Source: Acidobacteriota bacterium (GTDB lineage: Bacteria; Zixibacteria; MSB-5A5; GN15; FEB-12). From it: DNA of 64,000 nucleotides. The notes under the pieces are model-generated. The model was not told where the DNA came from, ran no database searches, and worked only from the letters and a program-made list of their open reading frames with translations. The DNA is taken from contig DATKXK010000005.1 in NCBI GenBank assembly GCA_035529075.1, forward strand, positions 1-64,000, read 5' to 3'. Positions within the stretch are counted from its first letter, which is position 1; the number at the start of each line of letters is the position of its first letter. Of this stretch, positions 1 through 64,000 are shown in pieces. Position numbers and translations under genes: made by a program.

Positions 1-207
1 TGCTTCCATCCCATCAGGCGTAAATACAGGACAGCCGTGAAGGTTCGGATCGAGAAGCCCTTGAGCAAAAACCTGCGGTTTCAAGCCCGGAGGTTTCTGC
101 CCAAGGTAAGGACCTGTCAAGACCGGGAAATCATCCTGCTGTGCGTTAATACACGGAGCCAATGTGGCGGATATCAGAAGCACAACACAAATTGCCTTAG
201 ATTTCAT
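1..207 (-). CDS. Secreted PD40 beta-propeller protein, N-terminal part, cut by window edge
   Basis: The reverse strand reads from an ATG at 207 without a stop to base 1 (69 codons). Residues 1-22 form a signal peptide: a basic start (MKSK), a hydrophobic core and an NAQ-type cleavage site. The mature start carries GPYLGQKPPG followed by a CPVFTPDG strand. The same YLGQ-PP lead-in and SPDG/TPDG turn open the PD40 (TolB-like WD40) regions at 32632-33504 and inside 26073-28865. So this is most likely the first blade of an exported PD40 propeller of unknown ligand. An AGAGAGG stretch about 10 bases upstream may be the ribosome site. Function beyond an exported propeller is not known. Confidence 0.75.
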   Translation of the reverse strand, partial: MKSKAICVVLLISATLAPCINAQQDDFPVLTGPYLGQKPPGLKPQVFAQGLLDPNLHGCPVFTPDGMEA

Positions 208-254
208 TGTTTAATAACCTCTCTTCCGTTTCTTATCTACTAATACTAATACTA

Positions 255-380
255 ACCAGCGACTTCCACTAACAGTAGAATAAGCCATTTTAACACTAAA
301 ATCGAATTCCAAAAGAGTTTGGGGAGAGTGAGGTCCACCCCGCCATGAATATTGACCCCGCCGCTCGGTGAGGTTATCTT
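255..380 (+). repeat. Element A, copy 1 (complete)
   Basis: This copy has all four blocks: a GCGACTTCCACT start, a GAATTCC segment, the core TTGGGGAGAGTGAGGTCC, and ATATTGACCCCGCC followed by a hairpin ending in GAGGTTATCTT. The GGGG of the core's second half is replaced by CACCCC. Confidence 0.8.
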
Positions 381-426
381 AGATCCATTAATCCACGCAG
401 ATACAGAGGAAAACGAGGGTCAATGG

Positions 427-454
427 ACCCCACGGCAAGCTGTGGGCCACCCGG
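427..454 (+). repeat. Element D hairpin, copy 1
   Basis: CCCACGGC and GCTGTGGG form an 8 bp stem (one G-U pair in RNA) around a 2-base loop, directly followed by CCACCCGG. The same arrangement with other stem bases occurs at five more places in the window and at the right end of element B. Confidence 0.65.
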
Positions 455-501
455 CGGTCTCGGATATGGTCGGCCACACCATACCGGAGAGGATAGACTA
501 A

Positions 502-708
502 TACCTGGATGACACCCAATGTAACACCACAGCGAGGACGCACCGACTACGCTACATCCGGGGGCTGATGATGGAACACCTCATTGACGTCAAGGGTATG
601 GGCTTTGAGCAGGTAATGGCCGACAGTGTGACCAGAGACGCCGTCTGTCAGGAGATGATGGTTTGGCGAACGTTACTGAAAGGCCGCAACCAGCCTCCAG
701 TTGACTAA
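502..708 (+). other. Unexplained open frame, possible gene remnant
   Basis: A 68-codon open stretch ends at TAA 706-708; its first ATG is at 568, giving 46 residues. The translated text is compact and helix-like (for example HLIDVKGMGFEQVMADSV) and is not low-complexity, but I recognise no family and see no good ribosome site. It could be the tail of a decayed gene or chance. Confidence 0.2.
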
Positions 709-792
709 AGGTCGCCATCGCCTTTGCTTCAACTGGAGAATAGAGAGATGGCTGGTCAGCAAATAACATGGGGCCAGAAGTACTATCGCGAT

Positions 793-890
793 ATCCTCCA
801 ACGACTTCCATCAATCCTAGCACAGTGTGTCCTCACGGGAAACAGAAAAAACCATAGGAACTCGGGGAGAGTGGGGGCGGGTTTAGCCTT
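793..890 (+). repeat. Element A, copy 2 (3' hairpin lost)
   Basis: Block I is exact (TCCTCCAACGACTTCCAT), followed by CACAGTGTG and the core ACTCGGGGAGAGTGGGGGCGG. The TAGATATTGACC part and hairpin are not recognisable after it. Confidence 0.7.
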
Positions 891-1285
891 ATAAAGGCGG
901 AACATTGGTTCTTGAAAATCTGTATAACGGATGTATTTGAAGTTTCTGAGCTCAAACAACAGCCGTGCGGACAACTGGGACATAATAGTGTAGTGAATAG
1001 TCAACCCCGCTTTTCTCTCGCCTGTTCCTTTGTTTTGCCGTACCCGGCCATTAGTCTATCCTGTCGTTGGTCGTGGTTCCATCCGACCGTGTCGGTTAAA
1101 AGCTCTTCACGGAAAGGCTACGCTACTTCTTTGCCCGTTTCCACAGCTTTTGAAATTACTTTGGCACTTGCTTCATGGGGGCCATTGATTGTATCTTGTC
1201 CATTCTCCTACCGCGTAGGCCGAAGGTGCGGCTGGCCCAAACCGTCGCTGGATGACAAAAGGGAAGCAGCAGAGAGAGTTCCTAA

Positions 1286-2590
1286 ATGAATGTACGAACG
1301 GCTACATACTTACTCGGCCTCGTAATTGCAGGATTATCCCTGTCCCACTGTGGCGGCAGCTCCGGTGGCGCCCGGGGTAACGGGGGCAACAACCTGGTAC
1401 CAGCAGTTGAGGCGGTTCAGGCCGATGTCGGCTCGCTCCCGCTGATCGAACGGTTGAGCGGAGTGGTCCGAGCGAAAAACCAGGTTGAAATCTACACTGA
1501 AATCAGCGCGACCATCATGCAGGTCCACGTGAATGACGGCGACGCCGTCACCGAGGGACAACCCCTGATTCAACTCCGTGACACCGAATTTCGCGAGCGG
1601 CTGAAACAGGCTCGGGCCGGCTACCAGATCGCCATCGCGCAAGCAAGCCAGGCAGAGATCCGACTGGGCAAGCTCCGGTCCGACCTCGAACGCGCCGAAA
1701 CCCTGGCCGAGAAACGGTTGGCCAGCGCGACTGAACTTGAGGCTGTTCAGACCGAGGCAGCCTCAGCCGAGGCCGATGTTGCCCTGGCCAAAGCCCGTGT
1801 CGAGCAGGCCCAGGCCACAATCGACGAGTACGAAGAGGCACTCGCCCGAACCGTGATCCGCGCCCCGGTCGCCGGAACGGTCGGTGATCGGAACGCCGAA
1901 ATCGGCATGTCTGTCAACGGCAACATCCGCCTGTTCACCCTTGGCCAACTCGACACGCTGCGGATCGGCATTATCCTGACCGATCACATGCTCAATTATA
2001 TCGAAGCCGGCCAGCGGGCCGAAATCCAGACTGCCAACCTGCCGTTCGGGTCGGCCGCCGCAAAACTCTCCCGCATCTCCCCATTCCTGCACCCGGTGAC
2101 TCACAGCACCGACGCCGAAATCGATCTGCCCAACCCCGACCATCAGCTCAACCCCGGCATGTTCGTCACTGTCGACGTGTACTATGGCGAAAGCGAACAA
2201 GCCACACTCGTGCCGCTGAGCGCGCTGTACGATAACCCTGCCACCGGGGCCACCGGCATCTATGTAACGGCCGACTCCCTTGCCGGGGAAGCGGTCGAGG
2301 CTCACGAAGGGGACAAGTCGATCGCTCTCACTGCCCCTGTAGCGTTTGAATTCGTCCCTGTCGATGTGATCGCCAGGGGGCGGACCACCGCCGGAATCAC
2401 CGGCGTGGAGCCGGGCAAGTGGATTATCACTCTCGGGCAGGACCTCCTCGGCGGCAAGCCGGGTGAAGCCCGGGTCCGAAAGGTGGATTGGAAATGGGTC
2501 GAACGCCTTCAGCACCTCCAGCGTGAGAATCTGCTCGAAGAGTTCATGGAACGCCAGCAGGAAGCCGCAACCGGCGAACCGACAACCTGA
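1286..2590 (+). CDS. RND efflux periplasmic adaptor (membrane fusion protein)
   Basis: 434 residues, normal for the HlyD/MFP adaptors that link an inner-membrane RND pump to an outer-membrane channel. The N-terminus is a lipoprotein-like signal with Cys22 in LSHC; His just before the Cys is unusual for a lipobox. A biotinyl/lipoyl-like half (about 65-100, with VHVNDGDAVTEGQPL), an Ala/Glu-rich coiled-coil hairpin (about 105-190), the second lipoyl half (RAPVAGTVGD, about 192) and beta-barrel domains follow in the usual order. It lies 43 bases before the pump gene on the same strand, so the two are surely co-expressed. No outer-membrane channel gene is next to them. The substrate cannot be told from sequence. 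Confidence 0.93.
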   Translation: MNVRTATYLLGLVIAGLSLSHCGGSSGGARGNGGNNLVPAVEAVQADVGSLPLIERLSGVVRAKNQVEIYTEISATIMQVHVNDGDAVTEGQPLIQLRDTEFRERLKQARAGYQIAIAQASQAEIRLGKLRSDLERAETLAEKRLASATELEAVQTEAASAEADVALAKARVEQAQATIDEYEEALARTVIRAPVAGTVGDRNAEIGMSVNGNIRLFTLGQLDTLRIGIILTDHMLNYIEAGQRAEIQTANLPFGSAAAKLSRISPFLHPVTHSTDAEIDLPNPDHQLNPGMFVTVDVYYGESEQATLVPLSALYDNPATGATGIYVTADSLAGEAVEAHEGDKSIALTAPVAFEFVPVDVIARGRTTAGITGVEPGKWIITLGQDLLGGKPGEARVRKVDWKWVERLQHLQRENLLEEFMERQQEAATGEPTT

Positions 2591-2633
2591 GCCGCTAATC
2601 ACTTAACCGGTCTGACATAGTGGTCACAGCACG

Positions 2634-5600
2634 ATGAATATCACGCGCCTCGCCGTCCATCGCCCGGTCGCCACCGCCATGGTGTTCCTGATCATTATCA
2701 TTCTGGGCGTCATGGCCCTCCGCTATCTCCCGGTCGATCTCCTTCCGCAGATCGAATACCCCAGACTGAGCATCTCGACCTCCTATCCCAATGTAGGCCC
2801 GGAGGAAATCGAGACTATCATTACCGACCGCATCGAAAATGCCGTCGCCAGCGTCTCTAATATCGAAGAGGTACGGTCCAGATCCTCGGAGGGCCGCAGC
2901 CGGGTGACACTTGAGTTCGCGCAGGGAACCGATATTGATGCCGCCGCTAACGATGTCCGCGCGGCCCTCGACCGTATTCGCGATGACTTTCCGCCTGAAG
3001 TTGATCTGCCCCGCATCTGGAAATTCGACCCCGACAACTTCCCGGTCGTCATTCTCGGCGCCCATTCCAGTCGCAGCCTCGATGAACTGACCCGCATCCT
3101 CGAGCGTGAGATCGCCCAGCGATTCGAGCAGATCCCGGGGGTCGGCTCGGTCGATGTATGGGGAGGCGTCTACCGTGAGGTTCAGGTTCGTCTCAAGCGC
3201 GACCGCCTCGCCTCGAGCCGTCTCTCCGCCGCCGATGTCCGACAGGCGCTGCAGCGGGAGAACGTGACGCTCCCTGGCGGCGACATGCGCGAGGGAATCA
3301 GCGACATGTATCTGCGCACCCGCGGCGAATTCCGGTCGCTCGATGAGATCGCCGGCACCATCATCACCGTGGTCGACGGCAAGCCGATCCGCGTTCGCGA
3401 TGTCGCCGAGGTTGTGGACGGCTACGAAGATATCAACCGGGTCGTTCAGATTGATGGCAAGCCGATGATCCGGCTGGGAGTTCAGAAACAGTCGGGGGCG
3501 AACACCGTCGCCGTCGCCGCGGAAGCCCGCAAAGTGATGGAGCAGATCAGCCGCGAGCGTGACGACCTGGAACTGCTGATCGTTATCGACCAGAGTCAGT
3601 TTATTCAGAATTCCATCAACAACGTGCAGAAGTCGGCGCTCTTTGGCGGTCTCCTTGCTATCTTCATTCTCTACCTCTTTCTGCGCAATGGTTCAACCAC
3701 CTTCATTATTGCCCTGTCGATTCCCATCTCGATCATTGCCGCCTTCGGCCTGCTCTTTTTCAATGGTCTGACGCTCAACCAGATGAGCTTCGGAGGGCTC
3801 GCACTCGGTATCGGGCTGATCGTAGACAACTCCATTGTCGTGCTCGAGAACATCATCCGCTTGCGGGAGAATCGTCACACGCTTGAGGAAAGCGCGCTGA
3901 CCGGAGCTAAGCAGGTGAGCGGCGCCATTGTCGCATCCACCCTGACCACGATGGTGATCTTCCTTCCCGTGGTCTTCATGCAGACTATCTCCGGCATGCT
4001 CTTTCGGGAACTCGCGCTCGTGGTCGTTTTTGCTTTGCTCTGCTCGCTGCTCGTGGCGTTAACCCTGGTGCCGATGTTGGCCAGCCGCTTCCTCCACCTG
4101 CGGGCCGGCGAGAAGACGACCGAGAACGAGAACTCACGGCTCGGTCGCTGGTTCATTTCCCTCCAGGAGGCCTACTCACGCCTTCTGGCGGCGGCGATCC
4201 GCCACAAGAAAATTGTCTTTGCCACGACCGGAGTCCTGCTGGTAATCACATTCCTCCTCTGGCCCCTCCTGCCGATCGAACTCGCACCTCAGACCGATGC
4301 CGACGAGATCGGGGTGGACTTGCAGATGGCGCAGGGAACGAATATCGCGGTCGTGAACGAATACCTCCAGGAACTGGACCGGATGGTTCGGACAGTCACC
4401 CCCATGGATCAGGTCCGCCATCTGACCGCCGAAATCCGTGGCGGCGACGCCGAGGTGGAAATCGCTCTTAAGGGGGCTGACGAACGCACCATGAACAGTT
4501 TCGTCCTCGCCGATCAAATCCGCCAGGCTGTTGTAGGTAAGATACCGGGCGCAGACATTCGCGTGTCGGCCCAGTCCGGTCTCTGGATGTTGCAGCGGCT
4601 GTTCGGATCGGGCGGGGGCGATGCGGTCGAGGTCGAACTGCGCGGTTATGATCTGGCGATCGCCGATCGCATTGCCAATGACCTCAAGCAAATCATGGAT
4701 CAGGCGCCGGAAGTGGCCGATGTCCGGGTGAGCCGCCGCGAGGGGCGCCCCGAGCAGAACCTGATCGTTGACCGCGAGAAAATCGCCGATCTAGGTCTCT
4801 CGGTCCGACAAGTCGCCGAGGTGATCCAGACCAACATCGGCGGCAGCCGCGCCGGCGTCTACCGTGAAGGGGGAGAGGAGTTTCCTATCACGGTGCGACT
4901 CCAACCCGAAGACCGGCTCAGCACGCTCGATCTCAGCAACGTCTCAGTGAGAACCGGTGCCGGCCAGACCCTGCCGGTCTCGGCCGTGGTGCGGACTGAA
5001 CGCCGCCGCGGCCCGACGGATATCGAGCGAATCAACGGCCGGCGCGTCACCTACATCTCCGCCAACCTCGAAAGCGGCGCCGCGCTCGGGGACGTGGTCG
5101 AGGATCTGCAAGCCAGGTTGCGGGATTACGCGCTCCCCGCCGGTTTCTCCCTGGTGTTCAGCGGCGAGTACGAGGAACAGCAGAAAGCGCAGCGCGATTT
5201 CCTGCTGTCGATCCTCATGGCCGTGACCCTCATTTACATGGTCATGGCGGCCCAGTTCGAACGGTTCCTCGACCCGCTCATTGTCATGGTCACTGTGCCT
5301 TTGGCGTTTGTCGGCGTGGTGCCGACCCTGCTCCTGACCGGTACGACCCTCAACGTGCAAAGCCTGATGGGTATCGTCATGCTTATCGGGATCGTGGTCA
5401 ACAACGCCATCGTGCTTGTCGACTACATCAACATGATGCGCCGTGAACAAGACCTTTCCATACAGGACGCGGTTCTGCAATCCGGACGGCTGCGGCTGCG
5501 GCCGATCCTGATGACCACCTCGACGACCGTGTTGGCGATGCTGCCCCTGGCGTTCGGCGCCGGCGCCGGCGGCGAGATTCAGGCAGCCCTGGCCCGCTCG

Positions 5601-5732
5601 GTGATCGGCGGCCTGAGCATCTCGGCCCTCATCACCCTGATCCTGATCCCGGTCGTGTACATAACGGTCCATAACGCAATGGCCCGCGTCCGCAAACCGG
5701 CCGTCCGGGCCGTTCAACCCGCTGCGGAGTGA
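2634..5732 (+). CDS. RND-family efflux pump, inner-membrane subunit
   Basis: 1032 residues, the full length of an AcrB/MexB/CusA-class proton-driven exporter. TM1 (MVFLIIIILGVMALRYLP) is followed by a large periplasmic loop, then TM2-6 from about 335. The TM4 proton-relay segment reads GLALGIGLIVDNSIVVLEN; the Asp-Asp pair of AcrB (VDDAIVV) is Asp-Asn here. A second periplasmic domain and TM7-12 repeat the layout, with GIVVNNAIVLVDYIN in TM10, as in the hydrophobe/amphiphile branch found outside Proteobacteria. A heavy-metal (CzcA) role is less likely because the hallmark DFG-x-x-x-DG motif is not seen. It works with the adaptor just upstream. The ribosome site is weak, which would fit coupling to the adaptor. 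Confidence 0.95.
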   Translation: MNITRLAVHRPVATAMVFLIIIILGVMALRYLPVDLLPQIEYPRLSISTSYPNVGPEEIETIITDRIENAVASVSNIEEVRSRSSEGRSRVTLEFAQGTDIDAAANDVRAALDRIRDDFPPEVDLPRIWKFDPDNFPVVILGAHSSRSLDELTRILEREIAQRFEQIPGVGSVDVWGGVYREVQVRLKRDRLASSRLSAADVRQALQRENVTLPGGDMREGISDMYLRTRGEFRSLDEIAGTIITVVDGKPIRVRDVAEVVDGYEDINRVVQIDGKPMIRLGVQKQSGANTVAVAAEARKVMEQISRERDDLELLIVIDQSQFIQNSINNVQKSALFGGLLAIFILYLFLRNGSTTFIIALSIPISIIAAFGLLFFNGLTLNQMSFGGLALGIGLIVDNSIVVLENIIRLRENRHTLEESALTGAKQVSGAIVASTLTTMVIFLPVVFMQTISGMLFRELALVVVFALLCSLLVALTLVPMLASRFLHLRAGEKTTENENSRLGRWFISLQEAYSRLLAAAIRHKKIVFATTGVLLVITFLLWPLLPIELAPQTDADEIGVDLQMAQGTNIAVVNEYLQELDRMVRTVTPMDQVRHLTAEIRGGDAEVEIALKGADERTMNSFVLADQIRQAVVGKIPGADIRVSAQSGLWMLQRLFGSGGGDAVEVELRGYDLAIADRIANDLKQIMDQAPEVADVRVSRREGRPEQNLIVDREKIADLGLSVRQVAEVIQTNIGGSRAGVYREGGEEFPITVRLQPEDRLSTLDLSNVSVRTGAGQTLPVSAVVRTERRRGPTDIERINGRRVTYISANLESGAALGDVVEDLQARLRDYALPAGFSLVFSGEYEEQQKAQRDFLLSILMAVTLIYMVMAAQFERFLDPLIVMVTVPLAFVGVVPTLLLTGTTLNVQSLMGIVMLIGIVVNNAIVLVDYINMMRREQDLSIQDAVLQSGRLRLRPILMTTSTTVLAMLPLAFGAGAGGEIQAALARSVIGGLSISALITLILIPVVYITVHNAMARVRKPAVRAVQPAAE

Positions 5733-5946
5733 TGGATCGGCGGCGGCTCCGGGAATAAGCGGGTGGATATAGCTCAGCCGTCTCAGGCGGCGAGGGTAAT
5801 TCGGCAACAAGCAATCATGCTTACGCAGCGGCTGGAAGCGGGGCTGATTGGAGCGGAAGCACCGAATAAGCTGCGTAGCTGTTCAACGATGGCGACTATC
5901 CGTGCAGGGATTTTTTGCAGCGACTTCACTGTACGTAAATGATTTG

Positions 5947-6044
5947 CCTCCAATGACTGCCGCGTCCTGTTGAATAACATATCTTCACTTGAAACCCGAA
6001 TTTCACCATAGTTTGGCGAGAGTGAGGTCGGGGCCGCTTTGACC
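5947..6044 (+). repeat. Element A, copy 3
   Basis: It starts with a diverged block I (CCTCCAATGACTGCCGC). The core GAGAGTGAGGTCGGGGCCGC is fully conserved, followed by TTTGACC, but there is no clear hairpin. It lies in the 540-base gap between the efflux pump and the winged-helix gene, which holds no other gene. Confidence 0.75.
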
Positions 6045-6063
6045 ATGCTGCGTTCTCGAATAT

Positions 6064-6192
6064 CCAGTTGCGGAAATCGACTCGCAGAGCCCGCTTGTTC
6101 TTTATTAGGCTGCAGGCTTCATTATGATCCAGTTGATAAACTCGTCCCGCAAAGCCCGCCATAATCCTTAACCCCAACGGTTGGGGCCACCC
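6064..6192 (+). repeat. Two A-like variants ending in a D hairpin
   Basis: CCAGTTGCGGAAATCGACTC-GCAGAGCCCGC (6064-6095) and a second version CCAGTTGATAAACTCGTCC-CGCAAAGCCCGCCATAAT (from 6130) are a shorter relative of the element A 3' half. The second runs into CCCCAA-CGG-TTGGGG (6172-6186) and CCACCC, an element D hairpin. The same variant occurs at 15366 and 29163. Confidence 0.55.
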
Positions 6193-6275
6193 TGTGCTCG
6201 TCATCGGATTCACAACCGACCGAGTACGAGCCGAGAAGAAAGACACCATCGCAGAGGGCGGGATACGCGGGTTCT

Positions 6276-6602
6276 CTAATCCGGAAGATCGTCAAGGACC
6301 TGTTTCATGCTCCGTTTATACTCCTTGAACGCGGTGCGCCCGGGATTGCTGAGACGAATGGTCGTGTGCGGCTTCCTGCCCTTATACCCTTTCTTTATCA
6401 CAACGTAACCAGCATCCTCCAACTTGGCCAGATGAGTAGATAGATTACCCCACGTCAATCCGGTAATTCGCATAAGAAAGACGTAATCCACCGAATCAAC
6501 CACATACAGATATGTGAGTATCATCAGTCGGGCCGGCGCGTGGATCACCTGATCAATGTGTTCCAGCGGGCTCAGGTCCGGATGCGATGATGGTTCGTTC
6601 AT
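6276..6602 (-). CDS. Winged-helix transcriptional regulator
   Basis: 108 residues with one winged helix-turn-helix: helix 2 and the recognition helix fall around MRITGLTWGNLSTHLAKLED (about 43-62), followed by a basic wing (GYKGRKPHTTIRLS). This matches the single-domain HTH_34/ArsR-like regulators often paired with a membrane protein, where the regulator represses its own operon. No metal-binding Cys cluster is seen. It starts one base after the stop of the membrane gene 6604-7245, so the pair is co-transcribed. The ligand or signal is unknown. Confidence 0.85.
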   Translation of the reverse strand: MNEPSSHPDLSPLEHIDQVIHAPARLMILTYLYVVDSVDYVFLMRITGLTWGNLSTHLAKLEDAGYVVIKKGYKGRKPHTTIRLSNPGRTAFKEYKRSMKQVLDDLPD

Positions 6603-6603
6603 C

Positions 6604-7245
6604 TCATGCTTCCCCTGTGGTAACTTCTTCTCTGGGTGCGGGGTTGTTGCTTAGAAGACGAACGAAGACAAACAAACCGGTTAGAATCATTAGGGTCGCT
6701 GTTACCCCGAAGGTGATCGGGAAACCATGGTGGGACGCACTCCCGCGCACCCATAACCATTCACCGATCAGTGGCGATAGGCCGACCAGCAGGCCGTAAA
6801 CGTATAGCCGGCGAAAATCCAAGAAGTACGCCGCGACACTGCATAACACTAGGCAGATTAGTCCAAAGAGCGCACTCGTTTCGCCACCCGATAGAGCCTC
6901 AGAGTTGAAAGATCTCCAAATTCCCAGGATTAACGCGATGATGTTCACGGTGAGCATCACCACAGTGAATTTGCGTAATCTCGTCTTGCGGGCTGAACCA
7001 AACCTTACTACCCCGACCCGGGGTTTGACAACGTGCTTGCGGATCAGCCAGATGCCCAGCATTACCATCCCCCAGAAGGGGACAAATACCACCGTACCCC
7101 AGAAATCTCCCAAACTCGGGGTTAGGAATGGGGCGATAGCCCATATCAGGAAAACACAGCCTATAAAAATGTCTAATAGACCGTCCTGAGTAGCGACCAG
7201 AAAGACCTGGCGCTCAGCCTTCTTCAGGCTAATTACATCACTCAT
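6604..7245 (-). CDS. Six-TM membrane protein of unknown function
   Basis: 213 residues with about six hydrophobic segments (about 25-45, 48-68, 90-110, 122-142, 147-166, 175-197) and short basic loops. I recognise no catalytic motif. It is the first gene of a two-gene unit with the winged-helix regulator, an arrangement typical of small regulator-sensor membrane protein pairs. An inverted repeat lies 38 bases upstream of the start and could be the regulator's operator. Confidence 0.8.
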   Translation of the reverse strand: MSDVISLKKAERQVFLVATQDGLLDIFIGCVFLIWAIAPFLTPSLGDFWGTVVFVPFWGMVMLGIWLIRKHVVKPRVGVVRFGSARKTRLRKFTVVMLTVNIIALILGIWRSFNSEALSGGETSALFGLICLVLCSVAAYFLDFRRLYVYGLLVGLSPLIGEWLWVRGSASHHGFPITFGVTATLMILTGLFVFVRLLSNNPAPREEVTTGEA

Positions 7246-7282
7246 AAATCACCTCTGCTTCAGAGTCGTGTTATCTCCAAAG

Positions 7283-7305
7283 AGTACTTTTAAATGCAAA
7301 GTACT
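7283..7305 (-). promoter_or_regulatory. Inverted repeat, candidate operator of the 7245-6276 operon
   Basis: AGTACTTT and AAAGTACT are perfect 8-base arms separated by 7 bases (TAAATGC), giving arm centres about 15 bases apart. It lies 38-60 bases upstream of the ATG at 7245, in the expected promoter zone. The winged-helix protein of the same operon is the obvious candidate binder; this is inference. Confidence 0.55.
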
Positions 7306-7400
7306 TGTATCTATATTGACGTAACAGGCTGCGAAGTGTTGCAAGTTTTTTGAAGGAAATTACTTGGCAGGGCGCCCCCCCTATGACTCACAAGCTATGT

Positions 7401-7494
7401 TCCTCCAACGACTTCCGTTAATTTTGGTGAAACACGGCTGTACTATGAAGTCGAAGTCCGCAGAAGTATTGGGAGAGTGATATCGGGCCCGCCA
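7401..7494 (+). repeat. Element A, copy 4
   Basis: TCCTCCAACGACTTCCGTTA, then GAAGTCGAAGTCCGCAG and the core ATTGGGAGAGTGATATCGGG-CCCGCC. The 383-base gap 7246-7627 contains this copy, the inverted repeat at 7283 and nothing else I recognise. Confidence 0.75.
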
Positions 7495-7627
7495 TTACTC
7501 TCACTGCGGATCAAAGATCAATTCAACAGTTCTGGGTATTGAATAGACAACCCCGCCATATTCTCGATCATTTCCTGCGGCCACATAAACAGGATTCGCC
7601 CCGGACTGCATCCTCAGTGCTACGGTG

Positions 7628-8872
7628 TTAGATAACTCGTCGCAGCGCCAGGGCTACTTCCCTGGTAATACCGGTGGGCGACGACAGCGAGAGTCTGACC
7701 ACGGCACCCTTTTCTCTAAGGATTCTGCGGAGTTCATCTCTGCCGATCTCACCTAATGGTCGTCCGTTGATGCTATGAATAACATCCCCCGGACTCAATT
7801 GAGCTTCCTCCGCAGGTGAACCGGGGAGAATGCGTTCTACTTTCAAGGTTCCCTCATCAGTCTTACTGAATTCGATCCCCGACATATTGTATTCAAACGG
7901 TTCGGCGAAGTGACTGTTGGGGACGAGAATCATACGCTTATTCCTGTAATCAAAAGTGACATTGAACCTCCTTAATACGCCATTGCCGAGGTTGCCGTGC
8001 TTCTCCATTGCCGAAGGCCCGTGGCGCGGACCGGTCTGGAACGATGACATTACGCCGTGCAGTTCCAGGTCGCCGAGGCGGAGTGTGTTGATTCTTCCGA
8101 CCTCACCATAGATTGGGCCGCTGACGGTTTTCCCGAGCAGTGTTTCAATAGAATTATCTGGTGGCACGATCGCCTCATGAGTTCCGACGTTCAACGAAAC
8201 GGCGTGAGACGCACCCAGATCTACGACCAATTCCATGGGGGCCACCGCCCCGCCGACCATTTCAGCTGAGCACTTCAGAAACGGGAGCCCGTTTCGCATC
8301 AACAGAGGCAGCACCTCGGCATTGGGCGGCATCTGGAACTTATCAGGTTCCACCAGAATGATCTCGTATTTGTCGAAGTCAATTGTTATGGTAAACTGAC
8401 TGAATAATTCAAACCCGATGATGCCATCGTCATCTCCGAGCATCGCCCCGAGATTGCCAGCCTCCGGCTCAACTATTGCCGACAAGTCAGTCAACTCCAG
8501 TCCGGGAAGGCTGAGGCTAACGCCCTGAGCGACGCTGGCCATTAGTGGCTCCTGGTTCCCGGGGTCGCCAGGCACGGGCATTTCGGCTACGAAGTTCATG
8601 CCCAATTGGTCCTTGTTTCCCTTCCCGATCATGATCAGGCCAGGCATCGGCATCCCAGTGTCAAGGATGAGCCGAACATTCGCCTTTCCATTTACCTTAG
8701 CGGCAAAAACGACATAGCCCAGATCCGGTGCGAAGGGGATTCTGGCTGTACCATCCTCAGACAAGAAGATGTGCTTCCCGGGTCCAGGTCCAGGACCCGG
8801 ACCCTGTGCCTGCAGTGACATACTGCACACCAGAAGCAACATGAACAATGTTGTCACACCGTGACTCTTCAT
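7628..8872 (-). CDS. Secreted retropepsin-like aspartyl protease with C-terminal PDZ domain
   Basis: 414 residues. A signal peptide (1-22) is followed by a Gly-Pro run (23-32). The first pepsin/retropepsin-like half carries the aspartyl motif LILDTG (Asp71-Gly73). A second copy of the fold follows with VVDLGAS, where Thr is replaced. A PDZ domain occupies about 325-414 (LPGSPAEEAQLSPGDVIHSI). Related proteins are probably exported or periplasmic proteases or substrate binders; with only one canonical DTG, activity would need a dimer or the two halves together. A strong GGAGG precedes the ATG by 8 bases. A similar gene is 9235-10521, so this is a paralogue pair. Confidence 0.85.
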   Translation of the reverse strand: MKSHGVTTLFMLLLVCSMSLQAQGPGPGPGPGKHIFLSEDGTARIPFAPDLGYVVFAAKVNGKANVRLILDTGMPMPGLIMIGKGNKDQLGMNFVAEMPVPGDPGNQEPLMASVAQGVSLSLPGLELTDLSAIVEPEAGNLGAMLGDDDGIIGFELFSQFTITIDFDKYEIILVEPDKFQMPPNAEVLPLLMRNGLPFLKCSAEMVGGAVAPMELVVDLGASHAVSLNVGTHEAIVPPDNSIETLLGKTVSGPIYGEVGRINTLRLGDLELHGVMSSFQTGPRHGPSAMEKHGNLGNGVLRRFNVTFDYRNKRMILVPNSHFAEPFEYNMSGIEFSKTDEGTLKVERILPGSPAEEAQLSPGDVIHSINGRPLGEIGRDELRRILREKGAVVRLSLSSPTGITREVALALRRVI

Positions 8873-9234
8873 GGAACTGTCCTCCAGATTCTTGTACTAC
8901 ATGTTTATACAATGTTCTTATGAGCAGTGTTGAAATATGTTCCGGGCCTGGGAATGACTTAACAATAAACCACTACCGACAGTACGACAATCATGCGCTC
9001 GCCATAGTGCACAGAGCGTCAGGGGCAGGCATGGACTGACACGCCTAACCTCTTGCTGCAGTGCAGCTTATCGTGCAGCGGGGTGGTGCCGCCGGTCTCG
9101 CGGGTCCGCACCAAAGCAGCAATAGAGTGAGAGTTCACAAGAGAGGCAGATGCCCAACGGGTTCTGTAGTCAGCTTCATGTCCTGCGCTCTCCGGGTGTG
9201 AGGCCCACTGTGTAGACGGACGCTGGAGCCGTGA
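8873..9234. other. Intergenic stretch without recognisable gene
   Basis: This is one of the few gaps over 300 bases in the first 48 kb with no element A copy. TTGTA and TACAA (8892-8896, 8908-8912) form a short inverted repeat just upstream of the PDZ protease start and overlap a TATAAA-like -10 on the minus strand. The rest shows no open frame with protein-like text. Confidence 0.5.
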
Positions 9235-10521
9235 TCAGATGATGCGCCTGAGTATCAATGATACTTCCTTCTCCTCGCTGTCGCGCTCTATGCGCACATT
9301 CACTACCGCACCCTCCTGTTTGAACATTGAGCGCAGATCGAGACTGCCATAGTCAGTGATCAACTTGTCGTTAATCCTGAGTATTTTGTCGCCTACCTGC
9401 AAACCTGCCTCCTCGGCAGGAGAACGTTCGTGAACCTGTTGAATTATGGCGTAACCCTGCAACGCAACTGCCATTACAAAGCCTGACATATCGTATTCGA
9501 AAGGAGTATCGAATGAACTGTTGGGCTCGACAAACAGCCGTCGCCGATGATAATCAAAGACAAGATTGAAACGTGACAGCAGCTCCAGTCCGATCATCGC
9601 CTCATAAATCGCCTGATCACGATGTTCCTCGGATACGTAACTTGCAATCAGATCGTTTATCCGATAACCCCCGATATCAATTTGCGGGAGTCGGGCGACA
9701 AATCCGCGAGTTTCCACGCGCTGTATATTGAAGCCGAGGCTGGCGGGTAGTTTCATTTCAGGCAGAGTGATATTATGTTCACCGCCAACTACAAGCTGTA
9801 GCCGATCGTTATAGCCAAGATCCATCAACAGCTTCATTGATATACTGCGTCCGTCCTGCATCTGCAGTGTCGCCGGAATTGACCAGGGACCAAATCCCAG
9901 GGGCTGCCATGGGATTGCGACGCCCTTGCCTCCATATTCGTAATTTCCAGGCTCCCTCAGAGTTATGATCATCTTGTCGAAATTTATGTCCACCACGAAA
10001 TGCCTGAAAAAGGTGGCGCTGATCTGGCCTACGCTGCCCGACCACATGCTGCTATTGCCCGAACTGTAAGGCGTAACGACCGCAGTTTGTTCTATGAATG
10101 TCACACCGGGCAGTCCGACGGTAATTCCGGATGCAGTTTTGGAAACGAGCTTCTCCGAATCTTCATTGCCGACCCCGATTTCACCGTCATACACTAAACC
10201 CAGAGAATCAACTTCGGGACTGCCCCAGAAAAGGAGCTGGTCCCACATGTATCCGTCATCGAGGAGCATGTGAACCTGCCGACCGTTCACCTCACACAGA
10301 AAACGAATGTCGCCCCTGTATATATCAAAAGGGAATTGTATCGTGCCGTCATCTGCCAATATTCTATAAGCGCCGGGCGGCGGGCTTGTCTCAGCGCTGT
10401 CGCCAGCGCCGGTGTTACCAGACGCCAGAATAACGCCCGGTAGAATGAGCAGAATAGTCATACTATATATTCGAACCCATAGGGCAAGGGAGGGTGAGTG
10501 TGTGGTGTCATTTGATTTCAC
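9235..10521 (-). CDS. Retropepsin-like/PDZ protein with altered catalytic motif
   Basis: 428 residues from a GTG start at 10521, preferred because AAGGAG stands 9 bases upstream and the product then begins with a signal/anchor segment (about 15-35). The domain order copies the 7628-8872 protein: an aspartyl-like half, a second half (LLMDLGYN) and a PDZ domain (about 340-428, HERSPAEEAGLQVGDKILRI). The first motif reads LLDDGY (Asp88-Asp89-Gly90) where the paralogue has DTG, so proteolysis is doubtful; it may bind peptides instead. The start overlaps the TetR stop by 14 bases, so the genes are translationally coupled. A longer ATG start at 10539 is possible but has no ribosome site. Confidence 0.8.
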   Translation of the reverse strand: MKSNDTTHSPSLALWVRIYSMTILLILPGVILASGNTGAGDSAETSPPPGAYRILADDGTIQFPFDIYRGDIRFLCEVNGRQVHMLLDDGYMWDQLLFWGSPEVDSLGLVYDGEIGVGNEDSEKLVSKTASGITVGLPGVTFIEQTAVVTPYSSGNSSMWSGSVGQISATFFRHFVVDINFDKMIITLREPGNYEYGGKGVAIPWQPLGFGPWSIPATLQMQDGRSISMKLLMDLGYNDRLQLVVGGEHNITLPEMKLPASLGFNIQRVETRGFVARLPQIDIGGYRINDLIASYVSEEHRDQAIYEAMIGLELLSRFNLVFDYHRRRLFVEPNSSFDTPFEYDMSGFVMAVALQGYAIIQQVHERSPAEEAGLQVGDKILRINDKLITDYGSLDLRSMFKQEGAVVNVRIERDSEEKEVSLILRRII

Positions 10522-11155
10522 TGTGACCGACTCCTTCATTCTTAATGCCGCGTGCGAAAATATCCAGATACGTTCTGACGTACTCCTCCGGCTCGAAGTA
10601 TGCAAACGAATAGGTTGATGAGTGCGCTCTGTTGACAATGCTCCGAAAAGAATACAGAAAGTGACTTATTGCCAGATCAACATTGAGATCGGGACGCAGA
10701 GAGCCATCGCTTAGACCGAGATGGAAAATCCTGCGAAGCCCTTCGGCCAATTCGTTGTTTATGGTCTGGAAAGACGCAAATATGTCATCGGTAATCAGTT
10801 TTCGATCGATTCCTTTGAAATCCCAGTAGAGCTGTAAACGAATTGAGCTGCGGTGCCGGCAGGTAAACGAATAGAGAGACTCACCCCATTTGATTATCTT
10901 TTGAAGTCCAGTGTCCGCCGTGGCCAGTTCCCTTTTCTGTTCGGTCCAGCGGGCTGAAAGATCTTCAATAAGGATCGACAGACTTATCTCGTCTCGGCTC
11001 TTGAAGTAGGCATAGAGAGTCCGCCGCGTGTATTCAGCGGCCGAGGCAATATCGTCCATACTGGTATTCTCGATACCTTTTTCATCAAAGAGTTGGCGGG
11101 CAGCTTCTAATATGAATTTCTTTCGGATCTCACGTTCGATGGCTTTTCGAGACAT
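10508..11155 (-). CDS. TetR-family transcriptional regulator
   Basis: 215 residues. The N-terminal TetR helix-turn-helix (about 12-58, with ARQLFDEKGIENTSMDDIA and YTRRTLYAYFKSRDE) is canonical; the C-terminal ligand domain is all-helical and diverged, so the inducer cannot be predicted. It is the first gene of an operon with the PDZ protein 9235-10521 and may control it. Upstream, ATGTAACAT is a small palindrome near a possible TATGAT -10; either could be part of an autoregulatory site. Confidence 0.9.
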   Translation of the reverse strand: MSRKAIEREIRKKFILEAARQLFDEKGIENTSMDDIASAAEYTRRTLYAYFKSRDEISLSILIEDLSARWTEQKRELATADTGLQKIIKWGESLYSFTCRHRSSIRLQLYWDFKGIDRKLITDDIFASFQTINNELAEGLRRIFHLGLSDGSLRPDLNVDLAISHFLYSFRSIVNRAHSSTYSFAYFEPEEYVRTYLDIFARGIKNEGVGHSEIK

Positions 11156-11409
11156 TGCGGCGCCTCATTCTCCAGGAAATTACACATAGCGTGCGATATG
11201 TTACATCATACGAGTATTGTTGGTTATTGTTTCAAAAAGACCTGGTGATATCTGATACTTTGGCGGGAGTTGATTGCGTCTATTTGGTATCCAGGAAGCG
11301 GCATCTCCTGAAGAACTTTGCAGCCTCACCATATGGCATGGCACTACATCGTTGACGCGCCTGTCTGTTCGTTCCAGATTCTACTGTCTTTCGATGTGGT
11401 CCGCTTGTT

Positions 11410-11506
11410 GTCCAGTGGTGTAACGTGATGGCAAACCCGAATTCCACCGAAGTTAGGGGGGAGTGAGGTCGGGGCCGCCAAAGATATTGATCCCGTCTCC
11501 CGCACA
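11410..11506 (+). repeat. Element A, copy 5
   Basis: Block I is lost or very diverged. GTGGTGTAACG, CGAATTCCACCGAAG and the core GGGAGTGAGGTCGGGGCCGC are intact, followed by AAGATATTGATCCCGT. The 378-base gap 11156-11533 holds nothing else. Confidence 0.75.
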
Positions 11507-11533
11507 GGCAGATGGTTAGCGCCAATGTAACTC

Positions 11534-11727
11534 TCAGTTTCCTTTGTGGCTGATCAGCTCCTCGGGAGTCAGGTCCTTCAGACCCTCCCTTTGTAGTCGC
11601 CTCACGAACGATGGAGTCACATTGTGATTATGCAGCTCGATGAGAATCGATGGAGCCAGGTTGTCATAACCCAACTCAGACATTTGGCGAACGTAACTTG
11701 GAGTAACCTCATTTGCCAGCTTTTTTT
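11534..11727 (-). pseudogene. Out-of-frame C-terminal extension of the M56 gene
   Basis: Right after the A7 run on the minus strand (T7 at 11721-11727) the next frame continues for about 60 residues with two more repeats of the same VTP-x-(Y/F)VR kind (VTPSYVRQMSELGYDNL, VTPSFVRRLQREGLKDL) and ends at TGA-like stop 11534-11536. Removing one A would fuse it cleanly to the M56 protein. It is therefore the true gene end, lost by a one-base frameshift, a sequencing error in the homopolymer, or reached by slippage on the A-run. Confidence 0.8.
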
Positions 11728-13670
11728 GCCAGCATTTCAATTATGCCGTCAATGTCCTTATATCCCCGTTCTTTCATCTCCTCTACATCTTTCTGGGTGA
11801 TATCGAAACCACACACCCACACCATATTATCTTCGGACACATCCATAAAGCGATGCCGGTAACAATCCTCGAAATCGCCGACATCTAGATTGAATGCGCG
11901 CAAGGTGACAAAGCTCTTGTATGACAGATCGCGGAAGCCGGCGTCGCGGAATTCTTCCACAAATTTGGGGGTTATGCCGTGTATTCTTGCCGAGATTAGC
12001 TGGTCAGCCGTGAGATGTCCAACTCCCAATCTTTCGAATTCTCGCGCGTCATCCGGAGTGACGCCCTGGACCCGCATTGAAAGCAACCTATCGTAGGGCA
12101 AGTCGGTGTACCCGGTCTTGCGGAACTCTTCTATATACTCCGGAGTTATACCTTGTGATCTTGCCGAGATTAGCTTATCCACGTCGAGACTAAGATGACT
12201 ATAACCCTCCAATCCGGATATGAACTCCCGGGAAACATCAAATATGGCAGTGGCAAGCACTTTCTCCTTATCATCGCCACGAAGTCCGTACGGGTTCATA
12301 AAGTGCACGAATTCGGAGTCAGGCTGAAAGTACCATTCGCCCTCTCCCCAACAATTCCGGCCGTTTCGTCCCAACCTTCCGTCCAGGAAGAAAGTGCCTG
12401 CATCGCGGATGAGCTGAAAGGTTTGTTGGCCGTCACCGATCTTGTCGAAGAACTCATTTCGATCGAAACTGAACGCTATCCGTGAGTCGCGGCCTCGATT
12501 GAAACGAATATAGAGTTTATCGTGGTCTGACTCGATTTCCCACTCGCCACGCAGATCGCCGGGTCCCGGATCGAATGTTTGCGTCGCTTCGATTTTCTCG
12601 CTGGCCTGCACCGCCGAATCGTTCGAGCCGCCGAACGATCCGAGAAACACAGCAATGATAGGAATGACCACGAGCATACCGGAAATGCTCAGCACCGATG
12701 AATAGAAGCGTGGTTTTGTCGCGCCGACTATCCGCCGAATGCGACGCCTGAGCGGCGTGCCGGTAAGGGCGGTACCAAAACTTGTCTGAAACATTCTTAA
12801 CTCCTCCAAATTAGCCAATGCGCGGGCATACCTGAGTCGGTTGCCTGTTCTGAGAATGGCCGTGTCATCGCAACAATCCTCCCGCTCGGTCCTGATCTGG
12901 CGGGAAAGCCACCAGATAGCCGGATTGAAGAAGAACAGCGTTTCCACAGCCGTCTGTACTATATTGACGAGGACGTCGTAACGTCGAACGTGAGCTAGTT
13001 CGTGTACAAGGATCATCTCAATCTCGGAAGGATCGAGCGAAGCAAACATACTTACAGGAACCAGTATCACCGGTTTCATCCAGCCTACCACACAGGGCAC
13101 TTTGACCAGAGAACTGCTCAGAAAGGAAACGAGTCGTCTGACCCTGAATTCATCGCACAACTTCTCGAACCGCGCCTGCCACTCGGGCGGTACCGAGGAG
13201 GTGCCTCGCCTGACAAAGCCACGGGCACGGCGCCAGCCAAGAAGATGGTAGACGGAAAACAGCATCACGCCCGCGATCCAGATCATAAAGATGTACCGAC
13301 TGATCGAAGGATGTTTCCACCAGCGGTTTGATGAAGATACACCGTTCGTGGGAGCGGGGGTGTTAATTGTCGCGCCAACGTCCGAACTGCCCTCTCCACT
13401 GGCCAATTCACCTGTCACTGCGGAAACGTGTCTTGCCGGACCGTACCCGTCAGGCCGAACTGAGACGGCCGTCACGGCTGCAGCCACGATAACGGCTGCC
13501 ATGGCGCTGCAAGAAACGGCGTAACGAATCTTTGCGTTACTGCTTCTCAACAGGGATAGCGCGACGGCTGCAAGAATCCCGATGAGAATCCCCTGCCAGA
13601 GTGAATGCATCAGAATAGTCGCAACAGTGCGGATACACGGCTCCAGATCAATTAATTGACTCTCGATCAT
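11709..13670 (-). CDS. blaR1: M56-family (BlaR1-like) membrane metalloprotease/sensor with helical-repeat tail
   Basis: 653 residues. Four N-terminal TM segments flank an M56 zinc protease domain with VHELAHVRRYD (about 227-237) and the downstream Glu in EREDCCDD. In BlaR1/MecR1 this domain ends signalling by inactivating the BlaI-type repressor. After TM4 (about 340) comes a short extracellular domain, then tandem helical repeats of about 28 residues (G(I/V)TP-x-x-x-EEF-x-x-x-G-x-x-DL), common in M56 proteins of Acidobacteria-like genomes, in place of a penicillin-binding domain. The ligand is therefore probably not a beta-lactam. The ATG overlaps the BlaI stop (ATGA). The frame closes just after an A7 run while the repeats continue in another frame. 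Confidence 0.88.
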   Translation of the reverse strand: MIESQLIDLEPCIRTVATILMHSLWQGILIGILAAVALSLLRSSNAKIRYAVSCSAMAAVIVAAAVTAVSVRPDGYGPARHVSAVTGELASGEGSSDVGATINTPAPTNGVSSSNRWWKHPSISRYIFMIWIAGVMLFSVYHLLGWRRARGFVRRGTSSVPPEWQARFEKLCDEFRVRRLVSFLSSSLVKVPCVVGWMKPVILVPVSMFASLDPSEIEMILVHELAHVRRYDVLVNIVQTAVETLFFFNPAIWWLSRQIRTEREDCCDDTAILRTGNRLRYARALANLEELRMFQTSFGTALTGTPLRRRIRRIVGATKPRFYSSVLSISGMLVVIPIIAVFLGSFGGSNDSAVQASEKIEATQTFDPGPGDLRGEWEIESDHDKLYIRFNRGRDSRIAFSFDRNEFFDKIGDGQQTFQLIRDAGTFFLDGRLGRNGRNCWGEGEWYFQPDSEFVHFMNPYGLRGDDKEKVLATAIFDVSREFISGLEGYSHLSLDVDKLISARSQGITPEYIEEFRKTGYTDLPYDRLLSMRVQGVTPDDAREFERLGVGHLTADQLISARIHGITPKFVEEFRDAGFRDLSYKSFVTLRAFNLDVGDFEDCYRHRFMDVSEDNMVWVCGFDITQKDVEEMKERGYKDIDGIIEMLAKKAGK

Positions 13671-14050
13671 TTTGACCCCGCCTCCATTTCATCCAGCATA
13701 CGTCTGATTTCGGCAAGTTCCTCAGGCGAGACCGGACGCGCGGCCAAGGCCTGGGCGACAAGTTTGCCGGTAGAATTGTCGAATACCCTGGCAAGAAGGT
13801 GCCTCACGTATTTACGATGAACCTGTGCGTTGGATGCGACTGCCCGGTAAACGTGGGCTCTGTGTCTTTCATCCCGCTTGACAAGCCCCTTCTCGGCCAT
13901 GATCTGCATCAGTTTGAGGATGGTAGTATATCCCCGCGGCGGGTTGTCCTTAAGAAGGGCATGTACTTGGCCGACCGTGCACGGGCCATATTCCCACAAC
14001 ACTTTCAACAATTCCAGCTCGGCGTCTGTCGGATTCTGCTTATGGACCAT
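13667..14050 (-). CDS. blaI: BlaI/MecI/CopY-family repressor
   Basis: 127 residues from ATG 14050, chosen because GGAGAG lies 6 bases upstream; an upstream ATG at 14065 overlaps that site. The winged-helix domain (about 5-75, with TDAELELLKVLWEYGPCTVGQV beginning it and YTTILKLMQIMAEKGLV as recognition region) is typical of BlaI, and a C-terminal dimerisation helix follows. The protein would repress its own operon until the M56 partner is activated. The overlap of four bases with the M56 gene shows one operon. A good palindromic operator lies 40-56 bases upstream. Confidence 0.92.
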   Translation of the reverse strand: MVHKQNPTDAELELLKVLWEYGPCTVGQVHALLKDNPPRGYTTILKLMQIMAEKGLVKRDERHRAHVYRAVASNAQVHRKYVRHLLARVFDNSTGKLVAQALAARPVSPEELAEIRRMLDEMEAGSK

Positions 14051-14089
14051 CACAACTCTCCACATGGTTCAAAGCTGTCAGTAGATGAG

Positions 14090-14106
14090 TACGAAGAGCT
14101 TCGTAA
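14090..14106 (-). promoter_or_regulatory. Candidate BlaI operator
   Basis: TACGAAG-AG-CTTCGTA is a perfect inverted repeat with a 2-base spacer, placed 40-56 bases upstream of the BlaI start. The 15-mer CGAAGAGCTTCGTAA (14092-14106) recurs with one mismatch at 22642-22656 upstream of the hydrolase gene, which suggests a common regulator. Confidence 0.65.
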
Positions 14107-14199
14107 TAAGTTTCGAACTTTTTGCCCCGACTTAGTCTCGCGTCCGGGAAGCCGGTGCGGGTAGAAGAGGACCGTGATCGCTCGGCTAACTATATACAG

Positions 14200-14313
14200 A
14201 GTAACCAGTTCATTGACAATTGGGCAGCGGCAGCTATGAGTCTTTCGAGCGTATTTGTAGTAACCAATAGTCTACGCTTACGGCGCTTTAGGACAGTTCT
14301 GGGCCGAGTCTAA
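14200..14313 (+). pseudogene. C-terminal remnant of a P1B-type (copper-transporting) ATPase
   Basis: The plus-strand frame ending at TAA 14311-14313 reads ...AAAAMSLSSVFVVTNSLRLR plus RF. This is the very characteristic end of CopA-class heavy-metal ATPases, whose last helix reads AAAAMALSSVSVV-N-LRLRR. Only about 37 codons are left; nothing upstream resembles the rest of the enzyme, and no start is present. It is a decayed gene end. It lies beside a BlaI/CopY-family repressor gene, but the two face opposite ways. Confidence 0.75.
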
Positions 14314-14340
14314 CCAGACAACATTTACTCCTATTGCATT

Positions 14341-14475
14341 ACCCTCCAACGACTTCCGCTGATCATTACATAGTGTAACTGGATGACGAATTCGAAGCTC
14401 ACAAAAGTTTTCTGAGAGTGATATTGGGGCCGCCATGTATATTGACCCTGCCGTCCGGCGGAGTTATTTTTGTGT
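14341..14475 (+). repeat. Element A, copy 6 (complete type copy)
   Basis: All blocks are present in order: CCTCCAACGACTTCCGCT, TACATAGTGTAA, GAATTCGAAGCTCACAAAAG, TGAGAGTGATATTGGGG-CCGCC, TGTATATTGACC, then the hairpin CTGCCG-TC-CGGCGG and TTATTTTTGTG. The T-rich end makes the last 35 bases look like an intrinsic terminator read on the plus strand, although the flanking genes diverge here. Confidence 0.85.
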
Positions 14476-14512
14476 ATGTCGCCGTAATTCGTTCGCATTG
14501 CTTTAGGATCGT

Positions 14513-15130
14513 ATGAGAAAGCATCCCCACCACAAGGCTTTTGAAGTAGTGAGATCCGGATACGATCGGCTAGGTAATCTCTATACCGCGGAAAGAGAAA
14601 AGGCTGACAATTGGAAGGAAGTGAAGGCGTTTACCTTGCGGCTGCCCGCCAACGGAAGAGTCCTCGACGCCGGATCTGGAACAGGTATACCGATAGCTCG
14701 GCACCTGGTTCAAGCCGGATTCGATGTCGTAGGCATCGATTTTTCGGAGACAATGGTAGCGGTTGCACGCGAAAACGTGCCGGACGCCACTTTTCAGCAG
14801 ATGAATATGACCGCCATCGATCTTCCGCCGGAATCGTTCGACGGCGTGATTTCCACCTATGCTATTATTCATGTACCAAGGGAGGCGCATGCGAGCATCT
14901 TTCGATCGTTTCACTCGATCCTGAAACCACGGGGCGTGATGCTTGTCTCGGTAGCCAGTTGGGCCTGGGAGGAGTTCGCCGAATACATGGGCGTGGAAAT
15001 GTTCTGGAGTCATTTTGGCCCGGACAAGACCCAATCACTCATCACTGAAGCCGGCTTTGATATCGAGTTCGGTCGCGATGTGGAGACCGGTGGCGAGAAA
15101 CACCATTGGGTTCTGGCCCATAAACGTTAG
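14513..15130 (+). CDS. Class I SAM-dependent methyltransferase
   Basis: 205 residues. The SAM-binding motif I reads VLDAGSGTGIPIA (about 50-62), motif II ends in VVGIDFS with the acidic ribose contact, and the post-motif region (MTAIDLPPESFDGVIS) fits the Methyltransf_11/25 group of small-molecule methylases. No substrate domain is recognisable. It is a single gene bracketed by element A copies 6 and 7. It is unrelated in detail to the O-methyltransferase pair at 23084 and 31648. Confidence 0.9.
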   Translation: MRKHPHHKAFEVVRSGYDRLGNLYTAEREKADNWKEVKAFTLRLPANGRVLDAGSGTGIPIARHLVQAGFDVVGIDFSETMVAVARENVPDATFQQMNMTAIDLPPESFDGVISTYAIIHVPREAHASIFRSFHSILKPRGVMLVSVASWAWEEFAEYMGVEMFWSHFGPDKTQSLITEAGFDIEFGRDVETGGEKHHWVLAHKR

Positions 15131-15142
15131 ACCTAATCGATT

Positions 15143-15240
15143 ACTTTCCAACGACTTCCGCTCGCGGTGGAATATCGCACTACGATCTTAAAGTTGAATA
15201 CTACAAAAGTTTGGGGAGAGTGATACTGGGGCCGCTTTTA
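15143..15240 (+). repeat. Element A, copy 7
   Basis: TTTCCAACGACTTCCGCTCG starts 12 bases after the methyltransferase stop, followed by GTTGAATACTACAAAAG and the core TTGGGGAGAGTGATACTGGG-GCCGC. It lies between convergent genes. Confidence 0.8.
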
Positions 15241-15365
15241 AGCCCTTATTCCCGGCCATAAATTGTATGTTTGGAATAGTCCGCGTTCTGTCTATCATGT
15301 TCAAGCTCTCGTTTGCCTGGGCCAACAAGCAAGCATGGGCGAATCCACCGACTTTTGAGCAAACA

Positions 15366-15438
15366 TCCAGTTGCGAAAGTCGTCTCGCAGGGGACGGCAT
15401 TGATATCCACCCCGTCGGAAGATGGGGTCATTTTGTGG
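15366..15438 (+). repeat. A-like variant with terminator-like end
   Basis: CCAGTTGCGAAAGTCGTCTC-GCAGGGGACGGC is the shorter variant seen also at 6064 and 29163. It continues into TTGATATCCACCCCGTC and a CCCC...GGGG hairpin followed by TCATTTTGTGG, like block IV of element A. Confidence 0.6.
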
Positions 15439-15515
15439 ATGGCTGCGAGATTCTGTGAAATCAGCGGGGTGTTCATCAACAGCTGAGGAAGAAGCACACC
15501 CATCTAAGATGCTGC

Positions 15516-16991
15516 TTACTGCCAGTCCTCGGATTCGTGGCATGCCCCTGGTCCTGAACAGGTGCCGTTTTGATAGCTGATCTGTCTGGTGCCGAAAGCA
15601 ATCGTTATCTGGCCATCGACATGCACTGTTTTGCCGATTATCGCCAGCCCGGCATCGACGGTCGCCGAGTGACATTCATAGCAGGCCACATTTTCCTCGC
15701 GCACATGTTTTTGGTGTCGACCGGACAGGTCACCCGGATTGGCGCCGTCATCATGGCACGAACCGCAGGCCGCCTGGGCCGGGGCGGTCCATATCGGTCC
15801 GTTGGCTGGATAGCCACCCGCGAAATTCCCGTGGCAGTAGGTGTTGCTGCATACACCGGTGGCCCGATTCCACTGCGAGGAGCCGTCGGCGAGTTCACCC
15901 CAGGTGACTTCGGCGGTCGAATCAATTTCCCAGTGTCCGGGACTGGTCAGGCGGGCCGGGACCAGGTGGCATTCGGTGCACGAGAAAGCGTCGGCGACAT
16001 AACCGCCCTCCACGTGTGTCATATGGGCTCCCACCGCCAGAGTAGCCGCCGAGGTCTCTCCGCGTAGACCTTGCGGCGGTGCCCCCGTCAGGTTGTGCAC
16101 GCCGCCATGGCAGTGGGTGCAGGCGTCCGAGCCTGTGCCATGGCACTCATCGCAGCGCGGTTGGTCCGGTGTCGAGACGTTGGTGACACCGTTGACGTGC
16201 AGAGACGGCATCACGATAGTCAACGACGAGTCCACTACCTCAGCGTGACAGTCGGCGCAAACCAGGCCGCTGGGGGTGAGGTGGATCTGGTGGACGAGCC
16301 CTAGGTCGGCCGGATTGGCCCCGCCATCGTGACACGACCCGCACTCCGCCTGTCCCGGAGCAGTCCATTCGGGCGAGTTACTGTGGTAGCCGCCGTTGAA
16401 ATTTCCGTGGCAGTAAGTGCCGGAACAGGATCGTGCGGTCCGGTCCCAGACAGCACCTCCGCTGTCGGCAAATCCTTGCCACGTGATTTCAGCGATCGAA
16501 TCGAGAGTACCGCTGCCGAGATCCAGATGATACGGCTCAAGCATATTGCCTGGTACCAGGTGACATGACCGGCATTCCACGATCGCCGAACGCGGTGTCC
16601 CCGACAGGTGCGTCGTGTGGGCTCCCACGGCGACAGTGGTATCGTCCGTCTCATCGCGGAGGCCGAATGGCGGAGCGCCGGTATTGTTATCCTGGCCACC
16701 GTGGCAGGTGATGCAGGTACCGCTGGCCAGGTGGCAATCAACGCACGAAACACCGACTTTTCCACCTCGGAAATAATTGCCGTGGCACGTGGCACAACTT
16801 ACCGTGCCGTTGATCCGCGCCACCCTACTGTGAAAGTCTGGCGAGAGGGAGTTCATCCAGGAGGCGGGATGCGCGCCGGGCAACTGGCTGACTGCCCGCT
16901 GGTCGCTGCATCCACAGGTCAGCAGAATGAAACTCAGGAACGGCATCATGGTCTGGCAGACTCTGTAAACAATGTATCCCATTTTGGTCAC
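15516..16991 (-). CDS. Multihaem c-type cytochrome with CxxxxCH/CxxCH repeats
   Basis: 491 residues from a GTG at 16991 (ATG at 16982 is equally possible). A hydrophobic signal ends in a Cys-rich TCGC segment, perhaps a lipobox. Haem sites in order: CATCH, CVDCH, CITCH, CRSCH, CSGTYCH, CGSCH, CADCH, CDECH, CTHCH, CTECH, CSNTYCH, CGSCH, CYECH, and a final CSGPGACH with five residues between the Cys. So 13 normal or CxxxxCH sites plus one odd site. The protein is an internal duplication: CHGN(F)-GGY...W-AP-Q-x-CGSCHD occurs twice. This is the Geobacter-type CxxxxCH...CXXCH repeat of exported electron-transfer proteins. It starts 8 bases after the second cytochrome, in the operon with the beta-barrel. 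Confidence 0.92.
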   Translation of the reverse strand: MTKMGYIVYRVCQTMMPFLSFILLTCGCSDQRAVSQLPGAHPASWMNSLSPDFHSRVARINGTVSCATCHGNYFRGGKVGVSCVDCHLASGTCITCHGGQDNNTGAPPFGLRDETDDTTVAVGAHTTHLSGTPRSAIVECRSCHLVPGNMLEPYHLDLGSGTLDSIAEITWQGFADSGGAVWDRTARSCSGTYCHGNFNGGYHSNSPEWTAPGQAECGSCHDGGANPADLGLVHQIHLTPSGLVCADCHAEVVDSSLTIVMPSLHVNGVTNVSTPDQPRCDECHGTGSDACTHCHGGVHNLTGAPPQGLRGETSAATLAVGAHMTHVEGGYVADAFSCTECHLVPARLTSPGHWEIDSTAEVTWGELADGSSQWNRATGVCSNTYCHGNFAGGYPANGPIWTAPAQAACGSCHDDGANPGDLSGRHQKHVREENVACYECHSATVDAGLAIIGKTVHVDGQITIAFGTRQISYQNGTCSGPGACHESEDWQ

Positions 16992-16999
16992 TGGTTTCT

Positions 17000-18064
17000 T
17001 CAGTCTCCATTACCGTGGCAATAGCCACAGAAGCCCGTTCCGGAACGCTCGGTACTAGTATGGCAGGCAAAGCAAAAATAACCGTCGTCGTCGTGCCATG
17101 GTCCGTGGCCGTCGAAACGGGCCGGATCGGCCGAGTGGATCCGTGGATCGGTCCCGCGCACACCATCGATGTCACTATGGCATCCGGGGCGGGCACAGGT
17201 GGGATCATCGACGTCGTGGCAGGAAGCGCAGTTTTCGATATCGGTTCGCGCCGCGCGACCGTGGTCGATTCGCCAGTTCATGGTCGAGTGAGCCAGCGGC
17301 ATCCGGTTCTCGCTCTCGTGACAATCGTTGCAGAATGATCTTCGATCATGGCAGCGTGCGCAATCGGCCTCTTTACCCTGGGCGTCCAGACCGTGAGTGA
17401 ATCGGTAGTTCAGATCATGGATATTGCCGGTCTGGTTGTCGCCACGATGGCAGTCCAGACAGTAAACCTCCTGCTGGTGACAGGCCCGGCACCAGTCTGG
17501 TTTCAGCGTGGCCTGTTCGGCGTGCTGGTGCCGCCAGCCGATCGGGTGAATGTCCGCAAGGACTACCTTGTCGGCGTGACAGAGACGACACCCCCCGGTG
17601 GCATGGAGGCCGTCATGGCAACTCATGCACAGCGGCTTGCCCGGCCGGCCTGGCTGGTGCGGAATTTCTTCGTCTACTGCAGACAGAACGTGACAGGTCT
17701 GGCAGTCGGCCGTGAGATCCAAATGCAACTTATGATTGAACAGCACCGGCGACTCAGTCCTGGCAGCTGGCGATGGGTTATCGGGATCGCGGTGGCACTG
17801 GCCGCAACTCTCGTCATTCTCAACGTCGTGACAGTCGGCGCACACGTCCATTGATGGCAAGCCGTGATCGTCTGAGGAGGCGCTGGACGGAATCTGGGCG
17901 TGGCAAGTGATACAATCGATCCCTTGATCCGTCACGTGCAAAGGGTGCGAAAAAATCAGTTCAGTTGCCGGCGCCTGCCGGAGCGTGTCCGCCATCATGA
18001 CAGACGTTCCGGCGAGAATCACCAGGGTCAGACAGGCAGGCAGACCAAGACGTCCAATTTTCAT
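17000..18064 (-). CDS. 14-haem periplasmic c-type cytochrome
   Basis: 354 residues with a signal peptide (1-25, ...SVMMA). Fourteen haem motifs: CITCH, CADCH, CGQCH, CQTCH, CMSCH, CRLCH, CRACH, CLDCH, CARCH, CNDCH, CASCH, CARPGCH (the four-residue spacer type), CFACH and CGYCH, with many free His (FSHPLH, FNHKLH) as distal ligands. One haem per about 25 residues means a haem wire with little globular fold, as in cytochrome c7/NrfB-like and porin-cytochrome conduit proteins. The start overlaps the barrel stop (ATGA), so the two are tightly coupled. The likely role is electron transfer across the outer membrane. Confidence 0.93.
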   Translation of the reverse strand: MKIGRLGLPACLTLVILAGTSVMMADTLRQAPATELIFSHPLHVTDQGIDCITCHAQIPSSASSDDHGLPSMDVCADCHDVENDESCGQCHRDPDNPSPAARTESPVLFNHKLHLDLTADCQTCHVLSAVDEEIPHQPGRPGKPLCMSCHDGLHATGGCRLCHADKVVLADIHPIGWRHQHAEQATLKPDWCRACHQQEVYCLDCHRGDNQTGNIHDLNYRFTHGLDAQGKEADCARCHDRRSFCNDCHESENRMPLAHSTMNWRIDHGRAARTDIENCASCHDVDDPTCARPGCHSDIDGVRGTDPRIHSADPARFDGHGPWHDDDGYFCFACHTSTERSGTGFCGYCHGNGD

Positions 18065-19305
18065 TTTGACGCCTCCGACCTGGCCGGACCAACCCTAAAA
18101 CCTTTCGCCAGTTGTACGAATATGCGTTGATCGCTTTTGTCCACTGGGTTTCTCAGGTATTGGCCCTCGACCCTGACCGTAACCGCCCGGCCCGGCCGCC
18201 ACAGGAAACCGGCACTCGACGAATAGGCATCAATTCTGTCAGGGGTTTCTGGTTGGATAAGATAGCGCGAGACAAAGGCCGACGTGTATAACTCGAGATT
18301 ACGCAAGATATTCACATGAACCTGTCCCTGAAAGCCGTCACTTTCACCTCCATACCCATCACGGTGGTGCCAGGCCATCATGAAATGCGCGGTCCTCAGG
18401 CCGAATACCGACCGCCAGGCGTCGTCGCCGTCAAGCAGTTCACGGTGAACCTGAGCCAGCACGCGGACGTCACGCCACACCGCGCGTGTGACTTCCGCCC
18501 GTATCCCCTTATAAGCATCGGCATCGATCAAACTGAATACGGTGTTGCCATCGACCGATGGCTTCCGCCAGTGAACCTCGGCTGACAGGTACCACTTATC
18601 CGGGCGCGCCGTTGCGCGGGCCAGAACGCCGGCCATGTCCCGATCAAGAAGGTCATACGAAACCCGGGTGTAGAATTCGGTTCGTCGAATCTCCCCCCAG
18701 GCATCGATACCTGCCCGGTGTCGACTGACCGAGCCATCCGACGTTCGCGCCAGCCAGTTCAAGCCCAGTCTAAACGACCGAGATCGCGCGTATTCAACGC
18801 GGCTTCCGAACGCGCCGTGACCGCTGAGAGACTGGATTTTGTCCGGTGTCTCATGCGAAACCCCGGCGCCGCCGAAGAGATCAATACTGACCGATTTGAG
18901 GATTCGTAGCCTGGCCCGGAGGCCATCCACCACGGAACTGCCGAGGGTATTATAAACAAACTGGCGCCCGGCGTAGATTGTGCTGCCGGCCGGATAGCCC
19001 CGCAGGCTGAGATAGAAGTTATATATGTAAGTCTGGGATGCGCCTGGTTCTCCGGCCGCCAGATCGTCGGACCGTCGCAGGTTGATGTGAAGACCAAGCG
19101 CCCGCGTCTGGTCTCCATGCCACAGAGTGGCAGTAGAATTGAATCCGACATAGGTGCGCCAATGCGTGTCGTCGGAACGCTCTGAGCCGTACAGGCTGGA
19201 GTTCACTCGCCCGGTCAGTTCAACCGCCTCACTGGAAACTGATAGGAAACACAGGGAAACAAGACACGAAAGAAAAACGCCGCACTGTAGAATTCGGTGT
19301 CTCAC
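18061..19305 (-). CDS. Outer-membrane beta-barrel, putative porin of an electron conduit
   Basis: 414 residues from GTG 19305, chosen because AGCAGG lies 6 bases upstream and the product then starts with a classical signal peptide (MRHRI..., cleavage near SSEA|VEL). An upstream ATG at 19377 would add 24 residues without a signal. The mature chain alternates polar and aromatic residues throughout (for example TYIYNFYLSLRGY, KWYLSAEVHW), with Arg/Asp-rich turns, and ends in a strand (RIFVQLAKGFRVG). That is a 16-20 strand barrel pattern. It is the first gene of the operon with two multihaem cytochromes, as in porin-cytochrome conduits, although no MtrB/OmbB signature is obvious. Family assignment by sequence alone is weak. 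Confidence 0.8.
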   Translation of the reverse strand: MRHRILQCGVFLSCLVSLCFLSVSSEAVELTGRVNSSLYGSERSDDTHWRTYVGFNSTATLWHGDQTRALGLHINLRRSDDLAAGEPGASQTYIYNFYLSLRGYPAGSTIYAGRQFVYNTLGSSVVDGLRARLRILKSVSIDLFGGAGVSHETPDKIQSLSGHGAFGSRVEYARSRSFRLGLNWLARTSDGSVSRHRAGIDAWGEIRRTEFYTRVSYDLLDRDMAGVLARATARPDKWYLSAEVHWRKPSVDGNTVFSLIDADAYKGIRAEVTRAVWRDVRVLAQVHRELLDGDDAWRSVFGLRTAHFMMAWHHRDGYGGESDGFQGQVHVNILRNLELYTSAFVSRYLIQPETPDRIDAYSSSAGFLWRPGRAVTVRVEGQYLRNPVDKSDQRIFVQLAKGFRVGPARSEASK

Positions 19306-19652
19306 AGAGGACCTGCTTTCACGCGCCTGCGATGACAAGAGATAACTCAGGTTTGAGAAATCGATTGCTCCGACCAAGTCCTTTCAAGACCTGTATTAAC
19401 CCAAGCTGGTCATAGAAGGCCCTTTTTGTCAAGTTTTTACTTTGGAGTTGCCTGCTATGACCTTTGCCCCCACGAGCATTGATCTTTCCGGAGGGTCACA
19501 GCGGTCGAATCGGGCTCGCAGCGACTCAAGGCTACGCAGACAGCGTACCTGCACCAGCGGAAGGCATCCTCCCACCTGTCCCGTCATTGGCGCAACCAGC
19601 AGGACCCACAGGGTGATCTCTGTCGGTCGTGATTTCAAAATATTATTCGATT

Positions 19653-19740
19653 GTCTTCCAACGGCTTCCACTGACCTTTGCATAAGCTGTTCTGACCGCA
19701 AAGTCGAAACTCACAGAAGTATGGGGAGAGTGATATTGGG
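19653..19740 (+). repeat. Element A, copy 8 (joined to B copy 1)
   Basis: TCTTCCAACGGCTTCCACTG, AAGTCGAAACTCACAGAAG and the core ATGGGGAGAGTGATATTGGG, then an immediate switch into element B. The 628-base gap 19306-19933 has no gene. Confidence 0.75.
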
Positions 19741-19867
19741 CGGGTGGCCCGTGGGCTTGCCCCGGGTTTCCAGGAGCAACCCTTTTCAGCGAGTGTCTGG
19801 AAATCGGCAACAATTCTGGGGATTGCGAAAGGCTACTAGAAACCCAGCGCGAGCGCTGGGCCACCCG
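19741..19867 (+). repeat. Element B, copy 1 (127 bp)
   Basis: Ends CGGGTGGCCC and GGGCCACCCG are a perfect 10-base inverted repeat. The inside is shared with copies at 21357 and 31167 (GGGCTTGCCCCGGGTTTCC, TCTGGAAATCGG), and the right end is the hairpin CCCAGCG-CGAG-CGCTGGG. All three copies have exactly the same length. Confidence 0.85.
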
Positions 19868-19933
19868 ACGTTTCAGCTGCACAGTGCGGCCAAGGTGAAT
19901 ACCGGTGGCAGCCACTTCTCCGACTACCCCGGT

Positions 19934-21145
19934 TCAAAGCGCGATCTTCAACAGGGAGTCAGAGACGGTTGCATTATAAGAACGAAACACGTCGTGCGGA
20001 GTGATCAGCAATTGCACGGCCGAGTCGTGGCCGCCCGTAGCGTCTACGATGTGACTTATCATCCACCAGCCCAGTGTATAGATGCCACTCGGGCGATCGA
20101 CAATGTGTTCCTGCAACAACATCTGTTGATCACCTTCGGGATATGTGCGTTCCAGATAGTCAGCAAGGAGTTGCCGCGCAGATTCCTGATAGCTCCGATC
20201 GAGCCAGGCGCGCACAGAATCCGCGGTGGTTTCGTTTCGGCGAATATGTGCAATGACGCGCTCCAATTCGCGTAGCCAGAAGCCGATAACGACTGAATCC
20301 TCATACATCGACCTTTTGAAACCGGATGGAGGGTTACACTGTAAGGCCACGCCTTCGGAGACTATTCGCCTTATGATGACATCCTCCCAGAGATCCTGCC
20401 AATTGTCAAACTTGCGCGTCGGCGGGTAGAGATGTGGCTGCGCAAAGACATGCTGGAATTCGTGGGCCAGCACCGCCTCTATTTCCGTCGTGGGAATACC
20501 GGCGAGATGATCATAGCGGCCCGATGCCGGCCGCTTACTCAATAGGACGCCGTAAAGGTCGAAGCAGATTGTGCCATCCTTAGCGAACGCATCACCATTC
20601 CCATCCAGAATGTAGTATGTCGTAGGTACTGGTAAGTCTCCCGGAGGTGCCCACTTGGCAGCAAGCGAGACAGGCTGAGCAATACTAACCATTGAGATCT
20701 TCTCGACCAAAGCAGCGAGACTGTCGCGGTGGCGAAACAGTCCGAGCTGGACTTGCCCGATGTCGGCCGGACTCGGAACTGCCCGATATGGCAGGGCGGT
20801 AAAAACACGATAATGGACGTCGCGTGTCACATTGGTGAACTGGCGAAAATACAGTCTGTAGGCGGATGATGCCAGCAGACTATCGATGAGCGCGGTGATT
20901 CGCGGTTCGTGTGCATTGCGCTCGGTAAGCGCCGCCAGGCGCTCTTTCTGTCGCTGAGGATCAAGTGCGGCTATCTCCTCCAACGTGTCCTCGTAGTTTG
21001 GGTTGCTCTCGGCGATCGCGTCGAACAGGCGCAGCAGGAGGTAGATCGCCGTGGCGTCGGACCTCTGATCGGCGTGGATCAGGTCAGCTCCTGTCACGGC
21101 GTGGAGAACCGACACAAGACAGAAGATCAATACAAACCTGGTCAT
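19934..21145 (-). CDS. Exported HExxH metallopeptidase-like protein
   Basis: 403 residues with a signal peptide (about 1-20, ...AVTGADL). A zinc motif LAHEFQHVF (about residue 230) gives two His and the general-base Glu; the helix after it (EDVIIRRIVSEGVAL) offers a Glu about 30 residues on that could be the third ligand, as in gluzincins. The rest is mainly helical. It resembles the DUF2268/DUF5700-type putative Zn peptidases, but I cannot fix the family. GGAG lies 7 bases before the ATG. It stands alone between B-type repeats. The substrate is unknown. Confidence 0.75.
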   Translation of the reverse strand: MTRFVLIFCLVSVLHAVTGADLIHADQRSDATAIYLLLRLFDAIAESNPNYEDTLEEIAALDPQRQKERLAALTERNAHEPRITALIDSLLASSAYRLYFRQFTNVTRDVHYRVFTALPYRAVPSPADIGQVQLGLFRHRDSLAALVEKISMVSIAQPVSLAAKWAPPGDLPVPTTYYILDGNGDAFAKDGTICFDLYGVLLSKRPASGRYDHLAGIPTTEIEAVLAHEFQHVFAQPHLYPPTRKFDNWQDLWEDVIIRRIVSEGVALQCNPPSGFKRSMYEDSVVIGFWLRELERVIAHIRRNETTADSVRAWLDRSYQESARQLLADYLERTYPEGDQQMLLQEHIVDRPSGIYTLGWWMISHIVDATGGHDSAVQLLITPHDVFRSYNATVSDSLLKIAL

Positions 21146-21171
21146 ACTGTATCTCCATCATCGAGTAGAAA

Positions 21172-21191
21172 GTGTCCGTGCTCGGACACTC
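21172..21191 (-). promoter_or_regulatory. Inverted repeat upstream of the HExxH protein
   Basis: AGTGTCCG and CGGACACT are perfect arms around TGCT, 27 bases upstream of the ATG at 21145. It could be an operator or a 5'-leader hairpin; no T-run follows. Confidence 0.45.
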
Positions 21192-21301
21192 TTATTACGG
21201 CCAGACCTCAAGTTAAGCTTCACCCTGCCGGATAGCAATGGCCTTTTGGTCTTCAGCCTTATTCGTAACCGGTGACTATCCATTTCATCCCGTCAATCCC
21301 G

Positions 21302-21355
21302 GCATAATGTAACCGGATCTGGAGCTGGAATCTCACAAGAGTGTGGGGAGAGTGG
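21302..21355 (+). repeat. Element A, copy 9 (partial, joined to B copy 2)
   Basis: CATAATGTAACCGGA, CTGGAATCTCACAAGAGTG and TGGGGAGAGTG are kept, then element B starts two bases later, just as in copy 8. Block I is missing. Confidence 0.65.
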
Positions 21356-21356
21356 G

Positions 21357-21483
21357 CGGGTGGCCCGTGGGCTTGCCCCGGGTTTCCAGGAGCAACGGTT
21401 TTCGGCGGGTCTCTGGAAATCGGAAACAATTCATGGGAATGTGAGAGGCTACCAGAAACCCAGCGCGAGCGCTGGGCCACCCG
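21357..21483 (+). repeat. Element B, copy 2 (127 bp)
   Basis: Same ends (CGGGTGGCCC / GGGCCACCCG), same length and same orientation as copy 1, with about nine in ten bases shared. The insertion point within element A is the same as in copy 1, so the A-B junction was probably copied as a unit. Confidence 0.85.
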
Positions 21484-21599
21484 GCCGATAGCATATTCCA
21501 AGATAGTAACGCGGCCTCAGCAGCAGAGCATGAGGTAAAACATAAACCCACCCGTTGGCCGGGGTACCTTTGCAGGTCTTGCCCCCCCCGGGTGACACC

Positions 21600-22550
21600 C
21601 TATTCCTTCAGGAAGTCCCGGATCACCGGCAGTATCCGATCCGCTGCCTCTACCCAGAGCCAGTGTCCGGCGTTTTCGAACCTGACTAACTTCGAACCGA
21701 CAATACCCTCATGAATCGGTTGAACGTACTCAAAAGGAGTGGGGTCATAATCGCCGTATAGAATTAGAGTAGGACAGGTAATGAGCTTCAGGCTGTCCCG
21801 AATATCGTAGCTTCCAAAGAACTCCCGCAACCGGTTGTATCTACCTTCGACGATCTCATAAGTAGTATCCCGATACCAGAGATTGATGCTATCGGCGTAA
21901 CCCGGGTCGTAGCAGTAGGCTCTGAAGTAAAGCCGCCAGAACTTCTCCACGGCTTCGGGCCGCCGCCTGGTAATGTCTTCCGATCCGGTTATTTCATTGA
22001 TGGCCAGGGAGTCTTCCGCCGTCCGGTTAGCAGCGATGTTGGCCCGGTAAACAGGCAAGTAGTCAGCACTGACGCCCATGGTGGAGGTCAGGACCAGCGC
22101 GCTGACGTTCTCGGGATATTTGAAAGCGTAATGCATAGCCACCATACAACCCCATGACCCTCCGATGATGTTGATCTTCTCCGGGGCCAACTTGAGTCGC
22201 AGGGACTCCAGGTCCTCAACGAAATTGTCCATGGTATGTGTAGCCGTATCGGCATCGCCAGTCGATCTTCCGGCCGCTCGCTGATCGTAGAGAATCAACC
22301 TGTATTCGTCCGACAGCGCCTCAAACGGGAGCATGGTTTCAAGAGCATCACCCGGTCCGCCCGACAGGACGAATGTCGCTTTGCCGGAACCCATCATTCG
22401 GTAGTGGATCTCAATACCCCTGATCTCGGTTTGACCTTCTTGCACAGCTGACGGTCGTGGTGCGCACCCTGACACCAAGATGCCGAGACCTGCCAGAAGC
22501 GTGATTACGAGCTTGATATTGCCTTGAAATGAGTCGTGCTGATTCGGCAT
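21600..22550 (-). CDS. Lipoprotein alpha/beta hydrolase, proline-iminopeptidase-like
   Basis: 316 residues. A lipobox LVSGC (Cys about 29) marks a lipoprotein. The S33-type alpha/beta hydrolase fold shows the oxyanion loop SGGPGD, the nucleophile elbow GGSWGCM, the acid in YGDYDPTP and the His in NAGHWLW near the end. A cap domain lies at about 165-240. S33 members include aminopeptidases and esterases, and the surface location suggests peptide or ester scavenging. The stop lies 117 bases from element B copy 2; the start has GAGGGAGG upstream. A CGAAG-TG-CTTCG palindrome like the BlaI operator sits in its promoter. Confidence 0.88.
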   Translation of the reverse strand: MPNQHDSFQGNIKLVITLLAGLGILVSGCAPRPSAVQEGQTEIRGIEIHYRMMGSGKATFVLSGGPGDALETMLPFEALSDEYRLILYDQRAAGRSTGDADTATHTMDNFVEDLESLRLKLAPEKINIIGGSWGCMVAMHYAFKYPENVSALVLTSTMGVSADYLPVYRANIAANRTAEDSLAINEITGSEDITRRRPEAVEKFWRLYFRAYCYDPGYADSINLWYRDTTYEIVEGRYNRLREFFGSYDIRDSLKLITCPTLILYGDYDPTPFEYVQPIHEGIVGSKLVRFENAGHWLWVEAADRILPVIRDFLKE

Positions 22551-22641
22551 GCCATCCTCCCTCTTACGGAACCGGTTTGTCCCTCGCCAATGCGGTATTG
22601 CGCATCCCGTGAGACAATTCTTCGACCACTATAACATACTT

Positions 22642-22656
22642 CGAAGTGCTTCGTAA
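22642..22656 (-). promoter_or_regulatory. Operator-like palindrome resembling the BlaI site
   Basis: CGAAGTGCTTCGTAA differs at one base from the site upstream of blaI (14092-14106). It overlaps ACTTCGAAGT (22638-22647), itself a perfect palindrome, and lies between TTTACG and TATAGT, a possible -35/-10 pair (18-base spacer) for the hydrolase gene. Confidence 0.5.
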
Positions 22657-22854
22657 AGGTTTTTCCGTCGAACGCTCTATGAAGACGATCACAATCGTAG
22701 AATCTTTTTCATTCCTCTAACTTCATATGATATACTCCCTGCTTTTCCCAGTTCATATCCACTGTAGTCCTCCATCACCTCCCTAAAGTCAGGGCTGCGA
22801 GTTGACGGGCGATTGGCCACTGAGCCATTGACTGCCCATCGAGTGCCACTGATT

Positions 22855-22970
22855 GCCGCTTAGTATGGCCGGAGAGGAGACTGGAACCCTGCAAAGTCCC
22901 GGGCAGAGTGAAATCGGAGCCGCCATTGGCTAAAAAAAACCCCGGTGTAAGCCGCGGGCTTCTTGCTGAC
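22855..22970 (+). repeat. Element A, copy 10
   Basis: Core CGGGCAGAGTGAAATCGGAG-CCGCC, then an A8 run and CCCCGG-TGTAAG-CCGCGGG with CTTCTTG, a terminator-like end. It precedes O-methyltransferase copy 1 just as copy 15 precedes the second O-methyltransferase. Confidence 0.7.
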
Positions 22971-23083
22971 AACCATGTGCCCTGGGCGTACTTTTCTACC
23001 GAGAATAGAAACGGGTCGGATGGTGAAACCGGGTTGCCGTGCATCATACCCAAGTAACCGTGAATATCATACGGAGGATGTCT

Positions 23084-23677
23084 ATGTTTCATGAGATAAA
23101 ACCAGACATACGGGCACGAATGCAGTGGCTCGAAACACAGGACTCAAAGGATCGGATTGATGGCAGTCAGCGTAGTCAACGACTTCGGCAGATCCCCCGC
23201 GACACCGGTCGTTTTCTTGCCGTACTGGCAGCCGGCGCACCCGACGGCGATATCGTCGAGATTGGCACGAGCGGCGGCTACTCAACCCTGTGGCTGGTGG
23301 TGGCCTGCATCGAATCCGACCGGCAGGTGACGACATTTGAGATTGCCAGTGATAAGGTTGACATTGCACGTGAGACATTTCGGCTGGCTGGCGTTACAGA
23401 TCGTGTGAATCTCGTCCACGGCGATGCGAAGGAGTTTTTGAAACAGAGAGACGGCATTGCATTCTGTTTCCTCGATGCAGAAAAGCAGGAGTATCAGGAC
23501 TTTTACGACATCGTCGTTCCTCGTCTTATTACTGGAGGACTTCTGGTTGCGGACAACGTTATCAGCCACGCGGAACATCTCCAGTCATTTGTTAGTGGTG
23601 TTGAGGCAGACGTGCGCGTAGACAGCCTAGTAGTGCCAATTGGGAAGGGAGAACTCCTGTGTCGGAGGGTTCCATAG
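23084..23677 (+). CDS. O-methyltransferase, copy 1
   Basis: 197 residues from ATG 23084, with GGAGG 7 bases upstream; a GTG at 23039 lacks a ribosome site and the paralogue starts at the matching ATG. The fold is the COMT/CmoM-like Methyltransf_3/24 type: motif I VEIGTSGGYSTLWL (about 49-62), TFEIASDK for ribose binding, HGDAKEFL and CFLDAEK, the last with the Asp that usually holds the metal. Candidate substrates are small catechol-like molecules; this is not shown. It is about 75% identical by eye to 31648-32241 and the similarity continues into both flanks, so the unit was duplicated. Element A copies 10 and 11 bracket it. Confidence 0.9.
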   Translation: MFHEIKPDIRARMQWLETQDSKDRIDGSQRSQRLRQIPRDTGRFLAVLAAGAPDGDIVEIGTSGGYSTLWLVVACIESDRQVTTFEIASDKVDIARETFRLAGVTDRVNLVHGDAKEFLKQRDGIAFCFLDAEKQEYQDFYDIVVPRLITGGLLVADNVISHAEHLQSFVSGVEADVRVDSLVVPIGKGELLCRRVP

Positions 23678-23740
23678 AGTGACACGTCAGATGTCAGAGG
23701 TATTCTCCCGGGATTGTGTCTTCGGTGCACAATCGACAAT

Positions 23741-23837
23741 GCACCGACGTATTCCACTGGCGCCGAGATGGCTCCGGCGGATCAGAAACTCGAGAACCGG
23801 TATGGTTTGCGGAGAGTGAGGCCGGGGCCGCCGCGGA
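23741..23837 (+). repeat. Element A, copy 11
   Basis: CACCGACGTATTCCACTGG, CAGAAACTCGAGAACCG and the core GCGGAGAGTGAGGCCGGGG-CCGCC. It is nearly identical to copy 16 behind the second O-methyltransferase, as part of the same duplicated unit. The gap 23678-24129 holds nothing else. Confidence 0.75.
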
Positions 23838-24129
23838 TGCCTGTGCAGTGGTAAAAAATGTATTTACCCTCCTTGATCTCGGCTGTGATCTGGCGGCCGC
23901 ACTTAACAAAGGCCATCAGGTTGTCGAAAGCGGAGCCCTTCCGACCCGACCAGGGCCTGTTATCATTCCCGAGAGCCGTCGCCGGAGCTGTTTACTACCG
24001 AACACAGGCGCGATATTGTTCGTCCTCTAATGTGAATATCCTGAGAATGATCAGGCCGTGTGGTTACCGCTTTTGAAAACAGTGAGAATATAAAAGCCGA
24101 CTATGCGGCGAAGAGAGGAGGTTACGTCT

Positions 24130-24672
24130 ATGGCGGTCAAGAAGGCGGCATTGGCCATATTTGCTTTAATGCTGGTGGAAGGTACGTTTGTAATGTCGGA
24201 AAGTACCAGGTTTTCAGAAGAAAAGGCCAAAGTTGAAAAGGCCATCAATGACTGTATAATGTGGCCCTACCCTGAGAAGAACATTGACAGGCTCTATAAC
24301 GCCGTGGCCAAAGATTCCAGTTTTGTCATTTTTCATCCTGATTCTGCATCTACAATAATAGGTTATGATGCGTTCCAACGAATGATTGATGATGTCTTTC
24401 TCAAGGATGAGCTGAAAGCAACCGGGACTGACATTAGAGATTTGAGGATCAACTTGTCGCAATCAGGCGACGCGGCCTGGTATTCCTGTATCCTCGATGA
24501 TACGGGGGAGTGGGCCGGAAGGCCGTATCGGTGGTTAAACACCCGCTGGACCGGCGTTCTTGAAAAACGAGATGGCACATGGCTTATAGTACAGATGCAT
24601 TTCTCCTTTGCCTCCGACGCCCAGGACGAGTCGGACGAACAGGTATCTGATAAAGACAAGAAGGATGAATAG
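24130..24672 (+). CDS. Exported NTF2-like (SnoaL-type) protein
   Basis: 180 residues from ATG 24130, chosen for AGAGGAGG 8 bases upstream rather than the ATG at 24103. A signal peptide or anchor (about 1-25) precedes a SnoaL_3/DUF4440-like cone fold: an N-terminal helix (EKAKVEKAINDCIMWPY), a YDAF-x-RMIDDVF helix and the final strands WTGVLEKRDGTWLIVQMHFS, a hallmark of this family. The acidic/Lys-rich tail is disordered. These domains bind small molecules or act in polyketide-like chemistry; here the role is unknown. Confidence 0.8.
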   Translation: MAVKKAALAIFALMLVEGTFVMSESTRFSEEKAKVEKAINDCIMWPYPEKNIDRLYNAVAKDSSFVIFHPDSASTIIGYDAFQRMIDDVFLKDELKATGTDIRDLRINLSQSGDAAWYSCILDDTGEWAGRPYRWLNTRWTGVLEKRDGTWLIVQMHFSFASDAQDESDEQVSDKDKKDE

Positions 24673-24709
24673 TCCATCTGGGCTCTGGGAATGTGGATCG
24701 GCTAGTATA

Positions 24710-24919
24710 CCGGACGCTGAACCGGGTTGTAGACGGCCGGTAAAGCTGGGAATATGTAGCATTCCGGGCCAGAAAGTGATCACGCTGATCGGCCGGTCAA
24801 CAGAGGCGGGTGAGTAGTCGGCGGAATGGAACGGGGCTAACGCCACAACCGGTATCAACTCTTGTCGCCTCCATGCAGGCGACCTTGCTGAGACCAAGAA
24901 GATGCCTCTGCTGAAGTAA
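24710..24919 (+). pseudogene. Decayed C-terminal sorting domain (type IX-style)
   Basis: Reading the frame that ends at TAA 24917-24919 gives VKLGICSIPGQKVITLIGRS, TEAGE, a TAG stop, SAEWNGANATTGI and RLHAGDLAETKKMPLLK. This is the usual V-L-IYN-GQKV-TL...GVY-YRL-AGDFVETKKMLLLK sorting domain with one in-frame stop and several changed residues. The passenger protein is gone. It lies 38 bases behind the NTF2-like gene; I see no sign it belongs to that gene. Confidence 0.75.
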
Positions 24920-25020
24920 TGGCCGAATAATCAGGAGAAGAGAAATGGAAGGCTAGCCAGCCTGCCGTTTCTTTTCTCGCGGAGCCCGGCTGACTTTTGC
25001 CGCCACTACAGGCTTAATTG

Positions 25021-25156
25021 ACTACCTTCCTGCGCTTTCCGTCTACTTTCGCATGGGCTGGATTGAGCGCAAGGTCGAGCTTCACCAAAGTCCGGGGCGA
25101 GTGAGCCCGAGGCCGCCATAGATATTGGCCCCGGTGATCGCTGGGGTTTTTTCTTG
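25021..25156 (+). repeat. Element A, copy 12 (complete)
   Basis: GGTCGAGCTTCACCAAAG, the core TCCGGGGCGAGTGAGCCCGA-GGCCGCC, ATAGATATTGGCCCCGG and CCCC...GGGG followed by TTTTTTCTTG, the best T-run of all copies. Block I is diverged. Confidence 0.75.
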
Positions 25157-25273
25157 CCCACCCAAACACCGCTGTTATATTCTATCATCGGAGTGCGGCT
25201 TCGGTCAGATATCAAGACAAAAAGAGACCCGCCATGACCTGCGTAGATCAATTTTAAACACGGAGAGACAGCC

Positions 25274-25381
25274 ATGGGTGACAAAGGAAGTAAAGATAAA
25301 GGTAAAAGGGAAAAACAGAAAAAGGCAAAGCGTAGTCCAAAGGAAAAACGAAAAGTGAAGGACGAGAAGAAGAAGAAATAA
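25274..25381 (+). CDS. Tiny Lys-rich protein (35 residues)
   Basis: ATG 25274 with GGAGAG 7 bases upstream; stop TAA 25379-25381. The product is MGDKGSKDKG... followed by KREKQKKAKRSPKEKRKVKD and a Lys run, with about half of the residues Lys or Arg and no hydrophobic core. Very similar 35-40 residue proteins beginning MGDK with an SPKEKRK-like segment are, from memory, found as hypothetical proteins in many phyla. It probably binds nucleic acid or is disordered; the function is unknown. The start, ribosome site and pattern make it a real gene in my view. Confidence 0.7.
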   Translation: MGDKGSKDKGKREKQKKAKRSPKEKRKVKDEKKKK

Positions 25382-26072
25382 GTGTCCGGTGCTGTCCGGT
25401 GTCCTGATATCAGTCAAGTGTATGCCCTCAAATAAACTGGACTCGGCGTATTACTCGTCTTGTCCACGAAATGCCCTTGTGAGTTTTTACGATTTCGCCT
25501 GCTCCGGCATTTTATCGCCCCTAATACTCTATGAGGGCGTGCGATTTACTTTTACATCGCGTTGTGCCGACCGTGGCATGCCTGGCCGGACTGATAACTC
25601 AGAGTTCACGAGAGTCTGCTGATAAAACTGCCAACGTTTACGCACGCCTGGCAATCTCAGTGAAGAGGCTGGGGCCGCTCCCGGTGACATTGTCGGGGCC
25701 ACAACGATCGTGACCTAAGAGAAGAAACCTTGGGTGGCGAATCACGTATTGTCTCCACCTGCCTTGGTAGTTGAGTTTCCTGAGCAACTGCCTCAGTGTT
25801 TCGTGGAAGCTCCACCCGGTTACGAATGGCATAGTCAATGTGTTGCCGGACAGATCGATCCCCCTCGGATTGGCATAAGCGACGGCGCTGTAGCGGACGA
25901 TACCGCCGAAATACCATCCGTTACGCCGGTCGAGAAAGATTCATTGACGGAGGCCGAAGCCGGCGGCTGATTCACGCACGCAGCCACAAAAAGGCAACAA
26001 TCCAGGTTAATCAACGTCAGATTATGGTAAACTGTATCGGACCCGTTGTTTAACATGTTTCAGGAGTTACGC
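25382..26072. other. 690-base intergenic stretch, no convincing gene
   Basis: It holds the degenerate A copy 13 and an open frame from GTG 25734 to 25970 (78 residues, no hit to memory, no clear ribosome site). The last 60 bases contain the ribosome site and probably the promoter of the ankyrin fusion gene. Confidence 0.4.
25588..25682 (+). repeat. Element A, copy 13 (degenerate)
   Basis: CAGAGTTCACGAGAGTCTG and CAGTGAAGAGGCTGGGGCCG are recognisable halves of the core, with about 40 extra bases between them. Its low similarity suggests an old copy. Confidence 0.4.
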
Positions 26073-28865
26073 ATGGTTAGTTTCAAGAACTACATCTGGC
26101 TTGTTTGTCTTCTTGTGCTGTCAATAGAGGTTCAGGCCTCAGATGTCGACATATTCACAGCCGCCGAACAGGGGGATTTCGAAGTCGTGAAGAAACTGGT
26201 ACAGGAGAATCCACAGTTGGTGACCGCGACCGATGATCAAGGATACAGTCCTCTTCATAAGGCCGCCTACAACAACCACCTGAACGTCGTAGAGTATCTC
26301 ATATCTCAAGGCGCGGATGTCAACTCTGCTTCGGGAAGTGGCAGTACACCCCTTCACGGTGCTGCTTACTACGGCCATCCGGAGATTGTTCGCGTACTGC
26401 TTGATGGGGGGGCGGAATGTGACGTGGTCAATGCCGGCGGATATACTCCTCTTCTGAGCGCCGCTGCAGGCAACCATGGCGAGATCGTCAGGCTGCTGGT
26501 CAACATGGGGGCTAATGTCAACGCCAGCCCGAGCGGTGGTCGCTCCCCTCTTTACCAGGCGGTATGGAACGCCGATGCCGAGTTGACGAGATTCCTTCTG
26601 GACAAAGGGGCAGAGGCCAACATCCAGACGGAGATGGGCGTCTCTTTGCCGTATTTCGCGTCGGCTTTCAGGGATCGGGAGTTCGGTCTCATGTTTATCC
26701 ACAAAGTAACTGATTTTGAAGAAAAAGACGCGCTGGGACTGAGCATGCTTCATTACTCGGCCGCCCGTGGATTAGCGGAGCATGTACAAATGCTTCTGGA
26801 GCGGGGCGTTGAAGTTGACGCCAAAGATTCCCTCGGAAGGTCACCGCTGTTTTATGCCACGCTCTGGGGGCATGACGAGGTGGTGGATATCCTGAAAGGA
26901 CGAGGGGCATCAACTGATAATTTGGAACAAGAATGGTTCAAGGGTGATTATCTGGGAAGACCTGCACCAGGAAAAACGCCTGTCGAGTTTGTGGGAGATG
27001 AGTTGAGAACCCCATTCGCTCCCCACGGACAAATAGCCTTTTCTCCGGACGGCAGCGAAATGCTCTGGTGCCACCAGGCGATGCCGATTCAAGCCATGTG
27101 GTACTCCCGACAGGTAAACGGTATGTGGCACAAGCCAATGATCGCGCCCTTCACCGACCCGGCGCTTGACTATGCCGATGGTAGCCCGTGCTTTTCCGCC
27201 GATGGAAACCGCATCTATTACCACACTCATCGACCGCTCGTAGAAACGGATGGGCGCAATGAAGACACCGATATCTGGTTTGTGGAGAGGACCGACGAAG
27301 GCTGGGGAAGCCCAATCCCCCTGGGGCCACCGGTCAATACTGACAAGAACGAGCTCAGTCCTATGATTGCGCCTTCCGGCAATCTCTATTTCATAGGCAG
27401 TGAGTACGAAGATACCTACGGTGCGGGCGACATCTATCTATCAGAGTTCGTCAATGGCGTCTATACTACGCCCCGGAATCTCGGTCCCGCAATCAACAGC
27501 GAGTACTACGAGTTGACTCCAGTGGTACCATCGGATGAGAGTTACATCGTCTTTGCTTCGGACCGTCCCAACAGATACCAGCGTCACTTGCCGTTGTTTG
27601 TCACTTTCAAGAAAGATGACGGAAGTTGGACAAATGCTGTATCTCTCGGCGGAACCATCAGCCCGGGACGCGCCTGGCAACCGTTTATTACAGCCGATGA
27701 CAAGTTCATTTTCTACCAGCAGGGCACGAGCTACTACTGGCTCAGTACGGCGTTGATTGAAGATATCAGGGAGGCCATGATAGGTCCGGACCACCTTGAG
27801 GTGGCGGCCCCCGTCCCCGTGTTGCGCAAGAGTGAGCAGATATTTGAACATGCTGCCACCAACGACATCGCGCTGGGTGATCTTGATGGTGACGGCGATC
27901 TGGATGCGGTCTTTTCGAACATGGGTTTCAACGACTCGCGTGTTTATCTCAACGACGGTCACGGATATTTCACGGCCACGGATCAACTGCTGACCCGGCA
28001 GGGGCATGGAGTCGATCTGGGTGACCTTGATGATGACGGAGATCTGGACATCTTTATTACCTGTGCCGGATACGGAGTGAACAATATCGAATATGATCGT
28101 CCCAGCAGGATATATCTCAACGACGGTAGGGCCAACTTCACTGTCTCCCCACAGGACCTTGGAGACTCACTGCTGAGCGGCAATAACGTTCAGCTTTTCG
28201 ATATTGACATTGATGGCGACCTTGATGCCATGATTGTATACTATCAGGAAGACAATGGTATTTATCTGAACAATGGGCAGGGAAGGTTCACCCGGTCGGA
28301 GATGACCTTTCCAACCGGCGCTAACTGGGCTGATCTCGACGGTGACGGTGACGTTGATATTCTCGATCGGGAGGCAGGCGTCGGCTTCAAGACGCTCCTG
28401 AACGACGGCACCGGCCATTTGATCGAACACTGGTCCAAAAGCGACAGCGGCCTGAATCGCGGTGGGGTCGGTTTTGGCGATATGGATGAAGACGGTGACC
28501 TTGACGCCGTAGTGGCATTTATGGATCAGTCGGAACACCGCTGTTCGAGTTTGTGGTACAATGACGGGACCGGACGATTCAAGGAGTCCGATGTCAGACT
28601 TCCGCTAACCCGCAATGCCAGACTGGCGACGGGGGATCTTAACGGTGATGGTCACCCGGATGTGTTTCTTAACAACCTCGGTCTTCCCAGCGCGGTATGG
28701 CTTAACGACGGGAAAGGCGGTTTATTCGATTCAGGTATCAGACTGCCCGGCGAATGGAAGAATACATACTGTTGCCTGGGTGATCTAGACGGTGACGGCG
28801 ATCTCGATGTGTTTATCGCTGCTTTCCTGGGCGGACCTAACGAGATATGGTTCAACGAGCAGTGA
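26073..28865 (+). CDS. Exported fusion of ankyrin repeats, PD40 propeller and VCBS/FG-GAP repeats
   Basis: 930 residues from ATG 26073 with AGGAG 6 bases upstream, preferred over 26046. Signal peptide about 1-23 (...LSIEVQA). Residues 25-265 hold about eight ankyrin repeats (YSPLHKAAYNNHLNVVEYL, STPLHGAAYYGHPEIVRVLL). A link with GDYLGRPAPG opens a PD40 domain (about 275-570; GQIAFSPDG, GSPCFSADG), the same lead-in as in 32632-33504 and the gene at 1-207. From about 590 to the end run seven or so calcium-binding VCBS/FG-GAP blades (DLDGDGDLDAVFSN, DIDGDLDAM). All three parts are protein-binding scaffolds; there is no enzyme domain and no sorting tail. An exported ankyrin domain is unusual. 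Confidence 0.9.
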   Translation: MVSFKNYIWLVCLLVLSIEVQASDVDIFTAAEQGDFEVVKKLVQENPQLVTATDDQGYSPLHKAAYNNHLNVVEYLISQGADVNSASGSGSTPLHGAAYYGHPEIVRVLLDGGAECDVVNAGGYTPLLSAAAGNHGEIVRLLVNMGANVNASPSGGRSPLYQAVWNADAELTRFLLDKGAEANIQTEMGVSLPYFASAFRDREFGLMFIHKVTDFEEKDALGLSMLHYSAARGLAEHVQMLLERGVEVDAKDSLGRSPLFYATLWGHDEVVDILKGRGASTDNLEQEWFKGDYLGRPAPGKTPVEFVGDELRTPFAPHGQIAFSPDGSEMLWCHQAMPIQAMWYSRQVNGMWHKPMIAPFTDPALDYADGSPCFSADGNRIYYHTHRPLVETDGRNEDTDIWFVERTDEGWGSPIPLGPPVNTDKNELSPMIAPSGNLYFIGSEYEDTYGAGDIYLSEFVNGVYTTPRNLGPAINSEYYELTPVVPSDESYIVFASDRPNRYQRHLPLFVTFKKDDGSWTNAVSLGGTISPGRAWQPFITADDKFIFYQQGTSYYWLSTALIEDIREAMIGPDHLEVAAPVPVLRKSEQIFEHAATNDIALGDLDGDGDLDAVFSNMGFNDSRVYLNDGHGYFTATDQLLTRQGHGVDLGDLDDDGDLDIFITCAGYGVNNIEYDRPSRIYLNDGRANFTVSPQDLGDSLLSGNNVQLFDIDIDGDLDAMIVYYQEDNGIYLNNGQGRFTRSEMTFPTGANWADLDGDGDVDILDREAGVGFKTLLNDGTGHLIEHWSKSDSGLNRGGVGFGDMDEDGDLDAVVAFMDQSEHRCSSLWYNDGTGRFKESDVRLPLTRNARLATGDLNGDGHPDVFLNNLGLPSAVWLNDGKGGLFDSGIRLPGEWKNTYCCLGDLDGDGDLDVFIAAFLGGPNEIWFNEQ

Positions 28866-28940
28866 ACGGCCGGACGGCGCGATCAAGGGGTGGGCCGGTT
28901 TCTCACACTTATAGAGGACCGGTCCTGGTTCCAGTTGTCC

Positions 28941-29086
28941 AATTGTCTTCCCGCACGTGTCATCTTTCATGGAGTAGCGCATCTTGGCCCGACATTCGAA
29001 CTCTGCAAGAGTGGGGGGGAGTGAGGTCGAGGCCGCTTTCTGCGTACCTGCTCGTTGACCCCGCGCGATGGCGGGATCATTTTGTG
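28941..29086 (+). repeat. Element A, copy 14 (complete)
   Basis: ATTGTCTTCCCGCACGTG, CATTCGAACTCTGCAAGAG, the core GGGGGGGAGTGAGGTCGAGG-CCGC, then TTGACCCCGCG-CGATGG-CGGGATCATTTTGTG. It sits between the convergent ankyrin and beta-lactamase genes and could serve as their terminator. Confidence 0.8.
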
Positions 29087-29133
29087 TCAAATAGTCCAGT
29101 TATGATATTTGGGGACAGATACTGATCAAGGGG

Positions 29134-29161
29134 ACCCCAGGGCGCGCTGTGGGCCACCCGG
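29134..29161 (+). repeat. Element D hairpin, copy 2
   Basis: CCCCAG and CTGTGGG pair around GGCGCG with a one-base bulge, then CCACCCGG follows at once. The stem bases differ from those of the other copies. Confidence 0.55.
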
Positions 29162-29162
29162 C

Positions 29163-29230
29163 CGAAACTCGTCTCGCAGAGCCCGCCATAGACTTTGAAA
29201 GCCCCGGTTTCTATCGGGGTTTATTGGTGG
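29163..29230 (+). repeat. A-like variant with CCCCGG hairpin
   Basis: GAAACTCGTCTCGCAGAGCC-CGCCATAGAC is the short variant of the element A 3' half. The hairpin CCCCG-GTTTCTAT-CGGGG with TTTATTGG ends it. Confidence 0.6.
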
Positions 29231-29310
29231 GTGAAAGACAGACACATTGATTACATCAGGACCGTGTCCGTTAACTCATCTTTATTGCCCGAAGATGAAT
29301 CACCCCGCAA

Positions 29311-31011
29311 CTACATCCGCTTGAAGATCAGCGGCCTGAAATTCGTGTCTTCATCCGAAATGCCAAAGGTGACAACCAGACCCTGCTCATTCCTTGAAAA
29401 GCGGACTATCCCGATGTCGCCTACAAATTCATCCTTGTCTGTCAGCTGCAATGGTCGGTCGCTGTATCGATGATGCCGAATCACAAGTTTGTCGTCATCA
29501 ACAATTACGTTGTAGGCTATACCGAGGGCGTCGGAATAATACGTGCCGGCATAGTCGGCTGCCAGCTGCTCCGAGGTCACCATCGGTGCATCGATGCGGG
29601 ACGCCCACATGATATTCCCTGATTTTTTGAGATCGAGCATTAGACGCGCAGCTTTCCTGCCACCATCACGATGTATACTAATACTCACGTTGCGGAGATT
29701 ATTCACGAACTGTGAGTCGGAAATAGGGCGAAAGAAATCTGAGGCATAGCCATCGAAGATACCATAAAAGCCGCGCCCCAGACGACTCAACAAGAGCTTT
29801 CCCATATTCCCATCAATAAGGTAAGCGCCTTCGAGACCTTCCATATTGGCCGAATCAAGACTAATAAACGGTTCTGGTTCGGCGGCCTGCACCGCCTCTT
29901 GTTGCTTTTCTTCCTTGCCATAGAAAAGGTCCAGAATCCGATAAGCCAGTCGTTCCGCTCTAATGCCGCGGTTGTTGGCCAGTATGGCCATGCCGAGTTC
30001 GTCCTCCGGCACGTATATTACCATAGTGTTGAAACTGCCGGTTTGGCCGGAGTGAGATATGATCTGTCTGTCGTTGCGTTCGAGAATACCCAGGCCATAG
30101 CCATAGGAACTCTCACTGCCATCAGTCAGCGTACTTTTCCGGCACATTCTTTCGATCAGGCTGTCTCCTCCCACGGTACGTTGCCGAAAATTGTCAAGCC
30201 ATAAGGTCATGTCGTCAATCGTGGAATAGAGATAGCTGGGGCCGACAACATCGCTGTTTCTAGGATCTTCGTAGTAAATGCCGTCGGTTTTGTAGTAGCA
30301 GTCGGCTCCGTTGGGAATAACCCGAAAACAGTCGTCCTGAAACAAAGTGTGTTCCATTCCAAGAGGTTTGAAAATGTGATCTGCCGTCCACGACGCCAGG
30401 GATTCCCCGGTCACCCGCGCTACCAATTCTCCCAGAAGGGCGTAGTTGGTGTTGCAGTATACCCACTGACTGCCGGGAGCAAACAGCAACTGATCCTGGC
30501 CTTTCAGCAGAGCAAGGACTTCTTCAATGGAGGTGTAATCAGCGGGTTTATGGCCTCCATAATACCGGAACATCTTGCTGTATTCCCAGAGACCGCTGGT
30601 GTGATTCAAGAGATTACGGAGAGTTACAGTAGCATCATATTCAGGGAGCTCAGGGAAGTATTTGTGAATATCGTCGTCAAGGTGCAGCTTCCCCTCCTGC
30701 TCCAGGAGCAACACTGCCAGGGACGTGAACTGTTTAGTAACAGAGGCCAGATTGAAGACGGTCTCGTTGGTTATAGACACCTTGTGTTCGAGATTGGCCA
30801 ATCCGAAACATCGACAGTAAATCACATTACCGTGTTCGATAACAGCAGCCGCGGCACCCGGCGCATCGGCTGCTGTCTCAGCAGTAAAGATGCTATCAAC
30901 ACGTGCCGAGAATTCCTCATAACTGTTGTTCAGCCCAAAGGATGGGGTTGCTGTTATCAAGATAAGTACAACGAGAGCCAGAATACGCTTGCATGTGTGG
31001 GGAACGCGCAT
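29311..31011 (-). CDS. Exported class C beta-lactamase-like serine hydrolase
   Basis: 566 residues with a signal peptide (1-26). The beta-lactamase/transpeptidase domain (about 35-380) has the SxxK motif SVTK (Ser90, Lys93), the YxN motif in YCNTNYALLG and HSG in place of KTG (HSGQTGSF). This is the pattern of the large AmpC/ESTB-like group, mostly esterases or D-aminopeptidases and not resistance enzymes. A C-terminal domain of about 170 residues with a beta-rich lipocalin-like look (GTYYSDALGIAYNVIVDDD) is common in this group. AGGAGG lies 7 bases before the ATG. It is a single gene. Confidence 0.9.
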   Translation of the reverse strand: MRVPHTCKRILALVVLILITATPSFGLNNSYEEFSARVDSIFTAETAADAPGAAAAVIEHGNVIYCRCFGLANLEHKVSITNETVFNLASVTKQFTSLAVLLLEQEGKLHLDDDIHKYFPELPEYDATVTLRNLLNHTSGLWEYSKMFRYYGGHKPADYTSIEEVLALLKGQDQLLFAPGSQWVYCNTNYALLGELVARVTGESLASWTADHIFKPLGMEHTLFQDDCFRVIPNGADCYYKTDGIYYEDPRNSDVVGPSYLYSTIDDMTLWLDNFRQRTVGGDSLIERMCRKSTLTDGSESSYGYGLGILERNDRQIISHSGQTGSFNTMVIYVPEDELGMAILANNRGIRAERLAYRILDLFYGKEEKQQEAVQAAEPEPFISLDSANMEGLEGAYLIDGNMGKLLLSRLGRGFYGIFDGYASDFFRPISDSQFVNNLRNVSISIHRDGGRKAARLMLDLKKSGNIMWASRIDAPMVTSEQLAADYAGTYYSDALGIAYNVIVDDDKLVIRHHRYSDRPLQLTDKDEFVGDIGIVRFSRNEQGLVVTFGISDEDTNFRPLIFKRM

Positions 31012-31166
31012 AATTACACCTCCTCAAGCCTCATTACAAAACGTCGCATATCCACTTCATACGGTGAGCTTATGTAATATGTTGCGCCGTTCCCATTAAG
31101 ATGCCGCGTGTGTTTTTCCTTGTCCGCATCTAATTATATTCTAGCGACTTGCGTTGATTGGAGTGG

Positions 31167-31293
31167 CGGGCAGCCTGTGGGCTTGCCCCGGGTTTCCAGG
31201 AGCAACCCTTTTCGGCGAGTCTCTGGAAATCGGAAGCAATTGCGGGGATTGTGGGAAGCTACTGGCAACCCAGCGCGAGCGCTTGGCCACCCG
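31167..31293 (+). repeat. Element B, copy 3 (127 bp), with an element A block I before it
   Basis: Same length and orientation as copies 1 and 2. The left end has drifted to CGGGCAGCCT, so the terminal repeat is imperfect; the right end is GCTTGGCCACCCG. CTAGCGACTTGCGTTG (31141-31156), a block I of element A, lies just before it. Confidence 0.8.
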
Positions 31294-31410
31294 GCCTTGG
31301 CCTGAGGGTAAGATCGACCTTTGCGGGCTTCCGTGGTGATTGTGTATTTGCACGAAGATCTTCCTGACAAGTAGCTGGGTGGTAATTTCTTCAGACTTTA
31401 GTCCAGACCT

Positions 31411-31493
31411 TCGGACGAATTCCACGGGGGTTTGGGGGGAGTGAGTTCCACGCCGCTTTGTTTTTTAGAACCCCGGTTTACACCGGGACTTCT
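31411..31493 (+). repeat. Element A, copy 15
   Basis: GACGAATTCCACGGGGG, the core TTTGGGGGGAGTGAGTTCC-ACGCCGC, then CCCCGGT-TTAC-ACCGGG and CTTCTTG. It stands 155 bases before O-methyltransferase copy 2. The 636-base gap 31012-31647 also holds B copy 3. Confidence 0.75.
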
Positions 31494-31647
31494 TGCTTGC
31501 CTGCTTTTGACGCAGCTAGTATGTTCCATCGATGGAGCGCGGCCCCAGCCGCGGGATATTAAAGCAAATAGAAACCCTCCATTCTGGTGGGGTACTGGTG
31601 CTGTGCAGTGTGCCAAAGTAACCGTGTTTATCTGTCGGAGGATGTAG

Positions 31648-32241
31648 ATGTTTCATAATATAAAACCTGTCATGCGTGATCGCATGCGGTGGCTCGAAAT
31701 GGAAAACTCACGGGATCGGCAGGATGGCACTCCGCGTGGTCAGCGACTTAGACAGATCCCCGACGAAACCGGTCGATTTCTTGCCATCCTGGCGGCCGGC
31801 GCTACCGATGGGGATATCATCGAAATAGGAACCAGCGCCGGCTACTCTACCCTGTGGTTAGTGTTGGCTTGTAAGGAATCAGGAAGAAAGGTGACGACAT
31901 TTGAGATCCAGAATGATAAAGTTCAGCTTGCCCGTGAGACTTTTCGATTGGCTGAGGTTACAGATAAAATCAACCTTTACCACGGCGATGCGCTCCAACT
32001 TTTAAAAGATCACGATAATATCGCCTTCTGCTTCCTAGATTCGGAGAAAGAAGACTACCAGCGTCTGTATGATATCGTCGTTCCTCGTCTTGTTCCGGGA
32101 GGATTACTGGTTGCGGATAATGTGATCAGCCACGCCGAAACATTGGGAGCGGTCGTAAGCAAGGCGAATGCGGATGAGCGAGTTGATAGTGTGGTAGTGC
32201 CAATTGGAAAGGGAGAACTTCTGTGTCGGAGGGTCCCATAG
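31648..32241 (+). CDS. O-methyltransferase, copy 2
   Basis: 197 residues, a close paralogue of 23084-23677 with identical length, start context (CGGAGGATGT before ATGTTTCATA) and C-terminus ([15 protein letters not shown]). Motif I is [14 protein letters not shown]-like ([18 protein letters not shown], about 49-66), with HGDALQLL and CFLDSEK for the metal/substrate side. The DNA similarity begins about 30 bases before the start and runs through the trailing element A copy, so gene plus repeat were copied together. Many silent differences show that the duplication is not recent. Confidence 0.9.
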
Positions 32242-32304
32242 AGTGAGACATCGGATGTCAGAGCCATTCACCCGGGATTGTGTCTTGGGTGCACAAGCGA
32301 CGAT

Positions 32305-32440
32305 TCACCGACGTATTCCACTGGTGCCGAAATGGCTTCTGTGGATCAGAAACTCGAGAACCAATATGGTTTGGGAAGAGTGATATTGGGGCCGCTTTGA
32401 GTCCAAGAAAGCCGCTACGGAAGTTGCGGTTTCTTCCTTG
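32305..32440 (+). repeat. Element A, copy 16 (complete)
   Basis: CACCGACGTATTCCACTGG, CAGAAACTCGAGAACC and the core GGGAAGAGTGATATTGGGG-CCGC, then AGCCGCT-ACGGA-AGTTGCGGT and TTCTTCC. It corresponds to copy 11 behind the first O-methyltransferase, but here the hairpin survives. The remainder of the gap to 32631 shows no feature. Confidence 0.75.
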
Positions 32441-32631
32441 CGTTCAGTCCCGCCGGATAACATAGTTATCATAGTTCAAGCGATGGTATAACCGAGGGCG
32501 ATAGGCGGGGCAACGCTGGTGAATCTGACGGCACCAGAAGCGAATGGGGCACCCAACTGTCGGCGACCAGTCCAATCCCTGAGACGACCTCGGGACGTCT
32601 GTCGCGCACGGGATCCGGGGGTAGCGGCGAT

Positions 32632-33504
32632 TCAGTCAATGGCTTCTGCTCTGAGTTCATCTATGAAGTCCGCCTTCACCCAGTAGATATCGTGTTCCCT
32701 TGTGAAGAACATATATAAACCGTCAGGCGTCACAGTGGCATTGCCCTCGCTGCCTGATGAATTGATCTTATCATTGAGACTCCTGCCCGGAGTCCAGGTA
32801 TCATCAGGATTCCGGAACGTGATGCGCAGTTCGTGTCCGTAACTCTCCGCTTTTCTGGCTCCGTATATAATGTAGCTTTCATCGGGTGCGACAAAGGGAT
32901 GGGTGCCCCTGATGTTCGGAGAGAGTTTTTCCGCTGCCTGATACTTTCCGGCGACAAGTTTGAGTCGAATCAATCCACTGGCATACAGATTGCCGCTGGC
33001 TGCCACTGATGGCGTGTGAATAGTCTGATCATTGACCGGCCCTTCAAAATGAGTTGCCTTTCCCCATTTGCCGTTAACTTCTTCTGAAACCCAAAGATTC
33101 ATAGCGACTTTAGCTCCGGGAAAGGGTCGCCGTGAACAAAAATAGAGTTTTGCTCCATCTGCAGAGAAGCAGGCTTCACCGTCGATGTCCTTCGAGAAGG
33201 GAGCGATGACCGGCTTATGCCAACTGGAGCCGTCGGCTTTTCTCTCAATGTGATAGAGATGCGGTCCTTCACAATAGAATATGTCCTGCCCCGTGGGGGA
33301 GACGACCAGCCGATACTGATCGGTTTTCGTAGAGACGATTCCGGGCGCAAAGATGACTGGTTCGTCATCTGGAGGAGGCTGGCCGAGGTAGTCACAAACA
33401 AAATGTCTTTTATTCCCGGTCTGAGCGTGACAAAGGCCTGATGGAAGCAGGAGCCCTCCAAATACGACTGAATAGATGAGAGCAAGTCTCCGAGCGCTTA
33501 TCAT
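32632..33504 (-). CDS. Exported PD40 beta-propeller protein
   Basis: 290 residues from ATG 33504 with GGAGG 9 bases upstream; the longer ATG at 33555 has no ribosome site. Signal peptide about 1-28 (...SGLCHAQ). The lead-in CDYLGQPPPDDEPVIFAPG is followed by repeated PD40 strands (SPTGQDIFY, GEACFSADGAKLYFCS, VAPDESYIIYG, TPDGLYMFF), about six blades. WHKPVIAPF is shared almost word for word with the ankyrin fusion protein (WHKPMIAPF). Its partner and function are unknown; TolB-like propellers mostly bind proteins or glycans. Confidence 0.85.
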   Translation of the reverse strand: MISARRLALIYSVVFGGLLLPSGLCHAQTGNKRHFVCDYLGQPPPDDEPVIFAPGIVSTKTDQYRLVVSPTGQDIFYCEGPHLYHIERKADGSSWHKPVIAPFSKDIDGEACFSADGAKLYFCSRRPFPGAKVAMNLWVSEEVNGKWGKATHFEGPVNDQTIHTPSVAASGNLYASGLIRLKLVAGKYQAAEKLSPNIRGTHPFVAPDESYIIYGARKAESYGHELRITFRNPDDTWTPGRSLNDKINSSGSEGNATVTPDGLYMFFTREHDIYWVKADFIDELRAEAID

Positions 33505-33672
33505 ATCCCTATACCTCCGACGTAATTTGTGTTTCCCTGAACAGCCTGGCCACATGGATAATTCACCGCAACAGCAAAAAAGAGACCCACCATGTGGTGA
33601 GATCTATGGGCACCGCTCCTGATGAATAGCATTGATGTCATTACAACATTCCCCAAGTCTCGCCAGTTGCTG

Positions 33673-34440
33673 TTATTCTTCAGAGGAATTCAAGACAATG
33701 AATTGCATCTCTTGCGGCGGATTGCGAAGGTCGAGGGTGAAGGAGTCAGCGGCAATCCTCCTTACGTTGCGCTTGTCTTTCAGATAGTCCGCCGCCGTAT
33801 AATCCAGGAAGGGAGCAGCATCCGTCTTGAAATGCATTGGCAGAACGATCATCTTAGGTCTAAGCTGGGCGATAACACTGTCGGCTTCGGGCGGCGATAT
33901 TGTGTAGTGTCCTCCTACGGGAATCATGAGAATATCAATAGCACCGATCTGTGCCTTCTGCTCTTCACTCAGGTTTAAGCCGAGGTCGCCGAGATGAGCG
34001 ACTCTAAGGCCATCGAATTCAAACACAAAAACGGAATTCAGGATCGAACTCTTCCCGGGGTCGAAATGGTTGCAGACGATATCATAAATCCGCACATCCT
34101 TGATCTGAGTGTCAACGGGGATGAATTTGTGTTCCAGTCCCTTGTCCATAGGGCCGTTGATGCCATAGAGTACGACTGGTTCCCCCGATACGGCAGCAAC
34201 ATTGTCATGGTCTATATGCCGGTGCGAGACGGTAATAAGATCGGGTGTGACACTGTCAGGGATGTGGTATCCCTCCAGTTTCATCGGGTCGGTCAGAATG
34301 CGAGTGTGAGTCGACGTAGTTATCAGGAAACACGCGTGACCATAATGAGTGAAAGTCACTTCATTCGGTTTCTGAGCCTGTGAAAACGGGCAGATTCCTA
34401 ATAAAAGTAAAGCACAAAGCAGCCATAGGTACTTCATCAT
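33673..34440 (-). CDS. Exported metallo-beta-lactamase-fold hydrolase (UlaG-like)
   Basis: 255 residues from ATG 34440 with GGAAG 6 bases upstream. A signal peptide (about 1-23, ...CPFSQAQ) is unusual for the mostly cytoplasmic UlaG/YcfH-like branch. Zinc motif SHRHIDHDN gives H-x-H-x-DH (about 77-82); further ligands are probably HLGDLGL and MHFKTD. The family hydrolyses lactones, phosphodiesters or amides (UlaG, NAPE-PLD); the substrate is open. The gene stands alone between the PD40 gene and the ABC exporter; its stop is 169 bases from the PD40 start. Confidence 0.87.
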   Translation of the reverse strand: MMKYLWLLCALLLLGICPFSQAQKPNEVTFTHYGHACFLITTSTHTRILTDPMKLEGYHIPDSVTPDLITVSHRHIDHDNVAAVSGEPVVLYGINGPMDKGLEHKFIPVDTQIKDVRIYDIVCNHFDPGKSSILNSVFVFEFDGLRVAHLGDLGLNLSEEQKAQIGAIDILMIPVGGHYTISPPEADSVIAQLRPKMIVLPMHFKTDAAPFLDYTAADYLKDKRNVRRIAADSFTLDLRNPPQEMQFIVLNSSEE

Positions 34441-34650
34441 TCCACTTCCTTTGCTCATGAACGGCGACTGTAAGCCGACGGACAATCCGGACATAAAGCT
34501 ACTTCATAGTAAGACGACGTTCGCCTCATCGCAACTACTTTCCGAGGCTCCATATAGACCGTACTTATGTGTTGGACAGCCGGATTGGCTGCAGCAGTCG
34601 GTATACCTTCGTAAATCATGCTAACGCTGCATCGACTAGCCGCGAGGCCA

Positions 34651-36234
34651 TCAACCATAGTGCACCTGCTGCCGACGTGCAATAAAGGCGATAGCCAGCG
34701 AACCGAGAGCAACCAAGCCCAGGACGGCCAGTTTCGCGGCAGTAATGGACTCGTCGATAGTGCCCAGCAAATCCAGGGTTGTCAGATGGTCAATTGATCC
34801 AACGTACCAGATCATCAGATAAGTAACTTCGAAGAGCTTCTTGCTGCCACTCAGGGTTCCCATAGCCAACGACACCGTCGGGACAAGGAAGGCTGCAATC
34901 ATCAATGTCGCAGCGTAGGGCCACTGTCCTGCGATAGTCGCTCGAAGAGCCATGGCACAGACCGATGCTACAGCGATTAACAGACCGGACAGCCAGATGG
35001 CGGGAAATTGACGCATGAGCGGACTCGGCGAAGAGAAAAGCAACTGAACCGTACCGAAACGAGATTCACGCGTTCCCATCGTCGACCATATTACCAGCGG
35101 CCAGACCATGGACGCGGGGACCAAAAACAGCCTTGCAGTATCGAACGGCGCCGCGCACTGTGCAGCCACCAGACCGACTGCAACTGCGTACCAAAACCAG
35201 TGACGGCCCTTGAGTGCCAGCCTCAGTTCGGCGGCGACCATCCGGTAGAGCCTGAATCTGGGTTCAGGCGGGCAAAGTGAATCATACTCAGGTCCGGTAC
35301 CGGCATGGGATGTTTCTTGCACTTTTTCTGAAGCCGCCGCCTTTGCTTTCAGACGTATCCCCTTGTGTGCGACCCTGGCCGGATCAAAGCGATCAAACAG
35401 CAGGACAGCCATGCCGGCTACCGCAAACGCTATGGCTATCCAGTGCAGCCGCAGCAGAAGTATGCCGATCGTCCAATCGATACCCGTCCACGAAAACGTC
35501 TTGAACGTCTCGAATTGCATTTCCGTGTCGAAGTCGACAAAGCCCGCCACCAATCCGATTGTCTCGCCGGGAAAAGCCATTGCAGCGGCGGCCCGTGCAC
35601 TATCGGTAAAGACAGCCACCGATGCGAGATCAAGGAACGGCACGGTTAGCATGCCCAATACGACGCAACTTTCGGCCAGGAACAAATAGATGACATTGCC
35701 CGCGCTTCCTCTGAGCCATCGGGCGGTATCGAAAAAGACTGCTACCGAGGCCACGAAAATGGACGCCGGTATACAAACGATAAGAAACGGTGATACAAAA
35801 GCCCACAAGTCGATCTCACCTGTTTCGTTTCTTATCAGCAGCGTGACGAAAGCCAGGACGGCCAGGGACGCGACCATCAACCACAATGCAGCAATGTTGC
35901 TCACGAGTTTTGAAGTTATATAGACACGCCCGCTCATCCGTGTGGTGGCGATAATCTGCCCCACCTCTGTCAGGCGATCGCGCTTAATCGAACCTCTGAT
36001 CAGGTAGAACCCGATAATCGCTAGCATGATAGTGCTGCAAACAGCCATCAGGCTACCCGCCCAGGCCGAGTTGTATACGCTCTTGTATTCCCCAAACTGA
36101 ATTGTGTACTTGCCGGTGATTACCAGGTATCCGAAGAACATCACACCAATCATTGTGACCAGGAAGCTGTATCGCCGCGTCCGCTCTCGGAAATCGGCCA
36201 GGCTCAACTGAAAGAGAATCCGTAGTCTATCCAT
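34651..36234 (-). CDS. ABC-2 type exporter permease
   Basis: 527 residues from ATG 36234, which overlaps the ATPase stop by 8 bases; an ATG at 36258 lies inside the ATPase gene and gives an unlikely N-terminus. About twelve hydrophobic segments are spread over two halves (about 20-300 and 330-520) with a Lys/Ala-rich loop between. The double length and the DRLTEVGQIIATTRMSGR-type amphipathic loop after TM2 match ABC-2 permeases of the gliding/GldF or NosY-like class. It forms the membrane part of the exporter with 36227-37114. The cargo is unknown. Confidence 0.88.
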   Translation of the reverse strand: MDRLRILFQLSLADFRERTRRYSFLVTMIGVMFFGYLVITGKYTIQFGEYKSVYNSAWAGSLMAVCSTIMLAIIGFYLIRGSIKRDRLTEVGQIIATTRMSGRVYITSKLVSNIAALWLMVASLAVLAFVTLLIRNETGEIDLWAFVSPFLIVCIPASIFVASVAVFFDTARWLRGSAGNVIYLFLAESCVVLGMLTVPFLDLASVAVFTDSARAAAAMAFPGETIGLVAGFVDFDTEMQFETFKTFSWTGIDWTIGILLLRLHWIAIAFAVAGMAVLLFDRFDPARVAHKGIRLKAKAAASEKVQETSHAGTGPEYDSLCPPEPRFRLYRMVAAELRLALKGRHWFWYAVAVGLVAAQCAAPFDTARLFLVPASMVWPLVIWSTMGTRESRFGTVQLLFSSPSPLMRQFPAIWLSGLLIAVASVCAMALRATIAGQWPYAATLMIAAFLVPTVSLAMGTLSGSKKLFEVTYLMIWYVGSIDHLTTLDLLGTIDESITAAKLAVLGLVALGSLAIAFIARRQQVHYG

Positions 36235-37114
36235 CCTGTCGCTCGCGCTGATGGCCATTCAGCAGCCGAAGATACGCGTCCTCGAGAGTCGGCGTCACCT
36301 GTCGGGCCGAGGCGGTCGGTGCCCTCTCCACCACTACCCGCGCTCGCACACCTTCGGTAGTTCTGGTCGTGCTACCTACAATGTGCCTCCGTCTCAGGTC
36401 GGTCAACTCGGAGCTGGCAATGACAACCTCCCAGACCTTTCCCTCCACTGACCGGAGAAGCTCCTCCGGAGCAGCATGCACGAGAAGATGCCCTTTGTTC
36501 ATGATGGCGATTGAAGTTGCGGCTGCTTCGATGTCGGAGACGATGTGCGAAGACAATATCACTGTGCGGTTGCCGGACAGTTCCGAGAGGAGGTTCCGAA
36601 ATCGTATCCGTTCCTGGGGATCCAGACCAGCGGTCGGTTCATCGACTATCAACAATTCGGGATCGTTAAGCAGTGCTTGAGCAATTCCCACCCGCTGCTT
36701 CATCCCTCCTGAGAGAGAACCAAGACGCTGCTTCCGGGCATCACCAAGGTTGACCAACTCCAGCAATTGGTCAATCCTTCGCCGAGCCGGCCTGCCACTG
36801 ATACCTCGCGCTGCCGCCAGGTACGACAGGAACTCGGTAGCGTTCAGATTGGGATAAATGCCGAAAGCTTGCGGGAGATAGCCGAGTATTTGGCGAACAT
36901 TTTCGGGCGAATTGGCGATATTGTAACCGTTCCAGCTGGCACTGCCTTCGGTAGGTTTGGTAACGGTGGCCAGAATTCGCATCAGGGTCGACTTCCCCGC
37001 ACCATTCGGGCCCAGCAACCCGAGGATGCCGGAGTCTATGTCCAGACAGAACTCCTTGAGCCCCCAAACGTTTCCTTTGTAGCGTTTTCCCAAATGGTCA
37101 GTTCGAAGGTTCAA
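36227..37114 (-). CDS. ABC transporter ATP-binding protein (CcmA/NatA class)
   Basis: 295 residues from TTG 37114, preferred because AAAAGGAG stands 7 bases upstream; GTG at 37150 has none. Walker A GPNGAGKSTL, Q-loop (YLPQAFG), signature LSGGMKQRVG, Walker B LLIVDEPTAGLD and the switch His in SSHIVSDIE are all intact. A C-terminal extension of about 80 residues is typical of the DrrA/NatA group that drives ABC-2 exporters. It is the first gene of the two-gene operon with the permease. Confidence 0.93.
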   Translation of the reverse strand: MNLRTDHLGKRYKGNVWGLKEFCLDIDSGILGLLGPNGAGKSTLMRILATVTKPTEGSASWNGYNIANSPENVRQILGYLPQAFGIYPNLNATEFLSYLAAARGISGRPARRRIDQLLELVNLGDARKQRLGSLSGGMKQRVGIAQALLNDPELLIVDEPTAGLDPQERIRFRNLLSELSGNRTVILSSHIVSDIEAAATSIAIMNKGHLLVHAAPEELLRSVEGKVWEVVIASSELTDLRRRHIVGSTTRTTEGVRARVVVERAPTASARQVTPTLEDAYLRLLNGHQRERQDG

Positions 37115-37234
37115 TGCGGCACTCCTTTTGCGGCGATTCGTCACAATCACTGAGACCGGTGGTTCTTCCGGATTAGACGGCGGAGCTGGTCTGTTTGTTG
37201 CGGGGATCAGTCAAATACATGACAGGCTTCATGA

Positions 37235-37352
37235 CCTTCCATCGACTTCCATTGATACAAGCATAGTGTAATCGAACCGGGAATGCAAACGCCACAAAAG
37301 TCCGGGGCGAGTCAGGTCAACCCCGCCGTTTCACGGGGCGCTTTATCCGGAT
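37235..37352 (+). repeat. Element A, copy 17
   Basis: CTTCCATCGACTTCCATTG, GCATAGTGTAATCG, CAAACGCCACAAAAG and the core TCCGGGGCGAGTCAGGTC, then CCCCGCC-GTTTCAC-GGGGCGC and TTTATCC. It lies in the divergent gap between the ABC exporter and the VCBS protein. Confidence 0.75.
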
Positions 37353-37498
37353 TGGCTTCCTTACTGAGCGAAAAAGACAGTCGTTGCGGAAACTACTCCC
37401 GGAATCGTGCAATCTCTTGCGCATTCCTCGGAGGCCCGTTTGGCCGGTCGCGCAGGGAAAATGGCCGGCAGGCCAAAGCTCCCCGGCCTGAAATATCG

Positions 37499-37527
37499 TT
37501 GACTTTTTCGTCCATTGTGAGTATATT
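37499..37527 (+). promoter_or_regulatory. Sigma70-like promoter of the VCBS protein gene
   Basis: TTGACT, 17 bases, TATATT, 178 bases upstream of the ATG. The same pair (TTGACT, 17, TACATT) stands at the matching place before the broken paralogue at 51828, which supports it. Confidence 0.6.
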
Positions 37528-37704
37528 GGTGCATCAACTGTTGCCCGTCATCAACTTGCTATCGCCCCCGTGACCTGACACCCGAATTGATGAGCTCCCG
37601 CCGACGGGCCAAAAGATCCTTGCAGCGTGGGCAAGTGTTTTTCGAAAAACGAAGCTAAATATCTGAGCCGAATTGCAGAAAACAAAACACCAGGGGAGGC
37701 AAAG

Positions 37705-39144
37705 ATGAAAAGCGTACCCAGATCAGGCTGTATCCTGGCGCTGTGGCTGATGGTGGGAATGACACTGGTCGTGCCGGATGCCCTGGCCGATGAACCATTG
37801 TTCGCCGCAAGGATCGATTATGGCGCAGGAGATAATCCAGGCTCTGTCTTCTCGATCGATCTTGACGGGGATGGTGACAATGACCTGGCGGTAGCTAACC
37901 AGGACTCTAACAATGTTTCCATTCTGAAGAATAACGGTGACGGGACGTTTCAGACGGCGGTCGACTATGGCACGGGAAATGGTCCGTACTCTGTCTTCGC
38001 AATTGATCTTGACGGAGATGGTGACAATGACCTGGCGGTAGCCAACAATGAGTCTTACAATGTTTCCATTCTCATGAACAACGGTGACGGGACCTTTCTA
38101 ACGGCGGTCGACTATGGCGCAGGAGATGGTTCGTACTCTGTCTTCTCGATTGATCTTGACGGTGATGGTGACAATGACCTGGCGGTAGCGAACGAGGGCT
38201 CTGACGATGTTTCCATTCTGATGAACAACGGTGACGGGACGTTTCAAACGGCGGTCGACTATGGCGCAGGAGATTATCCGGTCTCTGTCTTCTCGATTGA
38301 TCTTGACGGGGATGGTGACAATGACCTGGCGATGGCAAACTATTACTCTGACAATGTCTCCATTCTCATGAACAACGGTGACGGGACGTTTGCGACCGCG
38401 GTCGACTATGGGGCAGGAGATGGTCCCATCTCTGTCTTCTCGATTGATCTTGACGGGGATGGTGACAATGACCTGGCGGTAGCCAATGAGGATTCTGACG
38501 ATGTTTCTGTCCTGATAAATAACGGTGACGGGACGTTAAAAACCGCGGTCGCCTATGGTGTAAGATATGGTCCTTACTCTGTCTTCTCGAGTGATCTTGA
38601 CGGGGATGGTGACAATGACCTGGCGGTAACGAACGCGTTCTCTGACAATGTCTCCATTCTCAAGAATAACGGTGACGGGACGTTTGAAACCGCGGTCGAC
38701 TATGGCGCGGGAGATTATCCGGTCTCTGTCTTCTCGATTGATCTTGACGGGGATGGTGACAATGACCTGGCGGTAGCAAACTATAACTCTGACAATGTTT
38801 CCATTCTCTTTAATCTCAGTGATGTTTACGTGGACGTTGAAGACTACGAGCCGTTGGAGTTGCCGCACGGCTTTGAATTGGGTCGGAACTACCCGAACCC
38901 GTTTAATCCATCAACGGTAATCAAGTACGTTCTTCCGCAGCGGAGCCATGTGACAATCGAGATATTCAACGTGCTCGGTCAGCGGGTGCGGACGCTGGTC
39001 GACCGGGAGCAGTCGGCCGGGTCACATGTGGTAACCTGGGACGGCCGGTCGGAGGCGGGCCGGGAGGTCTCGACCGGTGTATACCTGTACCGCGTCCAGG
39101 CCGGAGATCACGTGCAGACAGAAAAGATGCTGCTGCTGAAGTAG
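37705..39144 (+). CDS. Secreted VCBS/FG-GAP repeat protein with type IX-style sorting domain
   Basis: 479 residues from ATG 37705 with GGGGAGG 5 bases upstream. Signal peptide about 1-28 (...PDALA). Seven tandem 49-residue repeats (FSIDLDGDGDNDLAVAN, then NVSIL-NNGDGTF-TAVDYGAG) carry DxDxDGxxD calcium sites and would form a seven-bladed propeller. From about 395 comes the sorting domain: FELGRNYPNPFNPSTVIKY, LGQRVRTLVDREQSAGSH, GVYLYRVQAG and KMLLLK at the end. So it is exported through a type IX-like system and held at or released from the cell surface. A near-perfect terminator follows. A truncated copy with the same flanks is at 51828. Confidence 0.92.
   Translation: MKSVPRSGCILALWLMVGMTLVVPDALADEPLFAARIDYGAGDNPGSVFSIDLDGDGDNDLAVANQDSNNVSILKNNGDGTFQTAVDYGTGNGPYSVFAIDLDGDGDNDLAVANNESYNVSILMNNGDGTFLTAVDYGAGDGSYSVFSIDLDGDGDNDLAVANEGSDDVSILMNNGDGTFQTAVDYGAGDYPVSVFSIDLDGDGDNDLAMANYYSDNVSILMNNGDGTFATAVDYGAGDGPISVFSIDLDGDGDNDLAVANEDSDDVSVLINNGDGTLKTAVAYGVRYGPYSVFSSDLDGDGDNDLAVTNAFSDNVSILKNNGDGTFETAVDYGAGDYPVSVFSIDLDGDGDNDLAVANYNSDNVSILFNLSDVYVDVEDYEPLELPHGFELGRNYPNPFNPSTVIKYVLPQRSHVTIEIFNVLGQRVRTLVDREQSAGSHVVTWDGRSEAGREVSTGVYLYRVQAGDHVQTEKMLLLK
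37840..38815 (+). repeat. Seven 147-bp tandem repeats within the VCBS gene
   Basis: The stretch GATCTTGACGGGGATGGTGA-CAATGACCTGGCGGTA recurs seven times at about 147-base spacing with few changes, some units almost identical at DNA level (for example the units near 38280 and 38720). This points to recent unequal exchange or gene conversion. Confidence 0.85.
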
Positions 39145-39167
39145 CCGCAGGCTCTCTCGGACGATCA

Positions 39168-39196
39168 AAAGGGCAGGCCGGCTCGGCCTGCCCTTT
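39168..39196 (+). terminator. Intrinsic terminator, 13-bp stem
   Basis: AAAGGGCAGGCCG and CGGCCTGCCCTTT pair perfectly around a GCT loop, 24 bases behind the VCBS gene. The A-run and T-run at the two sides make it bidirectional. The same stem occurs at 51447 and 52407. Confidence 0.85.
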
Positions 39197-39211
39197 ACAT
39201 ATTTAGTGCGC

Positions 39212-39350
39212 TACTTTCCGACGTCTTCCGTTCGTGTCAGCTCAGCCCAGCGTGACTCGGAAGCCGAATTCCACAATAGTCCGGGCAGAGTGAGGTCGGA
39301 GCCGCTTAGGATTTAGGTCCCCGCGTTGCCTTTCCGCGGGACCGTTGTCC
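39212..39350 (+). repeat. Element A, copy 18 (complete)
   Basis: CTTTCCGACGTCTTCCGTTC, CCCAGCGTGACTC, GCCGAATTCCACAATAG, the core TCCGGGCAGAGTGAGGTCGG-AGCCGC, then GGTCCCCGCG...CGCGGGACC and GTTGTCCTTG. Confidence 0.8.
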
Positions 39351-39465
39351 TTGCATTGTGGGAGTCAGTCAGTATACTTGTGGCAAGAGAAGTAAGCGTA
39401 CGGGAAGCGAGCGAGCCCCTCCCTCCGACCTGTGCATAAGCTAACTGCATAGGGATGGAAGCATC

Positions 39466-40011
39466 ATGTTCAAGAATGCCGTCTTAGAAACAGATCGATT
39501 GATCATTAGACCCCTGAGGCTGGAGGATGACACAACACTTCATGATGTTGTCAGCCGGGAGGAGGTGATGCACTTCCTGCCGGAAGGAGTGATGTCGCTT
39601 GACGAGGTTCGCGACATCATCACATGGCTGTTGAAGTGTTATGATGAGAACACGCCTCAGAATATCAAGAAGTGGACGCTGGCAGTTGTCCGGAAAGATA
39701 GTTCCGAAGTCATTGGGTGGTGCGGGCTGGGACGGTTGGATTTCAGCTGCGATGAGATTGAGCTGTTCTGCGGGTTGTCGGATTCATATTGGGGCAGGGG
39801 AATCGCGGCTGAGGCCTGCAGAGCTGTATTGGATTACGCATTCAGTAGCATCGGTCTCAGTCGCATAGTTGCAGTGGTCGATCCTGAAAACTCACGGTCG
39901 CGAAGACTGATCGAGAAGATAGGGATGCAGCTGGAAAAGCAAATAGGCGATTTGCCAAAGGAGTTTGGACACTATGAGGGATTTCTTTACTACTCAATAT
40001 CTCGGAAGTAG
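39466..40011 (+). CDS. GNAT acetyltransferase, RimJ/RimL-like
   Basis: 181 residues, the normal size. The N-terminal strand LETDRLIIRPLRLEDD and the CoA loop YWGRGIAAEACRAVLDYAF (about 108-126, the Q/RxxGxG/A site as RGIAAEA) are typical of Acetyltransf_3; VVDPENSRSRRLIEKIGM follows as the usual strand-helix. Members acetylate ribosomal-protein N-termini or small amines such as antibiotics. A single-gene unit between element A copies 18 and 19. Confidence 0.9.
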   Translation: MFKNAVLETDRLIIRPLRLEDDTTLHDVVSREEVMHFLPEGVMSLDEVRDIITWLLKCYDENTPQNIKKWTLAVVRKDSSEVIGWCGLGRLDFSCDEIELFCGLSDSYWGRGIAAEACRAVLDYAFSSIGLSRIVAVVDPENSRSRRLIEKIGMQLEKQIGDLPKEFGHYEGFLYYSISRK

Positions 40012-40150
40012 AGTCCAGGACATAATCAGCCTGTAAACGGGTGAGTCACGCTTTACGGCAGTGGATGCTTCCTCTATTCGATTAATGATAAATGAGAGCC
40101 AGCAGGGACGAACAGAAATGCACAAATCCACTTTCCATATTCCATCGTAC

Positions 40151-40273
40151 TTTTTCCATCTCTCGTCGAGTGGCATATTATAACACTGAAGTCAAACGTT
40201 AGAGGGGTCTGGGGAGAGTGAGGTCGGAGCCGCCATAGATATTGACCCCGCTGCACAGCGGGGTTATTTTATG
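40151..40273 (+). repeat. Element A, copy 19 (complete)
   Basis: TTCCATCTCTCGTCGAGTGG, the core TCTGGGGAGAGTGAGGTCGG-AGCCGCC, ATAGATATTGACCCCGCTG-CAC-AGCGGGGTTATTTTATG. The 3' hairpin is perfect (CCCCGCTG / AGCGGGG), so the end acts like a terminator. Confidence 0.85.
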
Positions 40274-40381
40274 GGCGGTTGGTAGATTCTGTGATAACGA
40301 CTAAGTGGACAGGAGATACAGGTAACCCCAGCCTGGTGTGCGGATCACCTGACCGCAAGAGCCTCATGACGGTAGAGCATT

Positions 40382-42085
40382 ATGCTTGAATTGGCGTTTC
40401 TGAAAGACCTGGTCGTAATACTTAGTGTTGCGGTGGTTGTCGTAATCGCCTTCCACAGACTCAAACTGCCGTCCATAGCCGGTTTTATCCTCTCAGGGAT
40501 CCTGGTCGGCCCCCGGGGACTCGGTTTGATCGACGACGCTCACCAGGTCGAAGTGTTAGCCGAGATCGGGGTGGCGTTGCTTCTATTCGGCATTGGTGTG
40601 GAGCTTGCCTTGAAGAAGCTGCAACGCCTGTGGCGGCTGGCCGTGGTGGGCGGTGTTCTGCAGGTGGGCATCAGCGCGGGGGCTGCATTCGCCATTGGTA
40701 GAATGGCCGGCTTGCCGACCAACTCTGCCGTTCTCATAGGCTTTGTTGTGGCCCTGTCCAGTACGGCTATTGTGTTGCGAGGGCTGCAGGAGCGAGGGGA
40801 GGTTGACGCTCCCCACGGTCGCCTGATACTGGGCATCCTTGTGTTCCAGGATTTCAGCGTCGTGCCGATGATGCTGATCCTCCCGTTGCTCATCGGCGCG
40901 GATCTGAGCGCCGGAGCGTTTGTCGTCACACTGGCCAAGTCTATCGGTATAGTATTAGCCGTCCTGCTTTCAGCGATACTCGTAGTGCCTCGAATCCTGA
41001 AGCTCGTCGCCCAGACACGGCAAAGACAGTTGTTCATTCTTTCCGTATTTGTCGTCTGCCTGGGAACCGCCTGGCTGGTTACCCGGTCCGGGGCGTCGCT
41101 CGCGATAGGAGCGTTCCTGGCGGGGCTGGTGGTTGCGGGAAGCGAATACAGACACCAGGCCCTGGCCGACATGATCTCGTTCAGAGAGGTCTTTGCCAGT
41201 CTCTTTTTTGTATCGGTGGGGATGATGCTGTCACCTTCCGCGATTCTGGGCAACCTTGCTGCAATCATTGCTATTCTGGCTGGAATCCTGCTTGGTAAGT
41301 CTGCAATCGTCTTTATAGTCGCTTTCCTGATGCGAATGCCGCTGAGGGTGTGTCTGGTTGCGGCTTTCGCGCTGGCTCAGGTAGGAGAATTCGCGTTCGT
41401 TCTGCTTTACGCCATACAAGGAACAGGTTTGATTGCCAAGTCCGTCGAAAACAGTTTGGTGTCGGCCGCGATTCTCTCCATGTTCATCACGCCTTTCGTC
41501 ATGTCGTACGGACCCAAACTGGCGGCCGGTCTTGGCAAATTCACACGGCTCAGGCGCCTGATTGAAGTGGATTCGGCCGAGGATGCCTCCGACGCCGTCT
41601 GTAAGATGTGTGATCACGTAATTGTCGCCGGTTACGGCTTCGCCGGCAGAGAACTGGCGCAGGTTCTTAATCAGCATGAGATCCCATATATTGTAGTGGA
41701 TCTGAACATTGAAAACGTGAGAAAGGCGACCCGGGAGGCGGGAAACGCCGTGTTCGGCGATATTACGAGCGAGGGTGTACTTGCCCAACTGGGGATTGAA
41801 AACGCACGCGAACTGGTATTGCTGATAAACGATCCCAGTGCCTCGGAGCATGCTGTTCGCGTCGCTCGGAGGCTGGCCCCTCGCATGTTCATAACCGCAC
41901 GGACTACCTATTTGCTCGATATCGAACGCCTGCTGGCGGCGGGTGCCGATGAGGTCGTGCCGGCTGAGCGGGAAGCTGCGGTTCGGGTCGCAACTCAGGT
42001 GCTCAAGAGGCATCGAGTGGATCTGAAGACAATTACCACACAGGCGTCGCAGATGCGGGATCATTCTGAAGATGAGGACTTCTGA
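40382..42085 (+). CDS. Kef-type cation:proton antiporter with RCK/TrkA-N domain
   Basis: 567 residues. About twelve TM helices of the CPA2 fold (about 5-385) include the conserved stretches AGFILSGILVGPRGLGLI and GFVVALSSTAIVL. A cytosolic Rossmann domain (about 410-530; VIVAGYGFAGRELAQ with GxGxxG nucleotide site, VVDLN, VFGDITSEGVLAQLGI) is the RCK_N regulator of K+ efflux systems. The second RCK lobe is short. K+ or Na+ exchange for protons is likely, with NAD(H) control. The last 129 bases of the gene and the 52 behind it are duplicated at 45375-45554. Confidence 0.93.
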   Translation: MLELAFLKDLVVILSVAVVVVIAFHRLKLPSIAGFILSGILVGPRGLGLIDDAHQVEVLAEIGVALLLFGIGVELALKKLQRLWRLAVVGGVLQVGISAGAAFAIGRMAGLPTNSAVLIGFVVALSSTAIVLRGLQERGEVDAPHGRLILGILVFQDFSVVPMMLILPLLIGADLSAGAFVVTLAKSIGIVLAVLLSAILVVPRILKLVAQTRQRQLFILSVFVVCLGTAWLVTRSGASLAIGAFLAGLVVAGSEYRHQALADMISFREVFASLFFVSVGMMLSPSAILGNLAAIIAILAGILLGKSAIVFIVAFLMRMPLRVCLVAAFALAQVGEFAFVLLYAIQGTGLIAKSVENSLVSAAILSMFITPFVMSYGPKLAAGLGKFTRLRRLIEVDSAEDASDAVCKMCDHVIVAGYGFAGRELAQVLNQHEIPYIVVDLNIENVRKATREAGNAVFGDITSEGVLAQLGIENARELVLLINDPSASEHAVRVARRLAPRMFITARTTYLLDIERLLAAGADEVVPAEREAAVRVATQVLKRHRVDLKTITTQASQMRDHSEDEDF

Positions 42086-42137
42086 CTTCCGTTGGCGGCT
42101 GTGCCTGTTCGCGCCATCCCGGCATGCATCGGCCTCG
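41957..42137 (+). repeat. Direct repeat, left copy (3' end of Kef gene)
   Basis: 181 bases covering the last 43 codons of the Kef gene and the first half of the element A copy behind it. The right copy is at 45375-45554 with about 15 differences. Between them lie the DUF362 and BNR-like genes. Confidence 0.85.
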
Positions 42138-42180
42138 CCATAGATATTGACCCCGGTTACTAACGGGGGTTATTTTGTGC
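42082..42180 (+). repeat. Element A, copy 20 (core altered)
   Basis: CTGACTTCCGTTGGCGGC overlaps the Kef stop codon. The GGGGAGAGTGAGG core is replaced by GCATGCATCGGCCTCGCC, but ATAGATATTGACCCC, the hairpin and TTATTTTGTG are intact. CAAGAGAGTCCGCGACAATC follows, as behind copy 24 (48362). Confidence 0.75.
42150..42178 (+). terminator. Terminator-like end of element A behind the Kef gene
   Basis: ACCCCG-GTTACTAA-CGGGGGT followed by TATTTTGTG. The stem is short and the T-run broken, so strength is uncertain, but placement behind the Kef stop is right. Confidence 0.5.
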
Positions 42181-42227
42181 CTGCAAGAGAGTCCGCGACA
42201 ATCCAGGCGTTGGCCTGGAAAAAGGAA

Positions 42228-42250
42228 GCCGCCATAAATGGTGGGCCGGC
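42228..42250 (+). repeat. Element D hairpin, copy 3
   Basis: CCGCCAT-AA-ATGGTGG with one G-U pair, followed by GCCGGCC in place of GCCACCC. The preceding 45 bases match those before D copy 5 (48408). Confidence 0.5.
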
Positions 42251-42300
42251 CGTCCTGCGCAGATATATATTCTCTTCGTGTCAGAAAGGGACGCACATTT

Positions 42301-43254
42301 ATGAAGCGCCGTGAGTTCATAAAAAAGGCAGGCCAGGCCGCCGCGCTGATGGCCGTGGCCGGCGACGCCGGATTGTTGACCGGCGGCTGTCAATCAGGAA
42401 CATATGACAAAACGACGGCAACGAAGCCTGATTTCGAGGTCGCGGCTGACCCGCAACTGCCCAAAGTTACCCTGGCCAGGAACGAAGATCACGCCAAGGC
42501 ACTTTGCTCCGCACTCGCTGTCATCGGGGGAATCGAACGATTCGTAAAAAGGGGTGAGCGTGTACTGCTGAAGCCGAATGCTGCCTGGGACAGGGTCCCG
42601 GAGCAGGCCGTCAATACGAATCCCGTTCTTGTCGGCGAGATGGTTCGCCAATGCAGGGCTGCGGGCGCTACGGAAGTATTAGTAACCGATTTCGGCTCTC
42701 ATAATCCGCGTCGTACGTTTTTGCGCTCGGGCATTCGAACTGCTGTCGAACAAAACGGGGGGAGAATTCTCCTGCTGAGCGATGACGATTTTGTCGAGAC
42801 TGATCTTAAAGGCCGCTTCATTACGAACTGGCCGGTGCTCAAGTATGTATTTGAGATAGACCGACTCATCAATATGCCCATTGCCAAACATCATGGCTTG
42901 GTGGCGGGTACGGCCTCCATGAAGAATTTCTTTGGCATTATCGGCGGTAACCGCTCGCGTCTGCACGACCGACTTGACCAATCCATTGTCGATCTGGCGG
43001 CGTTTTTCAAACCGACTTTGACGGTAGTTGACGCCACTCGGGTGCTGATGCGTAATGGCCCGGCGGGTGGCTCGCTTGATGATGTCGTGATTCGTAACTC
43101 AGTGATCTGTGCCACCGATCAGGTGGCGGCTGATTCACGGGCAAGTGAATTTCTGGGTATTACGGGAAACGATGTCAGACATATCGTTCTGGCGGCTGAA
43201 CAAGGGTTAGGTGAGATTGATTATCGCAAAGCGGGATATAAAGAAATTATATGA
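42301..43254 (+). CDS. DUF362 protein with Tat signal
   Basis: 317 residues from ATG 42301; an ATG at 42238 would bury the signal. The start MKRREFIKKAGQAA is a twin-arginine signal, and TGGC (Cys about 31) may be a lipobox. The DUF362 domain (about 50-300) includes VLLKPNA, VTDFGSHNP, INMPIAKHHG and the FFGIIGGNRSRLH stretch. No 4Fe-4S ferredoxin motif is present, unlike in many DUF362 proteins, yet Tat export suggests a folded or cofactor-bound product. The biochemical role of DUF362 is not settled. It lies between the direct repeats 41957 and 45375. Confidence 0.9.
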   Translation: MKRREFIKKAGQAAALMAVAGDAGLLTGGCQSGTYDKTTATKPDFEVAADPQLPKVTLARNEDHAKALCSALAVIGGIERFVKRGERVLLKPNAAWDRVPEQAVNTNPVLVGEMVRQCRAAGATEVLVTDFGSHNPRRTFLRSGIRTAVEQNGGRILLLSDDDFVETDLKGRFITNWPVLKYVFEIDRLINMPIAKHHGLVAGTASMKNFFGIIGGNRSRLHDRLDQSIVDLAAFFKPTLTVVDATRVLMRNGPAGGSLDDVVIRNSVICATDQVAADSRASEFLGITGNDVRHIVLAAEQGLGEIDYRKAGYKEII

Positions 43255-43297
43255 TCGCCTTTTCAGTCAGTAGTCCTGGTCAATTACTCACATCTGA

Positions 43298-43363
43298 TCG
43301 TCTTCCATCGAGTTACGACTACCTGCACATAGTGGTGCCGGGCTGCGAACTGCAAAATCATTG
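43298..43363 (+). repeat. Element A, copy 21 (5' half only)
   Basis: GATCGTCTTCCATCGAGTTA, CACATAGTGGTGC and GCGAACTGCAAAATCA match blocks I-III start; the GGGGAGAGTG core and hairpin are absent. Confidence 0.5.
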
Positions 43364-43516
43364 ACTTGTCAGCACGATCAATGTACCTTGCTTCTGGGAG
43401 CGATTTCACCTCGCCTTTATCAATCATCAGACATGTCGCTTAGCCGGTGTCGTAACTGCAGGGGGTCAACCTGCCGTCGACATGATCTCCTTGGGATAGG
43501 ATAACGAGGAGTACGT

Positions 43517-45370
43517 ATGAACCAGGATGGATTTCTCCATCGCCCGGCCTATATGGCAATCTTGTCGCTTGCGACCGTACTGCTGGTCGGCTGTTCGGAT
43601 GATAATCCGGCTGGACCGGGTCCGGAACCCGCGGAGCGGAGGGGATGGGTATGGCAAAACCCGCTGCCACAGGGCAACACGCTCTATGGCGTTTCCTTCA
43701 CCGATGCCGATACGGGCACAGCAGTGGGAATGGATGGTACGATCCTTCGCACTCATGACGGCGGAGCCACTTGGTTCATTCAGACGAGCGGCACGACAAA
43801 GCATCTTAATGGCGTATCATTCACCAATGTGACTACGGGCACGGCGGTAGGAGAATATGGCACGATCCTGCGGACAGTGAACGGCGGGGACACCTGGATT
43901 ATCCAGACGAGCAGAGCGAGAAACCATCTTAATAGTATACTGTTCACCGATGTAAATACGGGCACCCTGGTAGGAGATGCTGGTGCGATCTTTCAATCTA
44001 CTGACGGCGGGGCCACCTGGGTCAGCCAGACGAGCGGCACGCCTAAACATCTCTATAGTGTTTCCTTCACGGATAGGAATACGGGCACTATAGTGGGTTA
44101 TGGTGGCACAATCCTTCGGACAACGGACGGCGGGGTTACCTGGGTCAGCCAAATAAGTGGCACGTTCAGACATCTCTATGGCGTTTCCTTTACTGACGCG
44201 AATACTGGCACAGTCGTGGGAGATAGTGGTACTATCCTTCGGACGACCGACGCCGGAGTCACCTGGGTCAGCCAGGCAAGCCCCACGAGTAACAGTCTGT
44301 ATGGTATTTCATTCGGTGATATGAATGTAGGGGTGATCGTGGGAGAAGACAGGACGATCCTCCGAACCCTAGACGGTGGGACAACCTGGGTTGCCTGCAT
44401 AACCGGCGCCTACAGTGATCTCTATGATGTGTCGTTCACTGACGCAACCACAGGCACGGTCGTGGGGTCGTATGGGACGATCCTTGGGACGACGGATAGC
44501 GGTGCGCTTTGGGTCGACCGGATTACCGGCACGGATGAATATCTCACGGATGTCTCGTTTATCGGCGCGATGACGGGAACGGTGGTGGGCGGTCATGGTA
44601 CGGTTCTGCGGACCACTGACGGCGGTGCCACCTGGGTCAGGCAGGCGAGTGGCGCGCATGTAATGCTTTATAGCGTTTCATTTGCCGATGCGATTACGGG
44701 TACGGTGGTAGGAAACTTTGGCACCATCCTTCGCACGAATGACGGCGGTGCCACGTGGGTAATGCAGACAATCGGCGCATACCATGATCTCTTTGATGTG
44801 TCCTTTACTGACCGGAATACAGGTACGGTGGTTGGGGGGGATGGCACAATTTTCCGGACGACGGATGGCGGCACCAGTTGGGTCAGGCAGACAAGTGGCG
44901 CATACAGTGCACTACTGGGAGTTTCCTTCACTGACGCGAAGATAGGGACGGTGGTGGGATTGTATGGCACGATTCTGCGAACAACGGATGGTGGCGTGAC
45001 TTGGGTACGTCAGAACAGCGGTGTAAACTACCATCTTATGGATGTGTCGTTCACTGGGGCGAACATAGGAGTGGTGGTGGGCGATTATGGTACGATGCTT
45101 CGGACGACGGACGGCGGCGCCAGCTGGATAAGGCAGACAAAGCGCACGAATAGCCATCTTATGGGCGTGTCATTCATTGATGCGAATACGGGAACTGTTG
45201 TAGGATCCCATGGCACGATCCTTCGGACGGTGAACGGCGGAGCCAGGTGGATCGTGCAGGCAAGCGGCACAAGTAATGATCTCCGTGGTGTGTTCTGCTC
45301 TGATGCGATCAAGAGCACCGTCGTGGGACAAGCTGGCACGATCCTTCAGACGACAACCGGCAGAAACTGA
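43517..45370 (+). CDS. Lipoprotein with 14 BNR/YCF48-like repeats
   Basis: 617 residues; AGGAG lies 7 bases before the ATG. Lipobox LVGC (Cys about 31). From about 55 to the end, fourteen 41-residue repeats with the pattern L-x-V-SF-D-NTGTVVG-x-x-GTILRTTDGGATW-x-x-Q-S-G. The DGG-x-(S/T)W Asp-box and G-T-I-(L/F)-RT strand are those of BNR/Ycf48-type propellers, here enough for two seven-bladed rings. The repeats have diverged more than those of the VCBS gene. A surface binding protein with unknown ligand; Ycf48 itself is a photosystem assembly factor, which is irrelevant here. Confidence 0.9.
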   Translation: MNQDGFLHRPAYMAILSLATVLLVGCSDDNPAGPGPEPAERRGWVWQNPLPQGNTLYGVSFTDADTGTAVGMDGTILRTHDGGATWFIQTSGTTKHLNGVSFTNVTTGTAVGEYGTILRTVNGGDTWIIQTSRARNHLNSILFTDVNTGTLVGDAGAIFQSTDGGATWVSQTSGTPKHLYSVSFTDRNTGTIVGYGGTILRTTDGGVTWVSQISGTFRHLYGVSFTDANTGTVVGDSGTILRTTDAGVTWVSQASPTSNSLYGISFGDMNVGVIVGEDRTILRTLDGGTTWVACITGAYSDLYDVSFTDATTGTVVGSYGTILGTTDSGALWVDRITGTDEYLTDVSFIGAMTGTVVGGHGTVLRTTDGGATWVRQASGAHVMLYSVSFADAITGTVVGNFGTILRTNDGGATWVMQTIGAYHDLFDVSFTDRNTGTVVGGDGTIFRTTDGGTSWVRQTSGAYSALLGVSFTDAKIGTVVGLYGTILRTTDGGVTWVRQNSGVNYHLMDVSFTGANIGVVVGDYGTMLRTTDGGASWIRQTKRTNSHLMGVSFIDANTGTVVGSHGTILRTVNGGARWIVQASGTSNDLRGVFCSDAIKSTVVGQAGTILQTTTGRN

Positions 45371-45374
45371 ATCT

Positions 45375-45503
45375 GTGCCTGCCGAGCGGGAAGCTGCGGT
45401 TCGGGTCGCAACTCAGGTGCTCAAGAGGCATCGAGTGGATCTGAAGACAATTACCACACAGGCGTCACAGATGCGGGATCACTCTGAAGATGAGGGTGCC
45501 TGA
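45375..45503 (+). pseudogene. Duplicated 3' end of the Kef gene
   Basis: The frame VPAEREAAVRVATQVLKRHR and on to HSEDEGA, TGA 45501-45503, matches the Kef C-terminus (HSEDEDF) with only two or three changes. No start or upstream part is present, and it begins 5 bases after the stop of the BNR-like gene. The repeat continues past the stop to 45554, taking in the start of element A copy 20. Confidence 0.9.
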
Positions 45504-45554
45504 CTTCCGTTGGCGGCTGTGCCTGTTCGCGCCATGCCGGATGCTTCGGCCTCG
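45375..45554 (+). repeat. Direct repeat, right copy
   Basis: Partner of 41957-42137, same orientation. The last bases CGGCCTCG are shared; behind it comes a different end (D copy 4) rather than the TAGATATTGACC block. Confidence 0.85.
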
Positions 45555-45564
45555 ACACGAGCAA

Positions 45565-45582
45565 CCCACCAAGAATGGTGGG
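45565..45582 (+). repeat. Element D hairpin, copy 4 (right motif decayed)
   Basis: CCCACC-AAGAAT-GGTGGG, then CTAGGCG in place of CCACCCG. Confidence 0.5.
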
Positions 45583-45653
45583 CTAGGCGACGGTGTGATT
45601 GGTAAGCGTGTAACTGTCTGCAGGCCGGTCAGCAGTGATTGAACGGAGCCAAT

Positions 45654-46157
45654 ATGGATCATAAACGAGCACTTCTAAAACACTTCCTGGCAGCGCTGGC
45701 TTACCGGACGCAGAAAGCACTTCGAGATGCGCCGCCGGACTTTGCGTCCTTTAGAGCGGCACCCAAGATTCGTACACCCGGCGAGCTGATACGCCACATG
45801 GACAGCGTCCTGGGGTATGCCCGCACGTTCTTCACCGGTGGAAGGTATCGCGCGCCGTTGCTGCCGGATTTCCATGACGCTGTTGAGCACTTTCACGAAA
45901 CGCTGGCGGACGTGGCGGAACACCTTGAGCGAGGGACAGAACTTCGGGGCATCACTGCCGAAATCCTATTGCAAGGTCCACTGTCGGACGCAATGACGCA
46001 CGTCGGACAACTGGCCGTGCTTCGGCGGCTGGCCGGCAGTCCGGTTCCGCCGGAGAACTTCGTCTTTGCCGATATCAGCGCGACCAACCTCGGTTCTGAT
46101 CAGCCGCCTCCCGTCAGTCCGGACAAAGACTGGCCTGAAGCTCCTGACGGCGATTAA
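45654..46157 (+). CDS. DinB-like four-helix protein
   Basis: 167 residues from ATG 45654 (GGAG 6 bases upstream), preferred over 45639. The pattern of four helices with TPGELIRHMDSVLGYA and MTHVGQLAVLRRLAG (His plus HxxQL in the last helix) matches the DinB/YfiT metal-binding superfamily (DUF664-like), used by thiol transferases and stress proteins. A Pro-rich tail follows. The third metal His is not obvious, so catalysis is doubtful. It may share a transcript with the CPBP gene 170 bases on. Confidence 0.72.
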   Translation: MDHKRALLKHFLAALAYRTQKALRDAPPDFASFRAAPKIRTPGELIRHMDSVLGYARTFFTGGRYRAPLLPDFHDAVEHFHETLADVAEHLERGTELRGITAEILLQGPLSDAMTHVGQLAVLRRLAGSPVPPENFVFADISATNLGSDQPPPVSPDKDWPEAPDGD

Positions 46158-46327
46158 TGTCGTTCGGGATGACGTACTACGTGCCGGGATATTTCGACCG
46201 TGTTGTATTTCCGGCCGGGGAATTCCGGCAACCTCCTGCACGTTTCAGCGTATCTGAACTGTCATGTAGTTAAAGTCCACTGAGAAGTAGTGTCAAAGCC
46301 CGATGCGCGGCCGAGAAGGGTATCGAT

Positions 46328-47239
46328 TTGGAAAGAGTAACTCCTGATCTTCTGCTGAACAAAGGTGAAGTGCGGTTTCGTTGGCAGCGAATCCTGCAGT
46401 TCCCGCTGCTGGAGCTGGTGGTGGCCGGACTGTTTATGGCCCCGGTAGCACTGGCTCATAATGCTTTCGCTATCGCCGTCCTCGAAAAGTTGCAGCCGCC
46501 GCTGGGAAACCTTGTAACCTATCTGGAACATGTGGTCAACGTCGTGCTGTTCCTGCTGGCATATGCGCTTTACTGTAGGTGGGTGGAAAGGCGCAAACCG
46601 TTCGAGATTTCGGGAGGAAAAAGTGTCCCCGAGTTGTCTCTCGGCTTCGCCGGCGGGATCGGCCTGGTCGGCATCATGGTCGGTCTTCTGTCTCTGCTTG
46701 GATACTATAGAGTGTCGGGATTCAGCGAGAATCAGACGGTACTGATTGATGCGTTTTTCCGATTCGGAATCGGAGCGTTTCTCCAGGAGTTCTTCATTCG
46801 ATTGCTTTTGTTCCGGCTGACAGAAGAGCTGGTCGGTACCTGGAGCGCCGTGGTGATAGTGGCCGTTTCTTTCGGCCTTATACACATCGGAAACGAAAAC
46901 GCGACCCCCCTCACTTCGGTTATGATTGCGGTCTCAGATGTTCTCTACCTGGCGGCTTTTGTGTTCACACGGCGACTCTGGCTTGTCTGGGGGCTCCACT
47001 TCGGGTGGAATTTCATGCAGGACGGTGTGTTCGGGATGCCGAACTCCGGGGAGACCGCTCTACCAAGCTGGATTCGGCCGGACGTCACCGGCCCTGACTG
47101 GCTTACCGGTGGCAGTTTCGGCATTGAGGCGTCTATCGTGGCTATAGCCCTGCAGGTTGCGCTCGGTCTCTGGCTGTTACTATACGCTCGCAAGCTGAAC
47201 CAGTTCATGGCACCTTACTGGCAACGGATTCGCAGATAG
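46328..47239 (+). CDS. CPBP-family intramembrane metalloprotease (CAAX protease-like)
   Basis: 303 residues from TTG 46328 (AGAAGG 8 bases upstream). About eight TM segments. The three Abi/CPBP motifs are present as QEFFIR (about 155), FGLIH (about 180) and HFGWN (about 222). The first motif is normally EExxxR; here the first Glu is Gln, which leaves the catalytic second Glu and the Arg. So it is probably active but unusual. Members process prenylated or bacteriocin-like peptides or act in immunity to them; the substrate is unknown. Confidence 0.88.
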   Translation: MERVTPDLLLNKGEVRFRWQRILQFPLLELVVAGLFMAPVALAHNAFAIAVLEKLQPPLGNLVTYLEHVVNVVLFLLAYALYCRWVERRKPFEISGGKSVPELSLGFAGGIGLVGIMVGLLSLLGYYRVSGFSENQTVLIDAFFRFGIGAFLQEFFIRLLLFRLTEELVGTWSAVVIVAVSFGLIHIGNENATPLTSVMIAVSDVLYLAAFVFTRRLWLVWGLHFGWNFMQDGVFGMPNSGETALPSWIRPDVTGPDWLTGGSFGIEASIVAIALQVALGLWLLLYARKLNQFMAPYWQRIRR

Positions 47240-47407
47240 TCACAGGTGACCAACAGCCCGGTGAACTACGGCTTGCGATCTGGTTTTCCCAAGTAAATGG
47301 TTACCGTCGTAAGGCCCTCGTTGGCAATGGTGCCGTGCGGTCTTACGCTCAGCTTGAATGTGACAGGCGTCCTCCAAGAGCCGGGCCGGGGCCGTCATGA
47401 TCAAGAG

Positions 47408-47436
47408 AAGCCCCGGCGGGGACCGGGGCTTTCTTC
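47408..47436 (+). terminator. Intrinsic terminator between CPBP and MscL genes
   Basis: AAGCCCCGG and CCGGGGCTT around CGGGGA, then TTCTTC. Just before it, CAAGAGCCGGGCCGGGGCCG resembles a worn element A core, so this may be a further degenerate copy (47350-47436). Confidence 0.7.
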
Positions 47437-47483
47437 ACGGTGTTTTAAGAAAATTGTCAGTATCCGGAACCTGGTGAAGCGAA

Positions 47484-47948
47484 TCACGCCCCTTGCAGCG
47501 ACGATGTGCAATGGGGACACTTCGCTGCCTTGATGTGTATCGTCGAAAAGCAGTGGGGACATTCCTTGGTCGTAGGTTCCGCCACCGGGACCGGTTCTTC
47601 TCTTTTCAGTTTGTTCATATTCTTGATGACAATGAATATGGCAAACGCCACGATCAGGAAGCTGATTATCGTGTTGATGAACTGACCATAGTTCAGCGTT
47701 ACCGCTCCGGCTGCCTGGGCATCGGCCAGAGTTGCATAGGCGCCCATGGCTTGTGACCCGTCTTTCAGAATCATGAATAGATTCGAGAAGTCGACATTGC
47801 CGAGCAGCAGGCCTATCGGCGGCATAATCACGTCGGCAACGAGGGACTTGACGATTGTCCCGAACGCGGCACCAATAATGATACCGACGGCCATGTCCAT
47901 GACGTTGCCCTTGACCGCGAATTCTTTGAATTCTTTGACCATACCCAT
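47484..47948 (-). CDS. mscL: Large-conductance mechanosensitive channel with zinc-ribbon tail
   Basis: 154 residues from ATG 47948, because AGGAG is then 9 bases upstream; for the ATG at 47957 it would touch the codon. The N-terminal helix [20 protein letters not shown] and TM1 [20 protein letters not shown] are textbook MscL; TM2 is about 82-104. The C-terminus ends in CPHC-x10-CPHC, a zinc ribbon not present in the E. coli protein but seen in many other MscL. It releases solutes on hypo-osmotic shock. Confidence 0.97.
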
Positions 47949-48082
47949 ACGGTTCATCTCCTATTAGTGTTGGGTGCGGTTAGCTTGGTTTATGTCCAGG
48001 ATACTTTGTGAAACAGAGACCTGAAGGTAACTGTTCCGAAGGCCGGTGACAAGCCTCTTTTGCGGCGCGTAACCTGCCGTAA

Positions 48083-48180
48083 GTTAACGACTTGCACTGG
48101 CCGGGATGCGGCCCGGCCGAGCCGCAAGGCCGAAAACAACCGGGCCGCCGGGAGAGCCAGGTTGGGGCCGCGATTGCAGG
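48083..48180 (+). repeat. Element A, copy 22 (diverged)
   Basis: GTTAACGACTTGCACTGG, then CCGGGAGAGCCAGGTTGGGG-CCGC. The middle is replaced by GC-rich sequence with CCGGCCG...GCCGCAAGGC. Confidence 0.5.
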
Positions 48181-48224
48181 CCCAGTCTTCCTCCGCCGGC
48201 CTGCCCTTTTGATATTCAATACAA

Positions 48225-48362
48225 TGCCTGCCAACGGCTGGTGTTTTCGGTGAAACGGTATGTCTGGCCCTGCAAGCGACTTTCACAGAAGTCTGGGAGG
48301 GAGTGAGGTCAAGGCCGCCATAGATATTGACTCCGCTGCACGGCGGGAGTAAATTTGTGTCT
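48225..48362 (+). repeat. Element A, copy 23 (complete)
   Basis: CTGCCAACGGCTGGTG, GCGACTTTCACAGAAG, the core TCTGGGAGGGAGTGAGGTCA-AGGCCGCC, ATAGATATTGACTCCGCTG-CACGG-CGGGAGTAAATTTGTG. The hairpin bases ACTCCGC/GCGGGAGT changed together against copy 19 (ACCCCGC/GCGGGGTT). Confidence 0.8.
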
Positions 48363-48407
48363 ACAAGAGAGTCCACGACAATCCACGGGTTGCCTTGGAA
48401 GGAGGAA

Positions 48408-48432
48408 CCCACCATAAATGGTGGGCCACCCG
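48408..48432 (+). repeat. Element D hairpin, copy 5
   Basis: Perfect 8-bp stem CCCACCAT-AA-ATGGTGGG followed by CCACCCG. The rest of the gap to the oxidase gene (48433-48907) holds one promoter and no gene. Confidence 0.7.
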
Positions 48433-48635
48433 ACCCGCCTTATGTAGGTGTCAGTCGTAGCGGTTCAGCAGAAGTCGGACACCGACGGGCGGAGTCTATT
48501 GCCGCGCAGTAAGTTATGGGGTTATGGATTTGACTGGAAAGCGACCGCGATTGGGACTGAAGTCCGTAAATTACCCTTGATCCGGTCTGCGGCAGTGTTA
48601 CCGCACGGGGCGCGGCCGAGGCCGCATTTTTTCTC

Positions 48636-48663
48636 TTGACATCACCAGGGATCCGGCTATAGA
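48636..48663 (+). promoter_or_regulatory. Sigma70-like promoter of the multicopper oxidase gene
   Basis: TTGACA, 16 bases, TATAGA, about 245 bases upstream of the ATG. The leader would be long; the gap behind it contains no hairpin I can name. Confidence 0.5.
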
Positions 48664-48907
48664 ATTTAGCGGCTAACTTGTACTCATATACAAAGACAAC
48701 GATCGTCCCAATGCCCCTTGCTATGTGATCCAGGCGGCTGGTGAAGCCGGCTGCGTGTCGGGGACGCAGAAACAGACAACCATAGTCTATCCATCGAAAA
48801 CGGGCTCTTGAGACTTTGAACAGTCTCTGGGTGCCGTCGCGGCAGCATACGCTGATAGGTACATGTAAGGGATAATATGTCCCACCACTAAACCATAGGA
48901 GGAAGCA

Positions 48908-51424
48908 ATGAAAAACACCTTAGCTAGACCAGTATTCGTCCTGGCGCTAGGGATCATGCTGGGATTTATTGTGCCATCACTTTTGGCGCAATTTCCCGGT
49001 ACCGGCCAATTGCCGCTTGATCCCAGGTCCATTCCCAAATTCGTGGACCCGTTGCCCCACTTCGCTTATCCGGGTGCACGAGTTGACGCAACCGCGTGGG
49101 GTACCCCGCTGACAATTGAAACAATGACTAACAATCAGCAGGTCCTCTCGACCGGCACTGTCCTGCCGAACGGAACCGTCGTGTCCCCGACCACCGGCCT
49201 GACCCACGTGTGGGGATATGCGGTTTCGGATGGCGTTGTAACCAAAGGCCCCCTATGGCCGGCCCACACGGTTGTTGCCAAACGAGGGATCCCGGTGAAC
49301 GCCCTCTATCTCAACAACCTTCCCGAGAGCTACGATGCTGTTAACCTGACCGTCGATCAAACCTTGCACTGGGCGATGATGACCTCAGCCATGACCCCCT
49401 ACACGGGGGCTGTTCCCACGGTCGGGCATCTCCATGGGGGTGAAGTCCCGCCATGGTCTGACGGAGGTCCGGACGCATGGTATACGCCCGGCGGGGTCGA
49501 CGGCGGTCACGGAGCGCTGACCAACGTATACTATTATCCTAATACGCAGGAGGCCGCGACACTGTGGTTTCATGATCACGCTCTGGGCCTTACGCGTCTC
49601 AATGTATACGCGGGGTTGGCGGGATTTTACTTCCTGAAGGATGATGCGGAAGATCTGCTTCAGCTTCCCGGCTGGACCGGGGACAATATGGTTCAGGAAG
49701 TGGATCCTGTCACGGGCGCGAATCACGGCAGCTCGTATTTGCCGGAAATCGAAATTGTCATCCAGGACCGGATGTTTGATCAAAACGGGCAGCTCTATTT
49801 TCCGGCGGGCGCGCCTCTGGCTCCGAATCCGATGGTCCATCCGTATTGGATTCCCGAGTTCGTTGGCGATGTCATCACTGTCAACGGTAAGACCTGGCCC
49901 TACTTGAGTGTCGCTCCACGCAAGTACCGCCTCCGTTTTCTCAACGGTTCCAACGCCCGGTTCTATGAACTGTGGCTTCAGGATCTTGCCACGAAGATGA
50001 GGGGGCCGGTTATCTGGCAGGTGGGCACGGACGGCGGACTCCTCGATGCACCCGTTGCCATTGACCCTAATCTAGGTCAGAATCTGGTTCTCGGCCCGGG
50101 TGAACGAGCGGATATCGTGATTGATTTCGGGTCAGTCGCCAACCCCAATCCGGCAATGCCATACGCCACGTGGACCCTCAAGAACTCAGGCAATACGCCC
50201 TATCCGAAGGGAGCGCCGCCGAAAGGTTCGACGCTGGGTCAAATCATGCAATTTGTTGTCAACGGGCAGCTTACCGTTCCGGATAACAGCATCATTGCCG
50301 GCAGGCCGACACCCCTTGAGAAACTGGCCAACTTTGCCACCGGTACGCCGGCCGTCCCGGTTCATAAGTCCCGTCAACTCACCCTCAACGAAGTCATGGG
50401 TATGGGAGGACCGCTGGAAGTGCTCGTCAACAACACCAAGTGGTCCGGTGACTCTCCGCGGCCTTACAACGACTTTACGCTTGACCCGACCGGGATGTCC
50501 ATGACCCACTATTCAGAGCTCATGACGGAAGGCGAGACCGAAGTGTGGCAGATCATCAATCTAACAGCGGATGCTCATCCAATTCACCTGCACCTGGTCC
50601 AGTTCCAATTGCTGAGCCGCCGGAATTTCAATTTCAACAAATACAGCAAGCTCTACATGAGCGCCTTTGCCGCCGCCGGAGTCCCCATGGGTTCCGAGGG
50701 GGGGTGGGGCCCGCCATTAAACTATAACACCGGGGCGGATCCGACCGGAAAGGTATGGACCACTTTCCTCGGCGGCAATCCGGATGTGACGCCTCACATA
50801 CAGGGGCCGGTCATTCCGGCCAGCTTTAACGAGCGCGGATGGAAAGACACGTTCATTATGTATCCTGGCCAGGTCACAACCGTCATTGCCCGATGGGCTC
50901 CCACTGATGCGACGGCGACGGCCACCAATTACTTTGCTTTCAGCCCGGATGGCGGCCACGGCTACGTCTGGCACTGTCACATCCTCGATCACGAGGACAA
51001 CGAAATGATGCGACCGTATCTGGTGGACGCGACGGGGCCGGCCGGAAGGCTCTCTGCGCCGATTTATGCGGGATACTGGACAGCGCACCCGCTGGCTACG
51101 TTTGCGGCTCAATCCGCCGGCGAAAGTCAGCAGAAGGCTTCGGCTGCAGCTGATCTTCCGATGTCTTTCGAACTGGGCGGTAACTACCCCAACCCGTTTA
51201 ACCCGACGACAGAGATTCAGTTCAGCCTAACGGAGTATAGCCAGGTCAAACTGGAAGTCTTCAATATCCTCGGGCAGCGAGTCGCCACACTGGTGGACCA
51301 ACCGATGGACGCCGGCTACTATACCGTTGAATGGGATGCGAACGAATACGCCAGCGGTGTATACCTGTATCGCCTTACCGCCGAGGACTTCGTTGAAACG
51401 AAGAAGATGCTGCTGCTGAAATAG
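48908..51424 (+). CDS. Secreted multicopper oxidase with type IX-style sorting domain
   Basis: 838 residues; AGGAGG lies 6-7 bases before the ATG. Signal peptide about 1-27 (...SLLAQ). Copper ligands in the usual four groups: HLHG (174-177), WFHDHALG (about 222), HPIHLHLVQF (about 556) and HCHILDHEDNEMM (about 692), with the type 1 axial Met in the last. The three-cupredoxin layout and these spacings are closest to CotA/bilirubin-oxidase types. From about 750 the sorting tail begins (NYPNPFNPTTEIQFSL, LGQRVATLVDQ, GVYLYRL, KMLLLK). So it acts at the cell surface on metals, phenolics or bile-pigment-like compounds; Mn or Fe oxidation is possible. Confidence 0.95.
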   Translation: MKNTLARPVFVLALGIMLGFIVPSLLAQFPGTGQLPLDPRSIPKFVDPLPHFAYPGARVDATAWGTPLTIETMTNNQQVLSTGTVLPNGTVVSPTTGLTHVWGYAVSDGVVTKGPLWPAHTVVAKRGIPVNALYLNNLPESYDAVNLTVDQTLHWAMMTSAMTPYTGAVPTVGHLHGGEVPPWSDGGPDAWYTPGGVDGGHGALTNVYYYPNTQEAATLWFHDHALGLTRLNVYAGLAGFYFLKDDAEDLLQLPGWTGDNMVQEVDPVTGANHGSSYLPEIEIVIQDRMFDQNGQLYFPAGAPLAPNPMVHPYWIPEFVGDVITVNGKTWPYLSVAPRKYRLRFLNGSNARFYELWLQDLATKMRGPVIWQVGTDGGLLDAPVAIDPNLGQNLVLGPGERADIVIDFGSVANPNPAMPYATWTLKNSGNTPYPKGAPPKGSTLGQIMQFVVNGQLTVPDNSIIAGRPTPLEKLANFATGTPAVPVHKSRQLTLNEVMGMGGPLEVLVNNTKWSGDSPRPYNDFTLDPTGMSMTHYSELMTEGETEVWQIINLTADAHPIHLHLVQFQLLSRRNFNFNKYSKLYMSAFAAAGVPMGSEGGWGPPLNYNTGADPTGKVWTTFLGGNPDVTPHIQGPVIPASFNERGWKDTFIMYPGQVTTVIARWAPTDATATATNYFAFSPDGGHGYVWHCHILDHEDNEMMRPYLVDATGPAGRLSAPIYAGYWTAHPLATFAAQSAGESQQKASAAADLPMSFELGGNYPNPFNPTTEIQFSLTEYSQVKLEVFNILGQRVATLVDQPMDAGYYTVEWDANEYASGVYLYRLTAEDFVETKKMLLLK

Positions 51425-51446
51425 GCTCCTTCAAGGGGCACAGCTC

Positions 51447-51475
51447 AAAGGGCAGGCCGGCGCGGTCTGCCCTTT
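51447..51475 (+). terminator. Intrinsic terminator behind the oxidase gene
   Basis: AAAGGGCAGGCCG and CGGTCTGCCCTTT (one G-U) around GCG, then CTTATTCT. It belongs to a 118-base block repeated exactly 960 bases on. Confidence 0.85.
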
Positions 51476-51564
51476 CTTATTCTGTCATGCCGCGCCGTGA
51501 GCAAACAGGCCGCGCGGCTCCGGCTGACTGATCAGTCCTGACCGTCGTCAGGAGCACGGGGCGT
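51447..51564 (+). repeat. Direct repeat, left copy (terminator plus 90 bases)
   Basis: TCTGTCATGCCGCGCCGTGA and onward to GTCGTCAGGAGCACGGG is repeated at 52407-52524 with a handful of changes. The broken VCBS paralogue sits between the two copies. Confidence 0.85.
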
Positions 51565-51623
51565 TTGACCGGTCGCGCATGGACAGTACATGTTAAGCCG
51601 GAGCTCCCCGGCCTAGAATATGG

Positions 51624-51652
51624 TTGACTTTATGATCCACGGTGGTTACATT
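51624..51652 (+). promoter_or_regulatory. Promoter of the broken VCBS paralogue
   Basis: TTGACT, 17 bases, TACATT; aligns with the promoter at 37499. The leader up to 51827 is also similar to 37528-37704. Confidence 0.5.
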
Positions 51653-51827
51653 CATATATCAAGCATAGCCCGTCATCGATCTGCTTTTATACCTGTGTCC
51701 TGACACCAGAATTGATGAGTTCACGCCCAGGGACCGCAAGGTCCTTCGCGCAGGGGAGGCGTGTCTGACGAACGGAAACATTTTTACTCAGCTGTTTCAG
51801 AGACTGTAAAAGCAAGGGGAGGTAAAG

Positions 51828-52384
51828 ATGAAAAGCGTCCTCAGATCAGGCTATATCCTGGTGTTGTGGCTGATCGTGGGAATGATGCTGGTTATACCTG
51901 ATGCCCTGGGCGATGGACCATGGTTCGCTGCAACGATCAATTATCGCGCGGGACGCGGTCCGAGCTCTGTTTTCGCGATTGATCTTGACGGTGACGGTGA
52001 CAACGACCTGGCAGTAGCTAATATGGCGTCCGACAATGTGTCGATTCTATTCAATCTGAGTGATACCTACACGGCCATTGAAGATTACAAGCCCTTGGAA
52101 CCGCCAGACGGTTTTGAACTAAGTCAGAACTATCCGAATCCGTTCAATCCGTCAACCGCGATCAAGTACGTTCTTCCACAGCGGAGCCATGTGACAATCG
52201 AGATATTTAACGTGCTGGGTCAGCGGGTCCGGACTCTGGTCGATCGGGAGCAGTCGGCCGGGGCACACGCGATAACCTGGGACGGAGGTCGTCGACCGGG
52301 GGACCGGTCTCCACCGGTGTGTACCTTTACCGTTTGCAGGCCGGAGAGCACGTGCAGACGGAGAAGATGCTGTTGTTGAAGTAG
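51828..52384 (+). pseudogene. Truncated and frameshifted VCBS/sorting-domain paralogue
   Basis: It starts like the intact gene at 37705 (MKSVLRSGYILVLWL signal; GGGGAGG ribosome site), but has a single VCBS unit (DLDGDGDNDLAVAN) where the other has seven, then the sorting domain (FELSQNYPNPFNPSTAIKY, LGQRVRTLVDREQSAGAH). After ITWDG one base is missing near 52290-52310, so the frame ends in a Cys/Arg-rich nonsense tail at 52379. In the other frame VSTGVYLYRLQAGEHVQTEK and MLLLK run on to TAG 52382-52384. The six missing units fit loss by recombination between repeats. Confidence 0.85.
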
Positions 52385-52406
52385 GGCGATTTACCCGAGA
52401 TTATCG

Positions 52407-52435
52407 AAAGGGCAGGCCCGGTGGGTCTGCCCTTT
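52407..52435 (+). terminator. Intrinsic terminator behind the VCBS pseudogene
   Basis: AAAGGGCAGGCCC and GGGTCTGCCCTTT (one G-U) around GGT, then CTCATTCT. It also faces the end of the mannosidase gene and may stop both. Confidence 0.8.
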
Positions 52436-52524
52436 CTCATTCTGTCCTGCCGGGCCGTGAGCAAACAGGCCGCGCGGCTCCGGCTGACTGATCAGTCCTG
52501 ACCGTCGTCAGGAGTACGGGACTT
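52407..52524 (+). repeat. Direct repeat, right copy
   Basis: Partner of 51447-51564, offset exactly 960 bases. It ends 12 bases before the mannosidase stop. Confidence 0.85.
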
Positions 52525-52535
52525 TTGCCGAACGG

Positions 52536-55500
52536 CTACCGCCTTTTTGCCTCGCCTTCGTGAAAGAGCATGTCGGCGCTGAGCGGCCGTCTTTCAAGAC
52601 CCGGTCCCTGCCACGAAACCTCCAGCAGTTGCCCTCCTTTGCGCTGAAACATGCGTACGGCAATCGGGTGCAGGCCCGCTTTCAACGCCACCTCGCCCGA
52701 GATCTCCCACTCGCCGTGGATGCCGTCGTTGTCGGCGATCAACGAGCCGTCGACAAACAGGGCGCTGCCGTCATCGGAATTGACGAAAAAGTCGTACAGG
52801 CCGTCGCGGGGTACCCGCACGTATCCGGTGAAGACCAACCCGTAATCCTCTTCTTGCGCAAACTCCGGGATGGCGACGGAATCCATCGTATCTTCCCGTT
52901 CCACCGTCAGTGCATCGAAATCCGGCAGTTCCGTCCATTCTCCTTCATAGTAGCTGCAATGCAACCCGGGCATGGGACTGCCCAGATCGGCTGCGGGTCG
53001 GGGAACCAGCCGCGTAAAGGTGGTACGCGTGACGTAGCTGTCATCCGCCCCCGGGAGGAATGCCCGCGCGTTCAGTTGCGTTGTTTCCTTAACCACGACC
53101 GGAACCGCATACTGTTGTGAACTGAGTGACGGTTCACTCCCGTCCACGGTATAGTATACTGTTGCTGCCGGTACGGGGGAGTGCAGGCGGACAACCATGC
53201 TGTCGGTGAAGGAATGGCGCTCGGCGGACACCCTGGCAAGGGTTGCATGCGCAACGTCATAGAGGGGCCGGGCGGGCCGCACGGGATCGCCGCCGGTGTT
53301 GGCCATCGTCGCCGCGAGCAACCTGATGCGCGGATTGCGTGGCAATGTCAGTGTGCGTGCGTTCTCCGGGACGTCAAGCTGGAACAGGTAAAGGTAAACG
53401 AACTGGTACACCTCGTTGTATCCGTCGGGGCCGTGTCGGTGTGTGCCCGCCCAGATAACCGGTTGCCTGAGGATATAGGCGGGGGCGATTCGGCCGGCTT
53501 CCTCCACGAACTCGCCCGCGATAAGTCGGCTGTTCCACTGGCCGAGCGGCTGCGCATAGTCCTGAATCCACAGCGTCGTATCATAATCGTCGAGCGTAAA
53601 GGTACCCCCGGCCGGGCCGTCAACGGCCGCCGCCACCAGGCAGAGCCGGTTGTACTTGCCGGCCGGCAGGTTGAGCGTCTGGCCGTCGCATGAAAGCACA
53701 TTGCGCGACTGAGGCGTCCTCGTCCCCAGCACCAAAGGTACGCCGTTATGAACCAGCGTGTCCGGCAGAAGCTCTGCGGGAAGGGTGTGGCCGCTGCCGT
53801 CGAAATCGCCGTCCCCTCGGTCCTCGTCCGAACTGACACCATCCAGGTTGTACGGCAGGCTCACCGGCTCGCACACGGGCGCCTGCGCTACCGGGCGCTG
53901 ATCGGCGAATCTCACCGCGAACGCCCTGGGGCGGTAAGGGGTCAGGGACGTGATCAGAGTCTCGTTATCGAATTCAGCCTGACCAATCGGCTTCTCCGTT
54001 CCGTCGATTTCGCGGGCCGCCGTCAGGGGAAAAGCAAAACGGACCCGCACCGTGTCGACGGGCGCACCGGTCAGTTCCCGCAGGCGGATCACGACCTCGT
54101 CGCTGTCTTCGGCGATCTTGACGGCGTTCACCATCACCGGCGGGTGGTTCTGCCCGCCAGTCTCCACCTGCACGAGCGAGAAGCTCTTTCCCAGAGAACC
54201 GTCGTGTCGGCCGGTCTGGAATGCCAGCAGGGGTTGATTGAGCCGGGCCGCCTGCCAGGCAACGCCGCCGTCACGCCAGTCGCCGCGATGCCCCTGAAGG
54301 GCATACAACATCCTGTGGCGTCCCAGGTCCTGCGACCGCTGGTCCTCAACCCACGACCAGTTCTCGTCTATGCCGGGCGTGTGGATCAACGTAAGCCGAA
54401 GTGTACCCTCGTCGGGATGATCCCATCCGTACTTGCAGTCGTTGAGGACGGCGACACCGTATGCACCTTCCGGCGGCGTCATATCGGCCCATTGATGTCC
54501 CGGCACTTCGTACAGTTCCGGCCGGTTGACGCCCCGCTGTACCGTTCCGAGACCGAGGTCGTAGGTGACAAGCTCGGATGGTGTCGCCGGTGTCACGGCC
54601 ACCTTGAGCAGCGTTTCGCGCTCGTACCATTCGATATCGTTGTCGAACTCGACGCGGTCACCGGCAGTGGAGGCGGCCAGGCGGATTGTCGTGCGGAAGA
54701 CGGACTGGCCCCGACGCCGCGTCACTTGTACAGCCGCACGCACCGGGCCCTCTTCCAGAACTCGTATCTGCGTATTTTCATCGGCGAGGACCTGCGGCTG
54801 GGCCATGATATCTTCATGCTGGATTTCCCAGGCCGGCCACTGTCGTGGCTTGTTGTACAGAAGCTCCAGTGTGACCGGGCGGCTGAGAAGTCCCCGTCTT
54901 TCGACCTTATCATAGATCGAGGCGACGTCGCCGTTGCCGTTGATTTCAACCGCGTAGCGTTCGTTTTCCAGCCCGGTCAGGCCGGCTTTTACTTCTGTCA
55001 TCACCTGGCACGGCGACTGCGAGGGGCGCACGTCGTAGACGGCGTACCCGACCGGCGGAACATCGGCAAGAAACAGCAGGTGCAGACTGTCTTCGTACGT
55101 CGCGCTCACCTGGGAAGGCACCTCGGCGCCGTCCGGGCCGTAGACGCGCACCATATCGGGCGCCCCGTCGACGTAGACAACCGTTGCTTCGACAACGTCC
55201 CGACGGGCGACGGCCAGCGGGTTGTAGACCACGAGTGGAACGCCCCGGCCTCGCGTGTCAAGAGCGGCCGTGGCTGATTCAACGGCACCCGTCAGGATAC
55301 CGGCGAACTTGTTCAGGCAGAGGATCTCGTCGTTCCAGGAATACTGGTAGGCTTCGGGGATGCTGGTTCCGGTGAGGTCGTCGTGGAACTGGTGCCAGAG
55401 GAACTGCACCCACGTTTGTCTCAGGGCCTCGCGGGGATAGCGCGGACCGCCCAGCGAGTGGGCGATGACGGAGGCACGCTCCGCCGCGTCCGCCAGCAGT

Positions 55501-56477
55501 TCGTTCTTGCGGTTGAAACGCTTCATGGCGGCCTGCGACGTATAGCAGCCGACGCCGTGTCGGGTCATGAGCAGTTCGCCCTTGTACCGGGGCAGGTGCA
55601 CGTCCTGGACCGACGCGACAACGTCAACGATGTCATCGGACCCCACGGACGCCACCCGAATCGGTCCGTCACCGGCTGTCGATTTTTCAAGCCAGTAAAC
55701 CGATGTTGAATCAGGCGCCCCGCCCGTGTCACCGGTTCCGAAATACATGTAGGCCGCGTACAGCCCCGAGGTCTTTCCCTGCCGCTCAACCGTCTCCATC
55801 CAGGTGCTGTCCCTGCTCAGGTCGCTCTCGATTTCAGTGCCGTAACTGCCGGGCTTCAGCGCGGCGATGACGGAGGACCCGTCCACGCCTTCCCACAGAC
55901 CGATATCAAACGGCACGCCGACCGATGACCCCCAGGAGAGTTTTTGCGTGGAAAAGCTTTTCAGCCCGCAGTGGGCGGCGATTGAAGGGAGCGTGTAGCC
56001 GAAACCAAAACAATCCGGCAGCAGGATGTCCCGGCTGGTCCTGCCGAACTCACGTTCAAAGAACCCGTTTCCGTACAGAGTGTGCCGGACGAGGGATTCA
56101 AAAGATGGAACATTGACGTCCGAGGCATCAACCCAGCTTCCGGCCACTCGCCACCGGCCGGCCGCGATGTACGGTTTCAGTCGTTCAAAGTCTTCAGGAT
56201 AGTACTCTTTGAGCAGCATATACCGGTAGGCGCCCTCAAAACTGAAGGTGTAGTCGGGGAACCTTTCCATGAGGGCGAAATTGTCCCGAAAGGTTGCGGG
56301 AATGTATTTCGTGATCGTCTCTTTGACCGTCCACCGCCACTGGGTATCAAGATGTGACGTGGCTACCACGCACAGCGCGGGCCGTGTCTCCCCGGACACG
56401 CCGGATGGCGACTCGGTTATACTTGTGGCGGGGCAGCCCAGGACCAGGGCGGCAATCGCTGTCAGTACTCTGCACAT
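52536..56477 (-). CDS. GH38 alpha-mannosidase with CHB_HEX_C-like and PA14 domains
   Basis: 1313 residues. A lipoprotein-like signal (LGC, Cys15). The GH38 catalytic domain (about 34-330) shows the zinc/substrate motif HLDTQWRW (42-49) and the nucleophile Asp155 in LLPDCFGFG; the middle and beta-sandwich domains run to about 870. A unique region follows, then a chitobiase-C-like repeat (about 1095-1165, VYYTVDGSEPSLSSQQY) and a PA14 carbohydrate-binding domain (about 1175-1300, SYYEGEWTELPDF, FFVNSDDGSALFVDG). It should trim alpha-linked mannose from glycans outside the cytoplasm. It is the last gene after the sugar importer genes, 22 bases from the permease stop. GGAGAG precedes the ATG. Confidence 0.92.
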   Translation of the reverse strand: MCRVLTAIAALVLGCPATSITESPSGVSGETRPALCVVATSHLDTQWRWTVKETITKYIPATFRDNFALMERFPDYTFSFEGAYRYMLLKEYYPEDFERLKPYIAAGRWRVAGSWVDASDVNVPSFESLVRHTLYGNGFFEREFGRTSRDILLPDCFGFGYTLPSIAAHCGLKSFSTQKLSWGSSVGVPFDIGLWEGVDGSSVIAALKPGSYGTEIESDLSRDSTWMETVERQGKTSGLYAAYMYFGTGDTGGAPDSTSVYWLEKSTAGDGPIRVASVGSDDIVDVVASVQDVHLPRYKGELLMTRHGVGCYTSQAAMKRFNRKNELLADAAERASVIAHSLGGPRYPREALRQTWVQFLWHQFHDDLTGTSIPEAYQYSWNDEILCLNKFAGILTGAVESATAALDTRGRGVPLVVYNPLAVARRDVVEATVVYVDGAPDMVRVYGPDGAEVPSQVSATYEDSLHLLFLADVPPVGYAVYDVRPSQSPCQVMTEVKAGLTGLENERYAVEINGNGDVASIYDKVERRGLLSRPVTLELLYNKPRQWPAWEIQHEDIMAQPQVLADENTQIRVLEEGPVRAAVQVTRRRGQSVFRTTIRLAASTAGDRVEFDNDIEWYERETLLKVAVTPATPSELVTYDLGLGTVQRGVNRPELYEVPGHQWADMTPPEGAYGVAVLNDCKYGWDHPDEGTLRLTLIHTPGIDENWSWVEDQRSQDLGRHRMLYALQGHRGDWRDGGVAWQAARLNQPLLAFQTGRHDGSLGKSFSLVQVETGGQNHPPVMVNAVKIAEDSDEVVIRLRELTGAPVDTVRVRFAFPLTAAREIDGTEKPIGQAEFDNETLITSLTPYRPRAFAVRFADQRPVAQAPVCEPVSLPYNLDGVSSDEDRGDGDFDGSGHTLPAELLPDTLVHNGVPLVLGTRTPQSRNVLSCDGQTLNLPAGKYNRLCLVAAAVDGPAGGTFTLDDYDTTLWIQDYAQPLGQWNSRLIAGEFVEEAGRIAPAYILRQPVIWAGTHRHGPDGYNEVYQFVYLYLFQLDVPENARTLTLPRNPRIRLLAATMANTGGDPVRPARPLYDVAHATLARVSAERHSFTDSMVVRLHSPVPAATVYYTVDGSEPSLSSQQYAVPVVVKETTQLNARAFLPGADDSYVTRTTFTRLVPRPAADLGSPMPGLHCSYYEGEWTELPDFDALTVEREDTMDSVAIPEFAQEEDYGLVFTGYVRVPRDGLYDFFVNSDDGSALFVDGSLIADNDGIHGEWEISGEVALKAGLHPIAVRMFQRKGGQLLEVSWQGPGLERRPLSADMLFHEGEAKRR

Positions 56478-56499
56478 GGTTCTCTCCTTCAGACTCGTG

Positions 56500-57885
56500 T
56501 CAGGCTTGTTTTTTTCGAGGCCCGGGAGGGCCTAACGATCTGAACCACTTCAGTCGGAAACCCTGTTGTTTCAGTCGATCCAGGAGGACCGCACCGAGGA
56601 TGATGCATCCCAGCACCACCTTCTGCGTGTATGTCTCGACGTTGGTCAGGTTCATGCCGTTTTGCACCACGCCTATGACGAAGGCACCGATCAGGGTGCC
56701 GAATATGCGTCCCTCACCTCCCATGAGACTGGTTCCGCCGACAACAACGGCCGCGATTACATACAGCTCGTACGTCAGGCCGTAGGTCGGCGCCCCGCTT
56801 TTTAGCTGGGAGGCCATGATGACTCCACCCAGGCCGGCCAGCATGCCGCACACGGCGTACACGGAGAAGATGACCAGCCGGACCCGGATGCCGGCCAGTC
56901 GTGCCGCTTCGGGGTTTCCCCCGACCGCATAGATGTGCCGGCCGACGGCTGTCCGGGACATAATGACGTGGGCTATGATGTACAGGACAAACATGAGGAT
57001 GACCGCGTACGGAACCTTGAGCAGCGGATCTGAACCCCGTCCCAGCCAGATGAAACCGTCGGGAAGGCGGTAGATGGGCTTACCCTGCGAAATGATGTAC
57101 GCGACTCCGGCGGCCACTTGCATCATGGCAAGCGTGGCGATAAACGGGGGAATGCGAAAGCGGGTGATCATGAGGCCGCTGAATGCCCCCGTGGCTCCGC
57201 ACACCACAATACCACCGAGAGAGGCCAGGAGCATGGCCGTGGCGGTTGCATCCGCCCCGCCGGTCTTGCCGACCAGCCAGGCCGTCAAGACGGCGGAAAG
57301 GGCGATCAGGCTGCCGACCGAAAGATCAATCCCGGCCGTGATAATGACCATCGTCATGCCGATGGCGATGATGGCGATAACGGTGATCTGGTTGGCCACG
57401 TTGCGCAGGTTGTCCGGCAGCAGGAAGGTCGGCCAGCGCCGTGCCGGTGGTGTGACCACGTCAACCTCCGAGAACTGAACAAGCTGCGCTTTGATCGCCT
57501 GCACCACCGGCGCATTCGTGTGGGTTGTAAATATCAGGTCGATCACAATCGCCGAATCGGCCATGGCCGCGAGTTTTGCCCGGACGGAAGCCGGGTCACC
57601 GGTGATGATCGAGGGGGGTGCGTATCCGTCACGCAGCAGCAGTTGCTGCAGCGAGAAGGCAAAGGCGCGGTCCTCGTCGGTCTCGCGGGCCACTATCAGC
57701 AGCCTGGCCGATGAAGGAACAACTCCTGTCACGTTCTCGAAAAGGGCCTCGGCGGCTCCGCTGCCACCCGGATGCTGCTCGCGAACGGTGAGTATGGAAA
57801 AGAGCAGGCACAGAAGCAGCAGAACACCCAGCATGCCGTACTCGGACATGACACGCGAGACCGCCGCTCGTGTCGGTTTCTTCAT
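56500..57885 (-). CDS. Sugar ABC transporter permease (RbsC-like) with extra N-terminal domain
   Basis: 461 residues from ATG 57885 (a weak AAGG 11 bases upstream; an ATG at 57942 is possible). RbsC-type permeases have about 320. After TM1 (about 17-35) an insert of about 110 residues (about 45-155) has an alternating strand/helix text (RLLIVARETDEDRAFAFSLQ, AIVIDLIFTTHTN) resembling part of a Rossmann or binding-protein fold, and should be periplasmic. The remaining chain is standard: IGMTMVIITAGIDLSVGS (EAA-like loop of the family) and eight or nine TM segments. It works with the ATPase and binding protein just upstream. Confidence 0.9.
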   Translation of the reverse strand: MKKPTRAAVSRVMSEYGMLGVLLLLCLLFSILTVREQHPGGSGAAEALFENVTGVVPSSARLLIVARETDEDRAFAFSLQQLLLRDGYAPPSIITGDPASVRAKLAAMADSAIVIDLIFTTHTNAPVVQAIKAQLVQFSEVDVVTPPARRWPTFLLPDNLRNVANQITVIAIIAIGMTMVIITAGIDLSVGSLIALSAVLTAWLVGKTGGADATATAMLLASLGGIVVCGATGAFSGLMITRFRIPPFIATLAMMQVAAGVAYIISQGKPIYRLPDGFIWLGRGSDPLLKVPYAVILMFVLYIIAHVIMSRTAVGRHIYAVGGNPEAARLAGIRVRLVIFSVYAVCGMLAGLGGVIMASQLKSGAPTYGLTYELYVIAAVVVGGTSLMGGEGRIFGTLIGAFVIGVVQNGMNLTNVETYTQKVVLGCIILGAVLLDRLKQQGFRLKWFRSLGPPGPRKKQA

Positions 57886-58014
57886 CGTTGTATGCACCTT
57901 CGAGTCATTCCGCCGGACGGTTTTCGGTGCGCCCAGCAACACCGTCGCCTGCCGGTAACCGCTCCATGCTGTTCCGGCGCGACAAATGTGACCTCATAAC
58001 CGGAGAATGACACG

Positions 58015-59547
58015 TTACACCGCCAGGGCCATAATATCTTCCTGTGTTGCCTTCGCGACATCCTCTATTTCACCCGCGATTTCGCCGTCACGCATGACCA
58101 GGATTCTGTCGCTGATGCCCAGCACTTCGGGCAACTCGGACGAGATCACGATAATGGCCTTGCCTTGGGCCGCAAGCCGGCCGATCAGCAGGTACATTTC
58201 ATATTTCGCCCCGACGTCAATGCCCCGCGTGGGTTCGTCGAACAGGATAACCTGCGAATTCGTTTCCAGCCATCGTGCGACCAGGAGCTTCTGCTGGTTG
58301 CCGCCGGACAGGAACGCCGCCAGCTGGCCGGGGCCTGCCAGGCGGATATTCAGATCCTGCACGCGTGCCCGAAACCGCGACAACTCTGTCGTGTGGTCAA
58401 TGAACCCGAGACGCGACCATGAGGCCAGGTTCGGCAGCGCGAAATTATCTTTGGCCGAGGCCTTGAGAATAAGCCCCTGTGCCTTTCGATCTTCGGTCAG
58501 CAGACAGATGCCGTGCCTGATGGCATCCCGTGGGGAATTGATCTCGACGCGGTGACCATCGAGCAGGATATCGCCCCCTTCCTTTCGGTCAGCCCCGAAG
58601 ATCAATCTTGCCACCTCGGTGCGTCCCGCACCCATCAGTCCGGCCAGTGCGAGAACTTCACCCTGCCTCACATAGAACGAAACCTCGTGTATTCGCCCGC
58701 CCGAGAGCCGCCGTACTTCCAGCCGGCGTTTCGCCGCCACGGCGCGAACCTTGGGGAATTCATCCTCTATGGGACGTCCGACCATGTGCTCGATGAGCTG
58801 ATGTCGGCTGAGTTCGCCGGTGTTTCGAGTGATGATGGTCTCGCCGTCGCGCATCACCGTCACGCGGTCGGCAATGGCAAAAACTTCGTCCAGGCGGTGG
58901 GTGACGAAAATGATCCCGATACCCCGCGCGGCAAGGTCTCTCAGGATGGCAAAGAGGCGTTCAACCTCGCGCGGTGCCAGGGCCGCCGTGGGTTCGTCCA
59001 TGACCAGTATCCTGGCCTCGGCCAGCAAGGCCCGCCCGATTTCCACCAACTGCTGTTGTGCGACGGTCAAATCCGTGACGAGCCGGTCCGGATCGATGTC
59101 TGCGCCCAGTCGACCGAAGACGGATTCCGTTTTGCCGCGCTCAAAGCCGGCATCGATAAGGCCTCGCCGGGTGCGCTCCCGGCCAAGGAACAGGTTGGCT
59201 CTTACGGGCAGGGACCCGACCAGGGTGAACTCCTGGTATATTGTGGCGATGCCCGCACGGAGGGCATCGACGGGCGAGTGAAAAGCCACCTGTCGGCCGA
59301 AGAGCCTGATCTGTCCCCGGTCGGCGCCGTGCACTCCCGTAAGGACTTTGATCAGAGTGCTCTTTCCGGCGCCGTTCTCGCCGACCAGCGCGTGGATTTC
59401 AGAGCCGAGCAGGTTAAATGAGGCGGACCTCAGCGCCTGAACCCCGGGAAAGGCTTTACGGATTCCGGTCATCTGAAGCACCGGCTGGACCCCGGGCTCC
59501 GGCCGTCGCTCGGTTGTCAGCGTCTCGCTCCCGTCGTCAGGACTCAT
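58015..59547 (-). CDS. Sugar ABC transporter ATPase (RbsA/MglA-like, two nucleotide domains)
   Basis: 510 residues from ATG 59547, which overlaps the binding-protein stop by 11 bases; the upstream ATG 59607 would lie within that gene, and 510 is the family's normal length. Domain 1: Walker A GENGAGKSTL, signature LTVAQQQLVEIGRAL, Walker B ILVMDEPTAAL, switch VTHRLDE. Domain 2: degenerate P-loop GLMGAGRTEVARL, signature LSGGNQQKLLVARWL, Walker B VILFDEPTRGIDVG. This asymmetry is the rule in RbsA/MglA/XylG. It energises uptake through the permease 56500-57885. Confidence 0.95.
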   Translation of the reverse strand: MSPDDGSETLTTERRPEPGVQPVLQMTGIRKAFPGVQALRSASFNLLGSEIHALVGENGAGKSTLIKVLTGVHGADRGQIRLFGRQVAFHSPVDALRAGIATIYQEFTLVGSLPVRANLFLGRERTRRGLIDAGFERGKTESVFGRLGADIDPDRLVTDLTVAQQQLVEIGRALLAEARILVMDEPTAALAPREVERLFAILRDLAARGIGIIFVTHRLDEVFAIADRVTVMRDGETIITRNTGELSRHQLIEHMVGRPIEDEFPKVRAVAAKRRLEVRRLSGGRIHEVSFYVRQGEVLALAGLMGAGRTEVARLIFGADRKEGGDILLDGHRVEINSPRDAIRHGICLLTEDRKAQGLILKASAKDNFALPNLASWSRLGFIDHTTELSRFRARVQDLNIRLAGPGQLAAFLSGGNQQKLLVARWLETNSQVILFDEPTRGIDVGAKYEMYLLIGRLAAQGKAIIVISSELPEVLGISDRILVMRDGEIAGEIEDVAKATQEDIMALAV

Positions 59548-60508
59548 GAGTATCTGTCTGGGTAAAGAGACCGCAGGGAATAAGGATGCTTGGTGCGACC
59601 TCACCACCGGAGATGTAGGTCCTGATCGCCTCTATGGTCTTCCGGCCGATCTGTTTGGGCATCTGGATAACGTCAGCATGGATTTTGCCGGCCTTGATGG
59701 CCTCACGTGCCTCCGGTACGGCATCGAATCCAACGATCATCACGCGGCCGGCTCTGCCGGCCTTTTCAACGGCCGCGAGAGCGCCGAGGGCGGAATCATC
59801 GTTGATACCGAAGATTCCTCCCAGGTCCGGGTGCGTTTGCAGCACGTCTTCCGCCGTCCGGAACGCCTGGTCCTTGACACCGTGTCCGGAGAGCTTGGCT
59901 ACGATCCGGATATTCTCGTGGCGCGCGATTTCCTCTTCAAAGCCCCTGACTCGCTGGATTACCGATTCCACCTCGGGGTGATCGATGATGGCCACCTTGC
60001 CGGTTTCGCCCAGCGCTTCTGCCAGTGCCCGGGCAGCCAGACGTCCGCCGGCCACGTTGTCCGAAGCCACGTGCGAGACGATTTTCACACCCTCGGCAAG
60101 GCAAGCGATGTCGGCCGTGAACACCGGGATACCGGCGTCGTTGGCCGCCCTGACGGCCGTTCCGATCGACTTGGAGTCGCACGGGCAGACGATGATGGCG
60201 TTGACGTCGCGCACTATGAAGTCATGGACCTGGTCTTTCTGCTTGGCGACGTCAAACTCACCGGCCGTCACCAGCAGCTCGAACCCCGCGGCTTCGGCCG
60301 CTTCCCGCAATCCCGCCTCGAGATCCTGGTAAAACGGGTGCGTTCTTGTCAACAGGCTGACGCCTATGGTGACAGCGGCTTCCTGCCCCTCCGGTTGTGC
60401 CGAACCTTCCTTTTGTGATGCATCGTTCCCACAACCGGCGCCAAGCGCGGCAACGAGCAACGCAGCGATTCCCCAACGTATTTCCTTGCGAACGGTAACC
60501 TTACGCAT
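59537..60508 (-). CDS. Sugar-binding lipoprotein of ABC importer (RbsB-like)
   Basis: 323 residues. Lipobox LGAGC (Cys about 26). A type I periplasmic binding fold of the Peripla_BP_4 class: IGVSLLTRTHPFYQDLEAGL at the start, ELLVTAGEFDVAKQKDQVHD, IVCPCDSKSIGTAVR, DHPEVESVIQRVRGFEE and IFGINDDSALGALAA in the expected order, hinge strands included. Aromatic and Asp/Arg positions fit pyranose binding. With the mannosidase in the same operon, mannose or a mannobiose-like sugar is the best guess. It is the first gene; AAGGGA lies about 8 bases before the ATG. Confidence 0.93.
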   Translation of the reverse strand: MRKVTVRKEIRWGIAALLVAALGAGCGNDASQKEGSAQPEGQEAAVTIGVSLLTRTHPFYQDLEAGLREAAEAAGFELLVTAGEFDVAKQKDQVHDFIVRDVNAIIVCPCDSKSIGTAVRAANDAGIPVFTADIACLAEGVKIVSHVASDNVAGGRLAARALAEALGETGKVAIIDHPEVESVIQRVRGFEEEIARHENIRIVAKLSGHGVKDQAFRTAEDVLQTHPDLGGIFGINDDSALGALAAVEKAGRAGRVMIVGFDAVPEAREAIKAGKIHADVIQMPKQIGRKTIEAIRTYISGGEVAPSILIPCGLFTQTDTHES

Positions 60509-60650
60509 ATGTCTATTCCCTTACCAGCAAACCAGTTGCAACTACCGTAGCCTGACCTTCACGTTGGAAGCTAACCAAATTGAGCGGCCCTGGCAACTGC
60601 TTTCAGACTATAGGGGATCCCCTCAGCCGGAGATGCCTCCGGGTTGATTC

Positions 60651-60683
60651 TTGACCCTCGCCGCCATCCGGGTTATTCTTGTG
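60651..60683 (+). repeat. Element A 3'-end remnant
   Basis: TTGACCCTCGCCGCCATCCG and GGTTATTCTTGTG match block IV (TTGACCCCGCCGTCCGGCGG, TTATTTTTGTG in copy 6). It is the only trace of the element I see behind 48.4 kb, again on the plus strand. The rest of the 272-base gap is blank. Confidence 0.5.
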
Positions 60684-60780
60684 CGACAACTTCGGGGACG
60701 GCCCTCTTTGACGCAACACCCGTTAACAAAGCCCCTGCCGCAGGGTACGGGGCATGCGAGTGCCATACTCCAGGACGCTT

Positions 60781-61470
60781 ATGAACGATATCACTGAAGC
60801 TGCACGCCTGATCAAGGAGATGAACGAGTATTACGAGAAGCACGCACCGTGGCATGATGAGTGCATGGGGTACAAGTCGAATGCCGACATGGAGAAACTT
60901 CTGCACCCGGTGATCAAAACCCTGGAAAGTCACATTCGCGGCAAGGACGTCCTGGAAGTCGCGTGCGGGACCGGTAATTGGACACAGGTTCTGGCCCGGC
61001 GTGCGCGCTCCGTGCTGGCCGTTGACGTAAGCCCCGCAGCATTGTCAATTGCGCGAACCAAACTGTCTGCATACGAGAACGTCTCCCTGGCCGTAGCCGA
61101 CGCGTATACTCTTGACGAAGTGGCCGGCACCTTCGATCTGGTCTTTGCAGCCGATTGGTGGTCGCATATTCCCAAAAGCATGATTCCTTCCCTTGTGGAG
61201 ACGGTTACCGGGAAGCTGGGCCGTGGCTCGCGGGCGGTGTTTCTGGATATGTGCATGAGGGAACATTTCGAACACGAGCCGTGCTACTTTGACGCTGACG
61301 GCAACCGCGTGAGTCTCCGCAGGCTGGCTGACGGCTCAGAGTACCGGGTGGTGAAGAACTTCCCCTCAAGGGATGAGCTTTTGGAGGTCCTGAGACCATA
61401 CGCAAGAAACGTGAGGTATGAGGAGTTTGTGTCGCTGAAAAGGTGGGCGGTTACGTTTGAGTCGCCCTGA
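60781..61470 (+). CDS. Class I SAM-dependent methyltransferase
   Basis: 229 residues from ATG 60781 (CCAGGA 5 bases upstream), preferred over 60754. Motif I VLEVACGTGNWTQVLA (about 55-70), the acidic end of strand 2 in VLAVDVSPAAL, and FDLVFAADWWSHIPKS as motif IV mark a Methyltransf_25/23 small-molecule methylase. The last third has a cap-like region with Cys/His (EPCYFDADGNRV). It lies 24 bases before the hydrolase gene, so the two are an operon. The substrate is unknown. Confidence 0.9.
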   Translation: MNDITEAARLIKEMNEYYEKHAPWHDECMGYKSNADMEKLLHPVIKTLESHIRGKDVLEVACGTGNWTQVLARRARSVLAVDVSPAALSIARTKLSAYENVSLAVADAYTLDEVAGTFDLVFAADWWSHIPKSMIPSLVETVTGKLGRGSRAVFLDMCMREHFEHEPCYFDADGNRVSLRRLADGSEYRVVKNFPSRDELLEVLRPYARNVRYEEFVSLKRWAVTFESP

Positions 61471-61494
61471 GGTGAGTCAGTTCCGGGGAAGGCG

Positions 61495-62286
61495 ATGGAG
61501 GTTTGTCTGGGAAACCTGAGAAAACACGGGGAGGCACCGTTTACGGTGGTCGTTATCCACGGTGGCCCGGGTGCGGCGGGGGAGATGGCTCCGGTGGCGC
61601 GCGAGCTTGCAGCCGAGCGGGGAGTTCTGGAACCGATGCAGACCGCAACCTCTCTTGAAGGGCAGGTTGAAGAGTTACGTGTAGTTCTGGAGCAAAACGG
61701 AGACCTTCCCGTCACTCTGATTGGTTTCTCCTGGGGCGCCTGGCTCAGTTTCATATTTGCCGCTAAGCATCCCGATTTCGTCAAGAAACTGATACTCGTT
61801 GGAAGCGGCCCCTATGAAGAAAAATATGCTTCAGGAATTCAAGACACCAGATTAGACCGTCTAACCGACAAGGAGAAGGCCGAGTTGGAGTCGGTTCTCA
61901 GGATTCTGGATAACCCGGCATCGGAAGACAGGACTGCGGCCTTCGCGCGGTTTGGAGCTCTGTTCTCAAAAGCAGATGCATACGCTCCGTTGGAGGATGA
62001 ATCCGAGGCCATTGATTACCAGGTCGATGTTTTTCAGAGTGTGTGGCGGGATGCCGCGGAGTTGAGACGAAGCGGCAAGCTTTTGGCTCTCGGTAGACTT
62101 GTCAGGTGCCCGGTGGTGGCGATTCACGGTGCCTATGATCCGCATCCAGCCGAGGGAGTCGAGAAACCACTGTCGGCTATTCTCCCGAGCTTTGGATTTT
62201 TCCTGCTCAAGAACTGTGGGCACAGGCCCTGGATAGAACGTCAGGCGAGAAAACGGTTCTTCGATATTCTGAGGACGGAGATATGA
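61495..62286 (+). CDS. Alpha/beta hydrolase
   Basis: 263 residues. HGGPG (oxyanion loop, about 22-26), nucleophile elbow GFSWGAW (Ser about 84), acid in HGAYDPHP (about 212) and His in NCGHRPW (about 240). No signal, so cytoplasmic. The chain is near the minimum for the fold and has a short cap. Prolyl-peptidase-like or ester-hydrolysing activity is likely. GGGGAAGG lies close before the ATG; it follows the methyltransferase by 24 bases. Confidence 0.9.
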   Translation: MEVCLGNLRKHGEAPFTVVVIHGGPGAAGEMAPVARELAAERGVLEPMQTATSLEGQVEELRVVLEQNGDLPVTLIGFSWGAWLSFIFAAKHPDFVKKLILVGSGPYEEKYASGIQDTRLDRLTDKEKAELESVLRILDNPASEDRTAAFARFGALFSKADAYAPLEDESEAIDYQVDVFQSVWRDAAELRRSGKLLALGRLVRCPVVAIHGAYDPHPAEGVEKPLSAILPSFGFFLLKNCGHRPWIERQARKRFFDILRTEI

Positions 62287-62383
62287 CCATCTGCCGGTCC
62301 GGTGGGCATTCAGGTCCGGACCTCCCGACCGGCCGTTTGTCGGGAGCAGACAGTTGGCGGGTCTTCAGGTTGAATAAACAATA

Positions 62384-62406
62384 GGCAGGAGCTTGGGACT
62401 CCTGCC
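62384..62406 (-). terminator. Terminator of the beta-barrel-like gene
   Basis: GGCAGGAG-(7)-CTCCTGCC is a perfect 8-bp stem between convergent genes. On the minus strand it is followed by TATTGTTT, so it best serves the gene 62459-63379. CTCCCGAC...GTCGGGAG (62321-62348 region) is a second hairpin on the plus side for the hydrolase. Confidence 0.65.
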
Positions 62407-62458
62407 CCGTAAAGACTGCGTTGACTGATCTCTTGGTTCTGTAATCCCAGTATCTTCC

Positions 62459-63379
62459 TTAGAAATTATAGGCAAAACTGACCAGTGGAATTCCCGGGAA
62501 GAAGAGGTCCTCGCCGCCCGGTGTAAAAAACCCTATATCGGCCGAGATGCTCTCACCGAAAAAGCGCACACCGTAGGAAATCAGCGGTTGATCGATCTCC
62601 GGGAAAACCCAGTTTTCACTGACGAGTGACAATCTCCGGGCAACCCTCAACTCACCTCCGATCAGGAAAGCCGGCTTCTCGGCGAAATCGTCGTCGACAT
62701 ATCCATCACCGAGACCGATAGTCACGCTCTTGTCGTCCGTGCCGATCGTGCATGTCCCGAACACAATACCGGCGACTTTGGGCTCCTCGACTAAATCCTG
62801 GTCGAATTGTGGGATCCTGAGAATGAGGGCGCTGCCTGCAATCGACACCAATTCGGTGACCGAGATACCGACCTTGGGAAGCAGATACCAGAGTTGTTTG
62901 TCAAAGTCGACCCCGGGGAACAGCGAACACCCCCCGCCGATGGTGATGTTGTCTGTCAGCCCATAAGCCGCGCTGGGAAAGAACAGAAGCAGATCAGAGA
63001 TGTATCCTTGCCCGGCTTCCAGCGTACGTCCGGTCGGCGCAATGTATAACCTGGTCCGATTAGGATTCGGGAACCAGTACTTGCCGCCCTTTATGGACGA
63101 ACTGGCCACTTCCCGTATGTCCTCGATCTGGTTAATAGCGATGGTCACCTCGCCCACCTGCGAGGAGAAGCTGATGCTGTCGGCTCTAATCTCCGTTATC
63201 CTGCCGGTGAGCATTGAGCCGTCGCGCAGGGTTATCATCTGGACTTTGTCGGCATCCGGTACACGTAACTTGTCCGGTGAGACTGTAGCGAAGAGCGACT
63301 GGCCAAGGACCGCCGTCATGCAGATGACGAGGAGAGAGACTGCCAGCAACCGAGTGGATTTCCGCGAAGTGCGCGTCAT
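62459..63379 (-). CDS. Exported beta-rich outer-membrane-like protein
   Basis: 306 residues; GGAGG lies 6-7 bases before the ATG. Signal peptide about 1-31 (...LGQSLFA). An LSm-like strand set (about 48-90, MITLRDGSMLTGRITEIRAD, VTIAINQIEDI) is followed by about ten alternating strands with many Gly/aromatic residues (GYISDLLLFFPSAAYGLTDN) ending in PLVSFAYNF, an outer-membrane insertion-like final Phe. I do not know a name for this family; similar two-part proteins are seen in FCB genomes. Function is unknown. Confidence 0.75.
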   Translation of the reverse strand: MTRTSRKSTRLLAVSLLVICMTAVLGQSLFATVSPDKLRVPDADKVQMITLRDGSMLTGRITEIRADSISFSSQVGEVTIAINQIEDIREVASSSIKGGKYWFPNPNRTRLYIAPTGRTLEAGQGYISDLLLFFPSAAYGLTDNITIGGGCSLFPGVDFDKQLWYLLPKVGISVTELVSIAGSALILRIPQFDQDLVEEPKVAGIVFGTCTIGTDDKSVTIGLGDGYVDDDFAEKPAFLIGGELRVARRLSLVSENWVFPEIDQPLISYGVRFFGESISADIGFFTPGGEDLFFPGIPLVSFAYNF

Positions 63380-63785
63380 TGTACGTCCTCCTTCAACAAA
63401 GATTGAATGCGCCCAAGTTGTGTTACAGGACTTGATTAGTGCGCTTGCCTTTCAATTCCCTCATGTCAGAACGTGAACTCCCGCGTAGCTGAGTCCACGG
63501 GTTAACACGGTCGATTATATCCTTTTTGGGGTCGATTGGCAAGGATAATGCGCAGGACCCGGAAGTGCCCGCATCCGTGCTCGAGGGGTGCGGGGGAGAC
63601 CGCGCCTGCGGCCGGAGTTGCCGTCGCGCGTGCCTTTCGGGGCCGGACGAAGACTATGATTACCCATGTTCTAAGGTTCTCGATGGCATCTTGCAGGTCG
63701 CCGCCACGTTCGACCGGACCTTCATTCGCATGAACAATTCAAATTGACTCTTTACGCCGCTGACGGTTATGATGCGTCATCGGCC
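63380..63785. other. Divergent gap, no gene recognised
   Basis: A 73-codon frame (63526-63747) ends in AATFDRTFIRMNNSN but has a Cys/Arg-rich GC-biased middle and no ribosome site; I do not call it. Promoters for both flanking genes must lie here. Confidence 0.4.
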
Positions 63786-64000
63786 ATGAATGATGAAGAT
63801 GACAGAGGACAGCCCTTCGGATACAGACGACTCCTGGGTCTGGTCGGCGGGCTGGTCGCAGCGCTGATCTTTCTCTTTGTCGATCTTGATCCCGCCAACC
63901 CCCTGGTCAGCCGCACGGCGGCCGTGGCGGCCCTGATGGCGATATGGTGGATCACGGAAGCGATCCCGATCCCGGCCACGGCGCTCCTGCCGGTGGCGCT
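63786..64000 (+). CDS. SLC13/DASS-family anion transporter, N-terminal part
   Basis: 71 codons up to the window edge. TM1 LLGLVGGLVAALIFLFVD is followed by RTAAVAALMAIWWITEAIP, IPATALLPVAL; the WWITEAIPIPATALLP stretch is the hallmark of divalent anion:Na+ symporters (CitT/SdcS/SLC13). Substrates in the family are dicarboxylates, citrate or sulfate. The ribosome site is weak, so the start could be a little elsewhere. The rest is outside. Confidence 0.88.
   Translation, partial: MNDEDDRGQPFGYRRLLGLVGGLVAALIFLFVDLDPANPLVSRTAAVAALMAIWWITEAIPIPATALLPVA

What the first reader, a model, noticed from the sequence alone, without database searches (positions are those of the whole stretch)
15516..19305. 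Beta-barrel plus 14-haem plus CxxxxCH cytochrome operon: a possible new electron conduit
Seen: three minus-strand genes joined by a 4-base overlap and a gap of 8, with about 27-28 haem sites in two proteins and a barrel-like first gene. Known: porin-cytochrome complexes (MtrCAB, OmbB-OmaB-OmcB, Ext) join a barrel with a periplasmic and an outer multihaem cytochrome. Inferred: this operon does the same with other families (a 14-haem wire of CXXCH and a Geobacter-type CxxxxCH surface protein). In an FCB-type genome that would be little described.
Basis: partly seen in the sequence, partly recalled or inferred. Interest (0 to 1): 0.7.

Follow-up and report, generated by a model that had tools for sequence, protein, structure and literature searches.

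The report
Zixibacterial outer-membrane electron conduit, modular cytochrome
Three adjacent genes in an uncultured FCB-group bacterium (most likely Zixibacteria) probably build an electrical conduit through the outer membrane, a known kind of system; its outermost cytochrome is a modular wire that relatives lengthen in steps of six haems, from 8 up to 68.

Summary
In detail: three minus-strand genes (18061-19305, 17000-18064, 15516-16991), one 4-base overlap, one 8-base gap, 28 haem-type sites (mid protein 13 CXXCH + 1 CX4CH; third 11 CXXCH + 2 CX4CH + 1 CX5CH). Gene 1 is predicted with confidence to be a 22-strand outer-membrane barrel. The trio, in this order, recurs across Zixibacteria and in a second bacterial group, with changing flanking genes. 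The mid cytochrome keeps its haem layout. The third gene is a conserved lipoprotein whose haem count obeys 8+6n in 17 of 17 homologues (8, 14, 20, 26, 68); all 33 six-haem modules carry six invariant extra histidines, as six bis-His haems would need. Some lineages drop or replace the surface protein; some put the barrel-cytochrome pair beside ccm genes or a Rieske/cytochrome b complex. Best reading: a porin-cytochrome (Pcc) conduit. Mtr models do not match it. Homology to OmbB/OmaB could not be tested. New here: the strict modular rule, including a 68-haem surface lipoprotein. Direction of flow and acceptor are inferred, not shown.

The parts
18061..19305 (-). Gene 1: outer-membrane beta-barrel (414 aa, signal peptide, 22 predicted strands)
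   Evidence: AlphaFold2 on 14 homologues, mean pLDDT 84.4, 22 strands; Foldseek matches are outer-membrane barrels; homologues in the same position in the trios
18061..18064 (-). 4-base overlap (ATGA) of gene 1 stop and gene 2 start
   Evidence: sequence
17000..18064 (-). Gene 2: periplasmic 14-haem cytochrome (354 aa, 38.9 kDa; 13 CXXCH + 1 CX4CH; 12 invariant non-motif His)
   Evidence: N-terminal half similar to a cytochrome c7 chain (PDB 3ov0, E 5e-26)
17177..17197 (-). CX4CH haem site CARPGCH in gene 2, present in all 11 aligned homologues
16992..16999 (-). 8-base gap between genes 2 and 3
   Evidence: sequence
15516..16991 (-). Gene 3: surface lipoprotein cytochrome (491 aa; 14 CH-type haem sites; TIGR01904 CxxxxCH/CxxCH domains)
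   Evidence: TIGR01904 E 6.7e-23, PF09698; fits the 2222422(222422)n-x layout with n=1
16908..16916 (-). Lipobox cysteine(s) of gene 3 (LLTCGC-S); a lipobox cysteine is conserved in homologues
15981..16574 (-). The single complete six-haem module (198 aa) of gene 3
   Evidence: 33 homologous modules of 191-203 aa, 6 haem motifs + 6 invariant His each
16407..16427 (-). First CX4CH site of gene 3 (CSGTYCH)
15831..15851 (-). Second CX4CH site of gene 3 (CSNTYCH)
15537..15560 (-). C-terminal CX5CH site (CSGPGACH); its spacing varies from CX4CH to CX8CH in homologues

Best explanation
The operon encodes a porin-cytochrome (Pcc-type) electron conduit. The 22-strand barrel sits in the outer membrane (predicted). 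The 14-haem cytochrome threads into it from the periplasm as the trans-membrane wire (inferred). The lipoprotein cytochrome is anchored on the cell surface and passes electrons on to, or takes them from, something outside (inferred). The surface protein is built from a fixed 8-haem frame into which 0 to 10 copies of a ~195-residue, six-haem module are inserted (shown for homologues), so evolution changes the reach or capacity of the outer wire without touching the membrane-spanning part. Electrons most likely flow outward from the quinol pool: in one lineage the barrel-cytochrome pair follows genes for a 4-haem cytochrome, a Rieske protein, a cytochrome b and a 9-haem cytochrome, and this genome has a CbcL-like 11-haem/cytochrome b fusion elsewhere (gene content shown, electron path inferred).
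For: Barrel fold. Haem sites and signal/lipoprotein N-termini. The mid gene lies directly downstream of the barrel, in the same order, in the relatives examined, with differing outer flanks; the profile of the mid protein hits 30 of 132 genomes of the phylum in 22 of 85 genera and recurs with barrel and lipoprotein in a second GTDB phylum. Barrel and mid-cytochrome distances correlate (r 0.90, 0 of 2000 permutations; shared descent inflates this). Surface lipoprotein lost or replaced while the pair is kept, as reported for Geobacter conduits (PMC6148476). 17 of 17 lipoproteins fit 8+6n haems, and 33 of 33 modules have six invariant extra His. Pair next to ccm genes or a Rieske/cytochrome b complex. 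The own genome has CcmF/CcmC-type assembly genes.
Against: No biochemical evidence. The structure of the 14-haem protein could not be predicted (pLDDT 40), so insertion into the barrel is not shown. No complex was modelled. Nothing in the operon itself fixes the direction of flow or the acceptor. CX4CH haem attachment is inferred here, though demonstrated for CX4CH elsewhere (MmcA, PMC11024163); attachment at the CX5-8CH terminal site is untested.
Confidence: 0.85

Rival explanations
1. The same conduit works inward: it takes electrons from Fe(II), a partner cell or a mineral and feeds them to the periplasm (as proposed for MtoAB/PioAB).
For: Porin-cytochrome pairs without a surface cytochrome resemble the iron-oxidation systems (f16 loci); some authors assign both iron oxidation and reduction genes to Zixibacteria (PMC8478452).
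Against: The f19 operons place the pair after a Rieske/cytochrome b complex, which normally oxidises quinol; the own genome has a CbcL-like quinol-side protein. Neither is decisive: both can in principle run in reverse.
Confidence: 0.2
2. The surface lipoprotein is mainly an electron store (capacitor) or a metal/oxyanion reductase rather than a wire; haem number sets charge capacity.
For: Haem number varies from 8 to 68 at nearly constant residues per haem (32-38); capacitor roles are proposed for haem-rich PCC3 proteins (PMC10734462).
Against: Every module has one conserved extra His for each haem, which speaks against an open catalytic haem; storage and conduction are not exclusive.
Confidence: 0.15
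3. The barrel is an ordinary transport porin that happens to be next to two periplasmic cytochromes; there is no trans-membrane wire.
For: Foldseek resembles many transport barrels; no Pfam or NCBIfam porin-cytochrome model matches.
Against: The barrel family was found next to the 12-14-haem family in the Zixibacteria loci examined where contig ends allow and in most loci of the second group; the third protein is a lipoprotein with a conserved lipobox.
Confidence: 0.05

Closest known systems
Pcc systems of Shi et al. 2014 (OmbB-OmaB-OmcB; especially IALB_1839-1838-1837 of Ignavibacterium album)
   Same: Barrel of 18-22 strands, periplasmic cytochrome of 5-14 haems (I. album: 14 haems, 400 aa), outer-membrane cytochrome with CXXCH and atypical CX3-15CH motifs; surface cytochrome may be absent (PMC4245776).
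   Different: That survey found no atypical motif in any Pcc periplasmic cytochrome; here the mid protein has an invariant CX4CH. Here the surface protein is a modular series (8+6n). Direct sequence homology could not be tested.
MtrCAB / MtoAB / PioAB
   Same: Same design: barrel, periplasmic wire, optional surface lipoprotein.
   Different: MtrB barrels are larger (26-28 strands) and MtrA has 10 haems; the PF11854 (MtrB/PioB) and TIGR03508 (DmsE/MtrA family) models do not match this barrel and mid protein, while they do pick up a different cluster in the same genome.
PCC3 of iron oxidisers (He et al. 2017; Gallionellaceae 10-35 haems, elsewhere up to 85)
   Same: Barrel + periplasmic + extracellular cytochrome with very variable haem number by repeat gain and loss (PMC5566968, PMC10734462).
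   Different: PCC3 has a 5-helix inner-membrane protein in the cluster and a 21-27-haem periplasmic protein; neither is present here.
ExtABCD, ExtEFG and other Geobacter conduits
   Same: Conserved barrel/periplasmic core with frequent replacement of the surface lipoprotein (PMC6148476).
Cytochrome c7 chain of PDB 3ov0
   Same: N-terminal half of the mid protein is c7-like (E 5e-26).
   Different: The best stretch covers only about residues 32-164; the C-terminal half has no close solved relative.

Membership tests
Pcc (porin-cytochrome, Shi et al. 2014) | porin-like outer-membrane protein of 18-22 strands | tested here: met
   22 strands in the AlphaFold2 model, pLDDT 84; range from PMC4245776
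Pcc (porin-cytochrome, Shi et al. 2014) | adjacent periplasmic cytochrome with 5-14 haems | tested here: met
   14 CH-type sites, signal peptide, adjacent in the trios
Pcc (porin-cytochrome, Shi et al. 2014) | outer-membrane (lipoprotein) cytochrome in the cluster (optional) | tested here: met
   lipobox + 14 sites; surface location itself not testable here
Pcc (porin-cytochrome, Shi et al. 2014) | sequence homology to OmbB/OmaB or IALB_1839/1838 | not testable with these tools
   no Geobacter or Ignavibacterium genome could be reached, and no library model of these porins matched
Mtr (MtrCAB/MtoAB/PioAB) | barrel of the MtrB/PioB family (PF11854) | tested here: not met
   no match in any of 14 homologues, while PF11854 marks another barrel in the same genome
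Mtr (MtrCAB/MtoAB/PioAB) | decahaem MtrA of the DmsE family (TIGR03508) | tested here: not met
   no match; 14 haem sites, not 10
PCC3 | conserved 5-helix inner-membrane protein in the cluster | tested here: not met
   genes flanking the trio are unrelated and variable
TIGR01904 / PF09698 CxxxxCH-CxxCH domain cytochromes | profile score above the curated cut-off | tested here: met
   80.3 bits against 27; 39.5 against 21.7

The most novel reading that the evidence does not exclude
The surface cytochrome is a length-tunable molecular wire: a fixed 8-haem frame into which 0-10 six-haem bis-His cassettes are inserted (8 to 68 haems), in a conduit lineage of FCB bacteria that arose or diversified separately from Geobacter Pcc and moves between lineages as a unit.
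Probability: 0.4. Interest if true: 0.65.

Novelty: new variant of a known kind. Interest (0 to 1): 0.45.

Why it matters
It gives an uncultured group often proposed to cycle iron a concrete, testable electron conduit, and a natural series of homologous surface cytochromes that differ mainly in the number of six-haem cassettes. Such a series (8, 14, 20, 26, 68 haems) would let one measure directly how wire length affects rate, reach and charge storage, which is hard to do with unrelated cytochromes.

Tried and rejected
Mtr membership was rejected: its barrel and decahaem models do not match. Sequence search of the barrel against the PDB: nothing; third protein against the PDB: nothing significant. 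AlphaFold2 of the 14-haem protein: useless (pLDDT 40). Weak hits of the mid protein in many relatives (about 215 aa, five haems, in two read loci next to a ~990-aa gene) were taken to be Alternative Complex III subunit A and set aside. Plasmids: only weak c3-type hits. Homology to OmbB/OmaB could not be tested because no Geobacter or Ignavibacterium sequence was reachable; the 14 control genomes have no TIGR01904 protein. An attempt to centre a survey on a locus id failed and was done through its genome handle.

Full report
What is there. The middle protein has 13 CXXCH and one CX4CH; the third has 11 CXXCH, two CX4CH and one CX5CH: 28 haem-type sites in all. They are the only two frames in the window with two or more CXXCH sites. 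The genome is about 3.04 Mb in 21 contigs and rated complete. Named relatives found by the middle protein are almost all Candidatus Zixiibacteriota, an FCB phylum, so the host is most likely a member of that phylum; the window's own record is unnamed.

The barrel. Pfam and NCBIfam give no significant family for gene 1, nor does Pfam for any of 14 homologues. AlphaFold2 on the alignment of 14 homologues gives a signal helix and 22 strands at mean pLDDT 84; Foldseek's best matches are outer-membrane barrels. That is within the strand range given for Pcc porins (18-22) and below MtrB (26-28) (PMC4245776, PMC12133095).

The middle cytochrome. Eleven homologues keep all 14 motifs, including the CX4CH, and 12 further invariant histidines. 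The N-terminal half resembles the c7 chain of PDB 3ov0 (E 5e-26). Its structure could not be predicted without haems, so its place inside the barrel is inferred from known conduits.

The surface cytochrome. The third protein passes the TIGR01904 and PF09698 cut-offs and is the only TIGR01904 protein of the genome. A lipobox cysteine is present in all homologues read. In 17 homologous loci the order of haem motifs is always 2222422, then n copies of 222422, then one last site of variable spacing (2 = CXXCH, 4 = CX4CH), with n = 0, 1, 2, 3 or 10: 8, 14, 20, 26 or 68 haems. The 33 internal modules are 191-203 residues long and each has six motifs and six invariant extra histidines, which fits six bis-His haems and argues that the CX4CH sites carry haem. 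[quoted passage not shown] The 68-haem gene (L070, contig JAKAKI010000017.1, genome G130) rests on one metagenome assembly.

Conservation of the unit. Among the window genome and 60 relatives, 14 genomes have a strong barrel homologue and 13 of them a close mid-cytochrome homologue beside it or split over a contig end; in the fourteenth (G049) the barrel lies at the end of its contig. The lipoprotein follows wherever the contig continues. Genes outside the trio differ from genome to genome, which sets the limits of the unit. With a profile of the middle protein, 30 of 132 genomes of the phylum are positive. Variants: a 12-haem middle protein with an 8-haem lipoprotein (f7); a 14-CXXCH middle protein with a different haem-rich lipoprotein upstream (f12); a 13-haem middle protein, no surface cytochrome, followed by cytochrome c maturation genes (f16); and, in f19, the pair after a 4-haem cytochrome, a Rieske protein, a cytochrome b and a 9-haem cytochrome. 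Replacement of the surface lipoprotein on a conserved core is the pattern reported for Geobacter conduits (PMC6148476).

Beyond the phylum. A second GTDB phylum, reached through a record titled Chitinivibrionia (NCBI Fibrobacterota), has the middle protein in 26 of 80 genomes at E <= 1e-20 (the weaker hits cover only the c7-like half and may be other cytochromes). Twelve of the strong loci were read: most show barrel, 12-haem protein and a lipoprotein with the same N-terminal signature (HP..W....DFHG) and 6 to 26 haems. One genome (G211) has a trio very close to the Zixibacterial one. The trees of barrel and middle protein do not follow the host families and place G211 and the f19 genome with 68 haems among the other trios; transfer of the trio as a unit is likely but was not tested against a species tree.

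Mechanism. Quinol-side protein, periplasmic carriers, 14-haem wire through the barrel, lipoprotein outside, then an external acceptor such as Fe(III), Mn(IV), humics or a partner cell. The gene content is shown; the order of transfer and its direction are inferred from the f19 operons and from a CbcL-like 11-haem/cytochrome b fusion in this genome. The reverse direction is the main rival.

Known or new. The general kind is known. Pcc with a 14-haem periplasmic protein and an atypical outer cytochrome is described from Ignavibacterium (PMC4245776); Pcc-like operons were reported from Zixibacteria (PMC7005843); surface cytochromes of variable and very high haem number are known from PCC3 (PMC5566968, PMC10734462) and an 86-haem protein from Desulfuromonas (PMC12133095). 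What I did not find described in seven literature searches is the strict six-haem cassette rule with CX4CH motifs, and the occurrence of this trio across FCB lineages. That library lacks most subscription papers, so the claim is limited.

Noticed in passing
G000:C4 about 14,750-18,500 (L142:6778-10497): A second outer-membrane conduit in the same genome: DmsE-family decahaem cytochrome (TIGR03508 E 8e-48, below cut-off), a 521-aa barrel with a borderline MtrB/PioB match, and a 6-haem lipoprotein.
   Followed up: partly
G000:C10 517,150-519,220 (L139:9151-11220): A 690-aa protein joining 11 haem motifs to a cytochrome b561-type domain (CbcL-like), close to the cytochrome c maturation genes.
   Followed up: partly
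G000:C6 about 78,700-83,700 (L141:2709-7720); L050:3372-8237: A peptidyl-prolyl isomerase gene followed by 26-haem and 16-haem cytochromes; the same kind of cluster lies directly upstream of the trio in genome G055.
   Followed up: partly
L070:3443-10201 (JAKAKI010000017.1): A lipoprotein with 68 haem motifs (56 CXXCH, 11 CX4CH, 1 CX5CH), ten tandem six-haem modules.
   Followed up: yes
L165-L175 (second GTDB phylum): Homologous lipoproteins with only CXXCH motifs and 6, 8, 16 or 26 haems, which may mean a ten-haem repeat there instead of six.
   Followed up: no
window 11709-14065: A membrane M56-type peptidase gene and a BlaI-type repressor gene overlap by 4 bases, like a BlaR/BlaI sensor pair (by eye from the translation only).
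   Followed up: no
window 1286-5732: A periplasmic-adaptor-like gene followed by a 1032-aa RND-type efflux pump gene, with two possible outer-membrane-factor paralogues at 7628-8872 and 9235-10638 (by eye only).
   Followed up: no

Follow-up and report, generated by a model that had tools for sequence, protein, structure and literature searches.

A 930-residue protein joins an ankyrin domain, a PD40 propeller, and a VCBS/FG-GAP propeller behind an export-like N-terminus. It is encoded in the window, i.e., the whole 64,000-nucleotide stretch analyzed, taken from the start of contig C5 in a 3.04-Mb genome of 21 contigs. The fusion is intact, recurs with the same architecture in other Zixiibacteriota genomes, and carries the mark of selection in all three domains. 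Judging from this anatomy, the protein may well be a Sec-exported, soluble, noncatalytic recognition or adaptor scaffold of the cell envelope, probably periplasmic and possibly released, a reading in which we place about even confidence; its export, location, ligand binding, and adaptor role are all inferred. The features of the window that bear on this protein are as follows.

26073..28865, + strand: ankyrin-PD40-VCBS protein with export-like N-terminus (open reading frame, Pfam, nine full-length copies in eight genomes)
26073..26138, + strand: putative signal peptide, residues 1-22, with hydrophobic core, VQA/SD junction, and no lipobox (read from sequence, hydropathy)
26142..26900, + strand: ankyrin domain of ~8 helix pairs, residues 24-276 (Pfam, AlphaFold)
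26925..27788, + strand: PD40 propeller with YLGRPAPGK lead-in, residues 285-572 (Pfam PD40, AlphaFold, Foldseek and VIA)
27813..28862, + strand: VCBS/FG-GAP propeller with seven DxDxDGDxD-like motifs, residues 603-912 (Pfam FG-GAP_3, motifs, DNA repeats)
1..207, - strand: N-terminus of another free-standing PD40 protein (sequence match)
32632..33555, - strand: free-standing PD40 protein of the same family, 307 residues, export-like N-terminus (open reading frame, Pfam, sequence match)
33673..34494, - strand: Lactamase_B_3 metallo-hydrolase with HxHxDH (Pfam, motif)

Domain layout and predicted fold

Counted from its first TTG, the open reading frame spans positions 26046 to 28865 (+); from the ATG at 26073, which is preceded by AGGAG, it encodes 930 residues with no internal stop. 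The first-pass annotation had described an exported triple fusion; the fusion is upheld, and its export is likely. Pfam recovers Ank_2 (E = 6.4e-47), FG-GAP_3 (7.1e-31), and PD40 (4.3e-9), all exceeding the curated cut-offs, and nine full-length copies share the architecture. The N-terminus, MVSFKNYIWLVCLLVLSIEVQA followed by SD, reads by eye as a Sec signal peptide, lacks a lipobox, and agrees with hydropathy; the protein is thus probably exported. No anchor was recognized, and its retention in the envelope is therefore a guess.

The VCBS part scores 107 bits against FG-GAP_3 (Pfam cut-off, 26.9) and contains seven D-x-[DN]-x-[DN]-xxx-D calcium-type motifs in every one of the nine full-length copies (six in the copy of G078, which is cut), and seven DNA repeats underlie it. 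By both tests applied it is a seven-repeat VCBS/FG-GAP propeller, like the bacterial integrin-type propellers described with seven repeats and a calcium-type motif (PMC3192720); the window protein likewise has one such motif in each repeat.

The AlphaFold model of the full-length protein has a mean pLDDT of 57.9, with the ankyrin part, modeled as ~8 helix pairs, best predicted and the remainder poor. Modeled alone, the PD40 domain reaches a pLDDT of 76.8 and a pTM of 0.82. Foldseek places TolB first (E = 4.7e-10, TM 0.52), ahead of the best other family at 1.4e-7, with TM-scores to TolB of only 0.48 to 0.57. The top match in VIA is a computed TolB model (Z 18.9, rmsd 3.5, 225 aligned residues), and the TolB crystal structure 1crz gives Z 18.8; GH43 glycosidase propellers (Z 18.1, 18.0, and 17.8) are within 1 Z and tie with TolB. 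The model thus gives the PD40 domain a TolB-like propeller fold, tied with GH43 in VIA. Among solved structures, sequence relatives of the fusion amounted to weak matches (E of 0.09 or worse), and the PD40 profile returned none.

The alternative that survives best is that one propeller is catalytic, with lactonase-, lyase-, or glycosidase-like activity, and that the ankyrin arm does no more than position it. It would accommodate the GH43 tie, the S9 peptidases, oligogalacturonate lyase, and xylonolactonase that Foldseek also returns, and the metallo-hydrolase domains borne by ankyrin heads elsewhere in Zixiibacteriota, where all nine proteins with a GDHAG motif contain HxHxDH. TolB nevertheless tops both structural searches, clearly so in Foldseek, and the fusion matches no enzyme family in Pfam and none above cut-off in NCBIfam. 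Sequence identity leaves the choice for the PD40 part undecided, because the model is 12 to 18% identical to TolB and 7 to 15% identical to the enzymes matched (Foldseek, VIA). We consider an enzymatic propeller fairly unlikely. The earlier characterization of the protein as three binding scaffolds with no enzyme accordingly stands as regards recognized enzyme families, but the tie with GH43 keeps it from being asserted outright.

The scaffold reading assigns a role to each part. The ankyrin arm would engage another protein, ankyrin repeats being known to mediate protein interactions (PMC3932732). For the PD40 propeller, which resembles TolB, the ligand would be a peptide or protein, on the model of the periplasmic TolB propeller and its binding of Pal and of colicin peptides (PDB titles). 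Finally, the VCBS propeller, seven-bladed and loaded with calcium, would have a glycan or protein as its ligand; the VCBS supercluster includes both lectins and integrins (PMC8023676).

Comparison with known systems

The closest parallel in layout is PorE (PG1058) and CHU_0125, which likewise have exported helical repeats, PD40, and a C-terminal binding domain; their NCBIfam profiles match the PD40 part at E values of 1.8e-14 and 1.1e-23, respectively. Unlike these proteins, the fusion has ankyrin in place of TPR and VCBS in place of CRD-OmpA, and no lipobox is seen. Scores are far below the NCBIfam cut-offs (53.0 of 600 bits and 83.7 of 620 bits), and its C-terminus is FG-GAP, with no OmpA match at E ≤ 0.1 in Pfam. 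An assignment to PorE was rejected on the grounds of both the cut-off and the missing OmpA domain.

TolB is the first structural match of the PD40 domain but differs in sequence (12 to 18% identity) and apparently in repeat number: the PD40 part has five S/A-x-D-G-like repeats when counted by eye, whereas TolB is described with six blades and the PorE propeller with five repeats (PMC5053529). The TolB profile, TIGR02800, gave no match to the fusion at E ≤ 0.1, for which reason TolB was rejected as a profile-based identification; against the free-standing PD40 protein it scored 14.1 of 343 bits.

Ankyrin repeats directly behind a signal peptide, which in the fusion is a putative one, would be a point in common with AnkB, a periplasmic ankyrin protein of Pseudomonas aeruginosa (cited in PMC7567364). 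Known AnkB-type proteins serve catalase (PMC7567364), and Pfam found no catalase among the nine window proteins scanned. The fusion further differs from the AnkB type in the two propellers that follow its ankyrin part.

The core group of VCBS proteins is prokaryotic and possesses a signal sequence and binding partner domains, including armadillo repeats (PMC8023676). The novelty of the fusion is lowered by this precedent of signal-bearing VCBS propellers with binding partners, although ankyrin and PD40 are not among the partners named in the available part of that paper. Each of its domains is of a known kind; their combination is without description in the literature searched, which covered few subscription journals.

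Putatively exported ankyrin proteins and free-standing propeller genes in Zixiibacteriota

Free-living bacteria have, on average, fewer ankyrin proteins (PMC3932732), and the first-pass annotation had regarded an exported ankyrin protein as unusual. This was not borne out here. The 10 Ank_2 hits in the window genome fall in three open reading frames, i.e., the fusion, C15:717-2375 (570 residues), and C6:88029-89906 (635 residues), and in all three the ankyrin part has an export-like N-terminus and is followed by the PD40 family. Across the phylum, Ank_2 is present in 47 of 132 genomes, and the proteins examined were the top-scoring 30 of these 47 (one locus per genome, the window included), a nonrandom sample. 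About 28 of the 30 have an export-like N-terminus by crude hydropathy judged by eye; L188 has none, and the segment of L194 resembles a membrane helix. At a Pfam E value of ≤0.001, the tails are Lactamase_B_3 in 12 proteins (at least one of these matches, in L170, is just under the Pfam cut-off, at 23.5 against 24 bits), PD40 in 6, FG-GAP in 2, and DUF3471 with PDZ in 1; the remaining proteins have no recognized tail at this threshold, and several are cut where the fetched stretch ends. Exported ankyrin heads with differing tails, as judged from these predictions, are thus usual in Zixiibacteriota, at least among the top-scoring ankyrin proteins.

Some of these proteins were examined singly. 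An export-like N-terminus, ankyrin repeats, and a C-terminal Lactamase_B_3-type metallo-hydrolase were seen in each of L170, L177, L178, and L180, and the protein at 1225-2418 of L176 combines an export-like N-terminus and ankyrin repeats with the DUF3471 and PDZ tail. An AGDH or GDHAG motif is common to 11 of the 30 sampled proteins.

Components of the fusion are also found as separate genes. The PD40 protein at 32632-33555 is 31 to 34% identical to the PD40 part of the fusion, and the product of the gene at 1-207, truncated by the start of the contig at window base 1, carries FPVLTGPYLGQKPPG. Both genes are on the - strand, and the relationship of the PD40 part to them had been correctly noted from the start. 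The Lactamase_B_3 gene, 117 bases from the PD40 gene at 32632-33555 and on the same strand, belongs to the same Pfam family as the tails of ankyrin-metallo-beta-lactamase proteins encoded by other members of the phylum. The PD40 family is expanded, with matches at E ≤ 1e-20 in at least 29 of 132 genomes and at least 14 in one genome.

Close relatives of the VCBS part occur in 11 of 132 genomes (E ≤ 1e-25). Nine VCBS loci were taken, of which two, L203 (a 97-residue fragment in G019) and L204 (in G056, where VCBS is fused to a different tail), were left out; neither has a PD40 gene nearby. This left seven free-standing VCBS genes, inspected with up to ~6 kb on each side. A PD40 gene is near the VCBS gene at three of the seven, against a chance expectation of ~0.2 estimated from PD40 counts and genome sizes, although the count was made of a pattern already spotted and a single genome (G037) accounts for two of the three cases. 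Contig C41 of G037 has a run of genes on one strand, namely two for PD40 proteins, one for Lactamase_B, and then the VCBS gene; on C16 of the same genome, the PD40 and VCBS genes share a strand with an 18-base gap; and on C104 of G033 the two are convergent. Within ~6 kb on each side, no PD40 gene was found at the loci in G114, G037 (C24), G027, or the window genome (C4). The neighboring free-standing PD40 and VCBS genes may represent the unfused counterpart of the fusion, in which a single polypeptide would join components that some relatives encode as separate neighboring genes.

Two of the VCBS relatives deserve separate mention. The frame in L203 (G019 C5, 70192-70473) encodes 97 residues with 60% identity to the last stretch of the VCBS part; its surroundings match none of four home-made profiles, and it is possibly a gene remnant. 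The terminal domain of the VCBS relative in G056 (L093) looks similar to the Fib_succ_major-like one described below.

The fusion may therefore be viewed as one of several exported ankyrin proteins of Zixiibacteriota that differ in what follows the ankyrin head, and its gene would have moved between lineages. More broadly, and tentatively, the phylum may possess a modular, horizontally shuffled system in which exported ankyrin heads take exchangeable tails (PD40, PD40-VCBS, metallo-beta-lactamase, and PDZ), several of which also exist as free-standing exported genes. Such a system, serving for recognition in the periplasm or at the surface, with the arm picking the partner and the tail setting what happens to it, is a possibility that we hold to be rather doubtful at present. 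Were it true, (i) an uncultured phylum would use ankyrin repeats, so far treated mostly as cytoplasmic or injected, as a main arm for recognition outside the cytoplasm; (ii) the tails of these arms would range from binding to metallo-hydrolase domains; (iii) a concrete set of proteins would be at hand for asking what ankyrin arms recognize; and (iv) the genes would provide a marker for gene exchange within Zixiibacteriota.

Distribution, history, and surroundings of the gene

A survey of 132 Zixiibacteriota genomes found a match to the fusion at E ≤ 1e-60 in 10. Nine full-length copies are present in eight of them (the window genome, G033, G114, G055, G027, G037, G026, and G018, which has two), and those of G078 and G025 are cut by contig ends. 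The other eight full-length copies are 78, 76, 75, 74, 47, 46, 44, and 38% identical to the window protein. Between the window copy and those of G033, G114, G055, and G027, dN is 0.10 to 0.19 and dS is ≥0.71 for every domain; saturation of dS affects 1 of the 12 domain comparisons. Elsewhere, 45 pattern matches in viral contigs included no relative of the fusion, four plasmid records matched the ankyrin part alone (27 to 30% of the query), and a scan of genome contigs, with a reach limited to close relatives, returned three relatives, all of them from Zixiibacteriota.

The similarity among copies does not follow genome kinship; G033, G026, and G027 belong to the same family as the window genome. 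The copies of the window genome, G033, G114, G055, and G027 are mutually 73 to 78% identical, whatever the relatedness of their genomes, while RpoB identity to the window genome is 83% in G027, 75% (partial) in G033, 71% in G055, and 65% in G114; the G114 fusion, at 76%, thus exceeds its RpoB. Conversely, G026 has 77% RpoB identity and a fusion at 46%, and G018 has 80% (partial) and fusions at 44% and 38%. For G114, pS is 0.55 to 0.61 and pN is 0.09 to 0.17 in the fusion, compared to 0.79 and 0.25 in rpoB, and the pS of the fusion is below that of rpoB in every domain for G033 and G027 and in two of three domains for G055. With all of these pS values close to saturation, the argument leans mainly on the protein identities, and rpoB provides only one marker for comparison. 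On these comparisons, the gene looks to have been transferred horizontally between Zixiibacteriota lineages. The deeper split among copies may reflect ancient paralogy and loss, G018 having two copies, but paralogy and loss fail to explain a fusion that is closer than RpoB across the class.

The domains do not all tell the same story. The second G018 copy (G018b) is 31 to 34% identical in its PD40 part and 59% in its VCBS part, whereas the copies of G026, G018 (G018a), and G078 are 54 to 58% identical in the PD40 part and 43 to 44% in the VCBS part. Three free-standing VCBS genes, at 46 to 49%, stand above the VCBS parts of these three copies, a contrast that depends on the alignment (45 to 47% against 46 to 48% in a second one). 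In addition, the PD40 part of G018b lies outside a clade of the other nine with 100/100 support, and a single origin appears in 0% (PD40) and 1% (VCBS) of 200 bootstrap trees. Several independent origins are nevertheless not claimed, because AU tests do not reject a single one (P = 0.40 for VCBS and 0.26 for PD40); two further VCBS groupings gave P values of 0.24 and 0.42.

The discordant placement of G018b and the bootstrap trees, together with the abundance of query-matching repeats in the window genome (26 matches), could also be taken to mean that the fusion arose neutrally, as domains of abundant repeat genes were shuffled, and lacks a specific shared function. Nine intact full-length copies, dN far below dS in all three domains, and AU tests that leave a single origin standing argue against this, and we consider it unlikely.

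Less probable still, and distinctly improbable in our estimation, is that the fusion is a secreted eukaryote-like protein aimed at protists or animal hosts (uptake evasion or adhesion), as proposed for ankyrin-rich symbionts. Genomes of sponge symbionts are enriched in eukaryote-like proteins, among which ankyrin, WD40, and PD40 domains are counted (PMC9531527), and ankyrin-rich bacteria are often host associated (PMC3932732). The window genome, however, holds just three Ank_2 open reading frames, and no tie to a host was found; the three relatives returned by the contig scan are metagenome bins, which are compatible with a host. No type IV effector profile reached its cut-off, and a Dot/Icm ankyrin effector was rejected, the best profile (AnkH) giving 96.2 of 600 bits.

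The weakest alternative, an assembly join or a frameshift between domains, which the first-pass annotation had named as what would undo the fusion, has a negligible probability because nine intact copies occur in eight genomes, including two single-contig assemblies (G027 and G114), with dN far below dS in every domain, and nothing was found in its favor.

Turning to the surroundings of the scaffold candidate, the gene neighbors of its copies are mostly not in common among the eight loci compared (open reading frames of ≥130 residues, in stretches partly cut by contig ends), and a partner gene therefore cannot be named. A link to an RND transporter was rejected as not general: it adjoins the fusion in L051, is near in L050 (two of eight loci), and is 20 kb away in the window. 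A Fib_succ_major-like gene was likewise rejected as a partner, since it directly follows the fusion in two of the eight loci (L050, 5100-5876; L195, 9235-9696); a 57-residue stretch is common to both genes.

Two kinds of repeats were also observed around the fusion gene in the window. Two paralogous O-methyltransferase genes and the DNA downstream of them (23035-23831 and 31599-32395) form direct repeats 8,564 bp apart that flank it, with two stretches at 77% and 85% identity. A 30-nucleotide repeat like CCCAGCGCGAGCGCTGGGCCACCCGGCCGA, which from its appearance we take to be REP-like, is present in three copies, at 21459, 29136, and 31269, one of them shortly past the fusion gene.
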